Source: Segetibacter sp. 3557_3 (GTDB lineage Bacteria > Bacteroidota > Bacteroidia > Chitinophagales > Chitinophagaceae). From it: a DNA stretch of 64,000 nt. Position 1 is the stretch's first letter. Every line of letters begins with the position of its first letter. The translations under genes were made by a program, and so were the position numbers. Under the pieces are notes generated by a model that ran no database searches, was not told the DNA's origin, and saw only the letters and a list, made by a program, of their open reading frames with translations. Positions 1-64,000 of this stretch are shown here, in pieces. The stretch is from assembly GCF_004354985.1 (NCBI RefSeq), contig NZ_SMSK01000004.1, forward strand, positions 62,001 to 126,000, given 5' to 3'.

Positions 1-1
1 G

Positions 2-649
2 TTTAACAAACTCGAAGCGTACACTTTCGATTAAGCTTTGATCTATTTTGTCGATATCGTCGGAAGAGGCTCGGGTGGATATGATTTCCGTTTCATGGTA
101 GCGTATGTTTATCGTAACGGTAACAAGTTTCTTTTTAAAGACATTGGCAAAATATTGTTTGATCGCTTCGAACTCCTCGCGCACGTTTGGATTCGCTATG
201 GTAAACTTTACCTCCTTTTGCAATTCTTCGATAAAGATCGCGAACGATACCTGGGCACTTTGAAAGGAAAGCGCATCAAACGGTACTTTCATTGTTTTTA
301 TCAGCACCCGTTCAACCTTCGGTAGTGTTGTTATCACTTCAGGAGGTGCTAACTCCGCTTTACGGTTAATTGCCGGACTGTACCGGGCAGGTTGTTCCCG
401 AACGGTATACGCGGGTTGTTTCTTCAGTTCGATACCTTTCAACAATTGGATGGTATCAAGGGTTCTGAACCGTATGGATTTGATATCCATAAATTGAAGT
501 AAGGCTTGTTCTGTTGAAGCCGTTTGCGGCTGTACATGATAATTCAGCACTTCACAAACAACGATTCCATTGTCTTCGGCGTAGTCCAGTACCCGAACTC
601 TCCAGGCAACATCTTCTTTAAATCGTTCCGCTTCAATTGGCAGGTCAAT
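2..649 (-). pseudogene. C-terminal segment of the TOTE helicase after an in-frame stop (partial)
   Basis: Directly after the TGA at 650-652 the same frame stays open for 216 codons to the window edge. It reads like a folded protein (for example AWRVRVLDYAEDNGIVVCEV, then a charged helical tail). The first ATG is only at 488-490, about 53 codons in, so a separate gene would lose the opening of this domain. I infer that TGA replaced a sense codon such as TGC or TGG. I do not recognise a catalytic motif in this part. Confidence 0.6.
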
Positions 650-1936
650 TCAAGCTATCGGCAGGGGATAAGACCCGGAGTTGATGTATACTTTGTCGTC
701 GTTGAAAGTTAAGGTTAACTCATCGAAGCGTTTCAGTTGTCCGGTCCCGAGCAACGTTTGGTAATGCCGGTTCCGTTGCTTAAATAAGTCTTCCAAATAG
801 TCGATATATATATCACGATAGTCATAAAGAACCGGGCAGGTCGCACCGCGTTGTACCCGGCCAAGGTATTGGATCAGCTTGTCTTCAAAAGCAAAAGGGT
901 AGGCCAGCACGAGGCAGTCCAGATCTGCGATGTCGGCGCCTTCGCCAATGAATTGCCCGGTGGTGATGATGACCTGAAAATTGCCACTGGTTACCTGTTG
1001 CAACAAGAGCTTTCTTGAAGCTTCGTTATCCTCCCCTGAAATGCAAATGACTTCGAAGCTGGTTTTTAAGTATTGATAAAGTACCCCGATATGTGCCTTA
1101 CGTTCTGTCAACACCAGCACTTTCCTGCCTGCGCGAACTTCGGTTTTGATATCGTCAACAATCAACCCGTTTCGTGCGCTGTCGTGCACAAGAACCTGTG
1201 AAAGCAGCTCTGGTTGGTCGGTTTTGTAATCGAATGGAACAAACAGGTTGGTTTCCCTGATTACCACAACGAGTTGCTGCGCATTGTGTGTGCCCGGCAA
1301 TGTTGGCCTCACCTGGTGTAAAACTTCGCCAATAAACGTAAAGATCAATCGTTCATCGTTGTTTTTACGTATCGGCGTAGCGGTTAAACCGTAAAAGTAA
1401 TAGCAATGAAAACGGTTGATCACCTGCCGGAAAGTTTTCGCGGGCACATGATGGCATTCATCCACGATGATGGTGCCGAAGGACTTGTAAAGTGCGTCCG
1501 AACTCGAGGCTGCGAGCGTTTGGATCATTGCCACCGTAACCTGTGTTCCGATCTTTTGTTCGCAGCCGGCTATTTTTCCAATGTGGGCCTCCGCTATACC
1601 CAGAAACGATTGAATACGTTCAATCCATTGCTCAAACAACTGTTTACGATGTACAATAATCAATGCCGGTTGTTGCCGCTGCGCCACTATGGCGAGGGCT
1701 ATGATGGTCTTACCTGAGCCTGGGGGTGCTACAATAACACCCATGTCTTTTTTAGCCGTTACTTCCACCGCATGCTGCTGGTAATCGTATAGGGTGCCCT
1801 TAAAAGAAAACCGGATTTCGGATGATTTAATACGTTGGTCATTTAACCGGTAGCTTATGTTATGGTCTCTACAGTAACTGAGCAACCTGCCAATAAAACC
1901 TCTTGGCAGCATGATCCAATCGCGTTGTTCATTCAA
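650..1936 (-). CDS. SF2 DEAD/DEAH helicase segment of the broken TOTE protein
   Basis: A 428-residue superfamily 2 ATPase. Visible motifs are the Walker A PPGSGKT (71-77), the Walker B DECH (159-162), TATP (185-188) and the arginine-finger motif QYLGRVQR (356-363). An LPRGF motif near residue 10 is the usual linker between primase and helicase in TOTE proteins. The frame begins at TTG rather than ATG, which fits a frameshifted continuation of the primase better than a true start. The reading frame continues downstream past its TGA with protein-like sequence. In intact relatives the helicase would translocate on DNA as part of a conflict or defence protein. Confidence 0.75.
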   Translation of the reverse strand: MNEQRDWIMLPRGFIGRLLSYCRDHNISYRLNDQRIKSSEIRFSFKGTLYDYQQHAVEVTAKKDMGVIVAPPGSGKTIIALAIVAQRQQPALIIVHRKQLFEQWIERIQSFLGIAEAHIGKIAGCEQKIGTQVTVAMIQTLAASSSDALYKSFGTIIVDECHHVPAKTFRQVINRFHCYYFYGLTATPIRKNNDERLIFTFIGEVLHQVRPTLPGTHNAQQLVVVIRETNLFVPFDYKTDQPELLSQVLVHDSARNGLIVDDIKTEVRAGRKVLVLTERKAHIGVLYQYLKTSFEVICISGEDNEASRKLLLQQVTSGNFQVIITTGQFIGEGADIADLDCLVLAYPFAFEDKLIQYLGRVQRGATCPVLYDYRDIYIDYLEDLFKQRNRHYQTLLGTGQLKRFDELTLTFNDDKVYINSGSYPLPIA

Positions 1937-2810
1937 TATTTTTATGGTAAGGTGCTATGCCCCACGTGCTTTTGCCAAGCCGCTTCTTAATGACATATTC
2001 AGCGTTAACGAAGTTCAGGCTTTCCCGAACGAACTGCACGATGGATGGAGTTAACTGGCGGCGCCGTAATTTGATCTCATTCGACAGGTCGATCTCAAGG
2101 GTATTAGTTACAGCGGAACTTTGCTTTACATCAGCATCCGGGTCTGGGAGCATTGCATGGAATAACTTTTCTAAATGTTCGATTGGTACGCGTTTGATCG
2201 ACGCTACTACATTCCATTGATCGGGATACATGACCATGGTAGCCGGATCAATAAAACCTGTATTCCCTACAGCCAGTGCTTTGTGCTGCAATGGCAACGC
2301 TATGAGGTTACCGAGGCCCTTGCCTGAATGCGCGTCCTGGTTGGGAAATAGCCTGTCGTAATTGGAGTTTTTGTCGAACGGCGAGATGATACCTGATATT
2401 TCGAGCAGGTGTAGTAAAAGTTTACGGCTTTTCCGTGCGGGATAGGGCTGATCAAAAAATACCCATACATGGCCACCTTTTCCGCTCCTTGAGCGCTCGA
2501 GGTATGCCGGTAAGTCGTGAGCAGAACAGGCGTCGAGGAATGTACGGCATTCGTCCTCCCAGGATTTTTTTGCCGCGCTTGTTTCATCAAAGTCAGCAAC
2601 GATAAACCAGGAAGTATTGTCTGTTAGCAGGGGATAGACCCCGATGGTTTCTTTACCAATGAGATGATTGACAATCCTGGTGTCGGTTAGTGCTGCATAT
2701 CGTTTATCGCGAAAGTTTTCAGCGAACCTCCCGAGGCTTTGTGTGTGGCAAACTGGTTCCAATCCATGTCGTACGCTGGCATATAGCCGCTCTTTCCATT
2801 CTTCTCCCAC
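1929..2810 (-). CDS. Primase segment of the broken TOTE protein
   Basis: This open frame holds the AEP-TOTE primase core. Motif I is ADFDE (residues 72-76, the two metal-binding aspartates). The SRSGKGGHVWVFF stretch (107-119) carries the family's conserved histidine. YDRLFPNQD (151-159) and GNLIALPLQ follow, all as expected for this family. The first 33 or so residues are out-of-frame sequence: the true N-terminus is in another frame, starting at 2887. The segment ends at a TGA overlapping the start of the helicase frame by 8 bases, a junction that is continuous in family members. It is therefore unlikely to be an independent gene. Primase activity, if any remained, would make or extend short primers. 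Confidence 0.7.
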   Translation of the reverse strand: MGEEWKERLYASVRHGLEPVCHTQSLGRFAENFRDKRYAALTDTRIVNHLIGKETIGVYPLLTDNTSWFIVADFDETSAAKKSWEDECRTFLDACSAHDLPAYLERSRSGKGGHVWVFFDQPYPARKSRKLLLHLLEISGIISPFDKNSNYDRLFPNQDAHSGKGLGNLIALPLQHKALAVGNTGFIDPATMVMYPDQWNVVASIKRVPIEHLEKLFHAMLPDPDADVKQSSAVTNTLEIDLSNEIKLRRRQLTPSIVQFVRESLNFVNAEYVIKKRLGKSTWGIAPYHKNIE

Positions 2811-2978
2811 CTGATGGCAAATACATCTTTCCGGCCGCGGAAAAGTGACTTAAACAGTTGTATTTGTTCGGGAGAATAATTATCCATGATTTCGTGCGGG
2901 TGCTTGGTAAATCCAACAAAATGATGGCTAAAGTAAGTTCTTGTGTAATATGAGGCAGTGTGGTGTCAGACTGGTATT

Positions 2979-3104
2979 GTCGGGGCGTGTCGCCATCCCG
3001 CCTGCGGACGGGAAGGGGACGGGCTGCGGGGTATTCCCGTCAGACTGGCGTCAGCCGTGCGGGCGCTCTAATCCCCGTCCGACAGATCATCCGGGCGGAC
3101 CTCA
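2979..3104. repeat. GC-rich dispersed palindromic repeat, copy 1
   Basis: The stretch is built from variants of CCCGTCCGACTGGCGCAGCC and its complement. Similar blocks lie at 4210-4270, 4590-4640, 4715-4790, 4865-4960, 9762-9835 and 59122-59160. It sits just upstream of the TOTE gene remnant. It encodes nothing recognisable, and its base composition is clearly richer in G+C than that of neighbouring genes. Confidence 0.7.
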
Positions 3105-3134
3105 CGCACACCACATTTCAGCGTTGGCACAATA

Positions 3135-3575
3135 CTAAGCGCCTTTTCCCTTGTGCCTCAATATAAATTGCTTTGGTGTTAACACCGGTAGCTGAACAGT
3201 AGCCTTTATATAGTCTTTGATGTTAGCCGTAATAAAATAATCAATGCCTTTTACTTCGAGAGCCGTGTGATATTGAACAGCATCCTCCAGGTCCTTAAAT
3301 CCGGCACGTAAGGCCTGACGGAAAGCAGCATTTGAAGTATTCACCAGTTGGGTATAGGTAAGCGTAAGCTCCATCAAGTCAATTATTTCACCTGCTGTAA
3401 GATTTTGCTTTTGTAATGCGTAAATCGTATTTACCAGATTATTTGCTGACGTAAACAGGGTGATCTGTTCAAGTGCGGCTGATTGTAATACGGCTTCTGC
3501 ATCTTTCCAATCTGCTGTTCGTTCAAGATATGCATCCAGGAAAACATTGGTGTCAATGAACACTTTATATGCCAT
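3135..3575 (-). CDS. PIN-domain ribonuclease toxin (VapC-like)
   Basis: A 146-residue PIN-domain protein. It opens with VFIDTNVFLDAYLERT, giving the first PIN aspartate (Asp8). Acidic residues follow in the middle (DLMELTLTY), and FKDLEDAVQYHTAL plus YFITANIKDY give the C-terminal acidic positions of a VapC-type nuclease. Family members cleave RNA, often tRNA, when freed from their antitoxin. It follows a small antitoxin gene with an 11-base overlap, so the pair is very likely co-transcribed and autoregulated. Length is normal. The RNA target cannot be told from sequence. Confidence 0.88.
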   Translation of the reverse strand: MAYKVFIDTNVFLDAYLERTADWKDAEAVLQSAALEQITLFTSANNLVNTIYALQKQNLTAGEIIDLMELTLTYTQLVNTSNAAFRQALRAGFKDLEDAVQYHTALEVKGIDYFITANIKDYIKATVQLPVLTPKQFILRHKGKGA

Positions 3576-3813
3576 ATTTATCGGTTAGGCGTTCTTCTTT
3601 TGTTTTTTTCCAGTCTATCTTAGGATGGGTAATTTTTCCATTGATGATGTTTTTAATCTTGTCAACCGCTGTTTTGTCAGCCGCATCTTTTTCAGGTAAT
3701 GAACCGATAAATTCTTCAATCATCTTACTTACACTTTTGCCTCTGGTTTGAGCAATCCGTTTTGCTTTTTTTACAACTTCCTTATTAATACTTAAAGTAA
3801 GTTTGGTAGTCAT
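3565..3813 (-). CDS. Antitoxin of the PIN toxin pair (DUF6364-like)
   Basis: An 82-residue protein starting MTTKLTLSINKEVVKKAKRI, the ribbon-helix-helix-like N-terminus typical of DUF6364 antitoxins that pair with PIN toxins in Bacteroidota. The N-terminal half should bind operator DNA. The charged C-terminal part (KITHPKIDWKKTKEERLTDK) probably wraps the toxin. It is the first gene of the pair and overlaps the toxin gene. The family name is from memory of the N-terminal pattern; the role as antitoxin is mainly from position. Confidence 0.82.
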   Translation of the reverse strand: MTTKLTLSINKEVVKKAKRIAQTRGKSVSKMIEEFIGSLPEKDAADKTAVDKIKNIINGKITHPKIDWKKTKEERLTDKYGI

Positions 3814-3829
3814 GATAATAAATTTACTA

Positions 3830-5270
3830 CAAGTTACGTATGTTTTAGAATTACACGTACAAGCCCCGGGGGGTCACTTGGTTCGAAGATGATGTTTGGC
3901 TTTTCTTCATACCCTGCTGCGTCGGAATAGGTGGGCGGGTAAAAAAAGAAGAAGAGTCGCTATCGATGCGCAGCCGTAATGTTGTTTTGGGATCGCAAGA
4001 AGCTTGCATTGTTTTGCGTTCCCGAACCTCAAGGCCAATGTTTTGCCAAGGGATCTGTCACCCACGAGTTGCGAATCAGGATCACGTAAAAGTATTTAGG
4101 GGCACAGCTATAAGAATTTGTTTCCGAATCTCATCTAGCCCGGTAACCCCATCAGGGATCTACCGCTCTTCACCACATTAATCCAAATGCCAACCCAAGG
4201 AACACCGCCGCAACGGCCCGCCCGGATGACTCCGGTCTGACGGGCCCGCCCGAGTGCGCAGCAGGCGGGCAAAAAGGAAGAGAAAACATAATTGGTACAA
4301 GAAATGCCATCCACAGCGGGATCATGCTAGAAGCACTAATTGGAATTTTAGGACGCACAAGAGGTCGCGAAATAGAAAATGATTGCTCTTGTTTCCGACT
4401 TGAAGTGGTTCTAAGAACCCGATCTATCCGTGTTCGGGGTGCCCTGCGGAACACCCCGAACAAAATTCAATCTCTGCTTTGGATTTGTTCCTGAACCCTC
4501 ATTCTGTTCGTGAATCCTTCAGGGAACCGCCGCACTTCACCACAGTACTACAAAAGCTTAATCAGGGAACCTCGCCGAGAACACCCGTCCGGATGACTCC
4601 GTTCGGACGGGCCCGTCCGACTGCGCAGCAGGCGGAGGCTGTTATTGTTCTTCCCCAACGCTTTGGGGATCTTTTTTGCCTTCCTGATTGCCTGCCCCGC
4701 CACGAGGGTAGAGGTTAGCCGGCGGGGGACAAGCCCCCGTCCGAACCCGGGTTCATCCGGGCGGGCGTCCGACTGGCGCAGCCGGGCGGGCAAAAAGGAA
4801 GAGAAAATATCATTAGATCTGAAACGTGATCCGAGTACGAATTTATTTGCGAGCAAAGGTTGCCTGCCCGCCATGAGGTGGAGGTTAGATGGCGGAGGGA
4901 CAGGACCCTCCGACTGCGCAGCCGAGCGGCGCCTGGCCGGATGAATCCGGTTCAGACGGCCAAAAAGGAAGAGAAAATATGATTTGTTCAGAGACGTGAT
5001 ACAAGAACGATTCTATTTGCGAGCAAAATGCCTTCAGGGAACACCTGCCCTTCACCACAGCACCAGAAAAGCTCACTGAGGGAACGCTCTGCCGCCCTAA
5101 TGATCATGGAGTACATCAAAAAAAAATCGCTTTGATTTCAGTTTAGTGAAACCGGTTTTTTTCATAAGGAAAGGAACAAGGGTTGCTGCATGTTAACGAT
5201 TGTGCTATTCCCCCGACTAGCCGACTTACAGTTGCTTGCATTTGCCAGCCAATAGCCGTATCTTAAAGAG
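3830..5270. repeat. Non-coding zone of degenerate dispersed repeats
   Basis: About 1.4 kb without a convincing gene. Several related blocks recur here. One is CTTCACCACA followed by a variant of AATCAGGGAACC. Another is the GC-rich CCCGTCCGACTG block. A third is AAAAAGGAAGAGAAAA (starts at 4271, 4792 and 4962, and again at 6631 as AAAAAGGAAGAGAGAA). CTTTGGGGATCTTTTTTGCC is shared with 6540-6590. These make up repeat units of roughly 250-400 bp, each carrying a different degree of decay. I see no transposase. Short open frames inside are repeat-derived. Confidence 0.7.
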
Positions 5271-5278
5271 AAAATGCT

Positions 5279-6073
5279 ATGGCCAGAGCTTTCTGCCTTC
5301 TAATAATAGTGGCTGCATGCAGCTATACTATTCCAGCCGGGAAACCTGATCTTCAAATGGCGGGTGCTTACCGTATGTTGACCCAGGTGTTTACCCGTGG
5401 GGAGCAAGACACCTCGTATGATGCCGCAAAGCAATTGAAAATCTATACGCCGCAGCATATGATGTACGCGAACATCTTGCCCGGAGGGGCTGACACCTTT
5501 TCCTCTTTTGGCGTGGGACGCTATTCGATAAAGGATGGGAAAGTTATTGAAGACATCTTCTACAGCGGCTCGGATACAAGTGTCAACAGTACTACCAGGT
5601 CGTACACCCTTGACATTACCAAATCCGCTAAAGGATATAAACAGGTGATCGACGCTATTGGAACCTCAAATGGACAGAAGTTGAAATTGACAGAGACCTA
5701 TGAACAGATTGGTTCAGCACAAAAATCACCTGTCGATGGTACATGGAAACTCGTGAAGGTGTATTCGGTTAGTGGAAAGGACACCACCGACAGTAAGGTC
5801 ACACAATACAAGACCTATTATGCCGGTCATTTTATATGGGGTCGCACCGCGCTGAACGACGCGGGTAAAAATGAAACGGCAGTTGGCTTCGGATCGTTTG
5901 AAATGAATGGACAGCAGAAATTGAGAGAGACTGTCTTTGCCTCCACCTATTCCGTCTTAAACGGACAAACAGTAGCAATTGATATCAAAATGAATGGCAC
6001 CGACAGCTATATACAAAGCTTTAATGTTTCAGATAATGAGGTACATACTGAGGTGTATAGCCGGCTGAAATAG
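5279..6073 (+). CDS. Secreted lipocalin-like protein of unknown function
   Basis: A 264-residue protein with a short hydrophobic N-terminus (FCLLIIVAAC), suggesting export; Cys14 could be a lipidation site but the lipobox is not classic. The rest is rich in beta-strand patterns. It seems to hold two related halves: residues about 25-125 (LKIYTPQHMMYANI, FGVGRYSI) and 150-260 (YKTYYAGHFIWGRT, VGFGSFEM). This suggests duplicated lipocalin-like beta-barrels. I chose ATG 5279; the ATG five bases upstream is in another frame. It stands alone between two repeat zones, so context gives no function. Confidence 0.75.
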   Translation: MARAFCLLIIVAACSYTIPAGKPDLQMAGAYRMLTQVFTRGEQDTSYDAAKQLKIYTPQHMMYANILPGGADTFSSFGVGRYSIKDGKVIEDIFYSGSDTSVNSTTRSYTLDITKSAKGYKQVIDAIGTSNGQKLKLTETYEQIGSAQKSPVDGTWKLVKVYSVSGKDTTDSKVTQYKTYYAGHFIWGRTALNDAGKNETAVGFGSFEMNGQQKLRETVFASTYSVLNGQTVAIDIKMNGTDSYIQSFNVSDNEVHTEVYSRLK

Positions 6074-6079
6074 CCCCGA

Positions 6080-6890
6080 TTAGTTTGATCGAAATTGCTG
6101 ACCGGAAGAGCCTGAAACGGGTTCAGGATTAACGGCAACTTGAACACTTTTAACACCCTCCAAATCAATGTGCTGCCCGGGGATCCTGAACCCACACAGT
6201 TTGGGGATCAGGATGACGGTTCGTTGTTTCACATCGCGATCACCCTCCAATAGCAATTTTTGCCACGGAATCCTGATCCCCTACGTAGTTGGGGACAGGC
6301 CGACGGTGCGGAGTTGGGAGGATGTTCTTTCTTTCAGAACGGGATGTTATGCCAGCGGATCCTGAACTGAATTCAGGATGACGATTCTTTGCTTCTCATG
6401 ACGATGGTCTTCCAATAGCTATGTTTTGCCGTGCTTTGTCTCCAAACATTGTCCCGGTCGTAAATCCTTCAATGAACCACTGCTCTTCACCACAGTACCA
6501 CAGAAGTCAAATCAGAGAACCCTGCCAGGAATGAGCTGTTATCATTCTCCCAAACGATGTTGGGGATCTTTTTTGCCTTCCTGTTGCCTGCCCCGCCTTG
6601 GGCGTTGAGGTTAGCTGGCGGGGGACAAGCAAAAAGGAAGAGAGAATGTTCTTAGCTCGGAAGCGTTTTACGAGTACGAATTGAGGTGCAAGTATATTAA
6701 TTGCGGCACGCACCCCAGTACAAGAGTGCGACCCGCCAACTCTGTTGGGGGCACGGCGCAACGATTTACAATTGAAATACCCAAGCCGGGTCCATAAGAA
6801 TCAATTACAAAACGACATGTAATTCAGAGTGTTGATTCATATCCATTAAAGTTCTTTTAACGGCTCGTACGTGCGTATTCGTAAGCTTTC
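6080..6890. repeat. Repeat-filled intergenic zone
   Basis: No convincing gene. The left part has alternating copies of a block around GGATCCTGAACCC and GGGGATCAGGATGACG (6178-6220, 6265-6300, 6355-6385). The right part (6420-6700) is another copy of the unit seen at 4480-5100, including CTTCACCACAGTACCACAGA and AAAAAGGAAGAGAGAA. At 6745-6765 GTTGGGGGCACGGCGCAACG also occurs at about 34100-34120. Confidence 0.65.
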
Positions 6891-6892
6891 AA

Positions 6893-6930
6893 ATAAAACA
6901 AAAACGGCCCGCAGCATTCTGCGGACCGTT
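6893..6930 (-). terminator. Rho-independent terminator of the CE15 esterase gene
   Basis: On the minus strand a 12-bp stem (AACGGTCCGCAG / CTGCGGGCCGTT, one G-T pair) with an AATG loop is followed by a T-rich tract. It lies 27 bases after the stop of the esterase gene. Confidence 0.9.
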
Positions 6931-6957
6931 ACTATATAAAACAGGATATCGGTAATC

Positions 6958-9651
6958 TTACTGCACCACAACCTGCACCTGCTCACCTCCAGCTTTCAGC
7001 ATATAAACACCCGCACCCAGCTGCTTATCTAATTTGAGGCGAACAAGCCCGTTTTGAACATTCATCAACTTACTGAGTACAACCACCCCTGCAGCATTGT
7101 ACATGGTTATTTGCTGCTGCCGCACGTCCGAACGCCCCAGGTCAATGTTGAGCTCCGAACGAACAGGATTGGGAAACACCCTTATCGCCGCCTTACGACC
7201 ACTCACGGTAACAGAACGGATACCCAAAGACCTTTCCATCCCATCCGCATCCACCTGTATAAGGCGATAATAGTTTATCCCCTCCACCGGCTTCAGGTCG
7301 GTATAAGCATAGTGTAATCGAACACTCGAATTACCATTGCCTGCCAGTGTAGCGATGGTGCTGTAGGTTATGCCATCAGTACTTCTTTCGAGCCGGTATT
7401 GCTTATTCTTAATTTCTGATGTCGTACTCCAACTGATCCGGACGGCTTTCGCCGGGGTTACAGTCGCTTGGTAACTCACCAGGTTTACCGGCAACGCAAG
7501 ACAATTGGCGGCATTGTCGCCCTTACCACTTACCGGGGTACTAAAAGTGGTGATCAGCACTTTGTCCAGTTGTACGTTTCCTTCCCGGAAGCCAAAAGCC
7601 AGGGTATGATTCCCCACGCTCAGCGGTACACTCCTTAAGGTAACCCATTGCCAGCCACCGGTGCCGCCCACTTCGCGTACACTAGCGTCGTCGATATAGT
7701 AGGTATTGGCCACTTGCCCCATATCGAATAAAAAGGTCGTGGACGTTATAGACGCCGTAAAGGTCCACGTAACCTGCTGCCAAGTGGTGCCAATCGTTTG
7801 ATCGCCCTGGTATTGAGCACTGGTGGGACCGGTAGAAAGCCGGATGGAACCCCCGGGGTTCAGCGCCTTCACCCAATAGCTCACCTGGTATTGTTTACCG
7901 ATGGTCGTCGGGAACGCTACGCTCGACACCTGCACCCGCCATTGGTTGCCCGGCTGTGCCGTTGGGTTCACCACCTTCATGGCCCCGGTGCCGGTGCGAA
8001 CTTCATCTGCAACCATCGTGGCCGTTACAGTAGCACCACCCTGTGCGTTCGCCGTGGCCCACCCCGTAAGTCCATTATCAAATCCGCCATTCGGCAACAA
8101 CAGGCTGCTCACCATCTGATAAGCGCCCGTATCCAGTTTCATCCAGTAGCTATATTCCTCGCCTGCCGGTGCATAGATGCGCGTAAGCAGGTTGTAGGAG
8201 GCCGCACTATCGATGCTGAAGGGCATGGTCAGGTAGGCGGAGTCCCCCTGGGGCGGTGTAGCCGTACTACTGCGCCCGCTTTTCACCCCAACGTATCTGC
8301 CGTTGGATGCTGCCGTGTCGGAAACCAAATTCCAGCTGGAACCGATGGTTGCACACTCGGCCTCCAGCCAGATCTTTCTGCCGGGGGGAGGAGGTAATAC
8401 CGGGTTGCCGGTTCCCCACCACTGTGTCCAGCGGCGGTAATCTACCGCTGGGAAAGGATGCACCAGTATACTATCAGTATTCACCCCGCTGATACCCGCC
8501 ATAAATTTGTCAACAAACGCCTGCACAGCTGGTATCTGGGTTCCGGGTATCTGACAATGGCCATGCCCGCCATCCACGTAAAAACCAAAGCGGTCGCCAA
8601 TGCCAAGCGTATCGTAGATCTGCCTGGCGGCACGTGCGGTAATATATGCCGCCTGGTTCGACAGCCAGGTAAAGTCGGTATTTGCGGTCACCAATAGGGC
8701 GCGCGGGGCAATCATGGCCATCAGCTCATGATGGTCGTGCGGCAGTTTGTAAACATTGTCGCCGGAGAACAAGGCCATACTATCCCTGAACCAGCGATAA
8801 TCGGTATTGTCAATTTTTTCTACGGTTCCATTTGGCTCAACCTCATGCGACACCCGCCATGATGGTGCGCCCCCGCCGCCCGACTCCTGGGCAATGGTGA
8901 GTGCAATACGTTCGTCGAATGCTCCTGCAAACAGGGCCATTTTGCCCGCATAAGAACAGCCGGTAACGCCAATCCGCTGCATGTTCACAGGAAAAGCTGC
9001 CTGCACCAGTTCCAGTCCGTCGATAATACGGCTAACCCCCCACGACCATGCGGCATATTGGCCGGAGTTAGAAAGGTTGTATTCAGGGTATAAACGGAAA
9101 AACGGGTCGGTTATCTGGGGGTTGCCATAGGTGGTAACATTGTTTGCGTTGAATCGGATCCTGGCAATGCCGCGACGCGCAAAAACGGAGTCGGGAACAC
9201 TACCAGACTGGGTATTCATTCCAATTAGGGCAGGAAAGCGGCCATTCCCTGCAGGCCGAAGTACCTGCGACATTAAGGTAAGCGATTGTCCGTTCCGGGT
9301 CACCACTACCCGCAGCGTATCGGGGGCACCAGTTGCACCGGTAGTATAGCTGGCGGTAACGCTCTCCGGCTTTGGCGGTTTGGTTCCGATTTCGTAATGT
9401 TCAATCTCCTTCATGATTTCGTTGCGGCGGCACTCCCAATCGGTGAAACGGGTAGAGCGCCCGCTGCCGTTCGACCACATAAACGGGTCGGGCAGGGGTT
9501 GGATCACCGGCAACTGGCTGATGTGCGGTAAAGGTGGGGGTGCGCACGACGAGCCCGTATTTTCTACCCCGTAAACGAGTGGAATCTGTGCACTCAGGCC
9601 GGTGCAAATGCAGCCAAGCAGGAGCGTAGCAAGCGTAAATTTCGATTTCAT
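6958..9651 (-). CDS. Secreted multimodular CE15 glucuronoyl esterase with CBMs and T9SS domain
   Basis: An 897-residue exported enzyme. After a signal peptide (cleavage near LSAQ), residues about 50-390 form a carbohydrate esterase family 15 domain. It has GCSYAGK (nucleophile Ser233), Glu256 in AQES and His363 or His365 in GGHGHC. CE15 enzymes cut esters between lignin and glucuronic acid on xylan. Residues 426-514 and 666-701 look like two halves of one CBM35/CBM6-type module, split by a CBM4/9-like module (about 516-661). An Ig-like stretch and a T9SS sorting domain (823-897) end the protein. I took ATG 9651 over the TTG two codons upstream. No xylanase is nearby. Confidence 0.9.
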   Translation of the reverse strand: MKSKFTLATLLLGCICTGLSAQIPLVYGVENTGSSCAPPPLPHISQLPVIQPLPDPFMWSNGSGRSTRFTDWECRRNEIMKEIEHYEIGTKPPKPESVTASYTTGATGAPDTLRVVVTRNGQSLTLMSQVLRPAGNGRFPALIGMNTQSGSVPDSVFARRGIARIRFNANNVTTYGNPQITDPFFRLYPEYNLSNSGQYAAWSWGVSRIIDGLELVQAAFPVNMQRIGVTGCSYAGKMALFAGAFDERIALTIAQESGGGGAPSWRVSHEVEPNGTVEKIDNTDYRWFRDSMALFSGDNVYKLPHDHHELMAMIAPRALLVTANTDFTWLSNQAAYITARAARQIYDTLGIGDRFGFYVDGGHGHCQIPGTQIPAVQAFVDKFMAGISGVNTDSILVHPFPAVDYRRWTQWWGTGNPVLPPPPGRKIWLEAECATIGSSWNLVSDTAASNGRYVGVKSGRSSTATPPQGDSAYLTMPFSIDSAASYNLLTRIYAPAGEEYSYWMKLDTGAYQMVSSLLLPNGGFDNGLTGWATANAQGGATVTATMVADEVRTGTGAMKVVNPTAQPGNQWRVQVSSVAFPTTIGKQYQVSYWVKALNPGGSIRLSTGPTSAQYQGDQTIGTTWQQVTWTFTASITSTTFLFDMGQVANTYYIDDASVREVGGTGGWQWVTLRSVPLSVGNHTLAFGFREGNVQLDKVLITTFSTPVSGKGDNAANCLALPVNLVSYQATVTPAKAVRISWSTTSEIKNKQYRLERSTDGITYSTIATLAGNGNSSVRLHYAYTDLKPVEGINYYRLIQVDADGMERSLGIRSVTVSGRKAAIRVFPNPVRSELNIDLGRSDVRQQQITMYNAAGVVVLSKLMNVQNGLVRLKLDKQLGAGVYMLKAGGEQVQVVVQ

Positions 9652-9761
9652 ATGCAATGGTTAATGGATGATGTTTTAAAAAAATATTGGAAACCGTAAA
9701 CTGCCCGATACTGGGTTATCGCAGGAAGGATGGATTGGATTATTTGGGCGTATCCCCAAGC

Positions 9762-9835
9762 CTGCCCCGTTGAAGCCGGGGCTGGGCAAGGGGTCGGGCT
9801 TTCCCCGTCCGAATGGCTTCAGCCGGGCGGACGTT
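9762..9835. repeat. GC-rich dispersed repeat copy
   Basis: Contains CCTGCCCCGTTGAAGCCGGG, then TCCCCGTCCGAATGGCTTCA and GCCGGGCGGACG. It matches the CCGTCCGACTGGCGCAGCCG family seen at 3-5 kb and 59.1 kb, and lies upstream of the esterase gene. Confidence 0.65.
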
Positions 9836-9839
9836 CCTA

Positions 9840-10556
9840 TCCCTTACGCAATCGTTCCTGCACAGCTAAATAATCGGTGCTGACCATTACGGCGCATCAA
9901 CCTGGTAAAGCCAACAAAATTTAGAAGGGGTTTGGGAGAGATTTCTGACGATTACGCTTGTCAAATAAACAACCAAGAACATAGATTTCCGGCGGGTTTT
10001 GCCGTCGGCGTCTTTGTGGTATTTGGAATAAAAGCATAGCAGTCGTTTTCGTTTGAGTGAGTAAATTAAACCAAAATGCGAATATTGCAACCGATTGCAG
10101 AAAAATTTCTTTTCGGGTTGATTAGTTGATTTTACTGCATCAGTCGGCTAATCCGCCGCGAAAATGCCCGGCAACATTTAGCTTTCTTGAAAACAATACT
10201 CCTGGATATTAAGAGCTTGGAAACGTTGACTACAGACCTGAATACTGGTTAATACGCTTTATCGTGGCAGGAGATAGCCATTCCAGCCTTTTGAGGATGG
10301 CAACTGCTGTGGGGCAAACATCATCGTGACTGGTAGCCGAAACCGGTTGCATTGCAGGTAAAGCCGGAGTTAAAAATTATGAGTTATGACTTAAGAGTGG
10401 GTTCTGGTGTCAGGAGAGATAAAAAGGTTTTCTTTTTTGGTTGCTATGATCGTTGTTTTGTTCAAAAAATGCGATTGATCGTGTCTTCTATTTTTTGAAA
10501 TCACCCATTTAAAGAAGGATAGGTAAAGTTAGAGCGGCATCAACTTGTCTGTAGAT
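9840..10556. other. Intergenic stretch with no supported gene
   Basis: About 0.7 kb between the esterase gene and the repeats before the DUF1016 gene. A 67-codon open frame on the minus strand (9887-10090) has no recognisable domain and no promoter. I see no RNA gene. Confidence 0.5.
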
Positions 10557-10686
10557 GCTATGTGTATTTCCTATGTTTCTATGATCCTATGCGGTGGTGA
10601 TCGTTAACATCAAAAAGCACTGCCAACCCGTAAAACGTCTTTGTGTACCACATAGACACATCGTCCAAATAGTAGGAACACATAGC
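10557..10686. repeat. 130-bp element with imperfect terminal inverted repeats
   Basis: Both ends read GCTATGTGT inward and continue with similar sequence (TTCCTA near each end, ATGTGG inside). A related element with the same words (TATGTGTCTATTTGG, CCACATA, AACACATAG) is at 23829-23955. The layout resembles a non-autonomous, MITE-like element, but target-site duplications are not obvious. Confidence 0.55.
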
Positions 10687-10849
10687 AGCGATGTTAATTG
10701 CAGTGATCAGAAAAGATAATGATTAATGAAACTTGATTGGTTGGTCGTCTTCCCTTGTATAAGATGGTCATTCGCTATTGCTTAACCCGACACAGGAAGC
10801 ATCGGCAATAACGTAGTTTAGATCGTTCGATTACGCTTTCCTGAATCAC

Positions 10850-11095
10850 CAACCCACTCATAACTCCTAATGCTTAACTCATAACTTTCCTCACCTCTCA
10901 TCGAACCCACTCATAACTCCTAACTTTTAACTCAGAACTCTCTCTTTCCTCTCATCGAACCCACTCATAACTCATAATTCTTAACCCATAACTTTTCCTC
11001 ACCTCCCATGGTTCGATTACGCTCTCCCGACCCACAAATACACTCATAATTCATAATTCTCAACTCATAACTCCATTCAACATTCAACATAATTC
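10850..11095. repeat. Tandem low-complexity repeat of about 60 bp
   Basis: Three or four degenerate units of CCCACTCATAACTCCTAAC plus TTTCCTCACCTCTCATCGAA precede the stop of the DUF1016 gene. Related short words (CATAACTC, TCATCACTC) occur at 23.65-23.8 kb. Confidence 0.7.
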
Positions 11096-12175
11096 CTACC
11101 CCTCCCGCTCCAGCCGAAAGTGCAACAACTCCCGCTCCACTTCTGCTTTCAGCTCTTTCTCCGAAGGCAGGTACAGTTTGTATTTGGACGCAAACAATTG
11201 CTTGCTGTCTTTTAGCACGGAGTATTTTACCACAGTTTCATTTTTCTCCGAGCAAAGGATAATCCCAATGGTAGGGTTGTCCGTTTCTCCCTTAATGTGT
11301 TCTTCGAACCAGCGCACATAAAGGTCCATCTGCCCGATGTCCTGGTGGCTGAGCTTTCCCAGTTTCAGGTCGATCAGGATGAAGCACTTCAGGATATAGT
11401 TGTAAAATACCAGGTCGACATAAAAGTGGTCGTCTCCGGCGGAGATACGCTTTTGTTGGGCGACAAAAGAGAAGCCTTTACCGAGCTCAAGCAGGAAGTG
11501 TTGGAGCTTTAAGATGACTGCATTTTCGAGGTCTTTCTCCAGGAACCCGCTTCCGGATGGCAGGTCAAGAAACTCCAGCACATACGGATCCTTGATAAAG
11601 TCTTCGGGAACGGCCGCAAGTTCACCCGTGACGTTATGGGCCTCGTCGCTCACCCCCTTGCTGTTTTTAGAAGAAACGATCCGTTCGTAATAAAAGGTGT
11701 TGATCTGTCTTTCAAGCGCACGGGTGCTCCAGTTTTGTGCTATTGCTTCCCGCATGTAGTACTTACGGGCGGATTCATTTTCAACCTTCAACAGCAGGCG
11801 ATAGTGCGTCCACGATAATTCGTCACGCAGCGCGTGACCTTTTTCCAGGCCGTGCCCGGATCCGTCACGCGCTGCGTGACTTTTCTCCACTGGCGGAAAC
11901 ACCAGGTAAAACTGCCGGCAGTATTTCAGGTTCGTTTCGGTGAACCCTTTCCCGAATTCAGCGGTAAGTTTTTTCGACAACTGTTTTAGTGTACCTGTTC
12001 CATATGTCGCTTTCACGTCGCCTGACTGCTCGTGTTCTACAATACGCCGCCCGATGTTCCAATAGGCAACCACCATGGAAAAGTTTACCGCACGGTAGGC
12101 CGTTGTCCGGGCCTGCTCAATAATGGACCTGATTTCATCATAAAGCATTTGCTCGTTGACATCGTTCATATGCAT
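11096..12175 (-). CDS. DUF1016/YhcG-family PDDEXK nuclease
   Basis: A 359-residue protein of the YhcG family. It has an N-terminal DUF1016_N helical domain (YDEIRSIIEQARTTAYRAVN, then MVVAYWNIGRRIVEHEQ) and a C-terminal PD-(D/E)XK nuclease domain (about 190-340). The nuclease core is FYVDLVFYN followed by CFILIDLKLGKL, with the acidic residue and lysine of the active site. The family is common on mobile and defence islands. Whether it acts as DNase or RNA nuclease here is unknown. ATG 12175 is preferred over TTG 12205. A 17-base perfect inverted repeat inside the gene (11822-11838 and 11864-11880) encodes HALRD and HAARD. Confidence 0.88.
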   Translation of the reverse strand: MHMNDVNEQMLYDEIRSIIEQARTTAYRAVNFSMVVAYWNIGRRIVEHEQSGDVKATYGTGTLKQLSKKLTAEFGKGFTETNLKYCRQFYLVFPPVEKSHAARDGSGHGLEKGHALRDELSWTHYRLLLKVENESARKYYMREAIAQNWSTRALERQINTFYYERIVSSKNSKGVSDEAHNVTGELAAVPEDFIKDPYVLEFLDLPSGSGFLEKDLENAVILKLQHFLLELGKGFSFVAQQKRISAGDDHFYVDLVFYNYILKCFILIDLKLGKLSHQDIGQMDLYVRWFEEHIKGETDNPTIGIILCSEKNETVVKYSVLKDSKQLFASKYKLYLPSEKELKAEVERELLHFRLEREG

Positions 12176-12220
12176 CTGTTTTATCGCATCACCTGCGTCT
12201 TCCAATATTAGGGAAAATGG

Positions 12221-12297
12221 TTGATCAGTGATCGTTGATAGGTTGATCAGTTGATTGGTTGATAAGTTGATAGTTTGAGAAGTTGATAAGTTGACTG
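12221..12297. repeat. GTTGATnnGTTGAT-type simple repeat
   Basis: A run of degenerate GTTGAT/AGTTGATAAGTTGA units just upstream of the DUF1016 gene. The complement, ATCAACCTATCAACCAGTCA, fills 18.94-19.05 kb, and other copies lie near 23.62 and 23.71-23.75 kb. Confidence 0.75.
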
Positions 12298-12339
12298 GGG
12301 AATTCCGATGCCAAAACGAGGGGTTGTTTTGCTAGTAGG

Positions 12340-13235
12340 GAAGGTGCAGTGCCAGGCAGATGCTATCGATGCTAAAACAGGGGATTGCTTCGCTGCGCTC
12401 GCAATGACGGTGCAGCATGCTGGGCTCGCAAGGAAGGTGCAGTGCCAGGCAGATGCTATCGATGCTAAAACAGGGGATTGCTTCGCTGCGCTCGCAATGA
12501 CGGTGTAGTATGCTGCTCGCGCAATGACGAAGGATGCAGGGTATTTCATTCATCATTACCAAGGGATTGCTTCGCTGCGCTCGCAATGACGGTCAGTGCC
12601 AGGCAGATACTAACGATGCCAAAACAAGGGATTGCTTCGCTGCGCTCGCAATGACGGTCAGCTTGCTGCGCGCAGGGAAGGTGCAGTGCCAGGCAGATGC
12701 TAACAATGCCAAAACATGGGATTGCTTCGCTGCGCTCGCAATGACGAACAGGATGCTGCGCGCAAGGAAGGTGCAGTGCCAGGCAGATGCTAACGATGCC
12801 AAAACATGGGATTGCTTCGCTGCGCTCGCAATGACGAACAGGATGCTGCGCGCAATGACGGTGCAGTGCCAGGCAGATACTAACGATGCCAAGACAAGGG
12901 ATTGCTTCGCTGCGCTCGCAATGACGGTCAGCTTGCTGCGCTCGCAATGACGAAGGATGCAGGGTATTTCATTCATCATTACCAATGGATTGCTTCGCTG
13001 CGCTCGCAATGACGGTCAGTGCCAGGCAGATGCTATCGATGCTAAAACAGGGGATTGCTTCGCTGCGCTCGCAATGACGGTCAGCTTGCTGCGCGCAGGG
13101 AAGGTGCAGTGCCAGGCAGATGGTAACGATGCCAAAACCTGGGATTGCTTTGCTGCGCGCGCAATGACGGTTGTGCCAGGCAGATGCTATCGATGCCAAA
13201 ACAAAGGATTGCTTCGTGCCTTGCAATGACGATCC
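12340..13235. repeat. Tandem array of about 11 REP-like units
   Basis: Eleven copies of ATTGCTTCGCTGCGCTCGCA start at about 12384, 12477, 12566, 12631, 12721, 12811, 12901, 12989, 13054, 13144 and 13208; the last two are degenerate. Spacings are near 90 bp or near 65 bp. Nine copies of CAGTGCCAGGCAGATGCTA alternate with them. A second-order repeat is visible: the block AGGGTATTTCATTCATCATT at 12538 recurs at 12960, about 421 bp later. Because 90 is a multiple of three, long open frames appear on both strands; these are artefacts. The core resembles the ATTGCGAGCGCAGCGAAGCA repeat family found between genes in many environmental bacteria. Confidence 0.9.
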
Positions 13236-13333
13236 ATTCATAGTTCATCATTCATAGTTCATCGTTATTACCCCTGATTATAATATATTTAATGCCCAAT
13301 TGATAAGCTCCACCTGACACCCCAAATCTTTTT

Positions 13334-16300
13334 ATGCAAAAACTTTTACGAAACCTTTCCTGCACCTTTTTATTCCTCGTTGTCGCCGCAATTCATACGA
13401 CAACCTATGCACAGGTAAACAAACAAAAGGCGCCGCAATCCGATGCAGAACTGTATGCACTCGTCAACAAATACGTGCAAACACCGGTTACCAAAACAAC
13501 CGCCCCGAATGGCGACGTTTTCCTCCAGCGCGACATGAGCCAATACCTGCACGCAAACGTGTTTAAAGCGCCCGAGGTAGGTCCATCGGAAATCGACAAA
13601 GGGCACGACCATAAAGACGATATGCTCCGCGAGTTCCTGAACCGCCCGCACCCAAGCATGGGCACCATGAACAAATACTTTCAACAGGCTGCTGCCGAAT
13701 TTAGCGTACCCGTGCAGCTGTTAAAGGCCACTGCACAGGTGCAAAGCAACTGGGCACAGGTATCAGCGTCCATGTACGGTTCCTGGGGTGTCATGGGGAT
13801 CATCGAAAACCCTTACGTTCAACAAATCAGTCTTGCTGCAAAACTGCTGAACGTTAAGCCGGCAGCAATCCAAAACGATGCGCAAACCAACATCCGCGCA
13901 GCTGCTGCCTTACTTGCCCATTATCAAAAAGGCAAGCCGTCTATTACCCTTGAAAACTGGTTTGAGTCGATGAGCTCCCTGACTGGCCTTACCGATGCAG
14001 CCATGGCCAATGAGCTTGCTGTTCGCATTTATGACCTGCTAAAATCGGGTAGCAGAACCGTTAGCCTCTGGGGTGAGATCATTGCAATTGATCCAATCGA
14101 TGTATCCCTTGCGCGAACGATAACTGAACCGGAAATAAAGCCCGCAACCCAACGCACCACAGCGGTCGACTACCCCAATGCAGTTGCCAACTTCACCACC
14201 TGCAACTTCAATAGCCGTCCGGCCGGAAGTGCGATCAAATACTATTTTGTACACTATGTCGGAACCGGAACCTACCAGGGTGCGATCAGCTGGTTTAAAG
14301 ACTGCTCCTCTAATGTAAGTGCCCATTACGTGGTTCGGAATAATGATGGAGAGGTAAGCCAGGTGGTAGCAGAAAACGATCGCGCATGGTCGCAGGGGGT
14401 TGCCACTTATAACGACATGGGCATTGGCGTAGAACACGAAGTCATTGCAACCAACCTGTCGATGTGGGACAGCGAGCCCATGCTCGCATCTGCAGCAAAC
14501 CTGTGTGGTAATGTTTGTAACCGAAGAGCTATCCCTAAGGTCCGCCGGGTAAACAATGGCGATCCTGGTATCTATGGCCATAGTGATGTTCGCGCCACCG
14601 AGTGCCCGAATTTAACCCCCGCCCGCTGGGCCGCCTTCCTTACCCGTGTAAACTCGGTAAACGTTGCTGCTCCAATCTTATATAGTGTTGCCAATCCCGG
14701 AAACGGTACAGGCTTAAGCGTAAGCTGGAAAGCAAACATAGAGCCTGCGCTAGCTGGTTACCGCCTGTACTATGCCAACAGCGATGCAATGACAAGCTGG
14801 TCTCTAGCGGCTGATGAAACAACATTAACTGCAACAACCACATCTGTTACGCTTGACGCAGCACAATTCCTGGTGCCACCTTCGGGTGATGTATACCACT
14901 TCAAGCTGACGGCCGTTGTAGCAGATGGCGCCAACCGGGTAGAAAGTACATCCAGCGATATCTACTCAAGGTCATCCAATACAACAGGACCAAAAGTCCT
15001 GATCGTCGATGGCTTCGACCGCTTCGGCGGCAGCGGGTCATACCAGAACTCGACCCATCCGTTTGTAACCAGTTATTTCAAATCTCTTAGGAATAAAGCG
15101 GCACTGCAAATCAGCAGTGTTGCCAATGAAAGGGTTGAAGACGGATCGTTTCCGCTAACCGGTTATGATATGGTTGTGTGGTTTGTCGGCGACGAGTCGA
15201 GCGCGAACGTGGTTTTCTCTGCCGCTGAAAAAGCAGCCATAATCGGTTACCTGAATGGCGGGGGTAAACTCATCGTCTCCGGTTCTGAAGTTGCTTACAA
15301 CGTTGGCCGCACAGCTTCAACCACCTACGACGCCAACTTCATGAATAACTACCTGAAGTCGACTTATGTGGGTGACGGCGCAGTAGCCTACACACCCGCT
15401 ACCGGTATAGCAGGTACGCCTTTCGAAGGACTCAACATACCTTTCGGCATAACTTATCCCGAAGACTTCCCCGATGCTATTGCGCCTGCAAACGGATCTA
15501 TAGCCATCCTCAACTACAGCGTTAGTCCGAACAGGGGTGGTATTGCCTACAAAGGCACATTTGGTTCGGGGACTACCCCTGGCGGAGTGATCTTCCTTTC
15601 TTTTACCCTGGAGACTGCAGCAGACAGCTCCATCACGGCTTTTATGGGTAAAGCGCTTGCTTATTTCGACATTCCTGTAGTAACCACACCAACGGCGAAT
15701 GAAGATGTGGCAACGGCGCAAACCAGTACTGCAAAACGCATCAACGTACTCACCAATGATTACAACAACGGTATCCCTTTCGACCTCACAACACTTACCA
15801 TTGTTCGGGGCCCATCAAATGGTACCGTAGCTAAAGATAATGGGGGTAACATAACCTATACTGCAAACCCGGGTTATATCGGCAGCGATACCATTACCTA
15901 CACCATCCGCAACACCACCGGCCAGGTTTCAAATCCTGCTACGATGATCATTACCGTGGTAGCAGCTGGTGATTGCGATCCAACCCCGCCGGAAGTAGAG
16001 GATCAATTTCCAAAACGTGATCTAAGGGGTGCATGGGTGTCAACGGTCTCGAACATCGACTGGCCCTCGTCACGTACCCTTACTACTGCCCAGCAGCAGG
16101 CTGAACTGATCAGGATACTGGATACCCTTGCCCGTACCAACATCAACACTGTATACCTCCAGGTTCGGCCAGAGTCCGACGCCCTGTATGCATCAGCTCT
16201 TGAACCGTGGTCGTACTGGCTCACAAACGCGCAGGGTACCGCGCCAAGTCCTTTATGGGATCCACTCGCATTTGCAATTGAAGCGGCACACGCCCGGGGT

Positions 16301-17959
16301 ATGGAACTGCATGCCTGGCTAAACCCCTATCGCGCAAAACAAAGCACCCCGGTATTGGCGCCGAATCACGTGGCCAGCTTACATCCTGAATGGACCTTTG
16401 CTGCCGGCACCTTAACTATGCTTAACCCTGGGTTACCGGCTGTACGCAGTCACCTGACAAATGTTATAGCTGATATTGCTACCCGGTACGACGTCGACGG
16501 AATCCATTTTGATGATTACTTCTATCCCACGGCAAGCTTTACCAACCAGGATAGCCTGACTTATGTAAATAACAACCCAAATGGCATCACGAACATCGGC
16601 GACTGGCGACGTGATAATGTAAACCAGCTCATTGCAAAAGTTTACGACACCATAGCCGCGATCAACGAGGCGAAAAACCGCAACATCATCTTCGGTGTCA
16701 GTCCGTTTGGTATCTGGAAAAGCGGCACGCCTCCGGGCATTACGGGCAACTCTTCTTATAGTGCCATGTATGCCGATCCCATCGCGTGGATGCAGGCTGG
16801 CAAGGTTGACTATGTGGCCCCGCAACTCTACTGGAAAATCGGCGGTCCGCAGGATTATAATGCGCTTTCAAAATGGTGGAACGACCAGGCTGAAGACAAC
16901 AACAGGTATATCTACCCCGGCCTTGCTGTTTACCGGATGGCCGATGCGAGCAATTGGGAAGCTGCAGATATCGAAGGGCAGATTACGTTAAACCGGGACC
17001 AAAATCGCCAACAGGTACAAGGGCAGATTCTCTTCAGTACCCGGCACCTCATGACGAATGTAAAGGGCATTAGAACCTCGCTGCAGAATAACCAGTTTCG
17101 CTACAAATCGTTCCCGGCAGCTATGCCATGGAAAGACGGGGTATGTCCGAATGCACCGGTTAATGTGCGCCGCCAGCAGGACTCCCTGCTTTGGAATGCA
17201 CCTGCTCCGGCAGTGGATGGCGACGGCGCGAGAAAATACGTAGTGTATCGCTTTGCCAATTCAACCGAAGCCTTAACGCATAAAAATGATGGAACAAAAA
17301 TATACGCGATCGTTCCGACACCCAACCTTGCACTTGATGCAGCAGCAATAGCGGGCAACCCCTACTTTGTTGTAACTGCACTAGACGACAACAACAACGA
17401 AAGCACACCGGGTACAGGAGTCGTATTGCCCATTACCGGTTTCACCTTCCAGGCTAAGTTAAATGGCAATACCGCAGTGCTAAACTGGAGCACCCTTGCA
17501 GAGGTCAACACCAAACGGTTTGATATTGAAAGGAGCATTGATGGCACGGCCTATACTTATGTAGGTACCGTTTGGGCAGCCGGGTATAGCACAGGCAAAC
17601 GGGATTACAACCTGTCTGACTTCCTGCCCGCGGCAGGCACTTATTATTACCGGGTAAAGAGCCTTGATGCAGATGGCCTGGCAATTTATTCGATGGTAAG
17701 AAGCGTAGTGTACCAGCCTAAGGGTAATGGTATCGTGCTGGGACCAAATCCATTCAAAACAGGCTTAAACATCAGCAACCTGCAGGGTGTAAAAAGGTTG
17801 GACATGCTTGATGTATCGGGACGGGTAGTGCTAACCAGATCACTTGCCGGACAGCTTACGATGCATATGGATGCAGCACATTTACCTGCCGGGGTTTATC
17901 ACCTCAGGGTCATTAGAACAGATGGTGCCAAAACCTTTATTAAGGTGGTTAAACTTTAG
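13334..17959 (+). CDS. Secreted amidase / GHL10 glycosidase fusion with T9SS domain
   Basis: A 1541-residue exported protein (signal peptide to about 26). Residues 105-240 resemble a lysozyme-like helical domain (KATAQVQSNW, YGSWGVMG, AQTNIRAAAALLAHYQ). Residues 280-440 form an N-acetylmuramoyl-L-alanine amidase (Amidase_2) domain with zinc ligands His307, His416 and Cys424. A fibronectin-like domain, a ThuA/GATase1-like fold (553-780) and a cadherin-like beta domain (785-877) follow. Residues 893-1260 are a GHL10 glycosidase (RGAWVSTVSNIDW, VDGIHFDDYFYP at 1054-1065), the family of E. coli DigH, which cuts peptide-free peptidoglycan. Fn3 repeats and a T9SS sorting domain (about 1465-1541) end it. 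It probably degrades cell walls of other cells. Confidence 0.88.
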   Translation: MQKLLRNLSCTFLFLVVAAIHTTTYAQVNKQKAPQSDAELYALVNKYVQTPVTKTTAPNGDVFLQRDMSQYLHANVFKAPEVGPSEIDKGHDHKDDMLREFLNRPHPSMGTMNKYFQQAAAEFSVPVQLLKATAQVQSNWAQVSASMYGSWGVMGIIENPYVQQISLAAKLLNVKPAAIQNDAQTNIRAAAALLAHYQKGKPSITLENWFESMSSLTGLTDAAMANELAVRIYDLLKSGSRTVSLWGEIIAIDPIDVSLARTITEPEIKPATQRTTAVDYPNAVANFTTCNFNSRPAGSAIKYYFVHYVGTGTYQGAISWFKDCSSNVSAHYVVRNNDGEVSQVVAENDRAWSQGVATYNDMGIGVEHEVIATNLSMWDSEPMLASAANLCGNVCNRRAIPKVRRVNNGDPGIYGHSDVRATECPNLTPARWAAFLTRVNSVNVAAPILYSVANPGNGTGLSVSWKANIEPALAGYRLYYANSDAMTSWSLAADETTLTATTTSVTLDAAQFLVPPSGDVYHFKLTAVVADGANRVESTSSDIYSRSSNTTGPKVLIVDGFDRFGGSGSYQNSTHPFVTSYFKSLRNKAALQISSVANERVEDGSFPLTGYDMVVWFVGDESSANVVFSAAEKAAIIGYLNGGGKLIVSGSEVAYNVGRTASTTYDANFMNNYLKSTYVGDGAVAYTPATGIAGTPFEGLNIPFGITYPEDFPDAIAPANGSIAILNYSVSPNRGGIAYKGTFGSGTTPGGVIFLSFTLETAADSSITAFMGKALAYFDIPVVTTPTANEDVATAQTSTAKRINVLTNDYNNGIPFDLTTLTIVRGPSNGTVAKDNGGNITYTANPGYIGSDTITYTIRNTTGQVSNPATMIITVVAAGDCDPTPPEVEDQFPKRDLRGAWVSTVSNIDWPSSRTLTTAQQQAELIRILDTLARTNINTVYLQVRPESDALYASALEPWSYWLTNAQGTAPSPLWDPLAFAIEAAHARGMELHAWLNPYRAKQSTPVLAPNHVASLHPEWTFAAGTLTMLNPGLPAVRSHLTNVIADIATRYDVDGIHFDDYFYPTASFTNQDSLTYVNNNPNGITNIGDWRRDNVNQLIAKVYDTIAAINEAKNRNIIFGVSPFGIWKSGTPPGITGNSSYSAMYADPIAWMQAGKVDYVAPQLYWKIGGPQDYNALSKWWNDQAEDNNRYIYPGLAVYRMADASNWEAADIEGQITLNRDQNRQQVQGQILFSTRHLMTNVKGIRTSLQNNQFRYKSFPAAMPWKDGVCPNAPVNVRRQQDSLLWNAPAPAVDGDGARKYVVYRFANSTEALTHKNDGTKIYAIVPTPNLALDAAAIAGNPYFVVTALDDNNNESTPGTGVVLPITGFTFQAKLNGNTAVLNWSTLAEVNTKRFDIERSIDGTAYTYVGTVWAAGYSTGKRDYNLSDFLPAAGTYYYRVKSLDADGLAIYSMVRSVVYQPKGNGIVLGPNPFKTGLNISNLQGVKRLDMLDVSGRVVLTRSLAGQLTMHMDAAHLPAGVYHLRVIRTDGAKTFIKVVKL

Positions 17960-18002
17960 CAATCGCACGCGTTGTTATAACCAACATAAACTAGCAAGCA
18001 AT

Positions 18003-18034
18003 AGCCGGACTGTAGAAGGTCCGGCTTTTTTTTT
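18003..18034 (+). terminator. Rho-independent terminator
   Basis: AGCCGGAC and GTCCGGCT form a perfect 8-bp stem with an 8-base loop, followed by a long T run. It ends the amidase-GHL10 transcript, 43 bases after the stop. Confidence 0.93.
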
Positions 18035-18225
18035 ACCCCGGGGTTGGATCCGGCGCATGGATCTTCGACACAAGCACGCCTTCGGGTTTACTATGGTGTG
18101 GTCAAAGTAGCTCGTACGACTAAACTTTAAAGGGCTTTTCCAGTGTTATTCCGTTGCGTGGTATAATAATTATAGCGAAAATCTTATATATATTTATTCA
18201 TCCCATATTACTGTAAAAAACATCT

Positions 18226-18711
18226 ATGAAAAGCGAAGCTTTATTACAGGGCCTTTTGGCGGGTGTCGCCGGCGTGGCGGCTATGACCTTGGCGGAGAAA
18301 GTGGAACAAATGATCACAAAGCGGCCAAATTCCTATGTGCCACAGCATACTTTGGAACATTTACTTGGTCTTGAAGAAAAACCCGATAATGACGCACGCA
18401 ACTGGGCGATGCATTGGGGACAAGGAATCCTGATGGGTGCCGTCAGGGGCATCATGGCAGAAAAGGGGATCAGGGGTCCGGTAGGATCGTTCCTGTTTAT
18501 GAACCTTCGGTTGTTGAACGATCAAACCCTGGAAAATGCAACCGGTGTTGGCGCGCTACCCTGGACCTGGCCAAAAGACGAACAGGCTATTGATCTCCTC
18601 CACAAAGGGATCTATGCATTTGTTACCGGCGCTGTTGCCGATACCTTAATTGATGGACCACCAACAACCCCTGACGAGCGTGAAGGTTGGACCCTGGGAG
18701 AGAAGGCGTAG
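18226..18711 (+). CDS. Small membrane-associated protein, YagU-like
   Basis: A 161-residue protein with three glycine/alanine-rich hydrophobic stretches (residues 7-24, 68-95 and 128-145). The arrangement, including HWGQGILMGAVRGIM, is reminiscent of the DUF1440/YagU family of inner-membrane proteins, whose role is poorly known. It stands alone, starts at an ATG after an AT-rich upstream region, and is followed by repeats. The family call is tentative; it could be an uncharacterised Bacteroidota protein. Confidence 0.65.
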   Translation: MKSEALLQGLLAGVAGVAAMTLAEKVEQMITKRPNSYVPQHTLEHLLGLEEKPDNDARNWAMHWGQGILMGAVRGIMAEKGIRGPVGSFLFMNLRLLNDQTLENATGVGALPWTWPKDEQAIDLLHKGIYAFVTGAVADTLIDGPPTTPDEREGWTLGEKA

Positions 18712-18719
18712 GCTGCAAA

Positions 18720-19049
18720 CTTATGTTGGATGTTGAATGATGAATGTTGTTCCCTTCGGGAACGATGAGAGAGGAGAGATGAGAAATGAGCGATGAGAGA
18801 TGAACGATGAGAGATGAGACGTGATGGTTGGTCGTGTTCGCTTTCTGGACTGTCAGCCCGACGCAGGAGGGATGCCTTCGGGAGAGATGAGAGAGGAGCG
18901 ATGAGAGAGGAGACGTATTGTTTAGTCGTGTTTCTTTCAACATATCAACTTCTCAACCAGTCAACTAATCAACCAGTCAACCTATCAACCTATCAACTGA
19001 TCAACCTATCAACCAGTCAACCTCTCAACTAATCAACCAGTCAACCTAA
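18720..19049. repeat. Simple-repeat intergenic block
   Basis: The left half is made of GATGAGAGATGAGAAATGAG-like units. The right half is made of ATCAACCTATCAACCAGTCA-like units. Both word families recur in other spacers (12.2 kb, 23.6-23.8 kb). The block ends inside the stop region of the lipoprotein gene at 19059. No gene is seen. Confidence 0.8.
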
Positions 19050-19058
19050 GAAAACCAG

Positions 19059-19433
19059 CTACCGGTGAACGCCAACAACTTCCATCCTGTTGTTGGATGT
19101 TTTCGAAAAGTCAACATTACAATGAACAACAGTACCCTGGTAAGCAAATGAAAACTGGATCTCTGTTTGTGCAGGGTTCGTTTTGATGCAGTCGTAACAA
19201 AATGGCGCTGCATTAATGTTGCACTTTTCCAAAAGTGTAGCCGTGAGCTTTGTAAGGTTTTCTTTGGAATAAGCGGTAAGCTGACCATTCAACTCTTTTT
19301 TAACCATCGACAGGTTTTCAGTAGCAAGCGCTGTTTTCAGCTGTTCACAATCATTCGTGTCAAGCCGCTTTTTAGAACAGCCCGCGAGGATTATTCCTGC
19401 GCAAAGCATTAACAAAAGTTGTCTGTATAGCAT
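19059..19433 (-). CDS. Small lipoprotein of unknown function
   Basis: A 124-residue protein beginning MLYRQLLLMLCAGIILAGC, a clear lipoprotein signal with a LAGC lipobox (Cys19) followed by SKK. The mature part has four cysteines (CEQLK, EKCNIN, FCYDC) that could form disulfides, and ends in beta-strand-like sequence (TEIQFSFAYQGTVVHC). I do not recognise the family. I chose ATG 19433 because the signal peptide starts there; the frame is open further upstream to 19604, but that part looks non-coding. Confidence 0.72.
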   Translation of the reverse strand: MLYRQLLLMLCAGIILAGCSKKRLDTNDCEQLKTALATENLSMVKKELNGQLTAYSKENLTKLTATLLEKCNINAAPFCYDCIKTNPAQTEIQFSFAYQGTVVHCNVDFSKTSNNRMEVVGVHR

Positions 19434-19604
19434 AGTTGGTTTATTAAACATTGGACAAATGCTTTCGCCGGTTCGCTGCCTAAAAACAATTGTTTGCAAC
19501 GGCTGCTTTACCGCTAAGCACCCGATAGTCTTCGTTCCGTTCAGTGCTTTGCTCCGGTCAAAGATCGTAACAACGCTTAACTGAGCGGTGTCATGCTGCT
19601 GCAA

Positions 19605-19997
19605 TCGATATGCTCCTACCCGGTGTTGAGTTTCTTTTTTTGTTGACAGGCTTTTTGGCTTTGGGCGACATCGTTGCTACGCTCAGTTTAACAGCAACCC
19701 AATGGTCATCAGCATGGCTGCTATAGAATGGTGATTTTGCGTTGCTTAGCGGCTGCTCATATCTGGTATTGTTGTACGCGCATGAATTAGGTTGTTACTC
19801 CGGCAATTAGATATGTACAATGTGGCAACACTGGTGATTGCAAAAAATGCATCAAGATTCCAGTACTCCACCACGCTTAATCAGGGGTATCCCGACGAAC
19901 TGAGCGTAGCAAGGATGTTGCTTAATGATCACCTGCTGGTCCCAAAAAACTAACCATTTGAGCGCACTGAATTGGGTTCATAGATCGCGCCATTGTT
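19605..19997. other. Intergenic region holding an inverted-repeat element
   Basis: CATCGTTGCTACGCTCAGTT (from 19670) and AACTGAGCGTAGCAAGGATG (to about 19917) are inverted copies with one mismatch in 20. They flank about 210 bp with no open frame. The same end sequence is related to the GCAACGATG words at 34.1, 39.26, 59.15, 61.9 and 62.0 kb. It looks like a small non-autonomous element or a REP pair. Confidence 0.6.
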
Positions 19998-21041
19998 TCA
20001 CTTGAAACTAATTTCACTAAGGCTGATCGTGTGCTCTATTCTTTGGTTATCGTTGATATCCCATACTTCCATTTTGATTCGTGGATCCTTTTGTGTCCAG
20101 TCAATTGATACCATGCCAAAATGGTTATCCATAACCGGTCCTTCAATGCGGTTTTCGTTGGGTGTAGCAAACAACCAGGTGGAAGTAATACCACTTGAAG
20201 TAACATCGTAAATGGGATAGCAGCCGGGTTGTTTCAACTTCGATATCTCGGCATAATGCACGTGGCCGGTGATGAAGAACGTACCGTTTGCACGGGTCTT
20301 TTTTAATAGTTCGATAAGTCGCGTTTGTTCATGTGGAAAATTGGCCCAGGCCTCATAACCGTTAAAAGCAATGCTAAACTGGCTGCCCGAACCAATGATC
20401 CTGATGTCTGCGGGTTTCTTTAACTCTCCCTCCAACCATGCCCATTGCGCTTCTCCAAGCAGTATGGAATCTTTGATTTGATGTGGGTAATAATCTAAGG
20501 GATAAAAGTACTTTGCCTGCCGGTTTAGTTCGCCACGGTATAGGCGGAGGTCGCTGCGGAAGGTGCGGTTATCAAGCAGGATCAATTGTAATTTCCTGCC
20601 ATTTCCCTCAAACAGGTACGATGTATAAATTCCCTCGTGTTTTCGCCTTTCCGACTGTGCAGGTTCATCAAAAAACTTTAAAAACAGTTCTTTTGATTCC
20701 TTTTTGAAAGGGTAGTGCTTACCTGCATCATTTTCGCCAAAGTCGTGATCGTCCCAGGTTGCAAATAGGGGGATTGACTTTTTGAGCCGCTGAAACTCGG
20801 GCTTTGCAGCAAGTGAATCGTACTTAGCCTGCAGCACTTTCATGTCGCGCGTATCGCCGTAAATATTATCGCCGAGGTATACGAAAATATCCGGCTTATG
20901 TTTTACCACCAGGTCGAGGATCGGCTGCGGTTTGTTTTCGCTTGCACATGAACCGAATGCAATCTTTGAAACCAGGGGTAGTGTTTGTGCCTGCAGGCAA
21001 ATGGAAGAAAAAAGGAGCAGTGCAACGACAATGAATTTCAT
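19998..21041 (-). CDS. PhoD-like alkaline phosphatase (metallophosphatase)
   Basis: A 347-residue exported phosphatase (signal MKFIVVALLLFSSICLQAQ). It carries the PhoD metal-site motifs: FGSCASE, YLGDNIYGD, WDDHDFGEND, LLDNRTFR and FITGHVHYAE. These bind iron/calcium in the PhoD family, which removes phosphate from mono- and diesters outside the cytoplasm. The protein is shorter than the classic PhoD of about 550 residues but fits the compact form frequent in Bacteroidota. ATG 21041 was chosen as it starts the signal peptide, rather than a start 12 codons upstream. No Pho-box was evident and neighbours are unrelated. Confidence 0.9.
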   Translation of the reverse strand: MKFIVVALLLFSSICLQAQTLPLVSKIAFGSCASENKPQPILDLVVKHKPDIFVYLGDNIYGDTRDMKVLQAKYDSLAAKPEFQRLKKSIPLFATWDDHDFGENDAGKHYPFKKESKELFLKFFDEPAQSERRKHEGIYTSYLFEGNGRKLQLILLDNRTFRSDLRLYRGELNRQAKYFYPLDYYPHQIKDSILLGEAQWAWLEGELKKPADIRIIGSGSQFSIAFNGYEAWANFPHEQTRLIELLKKTRANGTFFITGHVHYAEISKLKQPGCYPIYDVTSSGITSTWLFATPNENRIEGPVMDNHFGMVSIDWTQKDPRIKMEVWDINDNQRIEHTISLSEISFK

Positions 21042-21192
21042 GCCACAATGTATAAACTTGTGATCGGATAAACACACTTCGGCTCAACTGAAACAATTGG
21101 GAGTAACATAGCTTGCAGCAGCTTGAAGCTATAACGCCCGGAAGTGCAAAGCAGCCTTGGGCTTCCCTATGTTGGTGTGGCTTGTGGTAGGT

Positions 21193-21774
21193 TTATGGCT
21201 TCAGGGGTTCGTATTGCAGCAGGATCGTGCCCGAGGGATACTTTTTACATTCTACCAGGTTTAAGTTTACATAAGCACTCATGCCTGGGAAAAAGGGCCG
21301 CCCACCTCCGGTAACGGTAGGGCAAATTCTCAGGTGGTAGGCATCGACTAGCCCGGCTTTAATAAGGGTTTGCGCAAGCATAATGCTGCCCCACATGACG
21401 ATGTTTTTGCCTTCACGGGATTTCAGTTCCTGTACCGACGTTACCACGTCACCATTTAAAATTTGTGCGTCGGGCCACTTACCCCATGGCGCTTTGGTGA
21501 TCGAATTGGAACAAACAACTTTTTGTGTTGTATTCAAAACATCGGCAATTACCTCGGTTTTAACATCAGCTGTTGGCCAGAAGTCAACAAAAAGTTCATA
21601 CGTGATACGACCAAGCAGAATGGTGTCGATACCTATCATAAATTCGCGTAAATCATAATCGGAGTATTTGTTTTTCTCACTGTATTCAGTCGTCGTAAAA
21701 AAATCGAGGTTGCCGTTTTTGTCTGCGACAAAACCATCAAGTGAGAGCCATTCCTGGACGATGAGTTTTCTCAT
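21193..21774 (-). CDS. RibD C-terminal/dihydrofolate reductase-like protein
   Basis: A 193-residue cytoplasmic protein of the RibD_C family: MRKLIVQEWLSLDGFVAD at the start, then DTILLGRITYELF, and the NADPH-binding strand NIVMWGSIMLAQTLIKAGLVDAY. Members fold like dihydrofolate reductase and are usually annotated as possible reductases; most have no known substrate. Length is typical. It is a single gene, with a GNAT/VOC-type neighbourhood that gives no pathway. Confidence 0.9.
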   Translation of the reverse strand: MRKLIVQEWLSLDGFVADKNGNLDFFTTTEYSEKNKYSDYDLREFMIGIDTILLGRITYELFVDFWPTADVKTEVIADVLNTTQKVVCSNSITKAPWGKWPDAQILNGDVVTSVQELKSREGKNIVMWGSIMLAQTLIKAGLVDAYHLRICPTVTGGGRPFFPGMSAYVNLNLVECKKYPSGTILLQYEPLKP

Positions 21775-21833
21775 ATGAGCTGGTTAATAGGGTAATTCTG
21801 AGCCGTGATATCAATAAGTTGTAGTGCCCGCGT

Positions 21834-22244
21834 TTAGTCGAATGGCAGCAGGTCTGGTTCGAGATACACCTTCTTTGCACGTTCAGCAACGAAAATGTTT
21901 TCGCTGTAATGCTTGCCCATCAGTTCCGGGAAGTTTTGCTTTAGCCTGTTGTTCTCGGTGATGAATTGTCGAAAATCGGTTGCAGGTGATTTGAGCATAA
22001 AGTGATAAACTGCCCTGACTGCAGAAACGGTAAGTGTTTCGTTATACTTATCTTCTGCCCCAAGCGCCAAAACAAATTGCTTCAACCCTAAACACACGTT
22101 TACGATTGCCTGATCTATACCATGATGTTGAATTTGAAGCCATGCCAGTCGCAGATGAGCCTCATGTGTAAAGACTGCAGGATCGAGGCTGCAATCCTTT
22201 ATGCTGTCAATCAATACGTCGTCTGGTAGTTGATAATGGCTCAC
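21834..22244 (-). CDS. Conserved protein of unknown function
   Basis: A 136-residue, mainly helical protein. It contains FTHEAHLRLAWLQIQ (residues 25-39) and EDKYNETLTVSAVRAVYHF, with histidines and acidic residues in positions that could bind metal. I know this pattern from many bacterial hypothetical proteins but not its function. The start is a GTG at 22242-22244. It lies 59 bases after the RibD_C gene's upstream end, so the two might be transcribed together. Confidence 0.75.
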   Translation of the reverse strand: MSHYQLPDDVLIDSIKDCSLDPAVFTHEAHLRLAWLQIQHHGIDQAIVNVCLGLKQFVLALGAEDKYNETLTVSAVRAVYHFMLKSPATDFRQFITENNRLKQNFPELMGKHYSENIFVAERAKKVYLEPDLLPFD

Positions 22245-22294
22245 TCGCTTTAGCTATAATTGATTTATGATCGGCTGAATTAGACCTCCTGTCC

Positions 22295-22741
22295 TTATGA
22301 TGGCTGTTTTTCATTACAATTAAACATCCATTGAACACCAAACTTGTCTGTACAACTGCCAAAATAATCTCCCCAGAACATGTCTTGTAGTTCCATGGTT
22401 ACCGTTCCGCCTTCCGCCAACTTATCAAACAATTGTTTTGTTTCTGCTTTCGTATCAGGCTGAAGATTGATATAAGTGTTGTTGCCAAAATTAAGTTTAA
22501 AACCCATCGACTCAGGGGCATCTGTGCCCATCAACGTATGACTGCCGAGGATACGCAGCTCAACATGCATCACCAGGTTTTTATCTTCTTCTGCCATCGG
22601 CGGTGCACCGTCCATTGGCGGAATATCGCCATAACGCATGATACCATCGCCAAAAAACTCGCCTCCAAAAACGCTTTTGTAAAAGTTGAATGCTTCCTCG
22701 GTATTACGAGAGAAATTCAGGTAGGTGCTAACGCTTGCCAT
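22295..22741 (-). CDS. VOC-superfamily (PhnB-like) protein
   Basis: A 148-residue glyoxalase/bleomycin-resistance-fold protein. It opens with VSTYLNFSRNTEEAFNFYKSVFGGEF and has the repeated beta-alpha-beta units and the closing WGDYFGSCTDKFGVQWMFN typical of PhnB-like (DUF1428/3-demethylubiquinone-type) members. No substrate can be assigned; such proteins bind metal and small molecules. ATG 22741 starts the conserved domain, so the frame's longer extension upstream was rejected. Confidence 0.9.
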   Translation of the reverse strand: MASVSTYLNFSRNTEEAFNFYKSVFGGEFFGDGIMRYGDIPPMDGAPPMAEEDKNLVMHVELRILGSHTLMGTDAPESMGFKLNFGNNTYINLQPDTKAETKQLFDKLAEGGTVTMELQDMFWGDYFGSCTDKFGVQWMFNCNEKQPS

Positions 22742-23104
22742 CGTTTTAAAATTTAATGATGAGTGATAGTAGAAGAGGTTTATATCGTTTCCACTCAAAG
22801 ATAGTTTTGGAAATTAGCATGTTTAGGGTGTGATGACGGCATTATGCGGGGCAAACACGACAACAAAGCAACGGATAGCTTCGTTGGTAACGCGGTGACT
22901 CAGATCTTAATTTGGTGTCGTGCAAGCTTGTCGAGGGCAGTGTCATACTTGTTTCCCTTAGCCATTATTTGGCAACCGGAAAAGATGGGATTACGCCGTT
23001 ATGCGATTCGAAGTTTTACGCGAAAGAAAGGATAGGTCTGGCTTGCTTAGGAATCCTCAAACCGTCTTGCAGGAGTTAATGCTTTTGATTACATTAGGTA
23101 CAAA
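22742..23104. other. Intergenic region, nothing recognised
   Basis: About 360 bases between divergent genes. A 63-codon open frame on the plus strand has no domain. No hairpin terminator or clear TAnnTTTG promoter was seen. Confidence 0.5.
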
Positions 23105-23557
23105 TTGCTAAACTTGAAAAACATCTTTTTATCGATCCTTACCTGTTTGCTTGTTAATACCTTGTCCGCGCAGGAGCCGGTATCCCCGGAGAAAAACACG
23201 CGGGCGTATTATTTACAAAAAAGTAAGCGGCAGAAAACAAATGGTATGATACTCTCAAGTATCGGCGGAGTCACATGGCTGGTTGCGGCCATAGGTGACT
23301 TTCGCCACAACGCGTTTAATATTTCAGTTTATGGACCATCTGAAAAGAGAAAATCCTATACCGTGCCTTATATATTGGGTACTGCTACAGTGGTTGGCGG
23401 CCTCGTGCTGGTTGCAGCGTCAACAAAAAACCTCAAGCGTTCAAAAAATGCGTCGGCTTATTTCAAGATGGAACGTTTACCACTGGTAGATAGAAGCCCT
23501 TTTGGGGCTAATTATCTTGCGGTTGCAGTACGTTTGAAGGTGGGACGAAAAGGGTGA
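23105..23557 (+). CDS. Small exported membrane protein of unknown function
   Basis: A 150-residue protein with a signal peptide (IFLSILTCLLVNTLSAQ) and two further hydrophobic segments (about 49-66 and 89-106). The layout is typical of small Bacteroidota membrane proteins annotated as hypothetical. There is no ATG before the signal peptide; TTG 23105 or TTG 23114 must be used, since the frame is closed upstream by a TAG at 23048-23050. It is a single gene followed by repeats. Confidence 0.65.
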   Translation: MLNLKNIFLSILTCLLVNTLSAQEPVSPEKNTRAYYLQKSKRQKTNGMILSSIGGVTWLVAAIGDFRHNAFNISVYGPSEKRKSYTVPYILGTATVVGGLVLVAASTKNLKRSKNASAYFKMERLPLVDRSPFGANYLAVAVRLKVGRKG

Positions 23558-23599
23558 TTGAAGGTATAATACTAATCTTCTGTATGCATCAAGCATCTT

Positions 23600-23828
23600 A
23601 CATTACGAAAGAAAAGGTTGATTAGTTGAGAGGTTGAAATCAAACACAACCAACCATCACGTCTCATAACTCATCACTCCCGAAGGGATTTCTCGTGTCT
23701 CCAAATGACAGTATAGTTGATTAGTTGATCAGTTGACATGTTGATAAGTTCAAACGACACACGACCACTCATCACGTCTCATATCTCATTATTCATATTC
23801 TCATCACTGCATTTACCACCGCATTCTT
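23600..23828. repeat. Simple-repeat intergenic block
   Basis: Short units of GTTGATTAGTTGATCAGTTGA, CACGTCTCATAACTCATCAC and CACACGACCACTCATCACG, of the same families as at 12.2, 18.8 and 10.9 kb. No gene. Confidence 0.7.
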
Positions 23829-23955
23829 CTATATGTTCCTACCTATGTGAACTATGTGTCTATTTGGTTAATTAAGAAGTCTTACCTGGTTGACGATGCT
23901 TATTATGGAACCAATTTCTACCACATAAGATTATAGAACCTAGAAAACACATAGT
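23829..23955. repeat. Second copy of the CTATGTG inverted-repeat element
   Basis: Shares TATGTTCCTA, CTATGTGTCTATTTGG, CCACATAAG and AAAACACATAG with the 130-bp element at 10557-10686, again with inverted ends. The interior differs strongly, as expected for old copies. Confidence 0.5.
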
Positions 23956-24105
23956 TTCTGGTTTGAATTTTCGGGCCGTAATCGATCAAGGACGGATAAC
24001 GATTAACCATCTCAGAGTCTCTCCTGATCGAGATCCTATTCTTAACTTGTAATTCTTAACGCTTTAACCCGATTAAAATAAATCATTCAACTTAAGAATA
24101 AGGTC

Positions 24106-24747
24106 TTATTTGCTAAACGCCAAACCATTCTCCTCTAAGGCGGCCTTTAACGTAGGCAGCGATGCCGGTCCCATTCCATGTAGTTTTAAGATGTCCCTTT
24201 CTTTAAAGGTTGCAAGTTTTTTAACGTTGTTGATGCCGTTGTTTTCAAGTGCACGCCGGGCGGGGGCGGAGAGCAACGACAAGAATCCATTTTCGGGTTT
24301 ACGTTCTGCTTCACAAACCGGGCAGGTATTGCAGTCACTTGACTTGTAGTATTTGTGTCCGTTTTTACAAGTCCGTAAACTCTTCTTTTTAGCCTCTTTT
24401 TCGAGGTTTTCTTTCACCCTGAATCTGACAATCCTGGTGATCAGCTCCAGCGGAAGCTCCTCACTTAAGGGAAATTGTACCGTGCCTTTTGCGCCACGAT
24501 ATTTGGATAGATCGTCCTTGAAGTAATTTATACCGGATGGGGTCGGGTAGAAGCCGATGTGATGTTGATAAGCGGCGTAATGTACAAGGTTGCCTTTTAA
24601 AACAAAAGTGGGTATACCGTAATTGATAATTTCTTCGGCCCCTGGTGCGGCCCCGCGGATGGTCGTCCTGACCTGTTCTAACTTGCGTTGGGTTAGTTCG
24701 GGGAACCCGGAGATATATGAATCTACATCGCTTGCTGTTTGTTTCAT
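24106..24747 (-). CDS. DUF1801 protein with zinc-ribbon and helix-hairpin-helix tail
   Basis: A 213-residue protein in three parts. Residues 1-118 are a DUF1801 (YdhG-like) domain: YISGFPELTQRKLEQVRTTI, INYGIPTFVLKGNLVHYAAY, FYPTPSGI. Residues about 124-150 hold CKNGH, CNTC and PVCE, a likely zinc ribbon. The C-terminal 60 residues (LSAPARRALENNGI to HGMGPASLPTLKAAL) match the helix-hairpin-helix of the RNA polymerase alpha C-terminal domain. DUF1801 function is unknown; the tail suggests nucleic-acid contact. ATG 24747 starts the domain. Confidence 0.88.
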   Translation of the reverse strand: MKQTASDVDSYISGFPELTQRKLEQVRTTIRGAAPGAEEIINYGIPTFVLKGNLVHYAAYQHHIGFYPTPSGINYFKDDLSKYRGAKGTVQFPLSEELPLELITRIVRFRVKENLEKEAKKKSLRTCKNGHKYYKSSDCNTCPVCEAERKPENGFLSLLSAPARRALENNGINNVKKLATFKERDILKLHGMGPASLPTLKAALEENGLAFSK

Positions 24748-25041
24748 AGCTGATTTTTTATAATTGCTATCAAGTGAACTGGAGAAAACTGCTGCACACA
24801 AACACCCCCGATCGTGTACAATCCAACGGCACTAAAGCCCTAGAATGTAACGATCCAGGTCAATGCATTGGCAGCATTTTTCCCCTTTCAAATGTCGAAA
24901 CAAATTTTTGAACTAGGTATCTCCGGCAACCTATTTGCCGCAAAGCACCGCCTATTTGACGTTAACACCCCTGTGTTCAGTTGTGGTCAAATACACATCC
25001 TGGCGCTAGTCTGCTGATAAGGGAAGCACGTCTGTTGGCTT

Positions 25042-27177
25042 CTACACTTTACGAATGAGCTTATCTGGTGTGATCGGAAGATCCCTTACCCGAATACCGG
25101 TTGCATTGTAGATGGCATTGGCTACTGCTGCGGCTACGCCAACAATTGAAACCTCACCAATACCTTTAACCCCCAGCTTATTGGTGATTGGGTCATCTTC
25201 ATCAATGAATATTGTGTCAAGGGTTCCGATGTCGAGGTTTGCAGGTATATGGTAGTCGGCAAACGAGCGTGTTACGAAGTTGCCATACCTTGGATCTACC
25301 ACCGACTCTTCGGTTAGCGCCATACCTATTCCCCAAATGTTTCCACCTATAATCTGTGACCTTGCGGTTTTCGGGTTCAATATTTTTCCTGCACCTGTGA
25401 CCGCAAGAAACCGGTGAACCTTTACCATCCCGGTAGCAGCGTTCACCCAAACCTCAGCAAAGTTTGCGTTGAAACTGTGACAGGAGTAATTGTCGGCTTC
25501 CGGTGAAGGTTTTGCATCTACCCGGGTCTGGAATTCCTTTAGGTTTTCGGATGCCATCAGCGCTGACGCCATTGGTCGAACCGGGAACTGCTTACCGGAC
25601 TTTAATATAAGCTCATCTGTGATTTTTATACAGGCATCATTTACGGCATTTGCAAAACTTGCTGCTCCAACTGAGCCAACTGAACCTGCGGCCGGCGGTA
25701 ATGCGGAGTCGCCAATACGAACATCGATATTGCTCACCGGTATGCCTAAACCATCTGCAGCTGTTTGGGCTATAATGGTATGTGTGCCCGTGCCAAGGTC
25801 GGATGCGGCGAGCTCAATGGTTGCCTTAATATCCTTGCCTGTTCGGTTTAGCCGTATCATGGCAGATGAGTCGCGTTGTCGGGCCGGATAAGTTCCGGCA
25901 GCAACCCCATAGCCCACCATATAGTCTCCATGTTGGTTTGTCCCCGGTTCCATTTTTCGCTTTTCCCAACCGAAAGCTTTTGCTCCCGCCTGCAGGCATT
26001 GAACAGTGGTTCTCGACGAAAAAGGCTTGCCGTTTAAGGGATCTCTAGCGGGTTCATTTTTTATCCTGAATTCAATCGGGTCTAACTTCAACTGGTGCGC
26101 CAGTTCGTCCATCGCAGATTCAAGTGCAAAGCTGCCGGTAGCTTTGCCGGGCCCCCGGGTATAAGTCGGCAAAATCAGGTTCATTGGTACAACCTTGTAG
26201 GCGATTTTCGCATTGGGCACTTCGTACATCACTTTCGAACAGTCGCCACAAGGCTCAACAAATTCGCCATTCATTGCACAATGCGTAGTGGTCTCGTGCG
26301 CAAGAACCGTCAGTTTGCCCTCCTTTGTTGCAGCAAGTCGTATACGCTGCAAATTGCGTTGCCTTAATCCTGCCGAATTCACCATTTGTTGCCGGGTCAA
26401 TGCAAGCTTCACCGGCCGGTTCACCATCTTAGCCGCAATGGCGGTGAGCACCAGGTTTGCCCATTGTCCGCCTTTTGAACCAAATCCACCACCGATATGA
26501 GGGGTTACGATACGAACATTTGCAGCAGGTATGTTCAACGTATTTGCAGCTGAAGACTGGGCCCCATTTACAATTTGGGAGCCGTTGTATAAAGTTAGTT
26601 TTTCACCTTCCCATACCGCAATGGTTGAATGTGGCTCCATGGGATGGTGGTGTTCTATCGGCGTTTCATAAACTACATCCAGCTTAAATTCGGCACTGCT
26701 AAAAGCGGTGTCTACATCGCCCCTTACAATATCAGCTTTGTCTTTATCTTTTGGCGTGCTTGCTTCCTTTTCGAGTTTTTCAAAATCGGTTCTTGGCGTT
26801 TGTTTGCTGTACTCCACTTTCACGAGCCGGCTTGCATATCTGGCCTGCTCAAACGTTTCTGCTACGACTACGCCAATATGTTGCCCATGGAAATGAATTT
26901 TGGTTTCCTGGAGTAAGCCGCCACCGCGAAGGCCGCCATTTGGATTGAGCTTCGGCGCATTTTGATGGGTGATCACCGAAAGCACCCCTGGTGCTTTCTC
27001 TGCTTCTATGGTGTCAATTGCCAGGATTTCACCAGCGGCAACCGTGCTTTTAAAGATCACCGCATGCGCGAGATTTTTCACCGGGTAGTCGGTTGCATAC
27101 CGGGCCGCACCGGTGACTTTCAGGAAGCCATCTACCCGGTTGATTCCCTGGCCAACTGTTTTGATAGGTTCACTCAT
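25042..27177 (-). CDS. Aldehyde oxidoreductase, molybdenum-binding subunit (PaoC-like)
   Basis: A 711-residue large subunit of the xanthine oxidase family, of the short PaoC/YagR type. It has the molybdopterin-binding GGGFGSKGG, the central RQMVNSAGLRQRNLQ region and, near the end, GVKGIGEVSIVGVAAAVANA with the glutamate that acts as the catalytic base. Together with the FAD and 2Fe-2S subunits just upstream it should oxidise aldehydes to acids using a molybdenum-cytosine-dinucleotide cofactor, probably in the periplasm. It is the last gene of the three, 65 bases after the FAD subunit. No PaoD/XdhC cofactor-insertion gene is in view. Confidence 0.93.
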   Translation of the reverse strand: MSEPIKTVGQGINRVDGFLKVTGAARYATDYPVKNLAHAVIFKSTVAAGEILAIDTIEAEKAPGVLSVITHQNAPKLNPNGGLRGGGLLQETKIHFHGQHIGVVVAETFEQARYASRLVKVEYSKQTPRTDFEKLEKEASTPKDKDKADIVRGDVDTAFSSAEFKLDVVYETPIEHHHPMEPHSTIAVWEGEKLTLYNGSQIVNGAQSSAANTLNIPAANVRIVTPHIGGGFGSKGGQWANLVLTAIAAKMVNRPVKLALTRQQMVNSAGLRQRNLQRIRLAATKEGKLTVLAHETTTHCAMNGEFVEPCGDCSKVMYEVPNAKIAYKVVPMNLILPTYTRGPGKATGSFALESAMDELAHQLKLDPIEFRIKNEPARDPLNGKPFSSRTTVQCLQAGAKAFGWEKRKMEPGTNQHGDYMVGYGVAAGTYPARQRDSSAMIRLNRTGKDIKATIELAASDLGTGTHTIIAQTAADGLGIPVSNIDVRIGDSALPPAAGSVGSVGAASFANAVNDACIKITDELILKSGKQFPVRPMASALMASENLKEFQTRVDAKPSPEADNYSCHSFNANFAEVWVNAATGMVKVHRFLAVTGAGKILNPKTARSQIIGGNIWGIGMALTEESVVDPRYGNFVTRSFADYHIPANLDIGTLDTIFIDEDDPITNKLGVKGIGEVSIVGVAAAVANAIYNATGIRVRDLPITPDKLIRKV

Positions 27178-27242
27178 GTTTATGGTTAAACTGATTGAAT
27201 AATGGTGATGCCAATTGGCAGATCAATAACTTGCTGATTACC

Positions 27243-28265
27243 TCAGGCAGGTAATTCCTCATGTTTTCCGCCTTTCATTGCCTGCGATAATGCGCGGACG
27301 ATTGCCCGGGTTCCGAGTTCTACTTTGAAATCGTTATGCTCAAGTGTCATTGCATTTTTCATCTCCATTTCAGCAGCCCGCCGGAAGTTCTCAACAGTCG
27401 CCGGTTTACCCGCCAGGAAGTTTTCTGCTTCTTTTGCACGCCAGGGTTTATGAGCAACCCCGCCCAATGCAATCCGAGCCGTCAGGATGTTGCTGCCGTT
27501 CATTTCAAGAGCCGCGCCTACTGACACGAGTGCAAAAGCGTAGCTTGCCCTGTCACGAACTTTGAGATAGTAGGACCTATCCGCAAAATTGTTCCTTGGG
27601 ATGTGAATGGAGGTAATTAATTCACCCGGATTCAGGGTGTTATCTTTTTCGGGATTGTCGCCTGGCAAACGGTGATAATCTTCAAAGGGAATGCTCCGTT
27701 GCTGCCCGTTTGGCCCTTGTACGTTCACTATCGCGTCGAGTGCCACGAGTGCAATACACATATCAGATGGGTGCACAGCAACGCACTTTTCACTCCAGCC
27801 AAAAATGGCGTGCATCCGGTTGATCCCTTTTAACGCCCCACATCCGCTTCCGGGTTCGCGCTTATTGCAAGGCATGGATACCTCATAAAAATATGGGCAA
27901 CGGGTACGTTGGTTCAGGTTGCCACCATTCGTAGCCATATTGCGTATTTGGGCTGAAGCACCGGCAAGAATTGCCTGTGACAGCAGGGGATAGGCCTGGC
28001 GAATGAGCGGATGGTTGGCTGTTTCGGTGTTTTTCCCCAGGGCGCCAATAGATATTCCACCTTTGTTTGCACCAGTGGTGATGGGCTGAACGGCTGCCAA
28101 TTTTAACCTGCTGATATCTACCAACTCATCCGGACGCTCAACATCTTCTTTCATCAGGTCCAGGATGTTGGTGCCACCAGCAAGATAACGCGCATTGTCG
28201 TTGGTGGCAAGCCGGTTGGTGGCCGATTTTATGTCGTTTATAGTCGAATATTTAAACGGTCTCAT
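27243..28265 (-). CDS. Aldehyde oxidoreductase, FAD subunit (PaoB-like)
   Basis: A 340-residue medium subunit. The FAD-binding motif YLAGGTNILDLM and the RNMATNGGNLNQRTRC loop are clear. Cys123, Cys133, Cys142 and Cys161 lie in an insertion absent from ordinary xanthine dehydrogenases; the same feature carries an extra 4Fe-4S cluster in E. coli PaoB. The subunit passes electrons from the iron-sulfur subunit to FAD. It sits 17 bases downstream of the small subunit, so the genes form an operon. Confidence 0.93.
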   Translation of the reverse strand: MRPFKYSTINDIKSATNRLATNDNARYLAGGTNILDLMKEDVERPDELVDISRLKLAAVQPITTGANKGGISIGALGKNTETANHPLIRQAYPLLSQAILAGASAQIRNMATNGGNLNQRTRCPYFYEVSMPCNKREPGSGCGALKGINRMHAIFGWSEKCVAVHPSDMCIALVALDAIVNVQGPNGQQRSIPFEDYHRLPGDNPEKDNTLNPGELITSIHIPRNNFADRSYYLKVRDRASYAFALVSVGAALEMNGSNILTARIALGGVAHKPWRAKEAENFLAGKPATVENFRRAAEMEMKNAMTLEHNDFKVELGTRAIVRALSQAMKGGKHEELPA

Positions 28266-28282
28266 AATTGGTTACAGTTTGT

Positions 28283-29104
28283 TTAGGCACCCGTACTTCT
28301 TGCTTTTTCGTTGTCGTCTGCCGCAAACTGCCATGCAATTGCGGTGTTCTTTCCCGTATGAACTTCCCGGATAGCAGCAACAATGTTTGGATATGCGCCA
28401 CAGCGGCAAAGGTTTCCCGACATCCGTTCCCTGATTTCTTCATCGGACAGTTTTAACGAGGTGGATTTTTTTCTAACGTCAGCAGTCACATAGCTGATTT
28501 CACCAGCTGCAGCTTCACCCATCAAAGCAACGGCGGAACATATTTGCCCCGGGGTACAAAAACCACATTGAAAGCCGTCATGTTTTACAAAAGCTGCCTG
28601 CATCGGGTGCAGTTTTCCATCTTTGGCAAGCCCCTCAATTGTAGTAACTGTTTTGCTTTCGCAGCTGGCTGCAAGCGTCAGGCATGATAGAACCCGTTTG
28701 CCGTCGACGATTACGGTACATGCGCCACACTGTCCATGATCACACCCCTTTTTAGTGCCGGTGAGTTCTAGGCGCTCACGCAACGTATCCAGCAAGGTCA
28801 TGCGCGAGTCAACATTAAGCGATCTGGATGCCCCGTTTACCTTGAACCCGACGCGTACTGAGTTCTCCATACTGGAAGCAGGAAGATCACTAATCAGGGG
28901 CTCGTATACAGGGTTGGCAAATAGTTCCTGCGGCCCGATAAGTTGGGTAAAGAGAATTGCTGCTCCTGCCGCCGACATTTGCTTCAGGAATAGCCTGCGC
29001 TGTGCGCCATAGCCTGCAATCTCATCATTGCTTTCAGACAAAAGTTCGTCTAAAAGCTGCTTTTCATCATTGGAAAGTGAGTCATTTTCCAGGTTTTCTT
29101 GCAT
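28283..29104 (-). CDS. Aldehyde oxidoreductase, 2Fe-2S subunit with Tat signal (PaoA-like)
   Basis: A 273-residue small subunit. It begins with about 30 acidic residues and then AQRRLFLKQMSAAGAAIL, a twin-arginine (Tat) signal with Arg36-Arg37. Two 2Fe-2S clusters follow: the plant-ferredoxin type (GCDHGQCGACTVIVDG, then LSC) and the alpha-helical type (CGFCTPGQIC, CRCGAYPNI). The Tat signal places the whole complex outside the cytoplasm, as in PaoABC, since the subunits are exported folded. It is the first gene of the operon. The acidic leader before the Tat motif is longer than in E. coli. Confidence 0.93.
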   Translation of the reverse strand: MQENLENDSLSNDEKQLLDELLSESNDEIAGYGAQRRLFLKQMSAAGAAILFTQLIGPQELFANPVYEPLISDLPASSMENSVRVGFKVNGASRSLNVDSRMTLLDTLRERLELTGTKKGCDHGQCGACTVIVDGKRVLSCLTLAASCESKTVTTIEGLAKDGKLHPMQAAFVKHDGFQCGFCTPGQICSAVALMGEAAAGEISYVTADVRKKSTSLKLSDEEIRERMSGNLCRCGAYPNIVAAIREVHTGKNTAIAWQFAADDNEKARSTGA

Positions 29105-29339
29105 ACGAAATAGGTATTCTGCAAAGCAGGGTGAACGTTTGAGGATAGTATTGTTGATGGTGAGCCGGGCAAATAAAACTACAAAAAATCAAGCCGAAAG
29201 TTCGCGGCCCTGGCAACAGCTGATGCCTGCGCCATTTGTTTCTTATTTGCGAACCATTGCTTCGGACCATGTATAACAACGATGACGTCCGGTGAGCTTA
29301 AAGGTGCTGGTATTAATGCTCCTGAAAACAGGGGCTTAA

Positions 29340-29885
29340 CTAAGACTTACGTTCCGTTAGTGGCCCATTTGCAGGGTTTAAACGCGCATATATTTCAAGG
29401 CTGATGAAGCGGTCTCCTTTTAGCTCGCAATCAATCATGGTGCCCTCTAAATTAAACCCCTGTTTTGTTAGTGCTTTTTTACTGTTTCCATTTCCGACCT
29501 CAACAAAGGCTTCGAGCCTGTGCAAATCCAGTTCGTTAAAGCCATATCTGATAATCTCCGGCAATGCTTCGCTGATGATTCCTTGATGCCAGTACTGAGG
29601 AAGCAACCAGAATCCCAACTCGGCTTTTTTATGTTGCCGGTTCAGGTTGTTCAGTCCGCATGCGCCATAAAATTTTGCTTCATTGCTTGAGCAAATTGCA
29701 AACCATTTACCGGTATGCTGGCTTTCAAGATCGTCATAAAACTTCATCTGGTCCCTGGCGCTTTCCATGCTGTCGTAACTCACCCCATAATACCTGATTA
29801 CTTCCGGGTGGGACAGTCCTTTGTAAACGCTTTCAAGATCTTCCGGGATAACCGAACGCAATACCAATCGTTCTGTGACAAACAT
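29340..29885 (-). CDS. GNAT-family N-acetyltransferase (RimJ/RimL-like)
   Basis: A 181-residue acetyltransferase of the RimJ/RimL subgroup: VTERLVLRSVIPEDLESVYK at the start, AELGFWLLPQYWHQGIISEAL as the acetyl-CoA-binding region (motif A), and NSKKALTKQGFNLEGTM at the end. Such proteins acetylate ribosomal proteins, small amines or antibiotics; the substrate here is unknown. A second start seven codons upstream (29906) is possible. It is a single gene next to a convergent terminator-bearing gene. Confidence 0.9.
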   Translation of the reverse strand: MFVTERLVLRSVIPEDLESVYKGLSHPEVIRYYGVSYDSMESARDQMKFYDDLESQHTGKWFAICSSNEAKFYGACGLNNLNRQHKKAELGFWLLPQYWHQGIISEALPEIIRYGFNELDLHRLEAFVEVGNGNSKKALTKQGFNLEGTMIDCELKGDRFISLEIYARLNPANGPLTERKS

Positions 29886-29950
29886 AGTTTTATACACAAC
29901 AAACATTTGTCAGGTAAAATACGCCTGAACCCTATAAACAGGAAATATCA

Positions 29951-29981
29951 TCAAAACAAAAGGGCCCACCTTAGTGAGCCC
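29951..29981 (-). terminator. Rho-independent terminator of the PRC-barrel gene
   Basis: GGGCTCAC and GTGGGCCC form an 8-bp stem (one G-T pair) around a TAAG loop on the minus strand, followed by TTTTGTTTTG. It lies 25 bases after the stop of the upstream gene. Confidence 0.88.
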
Positions 29982-30006
29982 CCTGGTTTGTTAAGATTGC
30001 AAAACC

Positions 30007-30918
30007 CTACAAGCGGTTATCACGAGTAGTATCTTCGCCATCTGTTTTCTCAATATCCACTTCGGTATTTCTTACCGTGTCGGTAATGGTTTTTTCACGC
30101 TCGGTTACTTCTTTGTCCAGGCTTACCTCCTCGACAACCCGGGCTTCTTTTTCCACAACCGGAACTTCGCTTCTTTCCGTTAACTCAATTGACTCTTCCT
30201 TGATATCTGCACTATTTGCCGGACGGTCAACGGGGGTTGTAACTACCCTGACTTTCTCTTCCCGAAGTTGAACATCTTCCTGTACCTGGTCTTCGACAAT
30301 ACGTGATCTTAGGCGAACACGGCCGGTTTCTACTTCACGTTTGCCAACCTGTAGTTCTTCCTGGATCACAGGGATTGTTTGGCTGCTTTCACCGGAACCT
30401 GTACGGTTTTTCAGCAGGTTGTCTTCGTTAAAATGATCGTGGTCGTAGAAGGTTTCATGACTATGGCTTTCAGATCTGTCGTCGTTTCCACCATGTGTAA
30501 GTCCTGCCCCGGCTAAGGCGGCACCGCCGACACCTGCAAATACGTTACGAATATTGTGTTCGTTATCTGCAGTCAGGTTGTCCTCATCATATTCAGGTAA
30601 AGATTGCAACTGCGCAATTGTTACACCTGGTAAAACTACATCATCATCTTTCTCATGTAACCTGGCAATTCCAATTGGAACGAGGACCTTGCGATCAGTG
30701 TCTTTATCGATGTCGAAATCATTATCCTTGAAGTTCATAATGATATATCGCACCTTACGTGAACTTTCATCAAATAGTAGTTCCTTTACTTTGCCTATAT
30801 TCTTGCCACTCTCATCTCTTACTTCCCATCCCCTGATGTCTGGTTCTCCGTCTACAATCTCGTAATTGCTTCCGCTTAGTTCGCGGAGGTTCCTGTTTGC
30901 ACTATTTTCTGTTGACAT
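30007..30918 (-). CDS. PRC-barrel and DUF2382 stress protein
   Basis: A 303-residue, highly charged protein. Residues 15-110 form a PRC-barrel domain (IRGWEVRDESGKNIGKVKEL, YIIMNFKDN, LVPIGIARL). Residues about 180-300 form a DUF2382/YsnF-like domain (IPVIQEELQVGKREVETGRV, RSRIVEDQVQEDVQLREEKV) with repeated beta segments. Such fusions occur near desiccation and general stress genes. The function is not established. It lies 62 bases after an OmpA-like gene on the same strand, so co-transcription is plausible. Confidence 0.92.
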   Translation of the reverse strand: MSTENSANRNLRELSGSNYEIVDGEPDIRGWEVRDESGKNIGKVKELLFDESSRKVRYIIMNFKDNDFDIDKDTDRKVLVPIGIARLHEKDDDVVLPGVTIAQLQSLPEYDEDNLTADNEHNIRNVFAGVGGAALAGAGLTHGGNDDRSESHSHETFYDHDHFNEDNLLKNRTGSGESSQTIPVIQEELQVGKREVETGRVRLRSRIVEDQVQEDVQLREEKVRVVTTPVDRPANSADIKEESIELTERSEVPVVEKEARVVEEVSLDKEVTEREKTITDTVRNTEVDIEKTDGEDTTRDNRL

Positions 30919-30980
30919 AATTGTTGATTTTAAAAGGGCTTACACCCTGGTTAAAAATATTGCTGGTTTACAGTGGTTGA

Positions 30981-31622
30981 TTATTGATTTCCACCGTTGT
31001 TTCCACGGGCTACGATTTCAACCCGGCGATTTTGCTGGCGACCTTCGCTTGTGGCATTTGATGCTACGGGGCGAGCTTCACCTACTGGTTCTAAACTGAT
31101 GTTGTCTTTAGTAATTTCCCCATTTGAACTCAGCCACTCGCTTACAGCACGGGCACGTTGTTCAGACAGCTCTTTGTTATAACCGGCGCTTCCCACTGCA
31201 TCGGTATAGCCGTAAATTCTTAATTGTGATCCTTTGTAACGTTGGTTGATTGAACCGGTAATCTGACGCAGATTTTGTTCAGCATCTTTCCGGATGGTTG
31301 CCTTACCCTCATCAAAAAGGATGTTTTCGCCAAGACCATAAATGCTATAACGGTCATTTCCACGAACGCTGATGTTTTTATCCGTTATTTCAGGATAAGT
31401 AGCTTCGGGAGCGTTAAAGTCAACATCACCCCATGTATTTGTAGCATTGGCTCCGTTATCGGGAGTTGTTGTAGCTGCTACTGTACTGTCGCCTGTTGCA
31501 GCAGCATTGTTGTCGTTATTGCATCCCCGTAATAGGAAGAAAAGGAGTGCGAGAACACCCAGGATTAATAGTATCCAGGGTAAAATTGATTTCTTTTTTG
31601 GTTGTACATGTAAATCCGCCAT
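30981..31622 (-). CDS. OmpA-family peptidoglycan-binding membrane protein
   Basis: A 213-residue protein with one transmembrane segment near the start (ILPWILLILGVLALLFFLL, residues 13-31), a low-complexity linker and a C-terminal OmpA-like domain (about 95-205). The OmpA domain has IYGYTDAVGSAGYNKELSEQ and the RRVEI end. It should anchor to peptidoglycan while the single helix sits in the membrane. The N-terminus is not a cleavable signal. The close PRC-barrel gene downstream suggests a shared envelope-stress role. Confidence 0.92.
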   Translation of the reverse strand: MADLHVQPKKKSILPWILLILGVLALLFFLLRGCNNDNNAAATGDSTVAATTTPDNGANATNTWGDVDFNAPEATYPEITDKNISVRGNDRYSIYGLGENILFDEGKATIRKDAEQNLRQITGSINQRYKGSQLRIYGYTDAVGSAGYNKELSEQRARAVSEWLSSNGEITKDNISLEPVGEARPVASNATSEGRQQNRRVEIVARGNNGGNQ

Positions 31623-31917
31623 TGCATAAAATTTTAAATTAAAAGAATAGCTTATTCAATGTTTGTGCCTCAACGGTTCTCTCCTGTAATTGGGAAACAG
31701 CCATATGATGTTAACATAGTTGTGATTACAAAATTCCCTACTTCCATGTAGTTGCGGGAATAAAACTGCCGGATACCACATTTCCCGTCGTTAGCCGCCG
31801 GCGTTATCAACCTGCTAAAAGTTATTGCCTCCGCTTTTTGGGCGTAAAAAAAGGCGCTGTGCTGAAACAGTAGGTATGGGTTGTGGTTACAACATCGTAA
31901 GTCGGAACATGCGCATG

Positions 31918-32433
31918 CTAACCTTGAGCGGATCTTGCATATATGGATAATTCTTCCCCGGGAACCTTGCCAGCATGTCGGCTTTCGAAGTGCATCCCAA
32001 GTTTTTCAATAAGATTGATTGAACGTCGATTTGCAGGGAGCGTTATAGCAAATAGCTTGTTGTGCCGAAGTGTGGTGAAACCATACGCCAATACTTTTGT
32101 GGCTATTTCGTATGCATAGCCGTAGCCCTGAGATTGTGGGAGAAAAGCAAAGCCAATATCAGGACCGTCGAGGTAATCTCTTTGCAATAAGCCGCACATG
32201 CCCAAAGGCTCGCCAGTTGATTTTAGTTGAACTAAACACAGGCCCAATTCGTTTTTCTTGTAGCTCGTGAGCGGCCCCTTATCCAGGTATGCTAACGCAT
32301 CTTGCCGGGTGCTGATATTTCGATCCCCTATGTATTTAAGCCAGCCAGGAGAATTCAGCAATACGATAATAAAATCCGCGTCAGCAGCGGTAAATTGGCG
32401 TAAACACAGTCGTTCGCTTTCGATTATTACCAT
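31918..32433 (-). CDS. GNAT-family N-acetyltransferase
   Basis: A 171-residue RimJ/RimL-type acetyltransferase: IESERLCLRQFTAADADFII, then GPDIGFAFLPQSQGYGYAYEI as the acetyl-CoA site, and NRRSINLIEKLGMHFESR at the end. It is not closely related in sequence to the acetyltransferase at 29.3-29.9 kb beyond the family pattern. The substrate is unknown. It is divergent from the symporter gene downstream. Confidence 0.9.
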   Translation of the reverse strand: MVIIESERLCLRQFTAADADFIIVLLNSPGWLKYIGDRNISTRQDALAYLDKGPLTSYKKNELGLCLVQLKSTGEPLGMCGLLQRDYLDGPDIGFAFLPQSQGYGYAYEIATKVLAYGFTTLRHNKLFAITLPANRRSINLIEKLGMHFESRHAGKVPGEELSIYARSAQG

Positions 32434-32657
32434 TGGAGCTGATTATTTTAGTTTCTATGTATCTACAAAAGTGTTTGGATTATACCTCTAATATTATAAC
32501 TAAACCTCAACCTGTCAACATTGTATACTTTTCAGGCATTGTTCCTTACAAGCTAATGGCTTTGCACCAAAATTAAAACCTGAGAACGCCGAAATGTTCT
32601 TGCAGTGCTTGATTGTTATTGGTAATTGAGCACATTGCTTTACGTTAGCAAAATTTA

Positions 32658-32680
32658 TTGCACATTTTAAAGTTGTGCAA
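32658..32680. promoter_or_regulatory. Dyad upstream of the dicarboxylate symporter
   Basis: TTGCACA and TGTGCAA are perfect 7-base inverted arms with a 9-base spacer, 43 bases before the symporter start. The shape suits a dimeric transcription factor. No regulator is next to it, so this is a weak call. Confidence 0.35.
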
Positions 32681-32723
32681 ATCGTCGGGTAAGGGAACAG
32701 TCGATATATAATAATGCAATAAG

Positions 32724-34004
32724 ATGAAATATTTACGGGTTTTATATGTACAGGTAATCATTGGCATTATTGCCGGGGTTATTGTTGGCTGGCTATATCC
32801 GGCTTTTGCACCTACGGCAAAATTGATCAGTGATACCTTCCTTAACATGATCCGGATGGTAATTGCTCCGGTTATATTTTTCACCATTGTATCGGGTGTT
32901 GCAGGCGCCGGCGATATGAAAAAAGTCGGGAGGGTGGGGCTGAAAGCGCTGATCTATTTCGAGGTGGTTACCACACTCGCGCTGGTTATTGGCCTTGTTA
33001 CGGCAAACCTCGTAAAACCCGGAGCAGGGGTTCCTTTTACCGGCACCCCAAATAATCAGGTTGATCGTATAGGGGCGGAGGCGAAAGGATTAAATTGGGG
33101 AGAGTTTTTTTCACATATTGTTCCTTCAAATATCGTAGACGCATTTGCAAAGGGAGACATCCTGCAGGTACTCTTTTTTAGTATCCTGTTTGCAATAGGT
33201 TTAAAGATGTTGGGCCAGGCGGGAGAGAGCTTGCTGCTGTCATTTGATAAGATCAATAAGGTACTTTTTAACGTGCTAAAAATTATCATGAAGCTTAGCC
33301 CGCTTGGTGCATTCGGGGGCATGGCTTATACCATTGGCAAGTTCGGCTTTGCAACCCTTGCCGTGTTGGGCAAGCTCCTGATTACGTTTTATCTTACCGG
33401 TTTCCTGTTCATATTTGTGGTTTTGAATCTGCTTTGCAGGTATTTCGGGATCAGCTTATGGAAGTTACTGGGCTATGTTAAGGAGGAAATCCTGATTGTA
33501 CTTGGAGCCAGCAGCAGTGAGGCGGTACTGCCTTCGGTAATGCAGAAGCTTACCGCCGCCGGTTGTGAGAAAGAAGTGGTAGGGCTGGTGATTCCAACCG
33601 GTTATAGCTTTAATCTTGATGGAACAACCATTTACCTGAGCATGAGTATTATATTTCTTGCGCAGGTATTTCATATCGACTTGTCAGTAGCTCAGCAATT
33701 AACCATAATCGGCATACTATTACTCACCAGCAAAGGTGCAGCGGGTGTTGCGGGAAGTGGCTTTATTGTGCTTGCGTCCACCCTTACGGCCCTTGATGTT
33801 ATTCCCCTCGAAGGGCTTGCCTTGTTAATCGGGGTCGACCGCTTTATGAGCGAAGGACGGGCGATCATCAACTTCATTGGAAACACCATAGCAACAGTCA
33901 TCATTGCGAAAAGTGAAAACGAAATCGACATGGTTAAGTATAAACTTGTGGTAGAAAAGAAAAGGCTGCAACCAATTGTAGATCCTGTAATCACCGACGC
34001 TTAA
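32724..34004 (+). CDS. dctA: Dicarboxylate/amino acid:cation symporter (DAACS family)
   Basis: A 426-residue integral membrane carrier with the eight-helix, two-hairpin DAACS fold. Family signatures are FLNMIRMVIAPVIFFTIVSG, ILIVLGASSSEAVLPSVMQK (the serine-rich hairpin), GYSFNLDGTTIYLSMSIIFL and LLLTSKGAAGVAGSGFIVLA. Members take up C4-dicarboxylates or glutamate/aspartate with protons or sodium. The neighbouring malate dehydrogenase gene, convergent, is consistent with C4-acid metabolism but does not prove the substrate. The symbol dctA is by family; a glutamate carrier (gltP) is possible. Confidence 0.9.
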   Translation: MKYLRVLYVQVIIGIIAGVIVGWLYPAFAPTAKLISDTFLNMIRMVIAPVIFFTIVSGVAGAGDMKKVGRVGLKALIYFEVVTTLALVIGLVTANLVKPGAGVPFTGTPNNQVDRIGAEAKGLNWGEFFSHIVPSNIVDAFAKGDILQVLFFSILFAIGLKMLGQAGESLLLSFDKINKVLFNVLKIIMKLSPLGAFGGMAYTIGKFGFATLAVLGKLLITFYLTGFLFIFVVLNLLCRYFGISLWKLLGYVKEEILIVLGASSSEAVLPSVMQKLTAAGCEKEVVGLVIPTGYSFNLDGTTIYLSMSIIFLAQVFHIDLSVAQQLTIIGILLLTSKGAAGVAGSGFIVLASTLTALDVIPLEGLALLIGVDRFMSEGRAIINFIGNTIATVIIAKSENEIDMVKYKLVVEKKRLQPIVDPVITDA

Positions 34005-34149
34005 TTTGTCTGACCTATAAATTCAGTCCTGATGTTTGCCGCCAATGCCGCTTTGCTGAAACAAGTTGTTCGGTACAAGAGCGCATCCCGCTATATCGTG
34101 TTGGGGGTACGGCGCAACGATCTTGATTAAAGGACCAACAGTTTGGAGC

Positions 34150-34179
34150 AAAAAAAAAGCCTCAACAAGGGTCAAGGCT
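34150..34179 (-). terminator. Rho-independent terminator of mdh
   Basis: On the minus strand AGCCTTGAC and GTTGAGGCT pair over 9 positions (two G-T pairs) and are followed by nine T. It begins 22 bases after the mdh stop codon. Confidence 0.9.
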
Positions 34180-34201
34180 TTGTACAGTGCGATAATAATT
34201 T

Positions 34202-35131
34202 TTATAGTGTTTTAAGAACATCGTTCATACTCCTTACTGCATCGGCGCTTTTGCTAAAGGCAGCCTGTTCTTCTTCGTTAAGTTTAAAATCAACAATTTT
34301 TTCCCAGCCAGTCTTACCTATCACGACCGGTACACCAAGGCAAATATCACTTTGCCCGTATTCGCCATTCAAACCTACGCTACAGGTAAATAATCTTTTT
34401 TCGTCGCGCACAATCGATTCTACGAGAGCAGCTACGGCAGCACCTGGAGCATACCATGCACTTGTGCCAAGCATCTTCGTAAGCGTTGCGCCACCTACCA
34501 TCGTATCCGAAACGATCTTTTGTTGCTGTTCGGGACTTAGAAAATGGGTAACAGGAATGCTGTTCCATGTAGCAAGCCTGATCAAAGGGATCATCGTTGT
34601 ATCGCCGTGACCACCAACCACAACTGCATTAAGGTCGTTGGGGCTGCATTGGAGGGCTGCGCTCAGGTAACACTTGAAGCGCGCACTGTCGAGGATTCCG
34701 CCCATACCGATGATACGTTCTTTTGGTAAACCGGTACTTTGAAGCGTCAGGTAAGTCATGGTATCCATAGGATTACTTACCACTACAACGATCGCATCGG
34801 GTGAATGCTTAAGCAGGTTTTCAGCAACCCCACTTACGATACCGGCATTTGTTCCAATCAATTCCTCACGGGTCATACCAGGTTTGCGTGGCAACCCTGA
34901 AGTAATCACCACCACATCACTACCAGCCGTTTTACTATAGTCATTAGTGCTGCCGGAAACACGGGTGTCGAAACCAAGCAAAGCAGCAGTCTGAGTAATA
35001 TCGAGTGCCTTACCTTCTGCAAAACCTTCCCTGATGTCGAGTAAAACCAGTTCTTCCGCGAGTTCCTTCCGGGCAATGTTGTCGGCAGAGGTTGCGCCAA
35101 CCGCCCCGGCGCCTACTACTGTAATTTTCAT
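34202..35131 (-). CDS. mdh: Malate dehydrogenase
   Basis: A 309-residue NAD-dependent dehydrogenase of the LDH-like MDH group. It shows the dinucleotide-binding GAGAVGATSADNIA, VVITSGLPRKPGMTREELI with the substrate-binding arginines, VSNPMDTMTYL, and the catalytic histidine in VVGGHGDTTMIPL. It interconverts malate and oxaloacetate in the TCA cycle. Length is normal. A TACCTTTG promoter element lies about 40 bases before the ATG, and a terminator follows the gene, so it is transcribed alone. Confidence 0.97.
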   Translation of the reverse strand: MKITVVGAGAVGATSADNIARKELAEELVLLDIREGFAEGKALDITQTAALLGFDTRVSGSTNDYSKTAGSDVVVITSGLPRKPGMTREELIGTNAGIVSGVAENLLKHSPDAIVVVVSNPMDTMTYLTLQSTGLPKERIIGMGGILDSARFKCYLSAALQCSPNDLNAVVVGGHGDTTMIPLIRLATWNSIPVTHFLSPEQQQKIVSDTMVGGATLTKMLGTSAWYAPGAAVAALVESIVRDEKRLFTCSVGLNGEYGQSDICLGVPVVIGKTGWEKIVDFKLNEEEQAAFSKSADAVRSMNDVLKTL

Positions 35132-35171
35132 TGTAATTTAGTTATGGTTTATGTGAAAGAATTTTTCGACG

Positions 35172-35179
35172 CAAAGGTA
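35172..35179 (-). promoter_or_regulatory. Promoter -7 element of mdh
   Basis: TACCTTTG on the minus strand, followed by CGTCG, matches the Bacteroidota TAnnTTTG -7 consensus. It is 41 bases upstream of the mdh ATG. A clear -33 TTG was not seen. Confidence 0.65.
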
Positions 35180-35253
35180 GGGGTGTTCAGTGATGAGTTA
35201 AGCGTTATGCATTTGGGCTTTATCCATTAACCGGAAGTTCAAGCCCGTTACAA

Positions 35254-35286
35254 CAAAAAGCTGCCGGAACCCCCGGCAGCTTTTTG
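35254..35286. terminator. Bidirectional terminator
   Basis: GCTGCCGG and CCGGCAGC form a perfect 8-bp stem with a 5-base loop, with A5 on one side and T5 on the other. It can end the sugar dehydrogenase transcript on the minus strand and stop read-through from the plus strand. Confidence 0.9.
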
Positions 35287-35344
35287 TTGTATGTTGGTCT
35301 GGTCTCTCTGAATATCTTGTGCTCAGGTATTCAAAAATCAACGC

Positions 35345-37012
35345 TTAGTAAATGGTTTTCAATTGAACAGATGCTTTGCCCAAATCAATCTTTACCATGA
35401 TCACCCCTCTCGAAACCTGCGACAAGTTTATATTCATTGTCCCGGTTCTGGAGGTATTTACCTGGCGGCTGATCAACTTGCCTGCGGCATCAAAAACACT
35501 AACACTCCTGGCTTCAGCCGGTAAGCTGATTACCAGCTGGTCGCCGATAATGGTTGCCTTAGGATTGTTCCTGTCACCTGAAGCCTTCAGGTAAACAATT
35601 GGGGAATACATGCTTTGCCCCGCCGGAGTACTGGTCTTTAACCGGTAAAAAGCAGCTTCGTTACCGGCAAGTACCTGGCGATAGGAGTTTGATACCGGTG
35701 AGCCGGATGCGGTTTGGCTGTAAACCTCTTTAAAAGGCGAAGCAGGAGTTGTTTGTTTTTCCAGGGAGTACACTGTCCCTTTTTCTTCGCCCGCAACTGC
35801 CCATTTCAGCTCATGGGAGGCATTGATGATGCTGCCTGCAAATGAAAGTAACTTAACTGGCAAGGCACCGGATGCGATCACTTTGAACAGTGTTCCGCTC
35901 TGCAGGGAAACGGCGTATAAAGCACTGTCTTCGCTTTCGCCATAGCTGGAGATATTGGTAGCCCATCCGGTCTGCAGCGTGGCGTTCCAACCGCCTGTTG
36001 CCGACCTATTGATGAGCCATCCGTTGTTGCTAACATAATCTGAAGTAATATAGTAGCCCTGCAGCGAGGGAAACTCGGTTCCCCGGTAAACATAGCCGCC
36101 AGTAATTGACCTACCCCCAGTAGCGTTGTCGCGCTGATATTCAAAAATTGGAAACACATTGTTCGGCTGCCCACTACAATCCGGATTAAACACCAGTGTG
36201 CCTTCAAAGCATCGCCATCCATAATTCTTATTCAGGATGTTTGCAGCAGGTACGTAATTTACCTCTTCACGGGCATTTTGGCCAACATCCGCGATCCATA
36301 GATCACCAGTCCGCCTGTCGAAACTCCAGCGCCATGGATTTCGTAGCCCAAGCGCAACTATTTCGTCGCGTATAGCAGGGTCATTTAAAAAAGGATTCGT
36401 TGGAGGTATGGAGTAGTACGGCGGATTTGGATTATTCACATCAATCCGGATAAACTTTCCATGAAGGCTGTCGCCATTTTGTGCCCGGTGCAGCGGATCC
36501 CCGGCACCGCCACCATCACCTGTACCGAAATATAGGTAGCCATCACGTCCAAAATTCAATTTAGCACCGTTGTGATTTGCAAACGGCTTAAATATCGTGA
36601 GCAGTACCACCCCAGATGTTGAGTCGGCGGTGTTCAGATCGCGGCGTGAAAAACGCGCAAGCGTAACATTGCCCGCCAGATTATTGTACCACACAAAGAA
36701 GTAACCGTTCGTAGCATAATTGGGATGAAAAGCCACGCTAAGTAACCCTTGTTCACTTCCGGTTGACCTCACCATGGAAGAGATGCTAAGGAAAGGTGTG
36801 GGTAGAAATGCCGTTCCATTCCAGATCCTGATGGTACCCGGTTTCTCCACGACAAACAACCTCCCTGATCCATCACCAGCATTAACAACATCTACAGGCG
36901 ATGTTAAGCCACTTGCAATGGTTTGAAAAGAGATTACCGGTTGAGCAATGGAAGGAGGAAGACATGAAATAATTAATACCAGGAAAAGACTGAGCCGTAG
37001 AAATTTTTTCAT
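35345..37012 (-). CDS. PQQ-type sugar dehydrogenase-like secreted protein with T9SS domain
   Basis: A 555-residue exported protein (signal ending PPSIAQ). Residues 25-390 form a six-bladed propeller of the soluble glucose dehydrogenase/HHIP type: LTSPVDVVNAGDGSGRLFVV, GLLSVAFHPNY, NHNGAKLNFGRDGYLYFGTG, GLRNPWRWSFDRRTGDLWIA. Members oxidise sugars with PQQ and calcium; the histidine of NHNG matches the catalytic position. A linker and a C-terminal T9SS sorting domain (about 480-555, GDQLVISLPAEARSVSVFD) follow, so it is secreted or surface-bound. ATG 37012 starts the signal peptide. PQQ biosynthesis genes are not seen. Confidence 0.9.
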   Translation of the reverse strand: MKKFLRLSLFLVLIISCLPPSIAQPVISFQTIASGLTSPVDVVNAGDGSGRLFVVEKPGTIRIWNGTAFLPTPFLSISSMVRSTGSEQGLLSVAFHPNYATNGYFFVWYNNLAGNVTLARFSRRDLNTADSTSGVVLLTIFKPFANHNGAKLNFGRDGYLYFGTGDGGGAGDPLHRAQNGDSLHGKFIRIDVNNPNPPYYSIPPTNPFLNDPAIRDEIVALGLRNPWRWSFDRRTGDLWIADVGQNAREEVNYVPAANILNKNYGWRCFEGTLVFNPDCSGQPNNVFPIFEYQRDNATGGRSITGGYVYRGTEFPSLQGYYITSDYVSNNGWLINRSATGGWNATLQTGWATNISSYGESEDSALYAVSLQSGTLFKVIASGALPVKLLSFAGSIINASHELKWAVAGEEKGTVYSLEKQTTPASPFKEVYSQTASGSPVSNSYRQVLAGNEAAFYRLKTSTPAGQSMYSPIVYLKASGDRNNPKATIIGDQLVISLPAEARSVSVFDAAGKLISRQVNTSRTGTMNINLSQVSRGVIMVKIDLGKASVQLKTIY

Positions 37013-37095
37013 AGCTGAATGTTTAAACGTCAATTTAAACATTTAGGCTAAATAAGTCATAACAACACTCCCTATATATTATTGCCGCGCTTGGG

Positions 37096-37590
37096 TTAAC
37101 GTGCCAAACTGTAAAGTTCAGGCATATTGCCACCCTTTTCGTAAGCCCTGATCAGGTTGCCCTTTTTGTCGTACACCGCACTAAATGGGGTTGTCTCTAC
37201 TTTATAGAAGTTGGTGATAAAGCGGGTGGGGTCGGTGCCCACTTTTATATTGGAGAACTTAGCTAATGAATAATATCGCGCAAACTGTTTCATGTCGTCA
37301 AATGGCCGGCTGGTGATCAGAACGATTTGCATCTTTCTCAGCTTGTCGATGTTCTTAAGTATCTCTTCAGTTTCCATCTGGCAATGGCCACAATCCGGGC
37401 TGAAGTAGATGATCCAGGTAGGTTGTTTTGTATTCAGGTTTGCTTTTGAATACCACGAGCTGTCGGGCAGTAAAATTCTGAAAGGCGGGATAATAGGTAC
37501 CTGTTTATACGGTGGAAGGCTGTCTTGTGCCTGGGAGAAAGCAGAAGCCGTAAAAATCAACAGCAACAACACCAGCGTAAATTTTTTCAT
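37096..37590 (-). CDS. Exported thioredoxin-like protein (TlpA/redoxin type)
   Basis: A 164-residue protein with a signal peptide (FTLVLLLLIFTASAFSQ) and a thioredoxin fold. The redox motif is SPDCGHCQMETEE, a CGHC active site preceded by Asp. The cis-proline is in VETTPFSAVYDKKG. It should reduce disulfides or act as a peroxidase in the periplasm, but the partner is unknown. The gene lies 83 bases before the sugar dehydrogenase on the same strand. ATG 37590 was chosen for the signal peptide. Confidence 0.9.
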   Translation of the reverse strand: MKKFTLVLLLLIFTASAFSQAQDSLPPYKQVPIIPPFRILLPDSSWYSKANLNTKQPTWIIYFSPDCGHCQMETEEILKNIDKLRKMQIVLITSRPFDDMKQFARYYSLAKFSNIKVGTDPTRFITNFYKVETTPFSAVYDKKGNLIRAYEKGGNMPELYSLAR

Positions 37591-37653
37591 GTTGCTTAAC
37601 CAGCACAAATGATGCCATGCCAACTGCCTTATAAGCGTTTCATGATCAATCCC

Positions 37654-37661
37654 TATTTTTG
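37654..37661 (+). promoter_or_regulatory. Promoter -7 element of the comA-aroE pair
   Basis: TATTTTTG followed by CGCTCTC fits TAnnTTTG and lies 32 bases before the phosphosulfolactate synthase start. The same TTTGCGCTC ending is found before fusA and rpsJ. Confidence 0.6.
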
Positions 37662-37693
37662 CGCTCTCTAATATTATCCCTTAACTGCAGTAC

Positions 37694-38464
37694 ATGAATT
37701 TTAACCTCTCTCAAATACCCGATCGGAACCAAAAACCCCGCGAACATGGTATCACCATGGTCATGGATAAGGGCTTAAGTTTGAATGAAGCTGAAAATTT
37801 GATAAGCGTCGGAAATCCTCACATCGATATTGTTAAGCTCGGATTTGGGACGGCTTACGTTACCCCTAACCTGCGCCAGAAAATTGAATTGTACCAGGCT
37901 GCCGGCATCCCGGTATACTTTGGCGGAACCTTGTTCGAAGCCTTTTTGATCCGGAACCAGTTCGAAGATTATATCACCATGATGAGGGATTATAAAATAG
38001 AACACGTGGAAGTTAGTGATGGCTCCATTAACATACCTCATGCGGAGAAATGTGGCTATATTGAAAAACTGACCAGCTTCGGAACCGTACTGAGTGAGGT
38101 GGGAAGCAAAGATGCCGCTCACATTATTCCACCCTACAAATGGATCGAATTGATGAAGGCAGAGCTCGAAGCCGGTTCAACTTATGTGATTGCCGAAGCC
38201 CGCGAAGCGGGAAACGTCGGTATCTATCGTGGCTCGGGAGAGGTTAGAGAAGGACTTGTACAAGAGATACTAACCCAGATACCCGAACAAAAGATTATCT
38301 GGGAGGCTCCACAAAAAGCGCAGCAATTGTACTTTCTTGAGCTCATCGGTTGTAACGTAAACCTCGGAAATATTGCACCAACAGAAGTGATCCCGCTCGA
38401 AGCAATGCGCATCGGCCTTCGTGGAGATACGTTTGATTTATACCTCGATAAAACCAACGCTTAA
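37694..38464 (+). CDS. comA: Phosphosulfolactate synthase (ComA)
   Basis: A 256-residue TIM-barrel enzyme of the ComA family: REHGITMVMDKGLSLNEAEN, HIDIVKLGFGTAYVTPNLRQ, YFGGTLFEAF, HVEVSDGSINIP, and YVIAEAREAGNVGIYRGSGE. It joins sulfite to phosphoenolpyruvate to give phosphosulfolactate, the first step to coenzyme M in archaea and to sulfolactate or cysteate in bacteria. In gliding Bacteroidota cysteate is the precursor of capnine-type sulfonolipids, so that route is a possible use. Its stop codon overlaps the aroE start by one base. ComB and ComC homologues are not in the window. Confidence 0.92.
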   Translation: MNFNLSQIPDRNQKPREHGITMVMDKGLSLNEAENLISVGNPHIDIVKLGFGTAYVTPNLRQKIELYQAAGIPVYFGGTLFEAFLIRNQFEDYITMMRDYKIEHVEVSDGSINIPHAEKCGYIEKLTSFGTVLSEVGSKDAAHIIPPYKWIELMKAELEAGSTYVIAEAREAGNVGIYRGSGEVREGLVQEILTQIPEQKIIWEAPQKAQQLYFLELIGCNVNLGNIAPTEVIPLEAMRIGLRGDTFDLYLDKTNA

Positions 38465-39210
38465 TGCGCCAGTTTGGACTCATCGGCTATCCGCTGACCA
38501 GTTCGTTTTCCAAACGATACTTTGCTGAAAAGTTCGAACGGGAACAGATTACCGGGTGTGCATACGATAATTACCCGCTTGCAAACATCAACGAATTTCC
38601 CGCCCTGCTTGAACATACCCGGGATCTTCATGGGCTGAATGTTACCATTCCTTACAAAGTGCAGGTTATGCCATACCTGCACGAAGTGACCGCCGCGGTA
38701 CAACAGATGAATGCCTGTAATTGTATCCGGATCGTTGATGGCAGGCTCTACGGACACAATACCGATGTAACCGGTTTTGAACAATCCTTTCTTCCCCTCC
38801 GAAAACATTACCACCAAAGCGCATTGGTACTTGGCACCGGTGGTGCAGCAGCTGCGGTTGAATACGTACTTCAGAAACTGCAAATCCCCTATTTGTTGGT
38901 AACAAGAAGTACCGCCGGTAAGTCAAACAGTATCCCGTACGATTCGCTGAACGAACGACTGATGAAAAATCATCTGGTGATCATCAATACCACTCCCCTC
39001 GGAATGGCGCCTGATGTAGATAGCGCTCCGCCCATTCCCTATGAATACCTGACTCCGGAGCATTACCTGTACGACCTGGTGTATAACCCGGCCGAAACCT
39101 TGTTTCTAAAAAGAGGAGTCGAGCGCGGAGCGACCACTAAAAATGGCGCCGACATGCTGGTCATCCAAGCAGAGGAAAGCTGGAAGATCTGGAACGACAA
39201 AACGATATAA
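38464..39210 (+). CDS. aroE: Shikimate dehydrogenase
   Basis: A 248-residue AroE. It shows the shikimate-binding FGLIGYPLTSSFSKRYF, NVTIPYK with the catalytic lysine, GHNTDVTGFE, and the NADP fold ALVLGTGGAAAAVEYVLQKL. It reduces 3-dehydroshikimate in aromatic amino acid synthesis. It is slightly shorter than the E. coli enzyme (272). Its ATG overlaps the preceding gene's stop codon (TAATG), which points to coupled translation with phosphosulfolactate synthase; no pathway link between the two is obvious. Confidence 0.95.
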   Translation: MRQFGLIGYPLTSSFSKRYFAEKFEREQITGCAYDNYPLANINEFPALLEHTRDLHGLNVTIPYKVQVMPYLHEVTAAVQQMNACNCIRIVDGRLYGHNTDVTGFEQSFLPLRKHYHQSALVLGTGGAAAAVEYVLQKLQIPYLLVTRSTAGKSNSIPYDSLNERLMKNHLVIINTTPLGMAPDVDSAPPIPYEYLTPEHYLYDLVYNPAETLFLKRGVERGATTKNGADMLVIQAEESWKIWNDKTI

Positions 39211-39673
39211 ATCCTACCTGGTAATCTATTTGGGAACAGAGTTGGGTAACACAGATTGAGCATCGTTGCGTCGCATTACGTTCATCGGCATCTTTTCAAT
39301 TTGGCTTTTCAGCTAGTGGGTCTTATTACAAGATTTGCATCCTACATATGATGCGCGAACTCGCTTCCACGAAGTAGTCGGTCACCCTTATTCAACAGGT
39401 TTTTTCCAGGCAAAAGTTAGCGCTACGCCATTAAACCACCCATGTGCAAAACACATCGTGTTGAGCAATCCCTGTTTTTGAGTTCCCCTTTGCCGCCCAC
39501 TAAATTCAGGAAGCAATGCCTGTTAGAAAAGCATCGGTTTATTGCAAGTCACAGCACGTGCTTTCAACTGATGCGTAAGCGAAATAGCAGGTCAGTGTAA
39601 TCGTCTATAACTGTTAAATAGCCGGCTTTAGGATAGGCCTGTTCAAATGAAATTGCCTGGCTCGCCTAAGGTG
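39211..39673. repeat. Intergenic region with the CATCGTTGCGTCGCAT repeat
   Basis: At 39235-39292 ACACAGATTGAGCATCGTTG is followed by CGTCGCATTACGTTCATCGG. Nearly the same sequence is at 61990-62045, between rpsQ and rplN. The rest of the region (about 380 bases) shows no gene or RNA. Confidence 0.65.
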
Positions 39674-40108
39674 TTATCTGTTGTTTAGCTTAAGTACAGC
39701 AGCTTCCGGTAATTTCATCAGTTTCTTGCTTGCATAATCATAACACAACATTCCTGTTTTTGCCTTTGCAGCAGACACCAGGCCGCCGTCCTTATCCAGC
39801 TCCAGCAGGTAGTGCAGGTCGAAGCCGAACTTGTCGAACCCTGTTGCAGCAACGGATATGCGAATACGATCAGCGTAATGAAGCTCATGTTTAAACTCGA
39901 TGGCTACGTCAGCCATTATCAGGCCTGCTCCTTCAAAGCTTAACTCTTCGTACCCATGGTGTGCCAGGAACTGCTGCCGGGCTTCGTGAATAAGCGCTAA
40001 AAAGGTATCATTGCCAACGTGTCCGCCATAATTAAGGTCTGTTATCCGGATTGTCAATGCTGTAGTATAGCTGAACTCGTCGGCTAAATTTAACTTGATG
40101 CGTTCCAT
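39674..40108 (-). CDS. Acyl-CoA thioesterase (4HBT hotdog fold)
   Basis: A 144-residue hotdog-fold protein of the 4-hydroxybenzoyl-CoA thioesterase type. TTALTIRITDLNYGGHVGND with the Asp-Tyr-Gly-Gly-His-Val pattern replaces the usual catalytic Asp region, followed by the long helix LALIHEARQQFLAHHGY. These enzymes release fatty acids from CoA or ACP. The substrate chain length is unknown. It is a single gene on the minus strand. Confidence 0.9.
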   Translation of the reverse strand: MERIKLNLADEFSYTTALTIRITDLNYGGHVGNDTFLALIHEARQQFLAHHGYEELSFEGAGLIMADVAIEFKHELHYADRIRISVAATGFDKFGFDLHYLLELDKDGGLVSAAKAKTGMLCYDYASKKLMKLPEAAVLKLNNR

Positions 40109-40193
40109 AAGGATTGTTAGTCATGGCAAGATACAGCAGCGCAGTTTAACCTGGCTGCCATACCTAAATAGTACGCACAAGCTGGCATAAATC

Positions 40194-40406
40194 TCAGCGA
40201 TGCCCGGTTGAACGATTGATATGCTGATCTTGTTGATCCAGTGCACTCGCAATCCTGTCCCACACATGAGCAGGAGGAGTAACTGCTTTACGTTTCCGGT
40301 TGACGGCAGGCATTAACCCCTTAAACGCAAATGAAGCGGGATTTTCGGTTGAGTAGCTGGCGCGTTTTTGCGCAGAGATGGTAGTGGGTAGTTGGATTGT
40401 TTTCAT
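40194..40406 (-). CDS. Small protein of unknown function
   Basis: A 70-residue basic protein, TISAQKRASYSTENPASFAF at the start and PPAHVWDRIASALDQQDQ near the end. I do not recognise a domain; the last motif resembles short amphipathic helices seen at the start of anti-sigma-like proteins of this group. It follows rdgB on the same strand at 130 bases. Coding status is moderate. Confidence 0.5.
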   Translation of the reverse strand: MKTIQLPTTISAQKRASYSTENPASFAFKGLMPAVNRKRKAVTPPAHVWDRIASALDQQDQHINRSTGHR

Positions 40407-40535
40407 GAATTATTGTATTGGGTGTCTTTATTATATAGAGTATTAGCGTGTAATTGTCTCAGATACAGAAGACCAGTACAATAACAGATGTTAGCAGGTA
40501 AAGAAAGGTTGCAGTATTTTCTAAAAAAGAGAAAA

Positions 40536-41120
40536 TTATTTCCCAGCAAGGGATAAGAAGGAGAGAAGTTGCCGCATTGCTTTCTTGCGGTGACTAAAAC
40601 GGTTTTTCTCGTCAAGCGTCATTTCTGCAAATGTTGCGCTGGCGCCATCCGGAATAAAAACCGGGTCATAACCAAAACCCGCGTCCCCACTGGGTTTCAA
40701 GGTGATAGTTCCGTTGCAGACACCTTCAAACTGATGCTCTTTGCCGTCGAAGATTAGGGAGATGATGGTTCGAAAACGGGCTTTGCGGTTGTTAGTATCC
40801 GCCAGTTCGGCTAACAGCTTATTAACATTGTCGGTTGAACTGCTATGTTCGCCGGCATACCTTGCGCTTTTTACACCGGGCACCCCGTTTAAAGCTTCAA
40901 CTTCGAGACCGGTATCTTCGCTAAAGCAATTGGAGCCGGTGAGCCGGTATATCGTTCCCGACTTTTCTGCGGCATTTTTTTCGAGTGTGTCGTGGGGTTC
41001 GGGTATATCGATATGAATGCCTGCATCCTTGAGTGAGATGATGTGGTACTCCCGCCCAACTATTGCCCTTACTTCTTCAACCTTGTTTGGATTATTTGTA
41101 GCAAAAACAATGGTACGCAT
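40536..41120 (-). CDS. rdgB: Non-canonical purine NTP pyrophosphatase (RdgB/HAM1)
   Basis: A 194-residue Ham1-family enzyme with the N-terminal FATNNPNKVEEVRAIV, the catalytic SEDTGLEVEALNGVPGVKSA and ARYAGEHSS, GDAGFGYDPVFIPDG and FSHRKKAMRQL. It hydrolyses dITP, ITP and XTP to monophosphates, keeping deaminated purines out of DNA and RNA. It starts 9 bases after the stop of the gene upstream, so the two form an operon. Confidence 0.97.
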   Translation of the reverse strand: MRTIVFATNNPNKVEEVRAIVGREYHIISLKDAGIHIDIPEPHDTLEKNAAEKSGTIYRLTGSNCFSEDTGLEVEALNGVPGVKSARYAGEHSSSTDNVNKLLAELADTNNRKARFRTIISLIFDGKEHQFEGVCNGTITLKPSGDAGFGYDPVFIPDGASATFAEMTLDEKNRFSHRKKAMRQLLSFLSLAGK

Positions 41121-41129
41121 CAGGCTTGT

Positions 41130-41672
41130 TTAGGAAAGATTAAAAGCTTTCTGCAGCGTTACCCACAACTTTGTTTTCAGCAACCTGCTGTCGGCCGAGG
41201 CTGCAATCATAAGCTTAAGCGCAGGAGAAGTGAAGTAGCTGCAGCCGTCGAAGTTTTGAACCTGGAAATGGGGAATGGTAAACGGAAGTTTTACAGCCGC
41301 CGGGTCAACATCGAACATTAAAACGTGTTTTGGTGAAAGTTGCCCGCATAACGCGGCGGCGCTTATTTCCTGGTTTGCTACGTTTATTACAGCAATGTCG
41401 CTCAGGTTTAACTGGCAGGCCTTGAGAATTTTTGTAAGAAAGTCCAGTTCGCTGTCGTTGATGAAAGGGGACTGGCTATCCTTCAACAAAACAACCACTT
41501 GCTTGTTATTCTGTCCGAGAAAACGGATTTTACCGGCTTCTTTTGTTGTCGGGGGCATGGAAACGACCGAGGAGACAGCTACAGAGGCAACGTTCCCGGG
41601 AATGTCGACGAGCACGTTTTTATACAGGTCTGCAATAAGAAAGGGGGGTAAAATAATTCGTTCTCCGGCCAT
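41130..41672 (-). CDS. Conserved protein of unknown function upstream of rdgB
   Basis: A 180-residue cytoplasmic protein, mixed alpha/beta. Patterns are IRFLGQNNKQVVVLL, LDFLTKILKACQLNLSDIAV, LMFDVDPAAVKLPF and, at the end, LLKTKLWVTLQKAF. I do not recognise the family with confidence, though similar proteins occur next to rdgB-like genes in Bacteroidota. It is the first gene of a likely two-gene operon and diverges from ilvE across a short region that holds a minus-strand TACTTTTG promoter element. Confidence 0.8.
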   Translation of the reverse strand: MAGERIILPPFLIADLYKNVLVDIPGNVASVAVSSVVSMPPTTKEAGKIRFLGQNNKQVVVLLKDSQSPFINDSELDFLTKILKACQLNLSDIAVINVANQEISAAALCGQLSPKHVLMFDVDPAAVKLPFTIPHFQVQNFDGCSYFTSPALKLMIAASADSRLLKTKLWVTLQKAFNLS

Positions 41673-41724
41673 ACAATGATGATTTCCCGCCTGTCAAGGG
41701 CATTTTTTGTTTCTTTGCAAAAAA

Positions 41725-41732
41725 CAAAAGTA
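41725..41732 (-). promoter_or_regulatory. Promoter -7 element of the rdgB operon
   Basis: TACTTTTG on the minus strand fits TAnnTTTG and lies 52 bases before the first gene of the rdgB operon. It overlaps the region just upstream of the divergent ilvE start, so the two promoters may interfere. Confidence 0.5.
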
Positions 41733-41737
41733 CTAAT

Positions 41738-42805
41738 ATGATTGAAGCGTCTGAGATAATTGTGCAGAAAGCAGCGAGCAGCAGGCTCAGCCAGGTGACA
41801 CTAAAAAATGTTCCGTTCGGTAAATACTTTACCGACCATATGCTGGAAGCAGATTATGAAAATGGTGAATGGAAGGCGGTCGAAATTAAGCCCTATGCAC
41901 CTTTACAACTTGACCCCGCAACCGCGGCGCTCCATTATGGACAGGCCATATTTGAGGGCATAAAAGCATACAAAGATATAAATGGCAGTATCGCCATTTT
42001 CAGACCTTTTGAAAACTTTCGTCGTTTCAATGTGTCTGCCGAAAGAATGCAGATGCCGGCGGTACCTGAGGAGATTTTTATAGAAGGAATGCGGGCACTG
42101 ATCAACTTAGACCAGGCATGGATACCTGATCAGGAGGATCATTCCCTATACATCAGGCCATTTATGATTGCCACCGATGATGTAATTGGGGTTAAACCCT
42201 CTGAGAAGTACAAGTTTTTGATTATTTTAAGTCCTACAGGTCCCTACTACGACAAGCCAATGCGCATTTATGTAGAAGAAAATTATACCCGCGCGGCACC
42301 AGGCGGTATTGGTTTCGCTAAAGCCGCGGCAAATTATGGCGCGAGCATGTTGCCGACAGCCAAAGCAAAGGAACTTGGGTACGACCAGGTATTGTGGACC
42401 GATGCTTTTGAACACCGGTATGTTCAGGAGATTGGAACCATGAACGTTTTTTTTGTGATAGGTGATACCGCCTATACTCCCGATTTAAGCCAGGGGACCA
42501 TCCTGGACGGCATAACCCGTGACAGTGTGATAACAGTGCTTGGCGACATGGGATTATCAGTTGTTGAACGGGAAATCAGCATCGACGAGATTGTGGCTGC
42601 CTATGCAGAGGGACAGCTTAAAGAGGTGTTTGGAACAGGAACCGCCGCGGTAATATCTTCTATCAGGGAGTTGCGTTACAAAGATTACGTTATGGAATTC
42701 GATGTATCAAAATGGACCATTGCGCCGGAGGTTAAGAGCCGGCTGGCCGCGATCAGAAATGGAAGCGCAAATGATGAGCATGGATGGCTTTACCGGATCA
42801 GTTAA
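41738..42805 (+). CDS. ilvE: Branched-chain amino acid aminotransferase
   Basis: A 355-residue fold-type IV PLP aminotransferase. It has LDPATAALHYGQAIFEGIKA, RPFENFRRFNVSAERMQMP, SLYIRPFMIATDDVIGVKP, KAAANYGASMLPTAKAKELG with GYDQVLWTDA, and the EVFGTGTAAVISSI phosphate loop. It transfers the amino group between glutamate and the keto acids of leucine, isoleucine and valine. Length fits the type II (eukaryote-like) BCAT group common in Bacteroidota. It is upstream of the str operon but separated by 266 bases with a promoter. Confidence 0.97.
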   Translation: MIEASEIIVQKAASSRLSQVTLKNVPFGKYFTDHMLEADYENGEWKAVEIKPYAPLQLDPATAALHYGQAIFEGIKAYKDINGSIAIFRPFENFRRFNVSAERMQMPAVPEEIFIEGMRALINLDQAWIPDQEDHSLYIRPFMIATDDVIGVKPSEKYKFLIILSPTGPYYDKPMRIYVEENYTRAAPGGIGFAKAAANYGASMLPTAKAKELGYDQVLWTDAFEHRYVQEIGTMNVFFVIGDTAYTPDLSQGTILDGITRDSVITVLGDMGLSVVEREISIDEIVAAYAEGQLKEVFGTGTAAVISSIRELRYKDYVMEFDVSKWTIAPEVKSRLAAIRNGSANDEHGWLYRIS

Positions 42806-43016
42806 GGTTTCGTGACTTTACCAGCCATAACCAAAATGCACTTACTTTTACCGGTTAACGTTTGACTGATTTTGGAAGCCTGTTTACATGAGTTCAACAT
42901 GCTCAATGTGAACGACTAAGGCGACGGTAAAAAATTACAAGGAACATTTAGAAACATATATTTATAACAGCGGCAATGATTTTTTGAGTTGTGTAACAAA
43001 TTATTTCAGAAACATT

Positions 43017-43047
43017 TTTGTTATTACAAGTTTAGCGATTACTTTTG
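43017..43047 (+). promoter_or_regulatory. Promoter of the rpsL-rpsG operon
   Basis: TTTG at 43017-43020 and TACTTTTG at 43040-43047 match the -33 TTTG and -7 TAnnTTTG elements of the Bacteroidota housekeeping sigma factor, with a 19-base spacer. The start codon is 25 bases further on. Confidence 0.8.
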
Positions 43048-43071
43048 CCGTCCGAAAAATTAAGGTTACAG

Positions 43072-43452
43072 ATGCCTACAATACAGCAATTAGTTAGAAA
43101 AGGTAGAGAAATAATTAAAGCCAAGAGTAAGTCCAGGGCTTTGGATGCATGCCCGCAACGTCGTGGTGTTTGCACAAGGGTTTATACAACAACCCCAAAA
43201 AAGCCAAACTCTGCACTACGTAAAGTGGCCAAGGTTCGTCTTACAAACAAGATTGAGGTTATTGCATATATTCCGGGAGAAGGACATAATCTCCAGGAGC
43301 ACTCAATTGTTCTGATACGTGGTGGAAGGGTTAAAGACTTACCAGGTGTGCGTTATCATATTGTTCGTGGTAGCCTTGATACTGCAGGTGTTAAAGACCG
43401 TAAGCAAAGCCGTTCTAAATACGGAACTAAAAGAGAAAAGGCTAAGAAATAG
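43072..43452 (+). CDS. rpsL: 30S ribosomal protein S12
   Basis: A 126-residue S12: [40 protein letters not shown], then [20 protein letters not shown]. It sits at the decoding centre of the 30S subunit. The lysines in [12 protein letters not shown] and in [12 protein letters not shown] are the wild-type residues at positions where streptomycin-resistance changes occur. ATG 43072 is the family start. It opens the str operon. Confidence 0.98.
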
Positions 43453-43514
43453 GCTTTCATTCATCCAACATTTGTCAATCTTCAGCAGCGCAGCTGCTAT
43501 AAATAATACTAGAT

Positions 43515-43982
43515 ATGCGTAAGACGCAACCAAAGAAAATTCCTTTAGCACCAGATCCAAAGTTCAACGACAAACTGGTAACCCGTTTTGTTAACAACCT
43601 GATGTGGCAAGGTAAAAAGAGCATTGCCCTCACCATTTTCTACGATGCATTAGACAAAGTTGCTAAGCAAACAAACGAAGATGGATATGAGATCTGGAGA
43701 AGAGCACTTACAAATGTTACCCCTGCTGTTGAGGTGCGTAGCCGTCGGATTGGTGGTGCTACCTTTCAGATTCCTTCTGAAGTAAGGGCTGACAGAAAGG
43801 TTTCACTAAGCATTAAATGGTTGATCAGGTTCAGTCGCGATCGTAATGGTCGTAGCATGGCGGATAAGCTGGCTAACGAAATCGTTGCTGCAAGTAAAGG
43901 TGAAGGTGGTGCATTCAAAAAGAAAGAAGATACACACCGTATGGCAGAAGCAAATAAAGCTTTCTCCCACTTTAAGATCTAA
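43515..43982 (+). CDS. rpsG: 30S ribosomal protein S7
   Basis: A 155-residue S7, an organiser of the 30S head and contact to E-site tRNA. The signature [20 protein letters not shown] is intact, as is the C-terminal [18 protein letters not shown]. It is 62 bases from rpsL and closely followed by a terminator, which is unusual because fusA normally comes next in the same transcript. Confidence 0.98.
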
Positions 43983-44005
43983 TAAAAGGCATCTTGAAAA
44001 TATTA

Positions 44006-44028
44006 GCCGCCCATTGGGCGGCTTTTTT
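44006..44028 (+). terminator. Rho-independent terminator after rpsG
   Basis: GCCGCCC and GGGCGGC form a perfect 7-bp stem with an ATT loop and six T. It ends the rpsL-rpsG transcript before fusA. Confidence 0.92.
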
Positions 44029-44514
44029 GTTTGGGGCAGTGTTGCGGGCAATCACGCCCGAATGGTTAGAATAGATCCAGGTAAACTAGCCACCTTTGAA
44101 CAACGCGACATATGGCATTTCAAGAAAGCCAACCTTAAGATATCATATAACCCAATGTGGAGCAAGGGATGCGATCTGGCCGCCCTGTTACTTTTTAGCG
44201 TGAGAACCTCCTCAACTCAGGCACAACCCCCTGAACGAGCTTTTTTGAGCCCCGGCCAGCTTAAATAATAATTAAACATTTGCTACCTCTTTTTCTTGAG
44301 TTTTTCAGGTTCGGGCCGGCAACAGCAAAATAAATCTGGAGTTAAAACGTTAGCGTTGGTGGTTCGCAGGCGAATACACTCCTGGGCGCTGGTAGCAAGG
44401 GCAATGGCCGGACAAAACGAAGGGAATTCAACCTTTAGGATGCAAGTGTTTGTTAATAATGTTTTTGCCCGTATTTGCAACCTGTTCTTAATACCGGGGA
44501 ATACTTAAATTTCA
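44029..44514. other. Spacer between rpsG terminator and fusA promoter
   Basis: About 490 bases with no recognisable gene or tRNA. Short open frames on both strands have no domain. In most Bacteroidota rpsG and fusA are adjacent, so this spacer is extra sequence. Slightly downstream, at 44597-44615, GATGAACGGAGCGTCGCAAC resembles the dispersed CATCGTTGCGTCGCAT repeat. Confidence 0.5.
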
Positions 44515-44522
44515 TACCTTTG
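44515..44522 (+). promoter_or_regulatory. Promoter -7 element of fusA
   Basis: TACCTTTG followed by CGCTCC, the same context as before rpsJ. It is 157 bases from the fusA start, giving a long 5' leader. A -33 TTG at the usual distance is not clear. Confidence 0.6.
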
Positions 44523-44678
44523 CGCTCCAAATTGAGGATTGTACACCGATGGACCAGTTAGATTTCCCTGCACAAAAGCTCCAACAGGGAAAATAGGATG
44601 AACGGAGCGTCGCAACGGCTGCCACATCACGGCTCTGCAGTTGACCAACAAAGTAATTAACAAACAAACATAAAAGTC

Positions 44679-46826
44679 ATGGCGGACTTAAGGTATCAAA
44701 GAAATTTCGGGATAGCGGCGCACATTGATGCGGGTAAAACAACCACTACCGAGCGTATCCTATACTATACAGGTGTGAACCATAAAATAGGAGAAGTACA
44801 CGATGGTGCTGCAACTATGGACTGGATGGCACAGGAGCAGGAGAGGGGTATTACCATTACTTCAGCTGCAACTACTTGTTTCTGGAACTTCCCAACCGTT
44901 CAGGGTGTAAAAACTCCGGATACAAAGCTTTACAAATTTAACATCATCGATACTCCGGGTCACGTTGACTTTACCGTAGAGGTAGAACGTTCATTACGTG
45001 TACTTGATGGCTTACTTGCCCTGTTTTGTGCAGTAAGTGGAGTAGAGCCACAAAGTGAAACCGTTTGGCGCCAGGCTAACCGCTATAAAGTTCCACGTAT
45101 TGGTTTTGTAAACAAAATGGATCGCAGTGGTGCTGACTTCCTGAATGTAGTTAAGCAGGTGCGTGAAATGCTGGGTGCAAAAGCAGTTCCGCTTCAGTTA
45201 CCAATAGGTGCAGAAGACAACTTTAAAGGTGTTGTTGACCTGATTACCATGAAAGGTATTATCTGGGACGAGGAAAGCCGCGGAATGACTTTCAAAGAAG
45301 TTGCCATTCCCGCAGATATGCAGGAGGAAGTTGACCAATACCGCCAGGAATTGATTGAAGCAGTTGCAGAATATGATGATGCGCTGCTCGAGAAGTTCTT
45401 TGACGATCCTTCAACCATCACCGAAGACGAAGTTCATGAAGCGATCCGCAAAGCAACCATCGATCTTTCTATCATTCCGATGATGTGTGGTTCATCTTTT
45501 AAGAATAAAGGTGTGCAAACTGCATTGGATGCGATCGTTCGTTACCTGCCAGGTCCACTGGACATTGAGGCAATCAAAGGAACAAATCCGGATACGGGTG
45601 AAGAAGTTATTCGTCACGCTGATCCAAAAGAACCATTTAGCGCACTTGCATTTAAGATCATGACTGACCCATTTGTAGGTCGTCTGGCGTTCTTCCGGGC
45701 ATATAGTGGTCGTCTCGACTCGGGTTCTTACGTGCTGAACGTACGTACCGGACGTAATGAGCGTATCAGCCGTATTATGCAGATGCATGCGAACAAGCAA
45801 AACCCGGTTGATTATATCGAAGCAGGTGATATTGGGGCAGCAGTTGGTTTTAAGGACATTAAAACCGGTGATACCCTTTGCGACGAAAAGCACCCGATTA
45901 CCCTGGAAAGCATGACATTCCCTGAACCGGTAATCTCGGTTGCAATCGAGCCTAAAACACAGGCCGACGTTGATAAGATGGGTATGGCAATCGCTAAACT
46001 GGTTGAAGAAGATCCGACTTTAAGGGTTAAAACTGATGAAGAGACCGGCCAAACCATCCTGAGTGGAATGGGTGAGTTGCACCTGGAGATCATCGTTGAC
46101 CGTATGCGTCGTGAGTTTAAAGTTGAAATTAACCAGGGTGCTCCCCAGGTTGCTTATAAAGAGGCATTTACCAAAACAATTGAACACAGGGAAACGCTGA
46201 AAAAGCAAACCGGTGGTCGTGGTAAATTTGCCGACATCCAGTTCGAGATCGGACCAGCGGATGAGGAATTCCTGAAAGAAGGCAAAGGCACTTTCCAGTT
46301 CGTAAATGACCTTTTTGGTGGATCAATTCCAAGGGAATTTGTTCCGGCCATTCAGAAAGGCTTTGAAAATTCTATGAACACTGGTGTACTTGCTGCTTAC
46401 CCAGTAGAAAGCATGAAAGTGCGGGTTTATGATGGTAGCTTCCACGCGGTTGACTCCGATGCGATGAGTTTTGAACTTTGTGCAAAAGGTGGTTTCCGCG
46501 AGGCGGGTAGAAAAGCAAAACCTGTTTTGCTTGAGCCAATCATGAAAGTTGAGGTTACCACTCCTGACCAGTACATGGGTGATGTAACGGGTGACCTTAA
46601 TCGCCGTCGTGGTATGCTTGAGGGTATGGATAGCCGTGCCGGTTTACAGGTGATCAAGGCTAAAGTGCCTTTAAGCGAGATGTTTGGTTATGTAACCCAG
46701 CTCCGTTCATTGTCATCAGGTCGCGCAACTTCAACCATGGAGTTCAGTCATTACAATCCTGCTCCGAACAACGTAGCGGAAGAAGTTATGGCTAAACAAA
46801 AAGGTAAGTTGAAAGTAGAAGATTAA
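44679..46826 (+). CDS. fusA: Elongation factor G
   Basis: A 715-residue EF-G, the GTPase that moves tRNAs and mRNA through the ribosome. It has all GTP motifs: [15 protein letters not shown] (P loop), [11 protein letters not shown] (switch I), [16 protein letters not shown] (G3) and [10 protein letters not shown] (G4), followed by domains II-V ending in [20 protein letters not shown]. The length is usual for this phylum. It has its own promoter and terminator, isolating it from the ribosomal genes either side. Confidence 0.98.
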
Positions 46827-46847
46827 TTAATTTGATCAGATAAAAGG

Positions 46848-46874
46848 AACCCTGCTGAAAAGCGGGGTTTTTTT
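46848..46874 (+). terminator. Rho-independent terminator after fusA
   Basis: AACCCTGC and GCGGGGTT pair over 8 bases (one G-T) around a TGAAAA loop, followed by seven T. It begins 22 bases after the fusA stop. Confidence 0.9.
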
Positions 46875-47168
46875 ATGCAATGCGGTTTGTGACGAGACGA
46901 ACTTCCAGAAAGGTGTGACATGTTTGAGAATAGCGCTGTTGAACTCAGCGCTGAATGTGGCGTTAAGAAAGCATTAACATTATTTATCATGTTGTTGCTG
47001 TTCATACGTCATATTTGCCGCTCATACATATTCAGCAAATTCCACCCCTTCAAACAGGGTTTTTTCCACCGAGAATCTAATAATAAGCTGCTGCTTAAAC
47101 AGCATATTTGCGTTTAGAATTGTCTACTCAGGTTTACATCAATCCACGTTTACAGAAAAAAATCAACT

Positions 47169-50100
47169 ATGACTAAAAAAACGTTGGGGAATCCCAATGT
47201 AAAGCACCCCATGTGGCTAAGGTTAATCTACAGCGGTTTCCTTTCAGCCCTGTTTATGCTGTTTACCTTTCAGTTACACGCCCAGGGCACTACGGTAACG
47301 GGTAAGGTGGCAGACACCACCGGCAATCCCATTGCTGGTGTATCTGTTTCGGTAAAAGGAACGAAAAACGGAACTACAACGGACGCTTCCGGGGACTTTC
47401 GATTAAGTGCAGTTCCTTCAACGGGCACTCTTGTACTAACTTATGTAGGTTATGCATCTCAGGAAATTCGACTTACACCGGGACAAGCCGCTGTGCAAAT
47501 CGTTTTGCGTTCAGCTGCGGGTAGCCTGGAAGGAGTAGTAGTTACTGGATTTCAGACGATTAGTAAAAAGAATTTTACCGGTGCAGCTGCCACGATTAAA
47601 GCAGACGATGTAAGATTACCTGGAGTAATAGACGTAAGCCGGATGCTTGAAGGTCGGGCAGCCGGCGTTTCCGTCCAGAACGTATCCAGCACATTTGGAA
47701 GTGCACCAAAAATCCGGATTAGGGGTGCTACTTCTATTAATGGGGAAAATAAACCGTTGTGGGTAATTGATGGAGTAGTTCAGGAAGATATTATCAATAT
47801 CTCTAACGACCAGCTGTCAAGTGGTGATCCTACAACGCTGTTGGGATCGTCTGTAGCTGGTATTAACTCAAACGATATCGAAACCTTTGATATTCTGAAG
47901 GACGCAGCAGCAACAGCACTGTACGGCGCAAGAGCAATGAATGGCGTGGTCGTTATCACCACTAAAAAGGGGCGTTCAGGTAAACCAGTTATCAACTATA
48001 CCGGCAATTTCAGCAGTCAACTCAAGCCGACATATAATAGCTATAACATTATGAACTCTGTTGAACAGATGTCTGTTTTAGCAGAACTTGAACGCAAGGG
48101 CTTCTTGACGTCAAATATATTAAGCCGCGGGAACTATGGGGTTTACGGTAAAATGTATGACATGCTGAACCAGCAGGATGCCAATGGTAATTTTCTGCTC
48201 CAGAATACTACCGAAGCTAAAAATGAATTTCTGAAAAGATATGCTTTAGTAAACACTGACTGGTTTGATCTCCTGTTTAGAAATTCCCTTACGCAGGAAC
48301 ATTCGTTGAGTATATCGTCTGGAGGTGAACGGTCGCAATCATTTTTTTCCACGAGCTTCTATAATGATAATGGTTGGACAATCGCTGACGATGTGAAGCG
48401 CTATACGCTGAATTTTAGAAACAACTACAACTTTTCTGATAGGTTATCAGCAGGATTTTTAACTCAGGGTTCCGTAAGGCAACAACATGCTCCCGGCACA
48501 GTTCAGCGGGTAAGTAACCCGGTTTCCGGGCAGTTTGAAAGAGATTTCGATATTAATCCGTTCAGCTTTGCGTTAAATTCCAGTCGTGCAATGACAGCTT
48601 ATGATGAGAATGGTAAGCCGGAATACTTCAGGCGCAATTTTGCACCCTTTAATATTTTGGACGAATTAAAATACAACACCATTGACCTGAATGTTATTGA
48701 CCTGAAATTACAGGGGGAGTTAGGCTATAAATTTTCAAAGACGTTGCGCTATGATTTCATTGGAGCATTGAGGTATGTCAAATCGTCGCGGGAACACCAG
48801 GTAACAGAAAATGCTAACATGGCGAATGCTTACCGCGCTGCAGGCACGGCGACTATAAGGGCTAATAACCAATTCTTATATACTGATCCGGATAATCCAG
48901 ATGCAGAACCAGCGGTAGTATTGCCATATGGTGGTTTTTATAACCGGACCGAAGACCAACTGGTTAATTTTGATGTGAGGAACAGCTTGAACTACGTAAA
49001 TACATTTGCAGCAAGGCATAACGTAAATATCCTTGTGGGTCAGCAGCTTAAATATGCCGACCGGCAAAATTTTAACAGTCGTGGTTACGGGTATCAATAT
49101 GATAACGGGGGTGTTGTTTTTGCTGATTACCGTGCACTCAAACAGACTATTGAAGCAAATTTTCCTTACTATGGGATGAGCAAGGATTTCGATCGTTTTG
49201 CTGCTTTCTATCTTAACGGACAGTACACTTATGATCGCCGATATAATTTCTACGGAACAGTCCGCTATGATGGTTCCAATCGTCTCGGTTCATCACCTTC
49301 TGCCCGATGGCTTCCAACCTGGAGCTTTGGAGGTTCATGGAACATTGATGAAGAAGGATTTATGCAAAATGTAAGGGCAGTTGATTACCTGAAGTTGCGG
49401 GCAAGTTATGGCTTGACAGCAAGCCTAGGCCCTGCGACGAATTCAAATATCGTGCTTCGTAACATTAATACAAATCGGCCACCTACGGAAGTAGAGTCTG
49501 TGATTACCCTGGCTAACCTGGAAAATTCAGAATTGACCTGGGAAAAAAATTATACCACAAACCTGGGAGTAGATGCCGGCTTATTCGGGGGACGGGTAAA
49601 CTTAAGTATAGATGCTTATGAGAGAAAAAGCTTTGATCTGATCAGCATTATTAAAACCTCAGGCATCGGTGGAGAGTCCTATAAAGCCGCCAACTATGCT
49701 GATATGCATTCAAGGGGTGCGGAATTGTTGATTGGAGGTCAGATCATCCGAGAGAAAAACTGGGGGTGGAGGACAAATCTTACTTTCGGTTACAACAAAA
49801 CAAAAATTACTAACGTTGAAAACCGACCAATCATTTTTGACCTTGTCAAAGCCGAAGGCGGGAACCAGGAGGGATATCCTGTAAGCGGCTTATTCTCTAT
49901 ACAATATGCGGGTTTAAACCATGCAACCGGCGTTCCGGAGTTCATAGACGAGAGAGGCAAAGTGGCACATGCGGTATATCTTCAGGATGACTCTACTAAC
50001 TATTTAAAGTATGAAGGCTCTGTTGACCCTACGATAACCGGGGGTTTCTCAAATACCTTTAATTATAAGGCCTTCTCTTTAAACATATTTGTAACCTACC

Positions 50101-50543
50101 AGGCAGGTAATAAAATCCGGCTTTATACCGCATTCAGACCAACTTATTCTGAGCTTGATGCAACGCCGAAAGAGTTTCTTGATCGTTGGGTAATGCCGGG
50201 TGACGAGGCCCGTACTAATGTGCCATCTATAATGGACGCCTATCAAAATTCACTTACCGGGGGTGATTATCCGTATAACAACTACAATTATTCGAGTGCA
50301 AGAGTAGCTGACGGAGGTTTTGTAAGGTTGAAAACAGTATCGCTCACCTATACTCTTCCTGCTTCCCTGCTTCGAAGTGGAGGTTTTCTCAAAAACGCAG
50401 CACTTACAGCAGCAGCCGTAAACCCCTGGTTAATCTATGCTGATCCTAAGCTTAAAGGGCAGGATCCTGAGTTCTTTAATTCAGGTGGTGTGGCTCAGCC
50501 AATTCAAAAACAATTCACACTTTCATTAAGAGTTGGTCTTTAA
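47169..50543 (+). CDS. SusC/RagA-family TonB-linked outer-membrane transporter
   Basis: A 1124-residue SusC-type barrel. After the signal peptide (to about 39) comes a carboxypeptidase D-like domain (TTVTGKVADTTGNPIAGVSV), then the plug (about 118-270) with RIRGATSINGENKPLWVIDG and ALYGARAMNGVVVITTKKG, then the barrel, ending in the usual aromatic/hydrophobic strand. With SusD it imports large ligands through the outer membrane using TonB energy. It is first in a four-gene locus with no glycoside hydrolase, so the substrate may be a peptide or other non-glycan. Confidence 0.96.
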   Translation: MTKKTLGNPNVKHPMWLRLIYSGFLSALFMLFTFQLHAQGTTVTGKVADTTGNPIAGVSVSVKGTKNGTTTDASGDFRLSAVPSTGTLVLTYVGYASQEIRLTPGQAAVQIVLRSAAGSLEGVVVTGFQTISKKNFTGAAATIKADDVRLPGVIDVSRMLEGRAAGVSVQNVSSTFGSAPKIRIRGATSINGENKPLWVIDGVVQEDIINISNDQLSSGDPTTLLGSSVAGINSNDIETFDILKDAAATALYGARAMNGVVVITTKKGRSGKPVINYTGNFSSQLKPTYNSYNIMNSVEQMSVLAELERKGFLTSNILSRGNYGVYGKMYDMLNQQDANGNFLLQNTTEAKNEFLKRYALVNTDWFDLLFRNSLTQEHSLSISSGGERSQSFFSTSFYNDNGWTIADDVKRYTLNFRNNYNFSDRLSAGFLTQGSVRQQHAPGTVQRVSNPVSGQFERDFDINPFSFALNSSRAMTAYDENGKPEYFRRNFAPFNILDELKYNTIDLNVIDLKLQGELGYKFSKTLRYDFIGALRYVKSSREHQVTENANMANAYRAAGTATIRANNQFLYTDPDNPDAEPAVVLPYGGFYNRTEDQLVNFDVRNSLNYVNTFAARHNVNILVGQQLKYADRQNFNSRGYGYQYDNGGVVFADYRALKQTIEANFPYYGMSKDFDRFAAFYLNGQYTYDRRYNFYGTVRYDGSNRLGSSPSARWLPTWSFGGSWNIDEEGFMQNVRAVDYLKLRASYGLTASLGPATNSNIVLRNINTNRPPTEVESVITLANLENSELTWEKNYTTNLGVDAGLFGGRVNLSIDAYERKSFDLISIIKTSGIGGESYKAANYADMHSRGAELLIGGQIIREKNWGWRTNLTFGYNKTKITNVENRPIIFDLVKAEGGNQEGYPVSGLFSIQYAGLNHATGVPEFIDERGKVAHAVYLQDDSTNYLKYEGSVDPTITGGFSNTFNYKAFSLNIFVTYQAGNKIRLYTAFRPTYSELDATPKEFLDRWVMPGDEARTNVPSIMDAYQNSLTGGDYPYNNYNYSSARVADGGFVRLKTVSLTYTLPASLLRSGGFLKNAALTAAAVNPWLIYADPKLKGQDPEFFNSGGVAQPIQKQFTLSLRVGL

Positions 50544-50553
50544 AAATCTAAAA

Positions 50554-52017
50554 ATGAATAAAGTCGCTTTATATGTTGCATTTGCTTTTATGTTAACTGC
50601 AACCAGTTGTAAAAAGTACCTTGAGAAAGAGCCTGATAACCGGGCTAAGTTAACATCGCCCGAGAAGGTCTCTCAACTACTCGGCACGGCGTATCCATCT
50701 GCTAATTATATGGCCTTTGCCGAAGCGATGTCGGATAATGCTAACGATAAAGGAGCCGGAGTTATTAAAAACGTGAATGAAGACTCTTACTTTTTTAGGG
50801 ATGTACGAGACAATGCCCAGGACACTCCGGAGTTCTACTGGTTTGGATGTTATGAAGCGATAGCTGCTGCAAACCAAGCTTTACAGGCCTGTAACCAAGC
50901 CCCCGACCCTGAGAATTATAAAGCTCAAAAAGGAGAAGCTTTATTGGCAAGAGCCTATGCTCATTTTATGCTGGTAACCTTTTTTTCAAAGGTTTACGAT
51001 CCGTCGACCGCTGCTACAGATCCAGGTATCCCCTATGTTCTAGAACCCGAAACAGTGGTAATTAAGCAGTATGAGCGAAAGACTGTAGCTTATGTATATG
51101 AGATGATCGAAAAAGATCTTTTAGAAGGATTGCCCCTTATAGATGACAAAAGCTATACTGTTCCCCGATATCACTTCAATCGTGCCGCAGCGAATGCTTT
51201 TGCTACCCGATTCTATTTATTCAAAAAGGAATATAGCAAAGTTATCCAATATGCGAATACTGCGGTTCCCAATTACCTTGCCTCCTTGCGGCCGTGGAAC
51301 ACCACTTACGCAAACCTTGGCTTGAACGATGTTCCGCAAGTTTATTTGAAGTCTTCTGAGCCGGCAAATCTCCTCTTAATTGGTACTACATCGTGGTATG
51401 CAAATGGTTACGAATATGCAAGATATAGATACGGAATGGATGCAAGTGTGCAAGCACAAGTTCTACCTACTTCGGTTCCAGTTTCAGGTGGAACGTGGGG
51501 CTTTAGAACTGGTACAGTTGGCACAGGAAATATTGCGGTAACTAAATTAAGCCAGCATTTTGCATATGAATCTCCAACGTCCAATTTTGGTCGTGGATAT
51601 GTGATGATCCCCGCATTTACAGTTGAAGAAGTTTTGTTCAACAAAGCTGAGGCGAGTGCATATACAGGGCAATTCACGCCAGCAATTGCTGATCTGAACA
51701 TGTATTTGTCTACGAGGTTGGTTAGTGTCACACCTGGTGCCTTACCTGCAAACCGTACTTTAACGGAGGATAAGCTTGCTACATATTCAGGCACGAATAG
51801 CATTAGGGATGGATTGCTAAAGTTGGTTCTTAATTACAAAAGGGCAGAATTCGTCCAGGAAGGAATGCGATGGTTTGATATTTTACGGCACAATATTCCG
51901 GTCGTACATACCACAAAAACAGGTGAAACACATACGTTGGCAGCAAATGATCCACGCAGGTTACTGCAAATACCCCAATCTGCACTATTGTCCGGAGTTG
52001 CTCAAAATCCACGTTAA
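50554..52017 (+). CDS. SusD/RagB-family surface lipoprotein
   Basis: A 487-residue SusD-type lid. The signal ends in LTATSC, the lipidated cysteine, followed by KKYLEKEPDNRAKLTSPEKV, the typical SusD opening. TPR-like helices follow (GEALLARAYAHFMLVTFFSK, KRAEFVQEGMRWFDILRHNI). It captures ligand and closes over SusC. The ATG at 50554 is 11 bases after the SusC stop codon; an earlier TTG in frame overlaps SusC but precedes the signal peptide. Confidence 0.96.
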   Translation: MNKVALYVAFAFMLTATSCKKYLEKEPDNRAKLTSPEKVSQLLGTAYPSANYMAFAEAMSDNANDKGAGVIKNVNEDSYFFRDVRDNAQDTPEFYWFGCYEAIAAANQALQACNQAPDPENYKAQKGEALLARAYAHFMLVTFFSKVYDPSTAATDPGIPYVLEPETVVIKQYERKTVAYVYEMIEKDLLEGLPLIDDKSYTVPRYHFNRAAANAFATRFYLFKKEYSKVIQYANTAVPNYLASLRPWNTTYANLGLNDVPQVYLKSSEPANLLLIGTTSWYANGYEYARYRYGMDASVQAQVLPTSVPVSGGTWGFRTGTVGTGNIAVTKLSQHFAYESPTSNFGRGYVMIPAFTVEEVLFNKAEASAYTGQFTPAIADLNMYLSTRLVSVTPGALPANRTLTEDKLATYSGTNSIRDGLLKLVLNYKRAEFVQEGMRWFDILRHNIPVVHTTKTGETHTLAANDPRRLLQIPQSALLSGVAQNPR

Positions 52018-52036
52018 TCAATTTTAAAAGAGAAGT

Positions 52037-52948
52037 ATGAAGCTTATATATTTTTTACTGGTTGTATGTACAATCTCACTATCCACTTCGTGCAAGAAAG
52101 AAACGTTGAATTCCGCTGACGCCGAAAACATCCCAGGGCTTGGCGGAGACGTATGGGTCAAGGGGCCTCTTGACAAGTGGATTTACGATAACTTAACTAT
52201 CCCCTACAATATTGATGTTAAGTACAAATGGGATCAGTTCGAGTTGGAATTGAATAAAACACTTGTTCCGCCTAAAGAAGAGAAGGTTATCCCGGTAATG
52301 GATGCTATACGAAAAGTTTGGATCGAGACATATATAGCAGAAGCCGGCATTCCATTTTTCAAGCAATACACACCCAAGTTTTTTTCCCTGGTCGGAAGTG
52401 CAAGCTATAATACTGATGGTTCAGCTACTTTGGGAACGGCAGAAGGAGGTAGAAAAGTGGTATTGTACCAGCTAAATTATTTCAGAACAAAAGGAATGCC
52501 TGGGTATGTAAGGTCAGACTCGTTTTTGATAAAGCAGATGTTCCAAACTATTCAACATGAGTTTGGACACATACTACATCAAAACACTTTATATCCACCT
52601 GAGTTCAAACGCATTGGCCAGAAGTTATATACGTCCGACTGGATTAACACAAATGATGCGGAAGCTAATTCAAATGGATTCGTTACCGCTTATTCAATGT
52701 CGGGACCTGATGAAGATTTTGTAGAGATGATAGCTATCATGTTAGTTGAAGGAAAAGCTGGATTTGATAGAATAGTAAACAAGATTCCTGCAGGAACAAG
52801 TGCTCTTGGTACTACCGATGTAGAAGCTAAAAAAAGCTTAAGAGACAAAGAAGCTATGGTTGTTAACTATTTCAAGCAAGTTTGGAGTATAGATTTTTAT
52901 AGTTTACAGGCACGCAGCAGATCCGCAATCGAAGCACTTATTTATTAG
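52037..52948 (+). CDS. Import-associated zinc metallohydrolase lipoprotein
   Basis: A 303-residue lipoprotein (STSC lipobox, Cys19). The zinc site is HEFGHILH (174-181), an HExxHxxH motif, with EDFVEMIAIMLVEGKAGFDR further on. This is the substrate import-associated zinc metallohydrolase family that travels with SusC/SusD and DUF4302 genes. It may process peptides at the cell surface before import. It starts 19 bases after susD and is surely in the same transcript. Confidence 0.92.
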   Translation: MKLIYFLLVVCTISLSTSCKKETLNSADAENIPGLGGDVWVKGPLDKWIYDNLTIPYNIDVKYKWDQFELELNKTLVPPKEEKVIPVMDAIRKVWIETYIAEAGIPFFKQYTPKFFSLVGSASYNTDGSATLGTAEGGRKVVLYQLNYFRTKGMPGYVRSDSFLIKQMFQTIQHEFGHILHQNTLYPPEFKRIGQKLYTSDWINTNDAEANSNGFVTAYSMSGPDEDFVEMIAIMLVEGKAGFDRIVNKIPAGTSALGTTDVEAKKSLRDKEAMVVNYFKQVWSIDFYSLQARSRSAIEALIY

Positions 52949-52988
52949 TTAACTTCTGTTTTTCGCTTAATTTATTAATCATATCGAA

Positions 52989-54335
52989 ATGAAAAATGTT
53001 TTTGGTTACATATTGTTGGTCTCTGTAATACTATCATCTTGTCGAAAGGATGATGCCCCTGCTTTCGAGAAGTCTGCTGATGAACGGTTAAATGAGGTTT
53101 TAACAAATTATCAAAATCAGCTTACAAGTGCAGAAAATGGGTGGAAGGCAGTTATTTATCCGGCTGGTGGTGGCGCTTTTAGTTTTTATTTCAAGTTCAA
53201 CGCTAGCAATCGAGTAAATATGGTTTCAGACTTCGACTCTGCTTCAGCCGTTACTTTAAAAGAAAGCAGCTATAGGCTTAAAGCTTTACAGCAACCCAGC
53301 CTGGTGTTCGACACCTATTCGTATGTTCACGTTCTTGCTGACCCCAACGAGAATGTAGGCGTAAAGGCAGACGTAAATGGAGGACCAGTCGGGGTTGGGT
53401 TAAAGTCCGACTTCGAGTTCTATTTTGACTCTTCGAGTACAGATACCATTAACCTGATTGGAAGGATGAATGGAAGTAAAGCCGTATTGGTAAAAGCTAC
53501 CCCGCAGGAAGCACAAGTATTCACTTCAGGTGCGTTCAACATCAACCAGTTTCGCTCTGCCTATGGCAGAATACTTGAGTACTTCAAGCGTTTGTCAATC
53601 GGTGGCCAAACATATGAACTCAACATCAACAATACGACAAGACGTATAACATTCAACTGGTTGGACGCCTCCAACAACCTGCAGTCTTTTAGCAGCCTAT
53701 TTTACTTTAATACAACAGGTATCGGCTTTGTCACCCCATTTAATACAGGAACAACGGTGATTAGTGAATTGAGAAATGTTAATTGGGTGAGCGCTAGTAA
53801 TAGCCTGACGGTAACAATTGGAACAGTCACAGGCACTATTGCAGGAGCTAAAGCCCCCCTAAAAATTGATATAAGTGCTCCACAACGCTGGAGGCAGTAT
53901 GCAATTGATAATGGTAATGATTATTGGTACTCACCCTGGGGGTGGCATTCTAATGGAGTAGATGATGTCTTAAACCTAAGGACGAGCATTCCTGGCTATA
54001 ATTATGTGATCTATGGCCCAAGGGGATATGGAGGTTGGACCGGGGGTGATTTATGTGGTGTGATACATTCTGCAGGAAATGGTGCAAGAGCAGCGTCCTA
54101 TGCAGCTCCACCAGCTATTGCTAATGGCATCATTAAATTCACCTGGCTGCAATCAAATATAGGATTTGGATCTGCTCTTCCAGCCGCCGCTAACAACCTA
54201 ATATATGGTACTACAAATTCAATCAGAGCTTATTTAACAGACCCTGATGGCTTTTACCTTGTTCAAACCGGTCCTTCGTCCTATGATATGGTAGAAACAG
54301 CTGAAGCCAAAACATGGATCAGTTGGTTGTTTTAA
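52989..54335 (+). CDS. DUF4302 lipoprotein
   Basis: A 448-residue surface lipoprotein (signal ending ILSSC, Cys18). DERLNEVLTNYQNQLTSAEN and GWKAVIYPAGGGAFSFYFKF at residues 31-70 are the start of the DUF4302 domain, which is found next to SusC/SusD and zinc metallohydrolase lipoproteins. Its role is not established; it may bind the imported substrate. It closes the locus, 40 bases after the previous gene, with a terminator behind it. Confidence 0.9.
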   Translation: MKNVFGYILLVSVILSSCRKDDAPAFEKSADERLNEVLTNYQNQLTSAENGWKAVIYPAGGGAFSFYFKFNASNRVNMVSDFDSASAVTLKESSYRLKALQQPSLVFDTYSYVHVLADPNENVGVKADVNGGPVGVGLKSDFEFYFDSSSTDTINLIGRMNGSKAVLVKATPQEAQVFTSGAFNINQFRSAYGRILEYFKRLSIGGQTYELNINNTTRRITFNWLDASNNLQSFSSLFYFNTTGIGFVTPFNTGTTVISELRNVNWVSASNSLTVTIGTVTGTIAGAKAPLKIDISAPQRWRQYAIDNGNDYWYSPWGWHSNGVDDVLNLRTSIPGYNYVIYGPRGYGGWTGGDLCGVIHSAGNGARAASYAAPPAIANGIIKFTWLQSNIGFGSALPAAANNLIYGTTNSIRAYLTDPDGFYLVQTGPSSYDMVETAEAKTWISWLF

Positions 54336-54362
54336 CCACCTCAACTTCTGACTTGCAACTGG

Positions 54363-54396
54363 AGCCGCCTAGAACATTTGTTTTTAGGCGGCTTTT
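54363..54396 (+). terminator. Rho-independent terminator of the SusCD locus
   Basis: AGCCGCCTA and TAGGCGGCT form a perfect 9-bp stem with a 13-base loop and a short T run. It is 27 bases after the DUF4302 gene. Confidence 0.85.
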
Positions 54397-54676
54397 AATT
54401 GAGCCGTACAGCATTGATTTAACGACTATAGATATTGACACGAATTCTATGTTGTTTCTGCTATCAGCTTTACTAATTGCAAAGCAGCATAATTTAGAAC
54501 GATATCCAGTCGTTATTACAACGCGCAACACATTCGTTCCCCGAAAAACCATTTTCTGAGTTAGCTTCGGAGGAACTATTAAACCCTGCGTACCTTTTAT
54601 GAACTTTTCTTTCCTTCAAACGGTTTGTGGTTTGCAACCAACCCGTTTGAATGTTTTTGCGGTGTCAGGCAAAAAG

Positions 54677-55459
54677 ATGCATGGTCAATTGGTTTTTTTT
54701 GCTTCGGTGAGCCTGTTGCTACTTAGTGGCACGCTGAATGCACAATCGGTGGGGCTAAAGCAAGCTGGTATCGTCTCAACAGACGCAATGGTTAAGAGCC
54801 AGGCTTCAGGAGTCGAATACCACTTTTTGGATACAATTAGCCAGCTTAGCTCGCCGCGGAATGCACGCGTAGATTACCCCCACGCTGAGCGTGGCTCCTC
54901 AACACCACAAAGTCCGATACAACTCACTGCAACTTACAAGGGCCGGGATGTACTGCTAAACTGGGAGATTGACGCTGCATCCAGGGCAAAGGGTGTGACA
55001 ATCGAGAAATCTTATGACGGACGTTCCTTTTCAGCATTAGCGGCCTTCGCTGCCCCTGTCAGCGACGTGCTTCCCACATCGTTCAACACAATAGATCCCA
55101 AAGCTTCTCTTGCTAAAACCCCATGCATTTACTACCGTTTAAGGGCAGCCCTTCCAGGTGGGGCCCATGAGTATTCCCCGGTTGTAGTGGTGCCTGCAAC
55201 CAATAGCTTTAGCGTGGGAAGGGTGTTCCCTACCCCGGATAAAAATGAACTCCAGGTGAACCTGGTCTTAAACTCACATGCGGTGGTCCGGATTGCAGTT
55301 GCAAACGAAGGGGGCGAAATACTTGCAAAACATGTTTATCACCCACACCGGGGCGCCACTCAACTCCATGTTCCAGGGTTTAGAAAATTGCCCGTGACGG
55401 GCTTTTTGTTAAGCATCGAGGTTAATGGCGAAAAACAGGTCGTGAAAGTAGCAGATTAG
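54677..55459 (+). CDS. T9SS-exported protein of unknown function
   Basis: A 260-residue protein beginning with a signal peptide (LVFFASVSLLLLSGTLNAQ). The middle (about 80-170) is an Ig/fibronectin-like domain (LTATYKGRDVLLNWEIDAAS, IEKSYDGRSFSALAAF, YYRLRA), a common spacer in this phylum. The last 70 residues (FSVGRVFPTPDKNELQVNLV, ending in GEKQVVKV) are a T9SS sorting domain. No catalytic domain is seen, so it looks like cargo reduced to spacer plus tail. ATG 54677 fits the signal; an in-frame ATG at 54599 would add 26 residues. Confidence 0.75.
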   Translation: MHGQLVFFASVSLLLLSGTLNAQSVGLKQAGIVSTDAMVKSQASGVEYHFLDTISQLSSPRNARVDYPHAERGSSTPQSPIQLTATYKGRDVLLNWEIDAASRAKGVTIEKSYDGRSFSALAAFAAPVSDVLPTSFNTIDPKASLAKTPCIYYRLRAALPGGAHEYSPVVVVPATNSFSVGRVFPTPDKNELQVNLVLNSHAVVRIAVANEGGEILAKHVYHPHRGATQLHVPGFRKLPVTGFLLSIEVNGEKQVVKVAD

Positions 55460-55792
55460 ACACTCCCTAACTTAACGTGGCCTTAATTAATGATTACGGT
55501 TGTGTAGGTGGCCATACGCCTAAACGCTTTGTTTAGGTTAATTGCTTTTAGTCTTTGAACAAAGTCTGCAGAGGAGTAATAAGCCGCAGACCCGAACAAT
55601 TACCCGTTTAGCGTATTTAACACAGTAAATACAAAGTATTTACCGTTAAGGGGCCCGTTGAAGCACAAGCTGAACAAACCGGAGCTGTTTACCGCTAAAT
55701 GGGCAAAATTCCTCAATCTCTGCCCGGTTTCGTATTTTGTGTAACCATTTAGATTTTTTTTGAAAAAATGGGCTGGAATCTTCAATAAAATG
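55460..55792. other. Spacer before rpsJ
   Basis: No gene seen in about 330 bases. CCTAAAC and GTTTAGG (55519-55537) form a 7-bp hairpin with a 5-base loop, which may be a weak terminator for the gene before it. Confidence 0.45.
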
Positions 55793-55823
55793 TTGGCTGA
55801 TATGTTTCTCCCGCTTACCTTTG
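55793..55823 (+). promoter_or_regulatory. Promoter of the S10 operon
   Basis: TTG at 55793-55795 and TACCTTTG at 55816-55823 have a 20-base spacer and match the Bacteroidota -33/-7 pattern. They lie 75 bases before the rpsJ ATG and give the S10 operon a start independent of fusA. Confidence 0.75.
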
Positions 55824-55897
55824 CGCTCCCAAATCAAAGATTCACGAAGGCTTCCGACTAATCATTTACTTCGTAATTAGAAAAATTGGGTTCGACT

Positions 55898-56203
55898 ATG
55901 TCTCAACGCATCAGAATTAAATTACAATCATACGATCACAACCTGGTAGATAAATCTGCAGAAAAGATCGTAAAAACAGTTCGCAGTACAGGTGCTGTTG
56001 TAACTGGTCCAATTCCCTTACCAACACAAAAGAAAATCTTCACCGTGTTGCGTTCACCACACGTGAATAAAAAAGCCAGGGAGCAATTTCAATTGTGTAC
56101 GCACAAAAGACTGCTTGATATCTATACTTCTTCTTCAAGAACTGTAGATGCACTGAGCAAACTCGACCTGCCTTCAGGTGTTGAAGTTGAGATTAAGGCA
56201 TAA
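55898..56203 (+). CDS. rpsJ: 30S ribosomal protein S10
   Basis: A 101-residue S10 ([20 protein letters not shown], then [20 protein letters not shown]). It belongs to the 30S head and in many bacteria also pairs with NusB in antitermination. ATG 55898 is the family start. It is followed by an unusually long 264-base gap before rplC. Confidence 0.98.
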
Positions 56204-56467
56204 GCCTGTCCCTCGGGATAACAAAGTTCTTACACGTCATCTCTCAATCGTTCCTTGGAACGCCGAAAGAGCGCTGATTAACATAAACCGCCTTAGGTTA
56301 TTTTGATCTAAGGCAAGACATATGAACAAGCCCTTCGAGGTTTGTTTACTACCGGTACTTCCTCTCTCACCATTGAGAAAAATGTGAAAAGGTCGGTAGC
56401 AAACGGGGATCGACTCCAACTTTACCGGTTGGAGGTCCTTTTAACATCGGGGCATAAACAATACACA
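56204..56467 (+). promoter_or_regulatory. Structured spacer between rpsJ and rplC
   Basis: Two hairpins can be read. GCCTTAG / CTAAGGC (56290-56314) is a perfect 7-bp stem. CTCCAAC / GTTGGAG (56414-56434) is extended by two pairs past a bulge and is followed by CCTTTT, a terminator-like form. It could attenuate or autoregulate rplC-rplD and downstream genes, as r-protein leaders do elsewhere (L4 in E. coli acts on the S10 leader). This role is an inference. Confidence 0.45.
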
Positions 56468-57085
56468 ATGAAAGGTATTATTGGTAAGAAGATTGGTATG
56501 ACCAGTATCTTTGGCACCGATGGCAAACAGACAGCTGTTACCATTATCGAAGCTGGTCCCTGCACCGTTACCCAGGTTAAAAACCAGGATACGGATGGTT
56601 ACACAGCCGTACAGTTAGCATACGGCGACAAGAAAGAAAAAAACTCCACAAAGGCCGAAATCAATCACTTCGCAAAGGCCAACAGCGCAACTAAGCGCTT
56701 CGTAAAAGAATTTAGAAATTATTCCCTCGAAAAAGCACTGGGTGATACCATTTCCGTCGACATTTTCACTGAAGGTGAAAAAGTTGAAGTTGTAGGTACA
56801 ACTAAAGGAAAGGGCTTCCAAGGTGTTGTAAAACGTCATGGCTTCCACGGTGTTGGTGAAGGTTCACACGGACAACACGATCGCCAGAGAGCACCAGGTT
56901 CAATTGGTGGTTCCTCTTATCCTTCCAGGGTGTTTAAAGGTATGCGTATGGCTGGCCGTATGGGTACCGACCGGGTTAAAGTAAAAGGATTGCAGATCGT
57001 AAAAATCTTCCCTGAAAAGAATTATTTATTAATCAGTGGTTCTGTTCCCGGCCACAATGGTTCCATCGTTTTAATACAGAAATAA
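56468..57085 (+). CDS. rplC: 50S ribosomal protein L3
   Basis: A 205-residue L3, an early-assembly 50S protein near the peptidyl-transferase centre. It carries [15 protein letters not shown] and the extended loop [23 protein letters not shown] 56468 is the family start; the upstream part of the open frame lies in the structured spacer. It is one base from rplD. Confidence 0.98.
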
Positions 57086-57086
57086 T

Positions 57087-57737
57087 ATGCAAGTAGACGT
57101 TTTAAATATACAAGGTCAGTCAACCGGACGTTCCGTTGAGTTACCCGATGAGATATTTGGTGGCGAGCCAAATGAGCATGTGATCTACCTGGCCGTTAAA
57201 CAATACCTGGCCGCTCAGCGCCAGGGTACCCACAAGGTGAAAACCCGTGCAGAAGTTCAGGGTGCCAGCCGTAAACTTCACAAACAAAAAGGTACTGGTG
57301 GAGCCCGTAAAGGTAACATCCGTAACCCATTGTATAAAGGTGGTGGTACCATCTTCGGGCCTAAACCGCACCGTTATTCCATCAAGCTTAACCGTAAGGT
57401 AAAAGACCTGGCTAAAATCAGTGCACTTTCTTACAAAGCAAAGGAGAATGCAATTGTTGTTGTTGAGGACCTGCAAATAGATACACCAAAAACAAAGCAA
57501 TTTCTTGGTATCATGAATGCCCTGAATGTAGGTGATAAAAAAACCTTGTTCGTTATTCCTGAGTACAACGATGTTTTGTTCCTGAGCAGCCGGAACATTC
57601 CAAATGCAGCAACCAGCCTTTTAAGCGATATCAATACTTACGACATTGTAAATGCAGACGTATTGGTGATGACTGAAAGCGCAGTTAAAATCTTTAACGA
57701 AGACGATGTTGCCGTTGAAGATGTGCCAAACGCATAA
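57087..57737 (+). CDS. rplD: 50S ribosomal protein L4
   Basis: A 216-residue L4 (L4/L1e family). The conserved internal loop is QKGTGGARKGNIRNPLYKGG, which reaches into the peptide exit tunnel where macrolides act. E. coli L4 also represses its own operon; whether that holds here is unknown. It begins directly after rplC. Confidence 0.98.
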   Translation: MQVDVLNIQGQSTGRSVELPDEIFGGEPNEHVIYLAVKQYLAAQRQGTHKVKTRAEVQGASRKLHKQKGTGGARKGNIRNPLYKGGGTIFGPKPHRYSIKLNRKVKDLAKISALSYKAKENAIVVVEDLQIDTPKTKQFLGIMNALNVGDKKTLFVIPEYNDVLFLSSRNIPNAATSLLSDINTYDIVNADVLVMTESAVKIFNEDDVAVEDVPNA

Positions 57738-57820
57738 ATCAGAAATGAATTTTTGAAGTGAAGTGGATACGGTGAGATTAGTTCAAAAATGCAATTTTCA
57801 AAACATTTCAAATAAGTAAA

Positions 57821-58120
57821 ATGAGACTCGCAGAAGTTTTAGTAAAGCCGATACTTTCTGAAAAGGCAAACGCCCAACAGGACAAATTGAGAAGGTATGC
57901 TTTCAAGGTTGCACGTAAATCGAACAAACTCGAAATTAAAAAGGCTATTGAAGAATTTTACGGTGTTACCGTAGTGAACGTAAATACTGCAGTTCTTCCT
58001 GGTAAAAATAAAACCAGGTATACAAAAGCTGGTTTTGTAAAGGGTCAGAAACCCGCTTACAAGAAAGCGCTTGTTACTGTTGCAGAAGGCGAAACCATTG
58101 ACCTGTACGGAAGCATTTAA
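57821..58120 (+). CDS. rplW: 50S ribosomal protein L23
   Basis: A 99-residue L23, at the rim of the exit tunnel where signal recognition particle and trigger factor dock. It has VKPILSEKANAQQDKLRRYA and VNVNTAVLPGKNKTR. It is 83 bases from rplD, with no gene in the gap. Confidence 0.97.
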   Translation: MRLAEVLVKPILSEKANAQQDKLRRYAFKVARKSNKLEIKKAIEEFYGVTVVNVNTAVLPGKNKTRYTKAGFVKGQKPAYKKALVTVAEGETIDLYGSI

Positions 58121-58228
58121 GTTTATTCCGGATTAGTTCGCCAATAGATTACAAACGAATGGTCGGCAAGACCGCAAACATTGCAAAACTTAACCACGTA
58201 ATAGTTGCGTGGTACCAAAATCAGAGTT

Positions 58229-59068
58229 ATGGCATTAAGAAAATATAAACCAACAACCGCAGGCACCCGCTGGAGAATAGGAAATGCCTACGCAGAGATC
58301 ACTACAGACACGCCTGAGAAAAGTCTATTGGAGAAGAAAGGTCGTACCGGTGGAAGAAACTTCCAGGGTAGGAGAGCAATGAGGTATATCGGTGGCGGTC
58401 ATAAGAAAGCTTACCGTATCATCGATTTTAAAAGGGATAAGAAAGACATTCCTGCTACTGTTGCAAGTATCGAGTATGATCCGAACCGTACAGCATTTAT
58501 CGCTTTACTGCACTATGTGGATGGTGAAAAGCGATACATCATTGCACCACAGGGTTTGCAGGTAGGTACAACAGTGCTTAGCGGCGATGCGGTTGCACCA
58601 GAACTTGGCCATGCTTTACAAATGAAGAACATGCCACTTGGTACGGTTATTCACAACGTAGAAATGCAGCCTGGTCAAGGCGGAAAGTTGGTAAGAAGCG
58701 CCGGCGCAAGTGCGCAATTAAGCAACAAAGAAGAGAAGTACGCGGTATTGAAAATGCCAAGTGGTGAGTTAAGAAAAGTGTTGATCAATTGTTATGCTAC
58801 TGTTGGTGTCGTAAGCAATAGCGACCATAGCCTTCAAAGCATGGGTAAAGCCGGTAGAAATGTTTGGAAGGGTATCCGCCCGCGTGTTCGTGGTGTTGCC
58901 ATGAACCCTGTAGATCACCCGATGGGTGGTGGTGAAGGTAGAGCAAGTGGTGGTCAGCCAAGGAGCAGAACCGGTCAATACTCAAGAGGTTTAAAAACCA
59001 GGACCAAAGGAAAAGGAAGCGACAAGCTGATTATCCAACGGAGTAATGGTAAAAAACTGGCTAAATAG
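58229..59068 (+). CDS. rplB: 50S ribosomal protein L2
   Basis: A 279-residue L2, which helps join the subunits and supports peptide-bond formation. The conserved [20 protein letters not shown] with its histidine is intact. The ATG at 58229 is the family start. The spacer before it holds a small CCACG/CGTGG hairpin. Confidence 0.98.
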
Positions 59069-59089
59069 AATCGATTTCGGTCGCCGGTT

Positions 59090-59190
59090 ATTTGGATCGC
59101 TGCGTAAAGATGAGGGCGTACAAGCCCGCCCGGCTGAAGCCATGCGGACGGGAGTGCGACGCAACGATGCAGAGAAAAGAACAAACGCCG
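59090..59190. repeat. GC-rich dispersed repeat inside the S10 operon
   Basis: CAAGCCCGCCCGGCTGAAGC and GCGGACGGGAGTGCGACGCA lie between rplB and rpsS. They match the 3-10 kb repeat family and join to the GCGACGCAACGATG motif. The insertion is in a transcribed spacer and may form a hairpin in the mRNA. Confidence 0.65.
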
Positions 59191-59235
59191 GGTACCAAAT
59201 TCAACACCTAACATCATAAATCTAAAATCGACATA

Positions 59236-59505
59236 ATGGGTCGTTCAATTAAAAAAGGTCCTTACGTAGCAGCCAAACTGGAAGGTAAAGTGCTTGCTAT
59301 TAACGACGGTACTGCCAAGAAATCTGTTATCAAAACATGGTCTCGCCGCTCTACTATCACTCCTGATTTTGTGGGTCATACATTTGCTGTTCACAATGGC
59401 AACAAGTTCATTCCCGTTTACGTAACTGAATTTATGGTCGGCCATAAATTGGGCGAATTTGCTCCAACCCGCAACTTCAAAGGACACTCTAACAAAAAAC
59501 AATAA
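59236..59505 (+). CDS. rpsS: 30S ribosomal protein S19
   Basis: An 89-residue S19, bound with S13 in the 30S head. [20 protein letters not shown] and [20 protein letters not shown] are typical. It follows rplB after a 167-base spacer that contains a dispersed repeat, longer than the few tens of bases usual in this operon. Confidence 0.98.
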
Positions 59506-59570
59506 ATCAGTTCCGGAAGGCCCTGGATCATTCTCCTTGTCAGTCAGCCGGAATTCGAAAATATAATATC

Positions 59571-59975
59571 ATGGAAGCAATAGCAAAATTGAGGAACTAC
59601 CCGACGTCGCCACGCAAAATGCGTCTGCTCGCTGACCTAATTCGTGGAATGGGCGTTGAGAATGCGATAGCGACTCTTGAACATCATCCTAAACATCCGG
59701 CTACTCCATTGGGAAAATTGCTAAAAAGTGCAATCAGCAACTGGGAGCAGAAGAACGACGGCACCAGCGCTGCTGATGCTAACCTGGTTGTTAAAACCAT
59801 TTTCGTTGATGGTGCAAGAACGTTAAGGCGTATGCGCCCCGCGCCTCAGGGTCGTGGTTACCGTATTCGCAAACGCAGCAATCACGTGACCATCATTGTC
59901 GACGAAAAAACAACTGAAGTGTCTAAAAACACTTATGGTTCAAACGACAGGGCTTCTAAAAATAATCATTCGTAA
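59571..59975 (+). CDS. rplV: 50S ribosomal protein L22
   Basis: A 134-residue L22. [20 protein letters not shown] at the start and the tunnel-lining hairpin [20 protein letters not shown] are intact. The C-terminal [16 protein letters not shown] is an extension beyond the usual end. The gene is 18 bases before rpsC. Confidence 0.97.
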
Positions 59976-59993
59976 ATCTTATATATCCAGAAT

Positions 59994-60821
59994 ATGGGTC
60001 AGAAAACAAATCCGATTGGTGCAAGGTTAGGTATCATCCGTGGTTGGGAAAGCAACTGGTACGGTAATCACAAAGATTACGCAAAGAAGCTTATTGAGGA
60101 TCATAAGATCAGGACATACCTTACTGCCCGTATCAACAAAGGCGGGATTGCTAAGATCGTAATAGAGCGTACCCTTGGTAAATTAATCATCACTATACAT
60201 ACATCTAAGCCCGGTATCATCATCGGTAAAGGTGGTGGCGAGGTAGACCGGATTAAAGAAGAGTTGAAGAAGTTGACCGGTAAAGATGATGTTCAAATTA
60301 ATATCCTTGAGATCCGTCGTCCGGAACTGGATGCAAATATTGTAGCCGATACGATTGCGCGCCAGATTGAAAACCGTATCAACTTCAAGAGAGCGATCAA
60401 AATGTCCATCGCATCAGCGTTGCGCATGGGTGCAGAAGGAATTAAGGTAAAAGTTGGTGGTCGTTTGGGTGGTGCGGAAATCGCCCGTAGCGAAGAAATC
60501 AAGCAAGGTCGGGTGCCACTTCACACCTTCCGTATGGATATCGACTATGCTAATGTATTTGCACAAACTGTTTACGGTAAAATAGGTATCAAAGTATGGA
60601 TCTGTAAGGGTGAAGTACTTGGACAAAGGGATCTTAACCCGAATTTCATCAGCGGTAAAGAGCAGGCCGGCGGACCAGGTGGCGACAGAAGAGACCAGAG
60701 AGGTGATGACAGAGGTTTCCGTGGTGGCGGAGGTGGCGATAGGAGAGGTGGTGATAACCGTGGCCCAGGTGGTGGCGGTGGTGGACGTGATAATCGTGGT
60801 GGTGGCGGCGGCAGAAGATAA
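59994..60821 (+). CDS. rpsC: 30S ribosomal protein S3 with Gly/Arg-rich tail
   Basis: A 275-residue S3. Residues 1-220 are the standard protein with a KH domain ([20 protein letters not shown]) and the mRNA-entry, helicase-like face. Residues 221-275 are an added tail made almost only of Gly, Arg and Asp, with [20 protein letters not shown] as its core. E. coli S3 ends near residue 233 without such a tail. RGG-like tails bind RNA in other proteins; here they may add contacts at the mRNA entry site. Confidence 0.97.
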
Positions 60822-60911
60822 TTTCAGCCGAACGAATTAGAAACAAATTATTGAATTGTCAGGTAAAGGGTGAAATAATCCCCCCAACCTGGAACTTGAA
60901 ACTATAAAAAG

Positions 60912-61331
60912 ATGTTACAGCCAAAAAGATCGAAGCACAGAAAAATGCAGAAAGGACGAATGAAGGGTGACACTAAACGTGGCGCTACATTATCCTTCGG
61001 TTCATTTGGATTGAAAGCTTTGGACTCTGTATGGTTAACAAACCGTCAGATCGAATCTGCCCGCCAGGCACTTACCCGTCACATGAAGCGTGAAGGTAAT
61101 GTTTGGATCCGTATTTTCCCCGATAAGGTGATCACCCACAAGCCTGCAGAGGTAAGGATGGGTAAGGGTAAAGGTAACCCCGAATACTGGGCTGCTGTTG
61201 TTCAACCCGGACGCATCATCTTCGAAGCCGATGGCGTTCCCGAAGAAGTGGCAAAAGGCGCATTTATGCTTGCTGCACAGAAGTTACCTATTAAAACAAA
61301 GTTTGTTGTAAGAAGGGAACTACAATCATAA
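60912..61331 (+). CDS. rplP: 50S ribosomal protein L16
   Basis: A 139-residue L16, near the A-site tRNA elbow and peptidyl-transferase centre. [20 protein letters not shown] and [20 protein letters not shown] are conserved. It is followed by a spacer of 84 bases before rpmC. Confidence 0.98.
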
Positions 61332-61415
61332 CCGGCGCAAATCAGAAGATGCAGGTTAAAGGTGATTTGATGATCATAACCGGTGTTTTCGATTGCCCAC
61401 TTTCAAAATATAACA

Positions 61416-61628
61416 ATGCCTAATAAGAAAGTTGAATTTAATAAGGGTCTGAAAGACATGAACGAAGAGGATCTTCAGGCCAGGATACGGGAAGACGAAA
61501 TGCGCTTGAAAAAGCTCGAATTCGCTCACGTGATCACCCCGCTTGAAAACCCGATGAGCATACGTGGTTTAAGAAAAGAGGTTGCCCGTTTGAAAACAGA
61601 ATTACAGAAAAGAAAGTTAGGTATCTAA
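61416..61628 (+). CDS. rpmC: 50S ribosomal protein L29
   Basis: A 70-residue two-helix L29 at the tunnel exit. [20 protein letters not shown] and the closing [20 protein letters not shown] are clear. The start at 61416 fits the family, although the frame extends a little upstream. Confidence 0.95.
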
Positions 61629-61644
61629 CTATAAATACAGAACC

Positions 61645-61902
61645 ATGTTAGAAAGAAATTTGCGTAAAATCAGAATTGGTGTCGTAAGCAGCAACAAGAT
61701 GGATAAAACCGTAACTGTTGCTGTTGAAAGAAAGGTGAAACACCCGATCTACGGTAAATTCGTAAAGAAGACCACCAAATTCCACGCACACGACGAAAAA
61801 AACGAGTGCAGCATCGGTGATCTCGTTAAGATCATGGAAACGCGTCCGCTGAGCAAAACAAAGCGCTGGAGACTGGTTGAAGTTGTTGAGAAAGTAAAAT
61901 AA
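61645..61902 (+). CDS. rpsQ: 30S ribosomal protein S17
   Basis: An 85-residue OB-fold S17. [20 protein letters not shown] and [20 protein letters not shown] are the typical signatures. It begins 16 bases after rpmC. Confidence 0.97.
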
Positions 61903-61909
61903 TACGCAA

Positions 61910-62060
61910 CGATGTTGCCATTTCAACATCGGGTATAAAAATATTCAATAGAGCAGACGTAAGATACGGCGATCTTTTTTGAACCAGGCGGCAGTAACAC
62001 AGAATAAACATCGTTGCGTCGCATTCCGTTCATCGGCAGTGCCAGGGGGATCTTTCCCTT
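61910..62060. repeat. GCAACGATG/CATCGTTGC repeat pair between rpsQ and rplN
   Basis: ACGCAACGATGTTGCC near the left end and AACATCGTTGCGTCGCATTC near the right end are inverted relative to one another, about 90 bases apart. The right arm continues into CGTTCATCGG as at 39.26 kb. It lies in the middle of a co-transcribed gene group and makes the rpsQ-rplN gap about 200 bases long. Confidence 0.65.
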
Positions 62061-62103
62061 TTCTGCCCCGATCCGGTGTCCGACATCTAAAATTCAAATT
62101 AAA

Positions 62104-62472
62104 ATGATTCAGCAAGAAAGCAGATTGAACGTGGCTGACAACAGCGGTGCCAAAGAAGTTCTTTGCATCCGTGTACTGGGTAACTCTGGCCAGGACTACG
62201 CGAAAATTGGCGATAAGATCGTAGTTACCGTTAAAGATGCTATGCCTGCCGCCGGTGTTAAAAAGGGTACAGTATCCAAAGCAGTTATTGTAAGAACCAA
62301 AAACAAGCTTCGTCGCAAAGATGGTTCTTATATTCGCTTTGATGACAATGCAGTTGTGTTGTTAAATGCTTCTGACGAACCAAGAGGTACCCGTATTTTT
62401 GGGCCCGTAGCGAGGGAGCTCAGGGACAAAGGCTATATGAAGATCATATCCCTGGCGCCAGAGGTACTATAA
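62104..62472 (+). CDS. rplN: 50S ribosomal protein L14
   Basis: A 122-residue L14 in the subunit bridge region. [20 protein letters not shown] and [20 protein letters not shown] are conserved. The ATG at 62104 is the family start. The open frame runs upstream through the repeat but this part is not protein. Confidence 0.98.
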
Positions 62473-62479
62473 GGTTGAG

Positions 62480-62575
62480 TTTTAAATGTTGAATGTTAAA
62501 TGGAGAATTAACTCAGAACTATTCAACATTAGCTTATTCAACATTCAACATTTGACATCTAACATTTAAATTATC
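62480..62575. repeat. TTCAACATTCAACAT-type repeat between rplN and rplX
   Basis: Both orientations of AATGTTGAATGTT and AACATTCAACATTTGACAT are present. The same words occur near 11070-11090 and 18720-18745. It forms an AT-rich fold-back in a transcribed spacer. Confidence 0.6.
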
Positions 62576-62579
62576 AATA

Positions 62580-62918
62580 GTGAGCAACAGATTTAAACCC
62601 AAGTTCAACATCAGAAAAGGTGATACCGTTGTGGTAATTGCCGGTGATGACAGGGATCTGAAAAAACCCCGCAAAGTTCTTGAAGTTATCCTTGATAAAG
62701 GACGGGTAGTCGTCGAAGGGGCAAATATCATTACCAAACACACTAAGCCAAGTGCTCAAAACACCAAAGGCGGACTGGTAAAGAAAGAAGCATCTATAAA
62801 CATCAGCAACGTGATGTTGTGGGATGAAAAAACAGGCGCTCCAACCAAAGTTAAGCGCACCCGCGAAGAAGGTAAATTAGTTAGAACAGCTAAAAAATCA
62901 GGGGAGGTAATCAAATAA
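62580..62918 (+). CDS. rplX: 50S ribosomal protein L24
   Basis: A 112-residue L24 with a KOW motif ([20 protein letters not shown]), an assembly initiator. It uses a GTG start codon. Its stop codon overlaps the start of rplE (TAATG), so the two are probably translated together. Confidence 0.97.
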
Positions 62919-63493
62919 TGGCTACTACTACATATACTCCAAGATTAGCAGACAAGTACAAAAATGAAGTTGTACCTGCTTTAATGAAGAAATTTGGATA
63001 CAAGTCCATCATGCAGGCGCCGCGTTTGCAAAAGATTTGTTTAAACAGGGGCGTAAACGGCGCTGTTACTGATAAAAAACTTGTTGACGTTGCAGTTGAT
63101 GAGTTGACCACCATCAGCGGTCAGAAAGCAGTTGCTACTATTAGTAAGAAGGACATCTCGAACTTCAAACTGAGAAAGAACATGCCGATTGGTGCAAGGG
63201 TAACCCTTCGTGGTGTGAAGATGTATGAGTTTCTTGATCGTTTTATTGCTGTATCGCTTCCACGTGTACGCGATTTTAAAGGAGTAAACGACAAGTCATT
63301 CGATGGCCGCGGTAACTATACGATAGGAGTTACCGAACAGATCATCTTCCCTGAAATCGATATTGATAAGGTAAATAAGATTACCGGTCTGGATATCACG
63401 TTCGTTACTTCTGCAGTCAATAATGAAGAAGCCTATGAACTGTTGAAAGAACTTGGTATGCCTTTCAAAAACATCAAAAAAGACATCAGCTAA
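62918..63493 (+). CDS. rplE: 50S ribosomal protein L5
   Basis: A 191-residue L5, which binds 5S rRNA and contacts P-site t[23 protein letters not shown] and [20 protein letters not shown] are typical. It begins by overlapping rplX by one base and is followed by a terminator-like hairpin. Confidence 0.98.
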
Positions 63494-63500
63494 ATAATTG

Positions 63501-63525
63501 TTGACAGCTCATGCTGTCAATTTTT
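63501..63525 (+). terminator. Terminator-like hairpin between rplE and rpsN
   Basis: TTGACAGC and GCTGTCAA make a perfect 8-bp stem with a TCAT loop, followed by five T. The downstream ribosomal genes must be expressed, so it probably acts as a partial terminator or an mRNA-processing/stability hairpin. Confidence 0.6.
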
Positions 63526-63538
63526 AAACAAAATCATT

Positions 63539-63808
63539 ATGGCAAAAGAATCTGTAAAAGCCAGGCAAAGAAAAAGAGCTGCAATGGTAGCTAAGTACGC
63601 TGAAAAAAGAGCTACACTTAAGGCTGCCGGCGATTATGCTGCACTCGACCTGCTTCCAAAAAATGCTTCTCCTGTACGGCTTAAAAACCGTTGTCAGTTA
63701 ACCGGTCGTCCAAGAGGCTACGTTGGTTATTTCGGACTTTCGAGAAACATTTTTAGAGATATGGCACTGGCAGGAAAAATCCCGGGAGTTACAAAAGCCA
63801 GCTGGTAA
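63539..63808 (+). CDS. rpsN: 30S ribosomal protein S14 (zinc-free type)
   Basis: An 89-residue S14 of the long form. It has only one cysteine ([20 protein letters not shown]), so it lacks the CxxC...CxxC zinc site of short S14. The position between rplE and rpsH is the normal one. Confidence 0.97.
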
Positions 63809-63902
63809 ATACCTGTTTGCCCAATGCAGGGTAAATAGCATTTTTTTATAAACACTTATTTCCAATTATTCCGGAGTTTCGGAATGTAGGAGGGCACAAA
63901 TT

Positions 63903-64000
63903 ATGGTAACTGATCCTATAGCAGATTTTTTAACGAGAATTCGTAACGCTCAGATGGCGAACCACCGTATTGTAGAAATACCTGCAAGCAATCTGAAAAA
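63903..64000 (+). CDS. rpsH: 30S ribosomal protein S8, 5' part
   Basis: The first 32 codons, cut by the window end, read [20 protein letters not shown], the canonical S8 N-terminus. In E. coli S8 represses the spc part of this operon. Confidence 0.95.

Follow-up and report, generated by a model that had tools for sequence, protein, structure and literature searches.

The window examined here, a stretch of 64,000 nucleotides from Segetibacter sp. 3557_3, carries a forward-strand gene (13334..17959, supported by its open reading frame and by orthologues) for a protein of 1541 residues that joins a zinc amidase to a GHL10 glycosidase. We infer, at a probability of about 0.6, that this is an exported multi-domain murein hydrolase with a role outside the cell, in which a clamp, an amidase and a GHL10 cutter are combined. 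Its most likely function is the coupled removal of peptides and cutting of glycan in extracellular murein. That an amidase zinc site and a GHL10 domain share one polypeptide had been proposed in a first-pass annotation of this DNA, and both sites are indeed intact and conserved.

All features of the chain lie on the forward strand. A probable signal peptide, read from the sequence (residues about 1–26; 13334..13411), precedes a pseudo-lytic-transglycosylase (pseudo-LT) domain (residues 105–245; 13646..14068) and the Amidase_2 zinc amidase (residues 299–425; 14228..14608). An Fn3-like domain (residues 443–548; 14660..14977), a GATase1-like or GH42-type accessory domain (residues 549–782; 14978..15679) and a Big_9 Ig-like domain assigned by Pfam (residues 785–873; 15686..15952) then lead to the GHL10 glycosidase (residues 890–1260; 16001..17113), which is defined by Pfam, a match to Cwp19 and an alignment of 41 GHL10 domains. 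The protein closes with two Ig/Fn3-like modules (residues 1262–1465; 17117..17728) and a T9SS type A sorting tail (residues 1471–1534; 17744..17935). Amidase_2, Big_9, GHL10 and the sorting tail all exceed their Pfam cut-offs, and SLT falls below. The Fn3-like stretch has no Pfam hit here and is assigned by likeness to several relatives, in which a similar segment stands before the GATase1-like domain and is recognised as Pfam fn3, for example in L166. The two C-terminal modules, also without a Pfam hit and bounded by eye, resemble parts of other exported proteins. The T9SS tail noted in the first pass is upheld by NCBIfam as well as Pfam and has the features of type A cargo, and the core protein SprA, the sole component of the machinery looked for, is encoded in the same genome.

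The amidase domain scores 81.8 bits against the Amidase_2 profile (PF01510; cut-off 26). The zinc ligands His307 (14252..14254), His416 (14579..14581) and Cys424 (14603..14605) are identical in 15/15 N-terminal relatives, the window protein counted, as is Glu367 (14432..14434), which aligns with the glutamate of the AmpD IGIE motif, a residue that we take to be catalytic in AmpD. Cysteine also serves as the third zinc ligand in T7 lysozyme and PGRPs. A profile search matches the domain to AmpDh3, AmpDh2, AmpD and AmiD (E 3e-8 to 1e-5), and a single-sequence search of solved chains returns AmpD weakly (E 0.024).

In front of the amidase, the first-pass annotation had described a lysozyme-like helical region. 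The fold stands, as that of a family 1 LT (SLT, PF01464), but the catalytic glutamate does not. The window sequence reaches 16.2 bits against the SLT cut-off of 21.3, and the orthologue L111 reaches 22.8; a model of the LT–amidase unit was also compared with solved structures by re-examining the candidates that Foldseek had proposed. Gln137 (13742..13744) stands where MltF and an LT C chain have their catalytic Glu, and is present in 15/15 N-terminal relatives. Across 32 modules this position holds Gln in 18, Ala in 10 (ten distant relatives) and Glu in only 4. Solved entries titled as inactive mutants, E64Q of MltE and E503Q of Slt, carry the same Glu-to-Gln change, so that this appears to be a natural lysozyme-fold domain bearing the very substitution with which structural biologists inactivate LTs. 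Because Gln137 occupies the catalytic position, we class the domain as not an active LT, and predict that it acts as a holder without catalysis rather than as a third enzyme. Catalysis through another residue, which would make the protein trifunctional, is very improbable given the distribution of residues over the 32 modules, and the loss of the LT glutamate makes a third working enzyme at the front unlikely.

The GATase1-like domain is similar to glutamine amidotransferases in fold only, because their catalytic Cys is absent: there is no Cys in residues 549–782. Among 30 module sequences, DUF4960 (PF16324) matches 12 and ThuA (PF06283) 6 at E 0.1; the window module itself matches DUF4960 at E 0.011 (15.8 bits; cut-off 29.2). 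A model of this domain was also used for a Foldseek search of the pdb.

The GHL10 domain scores 212.4 bits against the PF02638 profile (cut-off 27.9). The first-pass label of a DigH-like glycosidase holds as to family membership, but restricting it to DigH proves too narrow, and the DigH-only reading was dropped: the nearest solved chain for residues 894–1249 is Cwp19 (290 bits, E 3e-85), ahead of DigH (225 bits with the domain as query). For the Cwp19 active site 13 residues have been named (PMC5765458), and by eye on the alignment the window protein matches all 13. Eleven of these positions are invariant in 11/11 full fusions; at the other two, one fusion has Tyr for F367 and five have Arg for S368. 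The equivalents of Cwp19 D195 and D196, Asp1060–Asp1061 here (16511..16516), are retained in the 11 full fusions and in 41/41 GHL10 domains, including that of DigH, which has 12 of the 13 site residues and differs solely at S368. Thus neither the amidase ligands (15/15) nor the GHL10 acids (41/41) are missing, the point on which the two-enzyme proposal could have failed. The same genome holds five GHL10 matches over the cut-off, the fusion being one of them, and in a divergent paralogue there (L004) several site positions differ. Cwp19 is reported to act as an LT on murein that still carries its peptides, releasing anhydro-muropeptides from Micrococcus murein (PMC6016235), and DigH is reported to degrade denuded glycan (PMC12288456); the GHL10 family spans both activities.

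To map the fusion, we used residues 95–445 as query against 394 genomes from the family to which the window belongs. Close N-terminal matches (58–100% identity) occur in 14, namely the window's own genome and 13 more; in the other genomes with any match (89 in all) the Amidase_2 matches are far weaker and mostly short. The whole protein including GHL10 lies in one open reading frame in 11 of the 14. Of the remaining three, the fusion is split across two contigs in G148 and leaves the contig end before GHL10 in G591, and G697 has an N-terminal relative without GHL10, read as two overlapping open reading frames in different frames. The genus of the window genome has the N-terminal unit in 2/9 genomes. 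A metagenome-assembled genome, Chitinophagaceae bacterium Ww74, holds a 1515-aa open reading frame identical to L111, which comes from a genome of the window's family. This patchy presence (14/394; 2/9 in the genus) is as expected of an accessory function. In a tree of 41 GHL10 domains the 12 fused ones form one clade (100/100), a grouping that would fit a single origin. The longest other GHL10 frame among the matches listed for 296 genomes of the phylum is 856 aa, and a subsequent search, limited to 36 selected genomes, found frames of up to 1114 aa.

The type A tail was not found in at least four full-length orthologues (L083, L107, L109 and L111), so the export route of the orthologues may be variable. 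In these and in L108, the last by alignment only, a different, unrecognised C-terminal region takes its place.

At the window locus, no murein-catabolic gene was found among the nine neighbouring open reading frames scanned. Three have no Pfam family; the others include a YhcG/DUF1016 PDDEXK nuclease protein (11096–12205, reverse strand), a T9SS-tailed glucuronoyl esterase (GCE_fung) with CBM_4_9 (6958–9657, reverse strand) and a PhoD-like phosphatase. With neighbours that have no link to murein, an operon is unsupported here. Directly upstream of the fusion gene a unit of roughly 90 nt is repeated about ten times (12306–13255), and the long open frames on both strands there look spurious. Ten loci were compared (the window, L080–L083, L085, L105, L109, L111 and L112; L106–L108 were left out), of which L085 and L111 are the same contig. 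Shared Ig- and T9SS-type domains aside, no synteny with distant orthologues was detected in this set. Flanking open reading frames are common only to the near-identical pair L083 and L109, and with that exception no conserved partner gene of at least 90 aa stands beside the fusion in the ten loci, a size limit under which a smaller partner could escape.

The pairing of an amidase with a glycan-cutting domain recurs in other proteins. Traced by a profile (E 2e-10 to 4e-18), a related pseudo-LT–Amidase_2 unit also fronts the Amidase_2–SpoIID proteins L075, L114 and L116 and, in L113, an amidase that carries a ricin-type lectin. SpoIID exceeds its cut-off in L075, L114 and L116, and the T9SS tail does so in L116 and falls just under in the other two. 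SpoIID is present in 4/191 family genomes searched, and this search, rather than a Pfam scan, underlies the assignment of L119 as a further Amidase_2–SpoIID protein with a pseudo-LT front; all four proteins come from a single genus within the family, one with large genomes. Denuded glycan is a substrate of SpoIID, and the Waddlia enzyme acts also on murein with peptides (PMC6635528). A distant Bacteroidota genome, G536, encodes GHL10–Amidase_3 in one open reading frame (L172, 2503–5844; E 1.5e-32 and 7.6e-35) with a GHL10–NamZ protein as its neighbour (L167, 3357–6164).

Adjacent genes give a similar picture. In L086 and L166 a GHL10 open frame overlaps that of a T9SS-tailed Amidase_3–GATase1-like protein. 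In the former, from Cyclobacteriaceae, the run at 4430–16931 reads MFS, GH3, GHL10, Amidase_3–GATase1-like–T9SS, an unknown gene, SusC and SusD, and looks like a murein utilisation locus. In a second run, L120, the genes for GHL10 and pseudo-LT–Amidase_2 share a strand with those for a BadF-type kinase and a GH3. Of 44 GATase1-like loci, 5 lie no more than 12 kb from a GHL10, against 1.35 expected (Poisson P 0.012, computed after some of the pairs had been noticed); of the five partners, G567 aside, that in L122 belongs to GH18 and that in L170 contains no recognised enzyme.

Twenty GHL10 regions were picked blind to their neighbours, covering 21 of the 25 GHL10 rows of at least 784 aa among the matches listed, own genome aside. 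The rows outside this set are G445 and G207, fetched earlier for proximity, G257:C94 and G253:C5; L120, L121, L122 and L086, picked for proximity or obtained alongside another search, also stand outside the count. A Pfam-sure amidase occurs in one blind region (L141) and a phmmer-level one in two more (L128 and L140), against 0/20 controls; in the neighbours flagged in these two, Pfam at E 0.001 found no Amidase_3. In 3/20 (L129, L130 and L139) a second GHL10 has BadF-, MFS- and NlpC-type genes next to it; among the 20 control regions, BadF, NlpC, GATase1-like and SusC hits each occur in one. In view of L128 and L140 and of the GH18 partner in L122, we put GHL10–amidase linkage forward in moderate terms: individual cases are strong and the linkage statistics are modest. 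The occurrence of an amidase and GHL10, fused or adjacent, in other Bacteroidota nevertheless supports the coupling of peptide removal and glycan cutting.

From these features a working model can be drawn. The inactive LT-like domain would hold or thread a glycan strand, while the adjoining zinc amidase, judging by its family and intact ligands, would remove stem peptides at MurNAc. The GHL10 TIM barrel, either a muramidase or a lytic transglycosylase, would cut the glycan, perhaps with a preference or a tolerance for a strand that has just lost its peptides. The GATase1-like domain, if it resembles GH42-type enzymes and DUF4960 in this respect, may contribute non-catalytic oligomerisation or glycan contact. 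Export by the T9SS would put the protein outside the cell, where foreign or shed walls could be degraded, most likely for nutrient scavenging.

The order of amidase before glycan cutter is plausible and need not be obligatory, because Cwp19 and the Waddlia SpoIID act on peptide-bearing murein. The two activities might even sit on one chain in no order at all: GHL10, like Cwp19, would cut intact murein, and their union would only raise local concentration. In favour of this, Cwp19, the closest relative with a solved structure (290 bits), is reported to produce anhydro-muropeptides when acting on Micrococcus murein (PMC6016235). The joining of a related pseudo-LT–amidase unit to SpoIID, a digester of denuded glycan, instead favours substrate coupling, even though SpoIID too can act on peptide-bearing murein (PMC6635528). 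On this evidence we consider the unordered arrangement less likely than coupled processing.

As to the biological role, we lean to scavenging over attack or action on the cell's own wall, because the protein is patchily distributed and has an export tail and because some relatives have catabolic genes nearby, as the window locus itself does not. A secreted weapon for lysing competitors or prey would have a precedent in the bifunctional amidase–lysozyme effector TseP (PMC11893102), and the T9SS tail would deliver it; however, the lack of a conserved partner gene of at least 90 aa in the ten loci, the L083/L109 flanks excepted, and the transport and catabolic genes in related gene runs make this rather unlikely. 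A housekeeping autolysin for daughter-cell separation is more improbable still. DigH and amidases alike take part in processing septal murein in E. coli (PMC12288456), but a T9SS tail, presence in 14/394 genomes and a further four above-threshold GHL10 matches within this genome all speak against such a duty. Beyond the scavenging enzyme itself, we tentatively raise a broader scheme of plug-in murein stripping in Bacteroidota, in which a dead LT might retain its groove for glycan and serve as clamp or slide for the attached amidase, and lineage-specific cutters of peptide-free glycan, GHL10 or SpoIID, might be bolted on for processive action. If so, one exported chain would turn murein processively into peptides and sugars.

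No description of a GHL10–amidase fusion was found among the papers listed by searches of the open-licence literature, which does not prove its absence there. The domains are known singly, and the combination of GHL10 and amidase with a natural pseudo-LT looks new. It offers a single-chain system for testing the amidase-then-glycan-cut logic of cell division, where separate amidases, LTs and DigH are at work. Exported murein-degradation modules in Bacteroidota, built from amidase, GHL10, NamZ and SpoIID, may represent a wall-scavenging route, and one of them adjoins SusCD-type uptake genes (L086).

Several systems resemble the fusion in part. The Amidase_2–SpoIID proteins L075, L114 and L116 share the pseudo-LT and Amidase_2 front and a T9SS-type tail behind, but have SpoIID in place of GHL10 and Ala in place of Gln at the LT site. 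L172 of G536 also unites amidase and GHL10 in one polypeptide, but in reverse order, with Amidase_3, a GHL10–NamZ neighbour and no T9SS tail at E 0.01. Staphylococcal Atl, a Gram-positive autolysin, is likewise bifunctional, although it pairs its amidase with a glucosaminidase, a different glycosidase, and is processed into two enzymes. TseP of Aeromonas dhakensis, a T6SS effector, combines amidase and glycan cutter (a lysozyme) in one chain (PMC11893102), but with another glycosidase, T6SS delivery and an immunity protein. Cwp19 of Clostridioides difficile has the GHL10 catalytic barrel and the 13 site residues in common with the window protein, and differs in having no amidase and, as reported (PMC6016235), in its CWB2 anchors and its LT action on peptide-bearing murein. 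DigH of E. coli shares GHL10 and 12 of the 13 site residues, but is a GHL10-only protein whose partner amidases are separate proteins.
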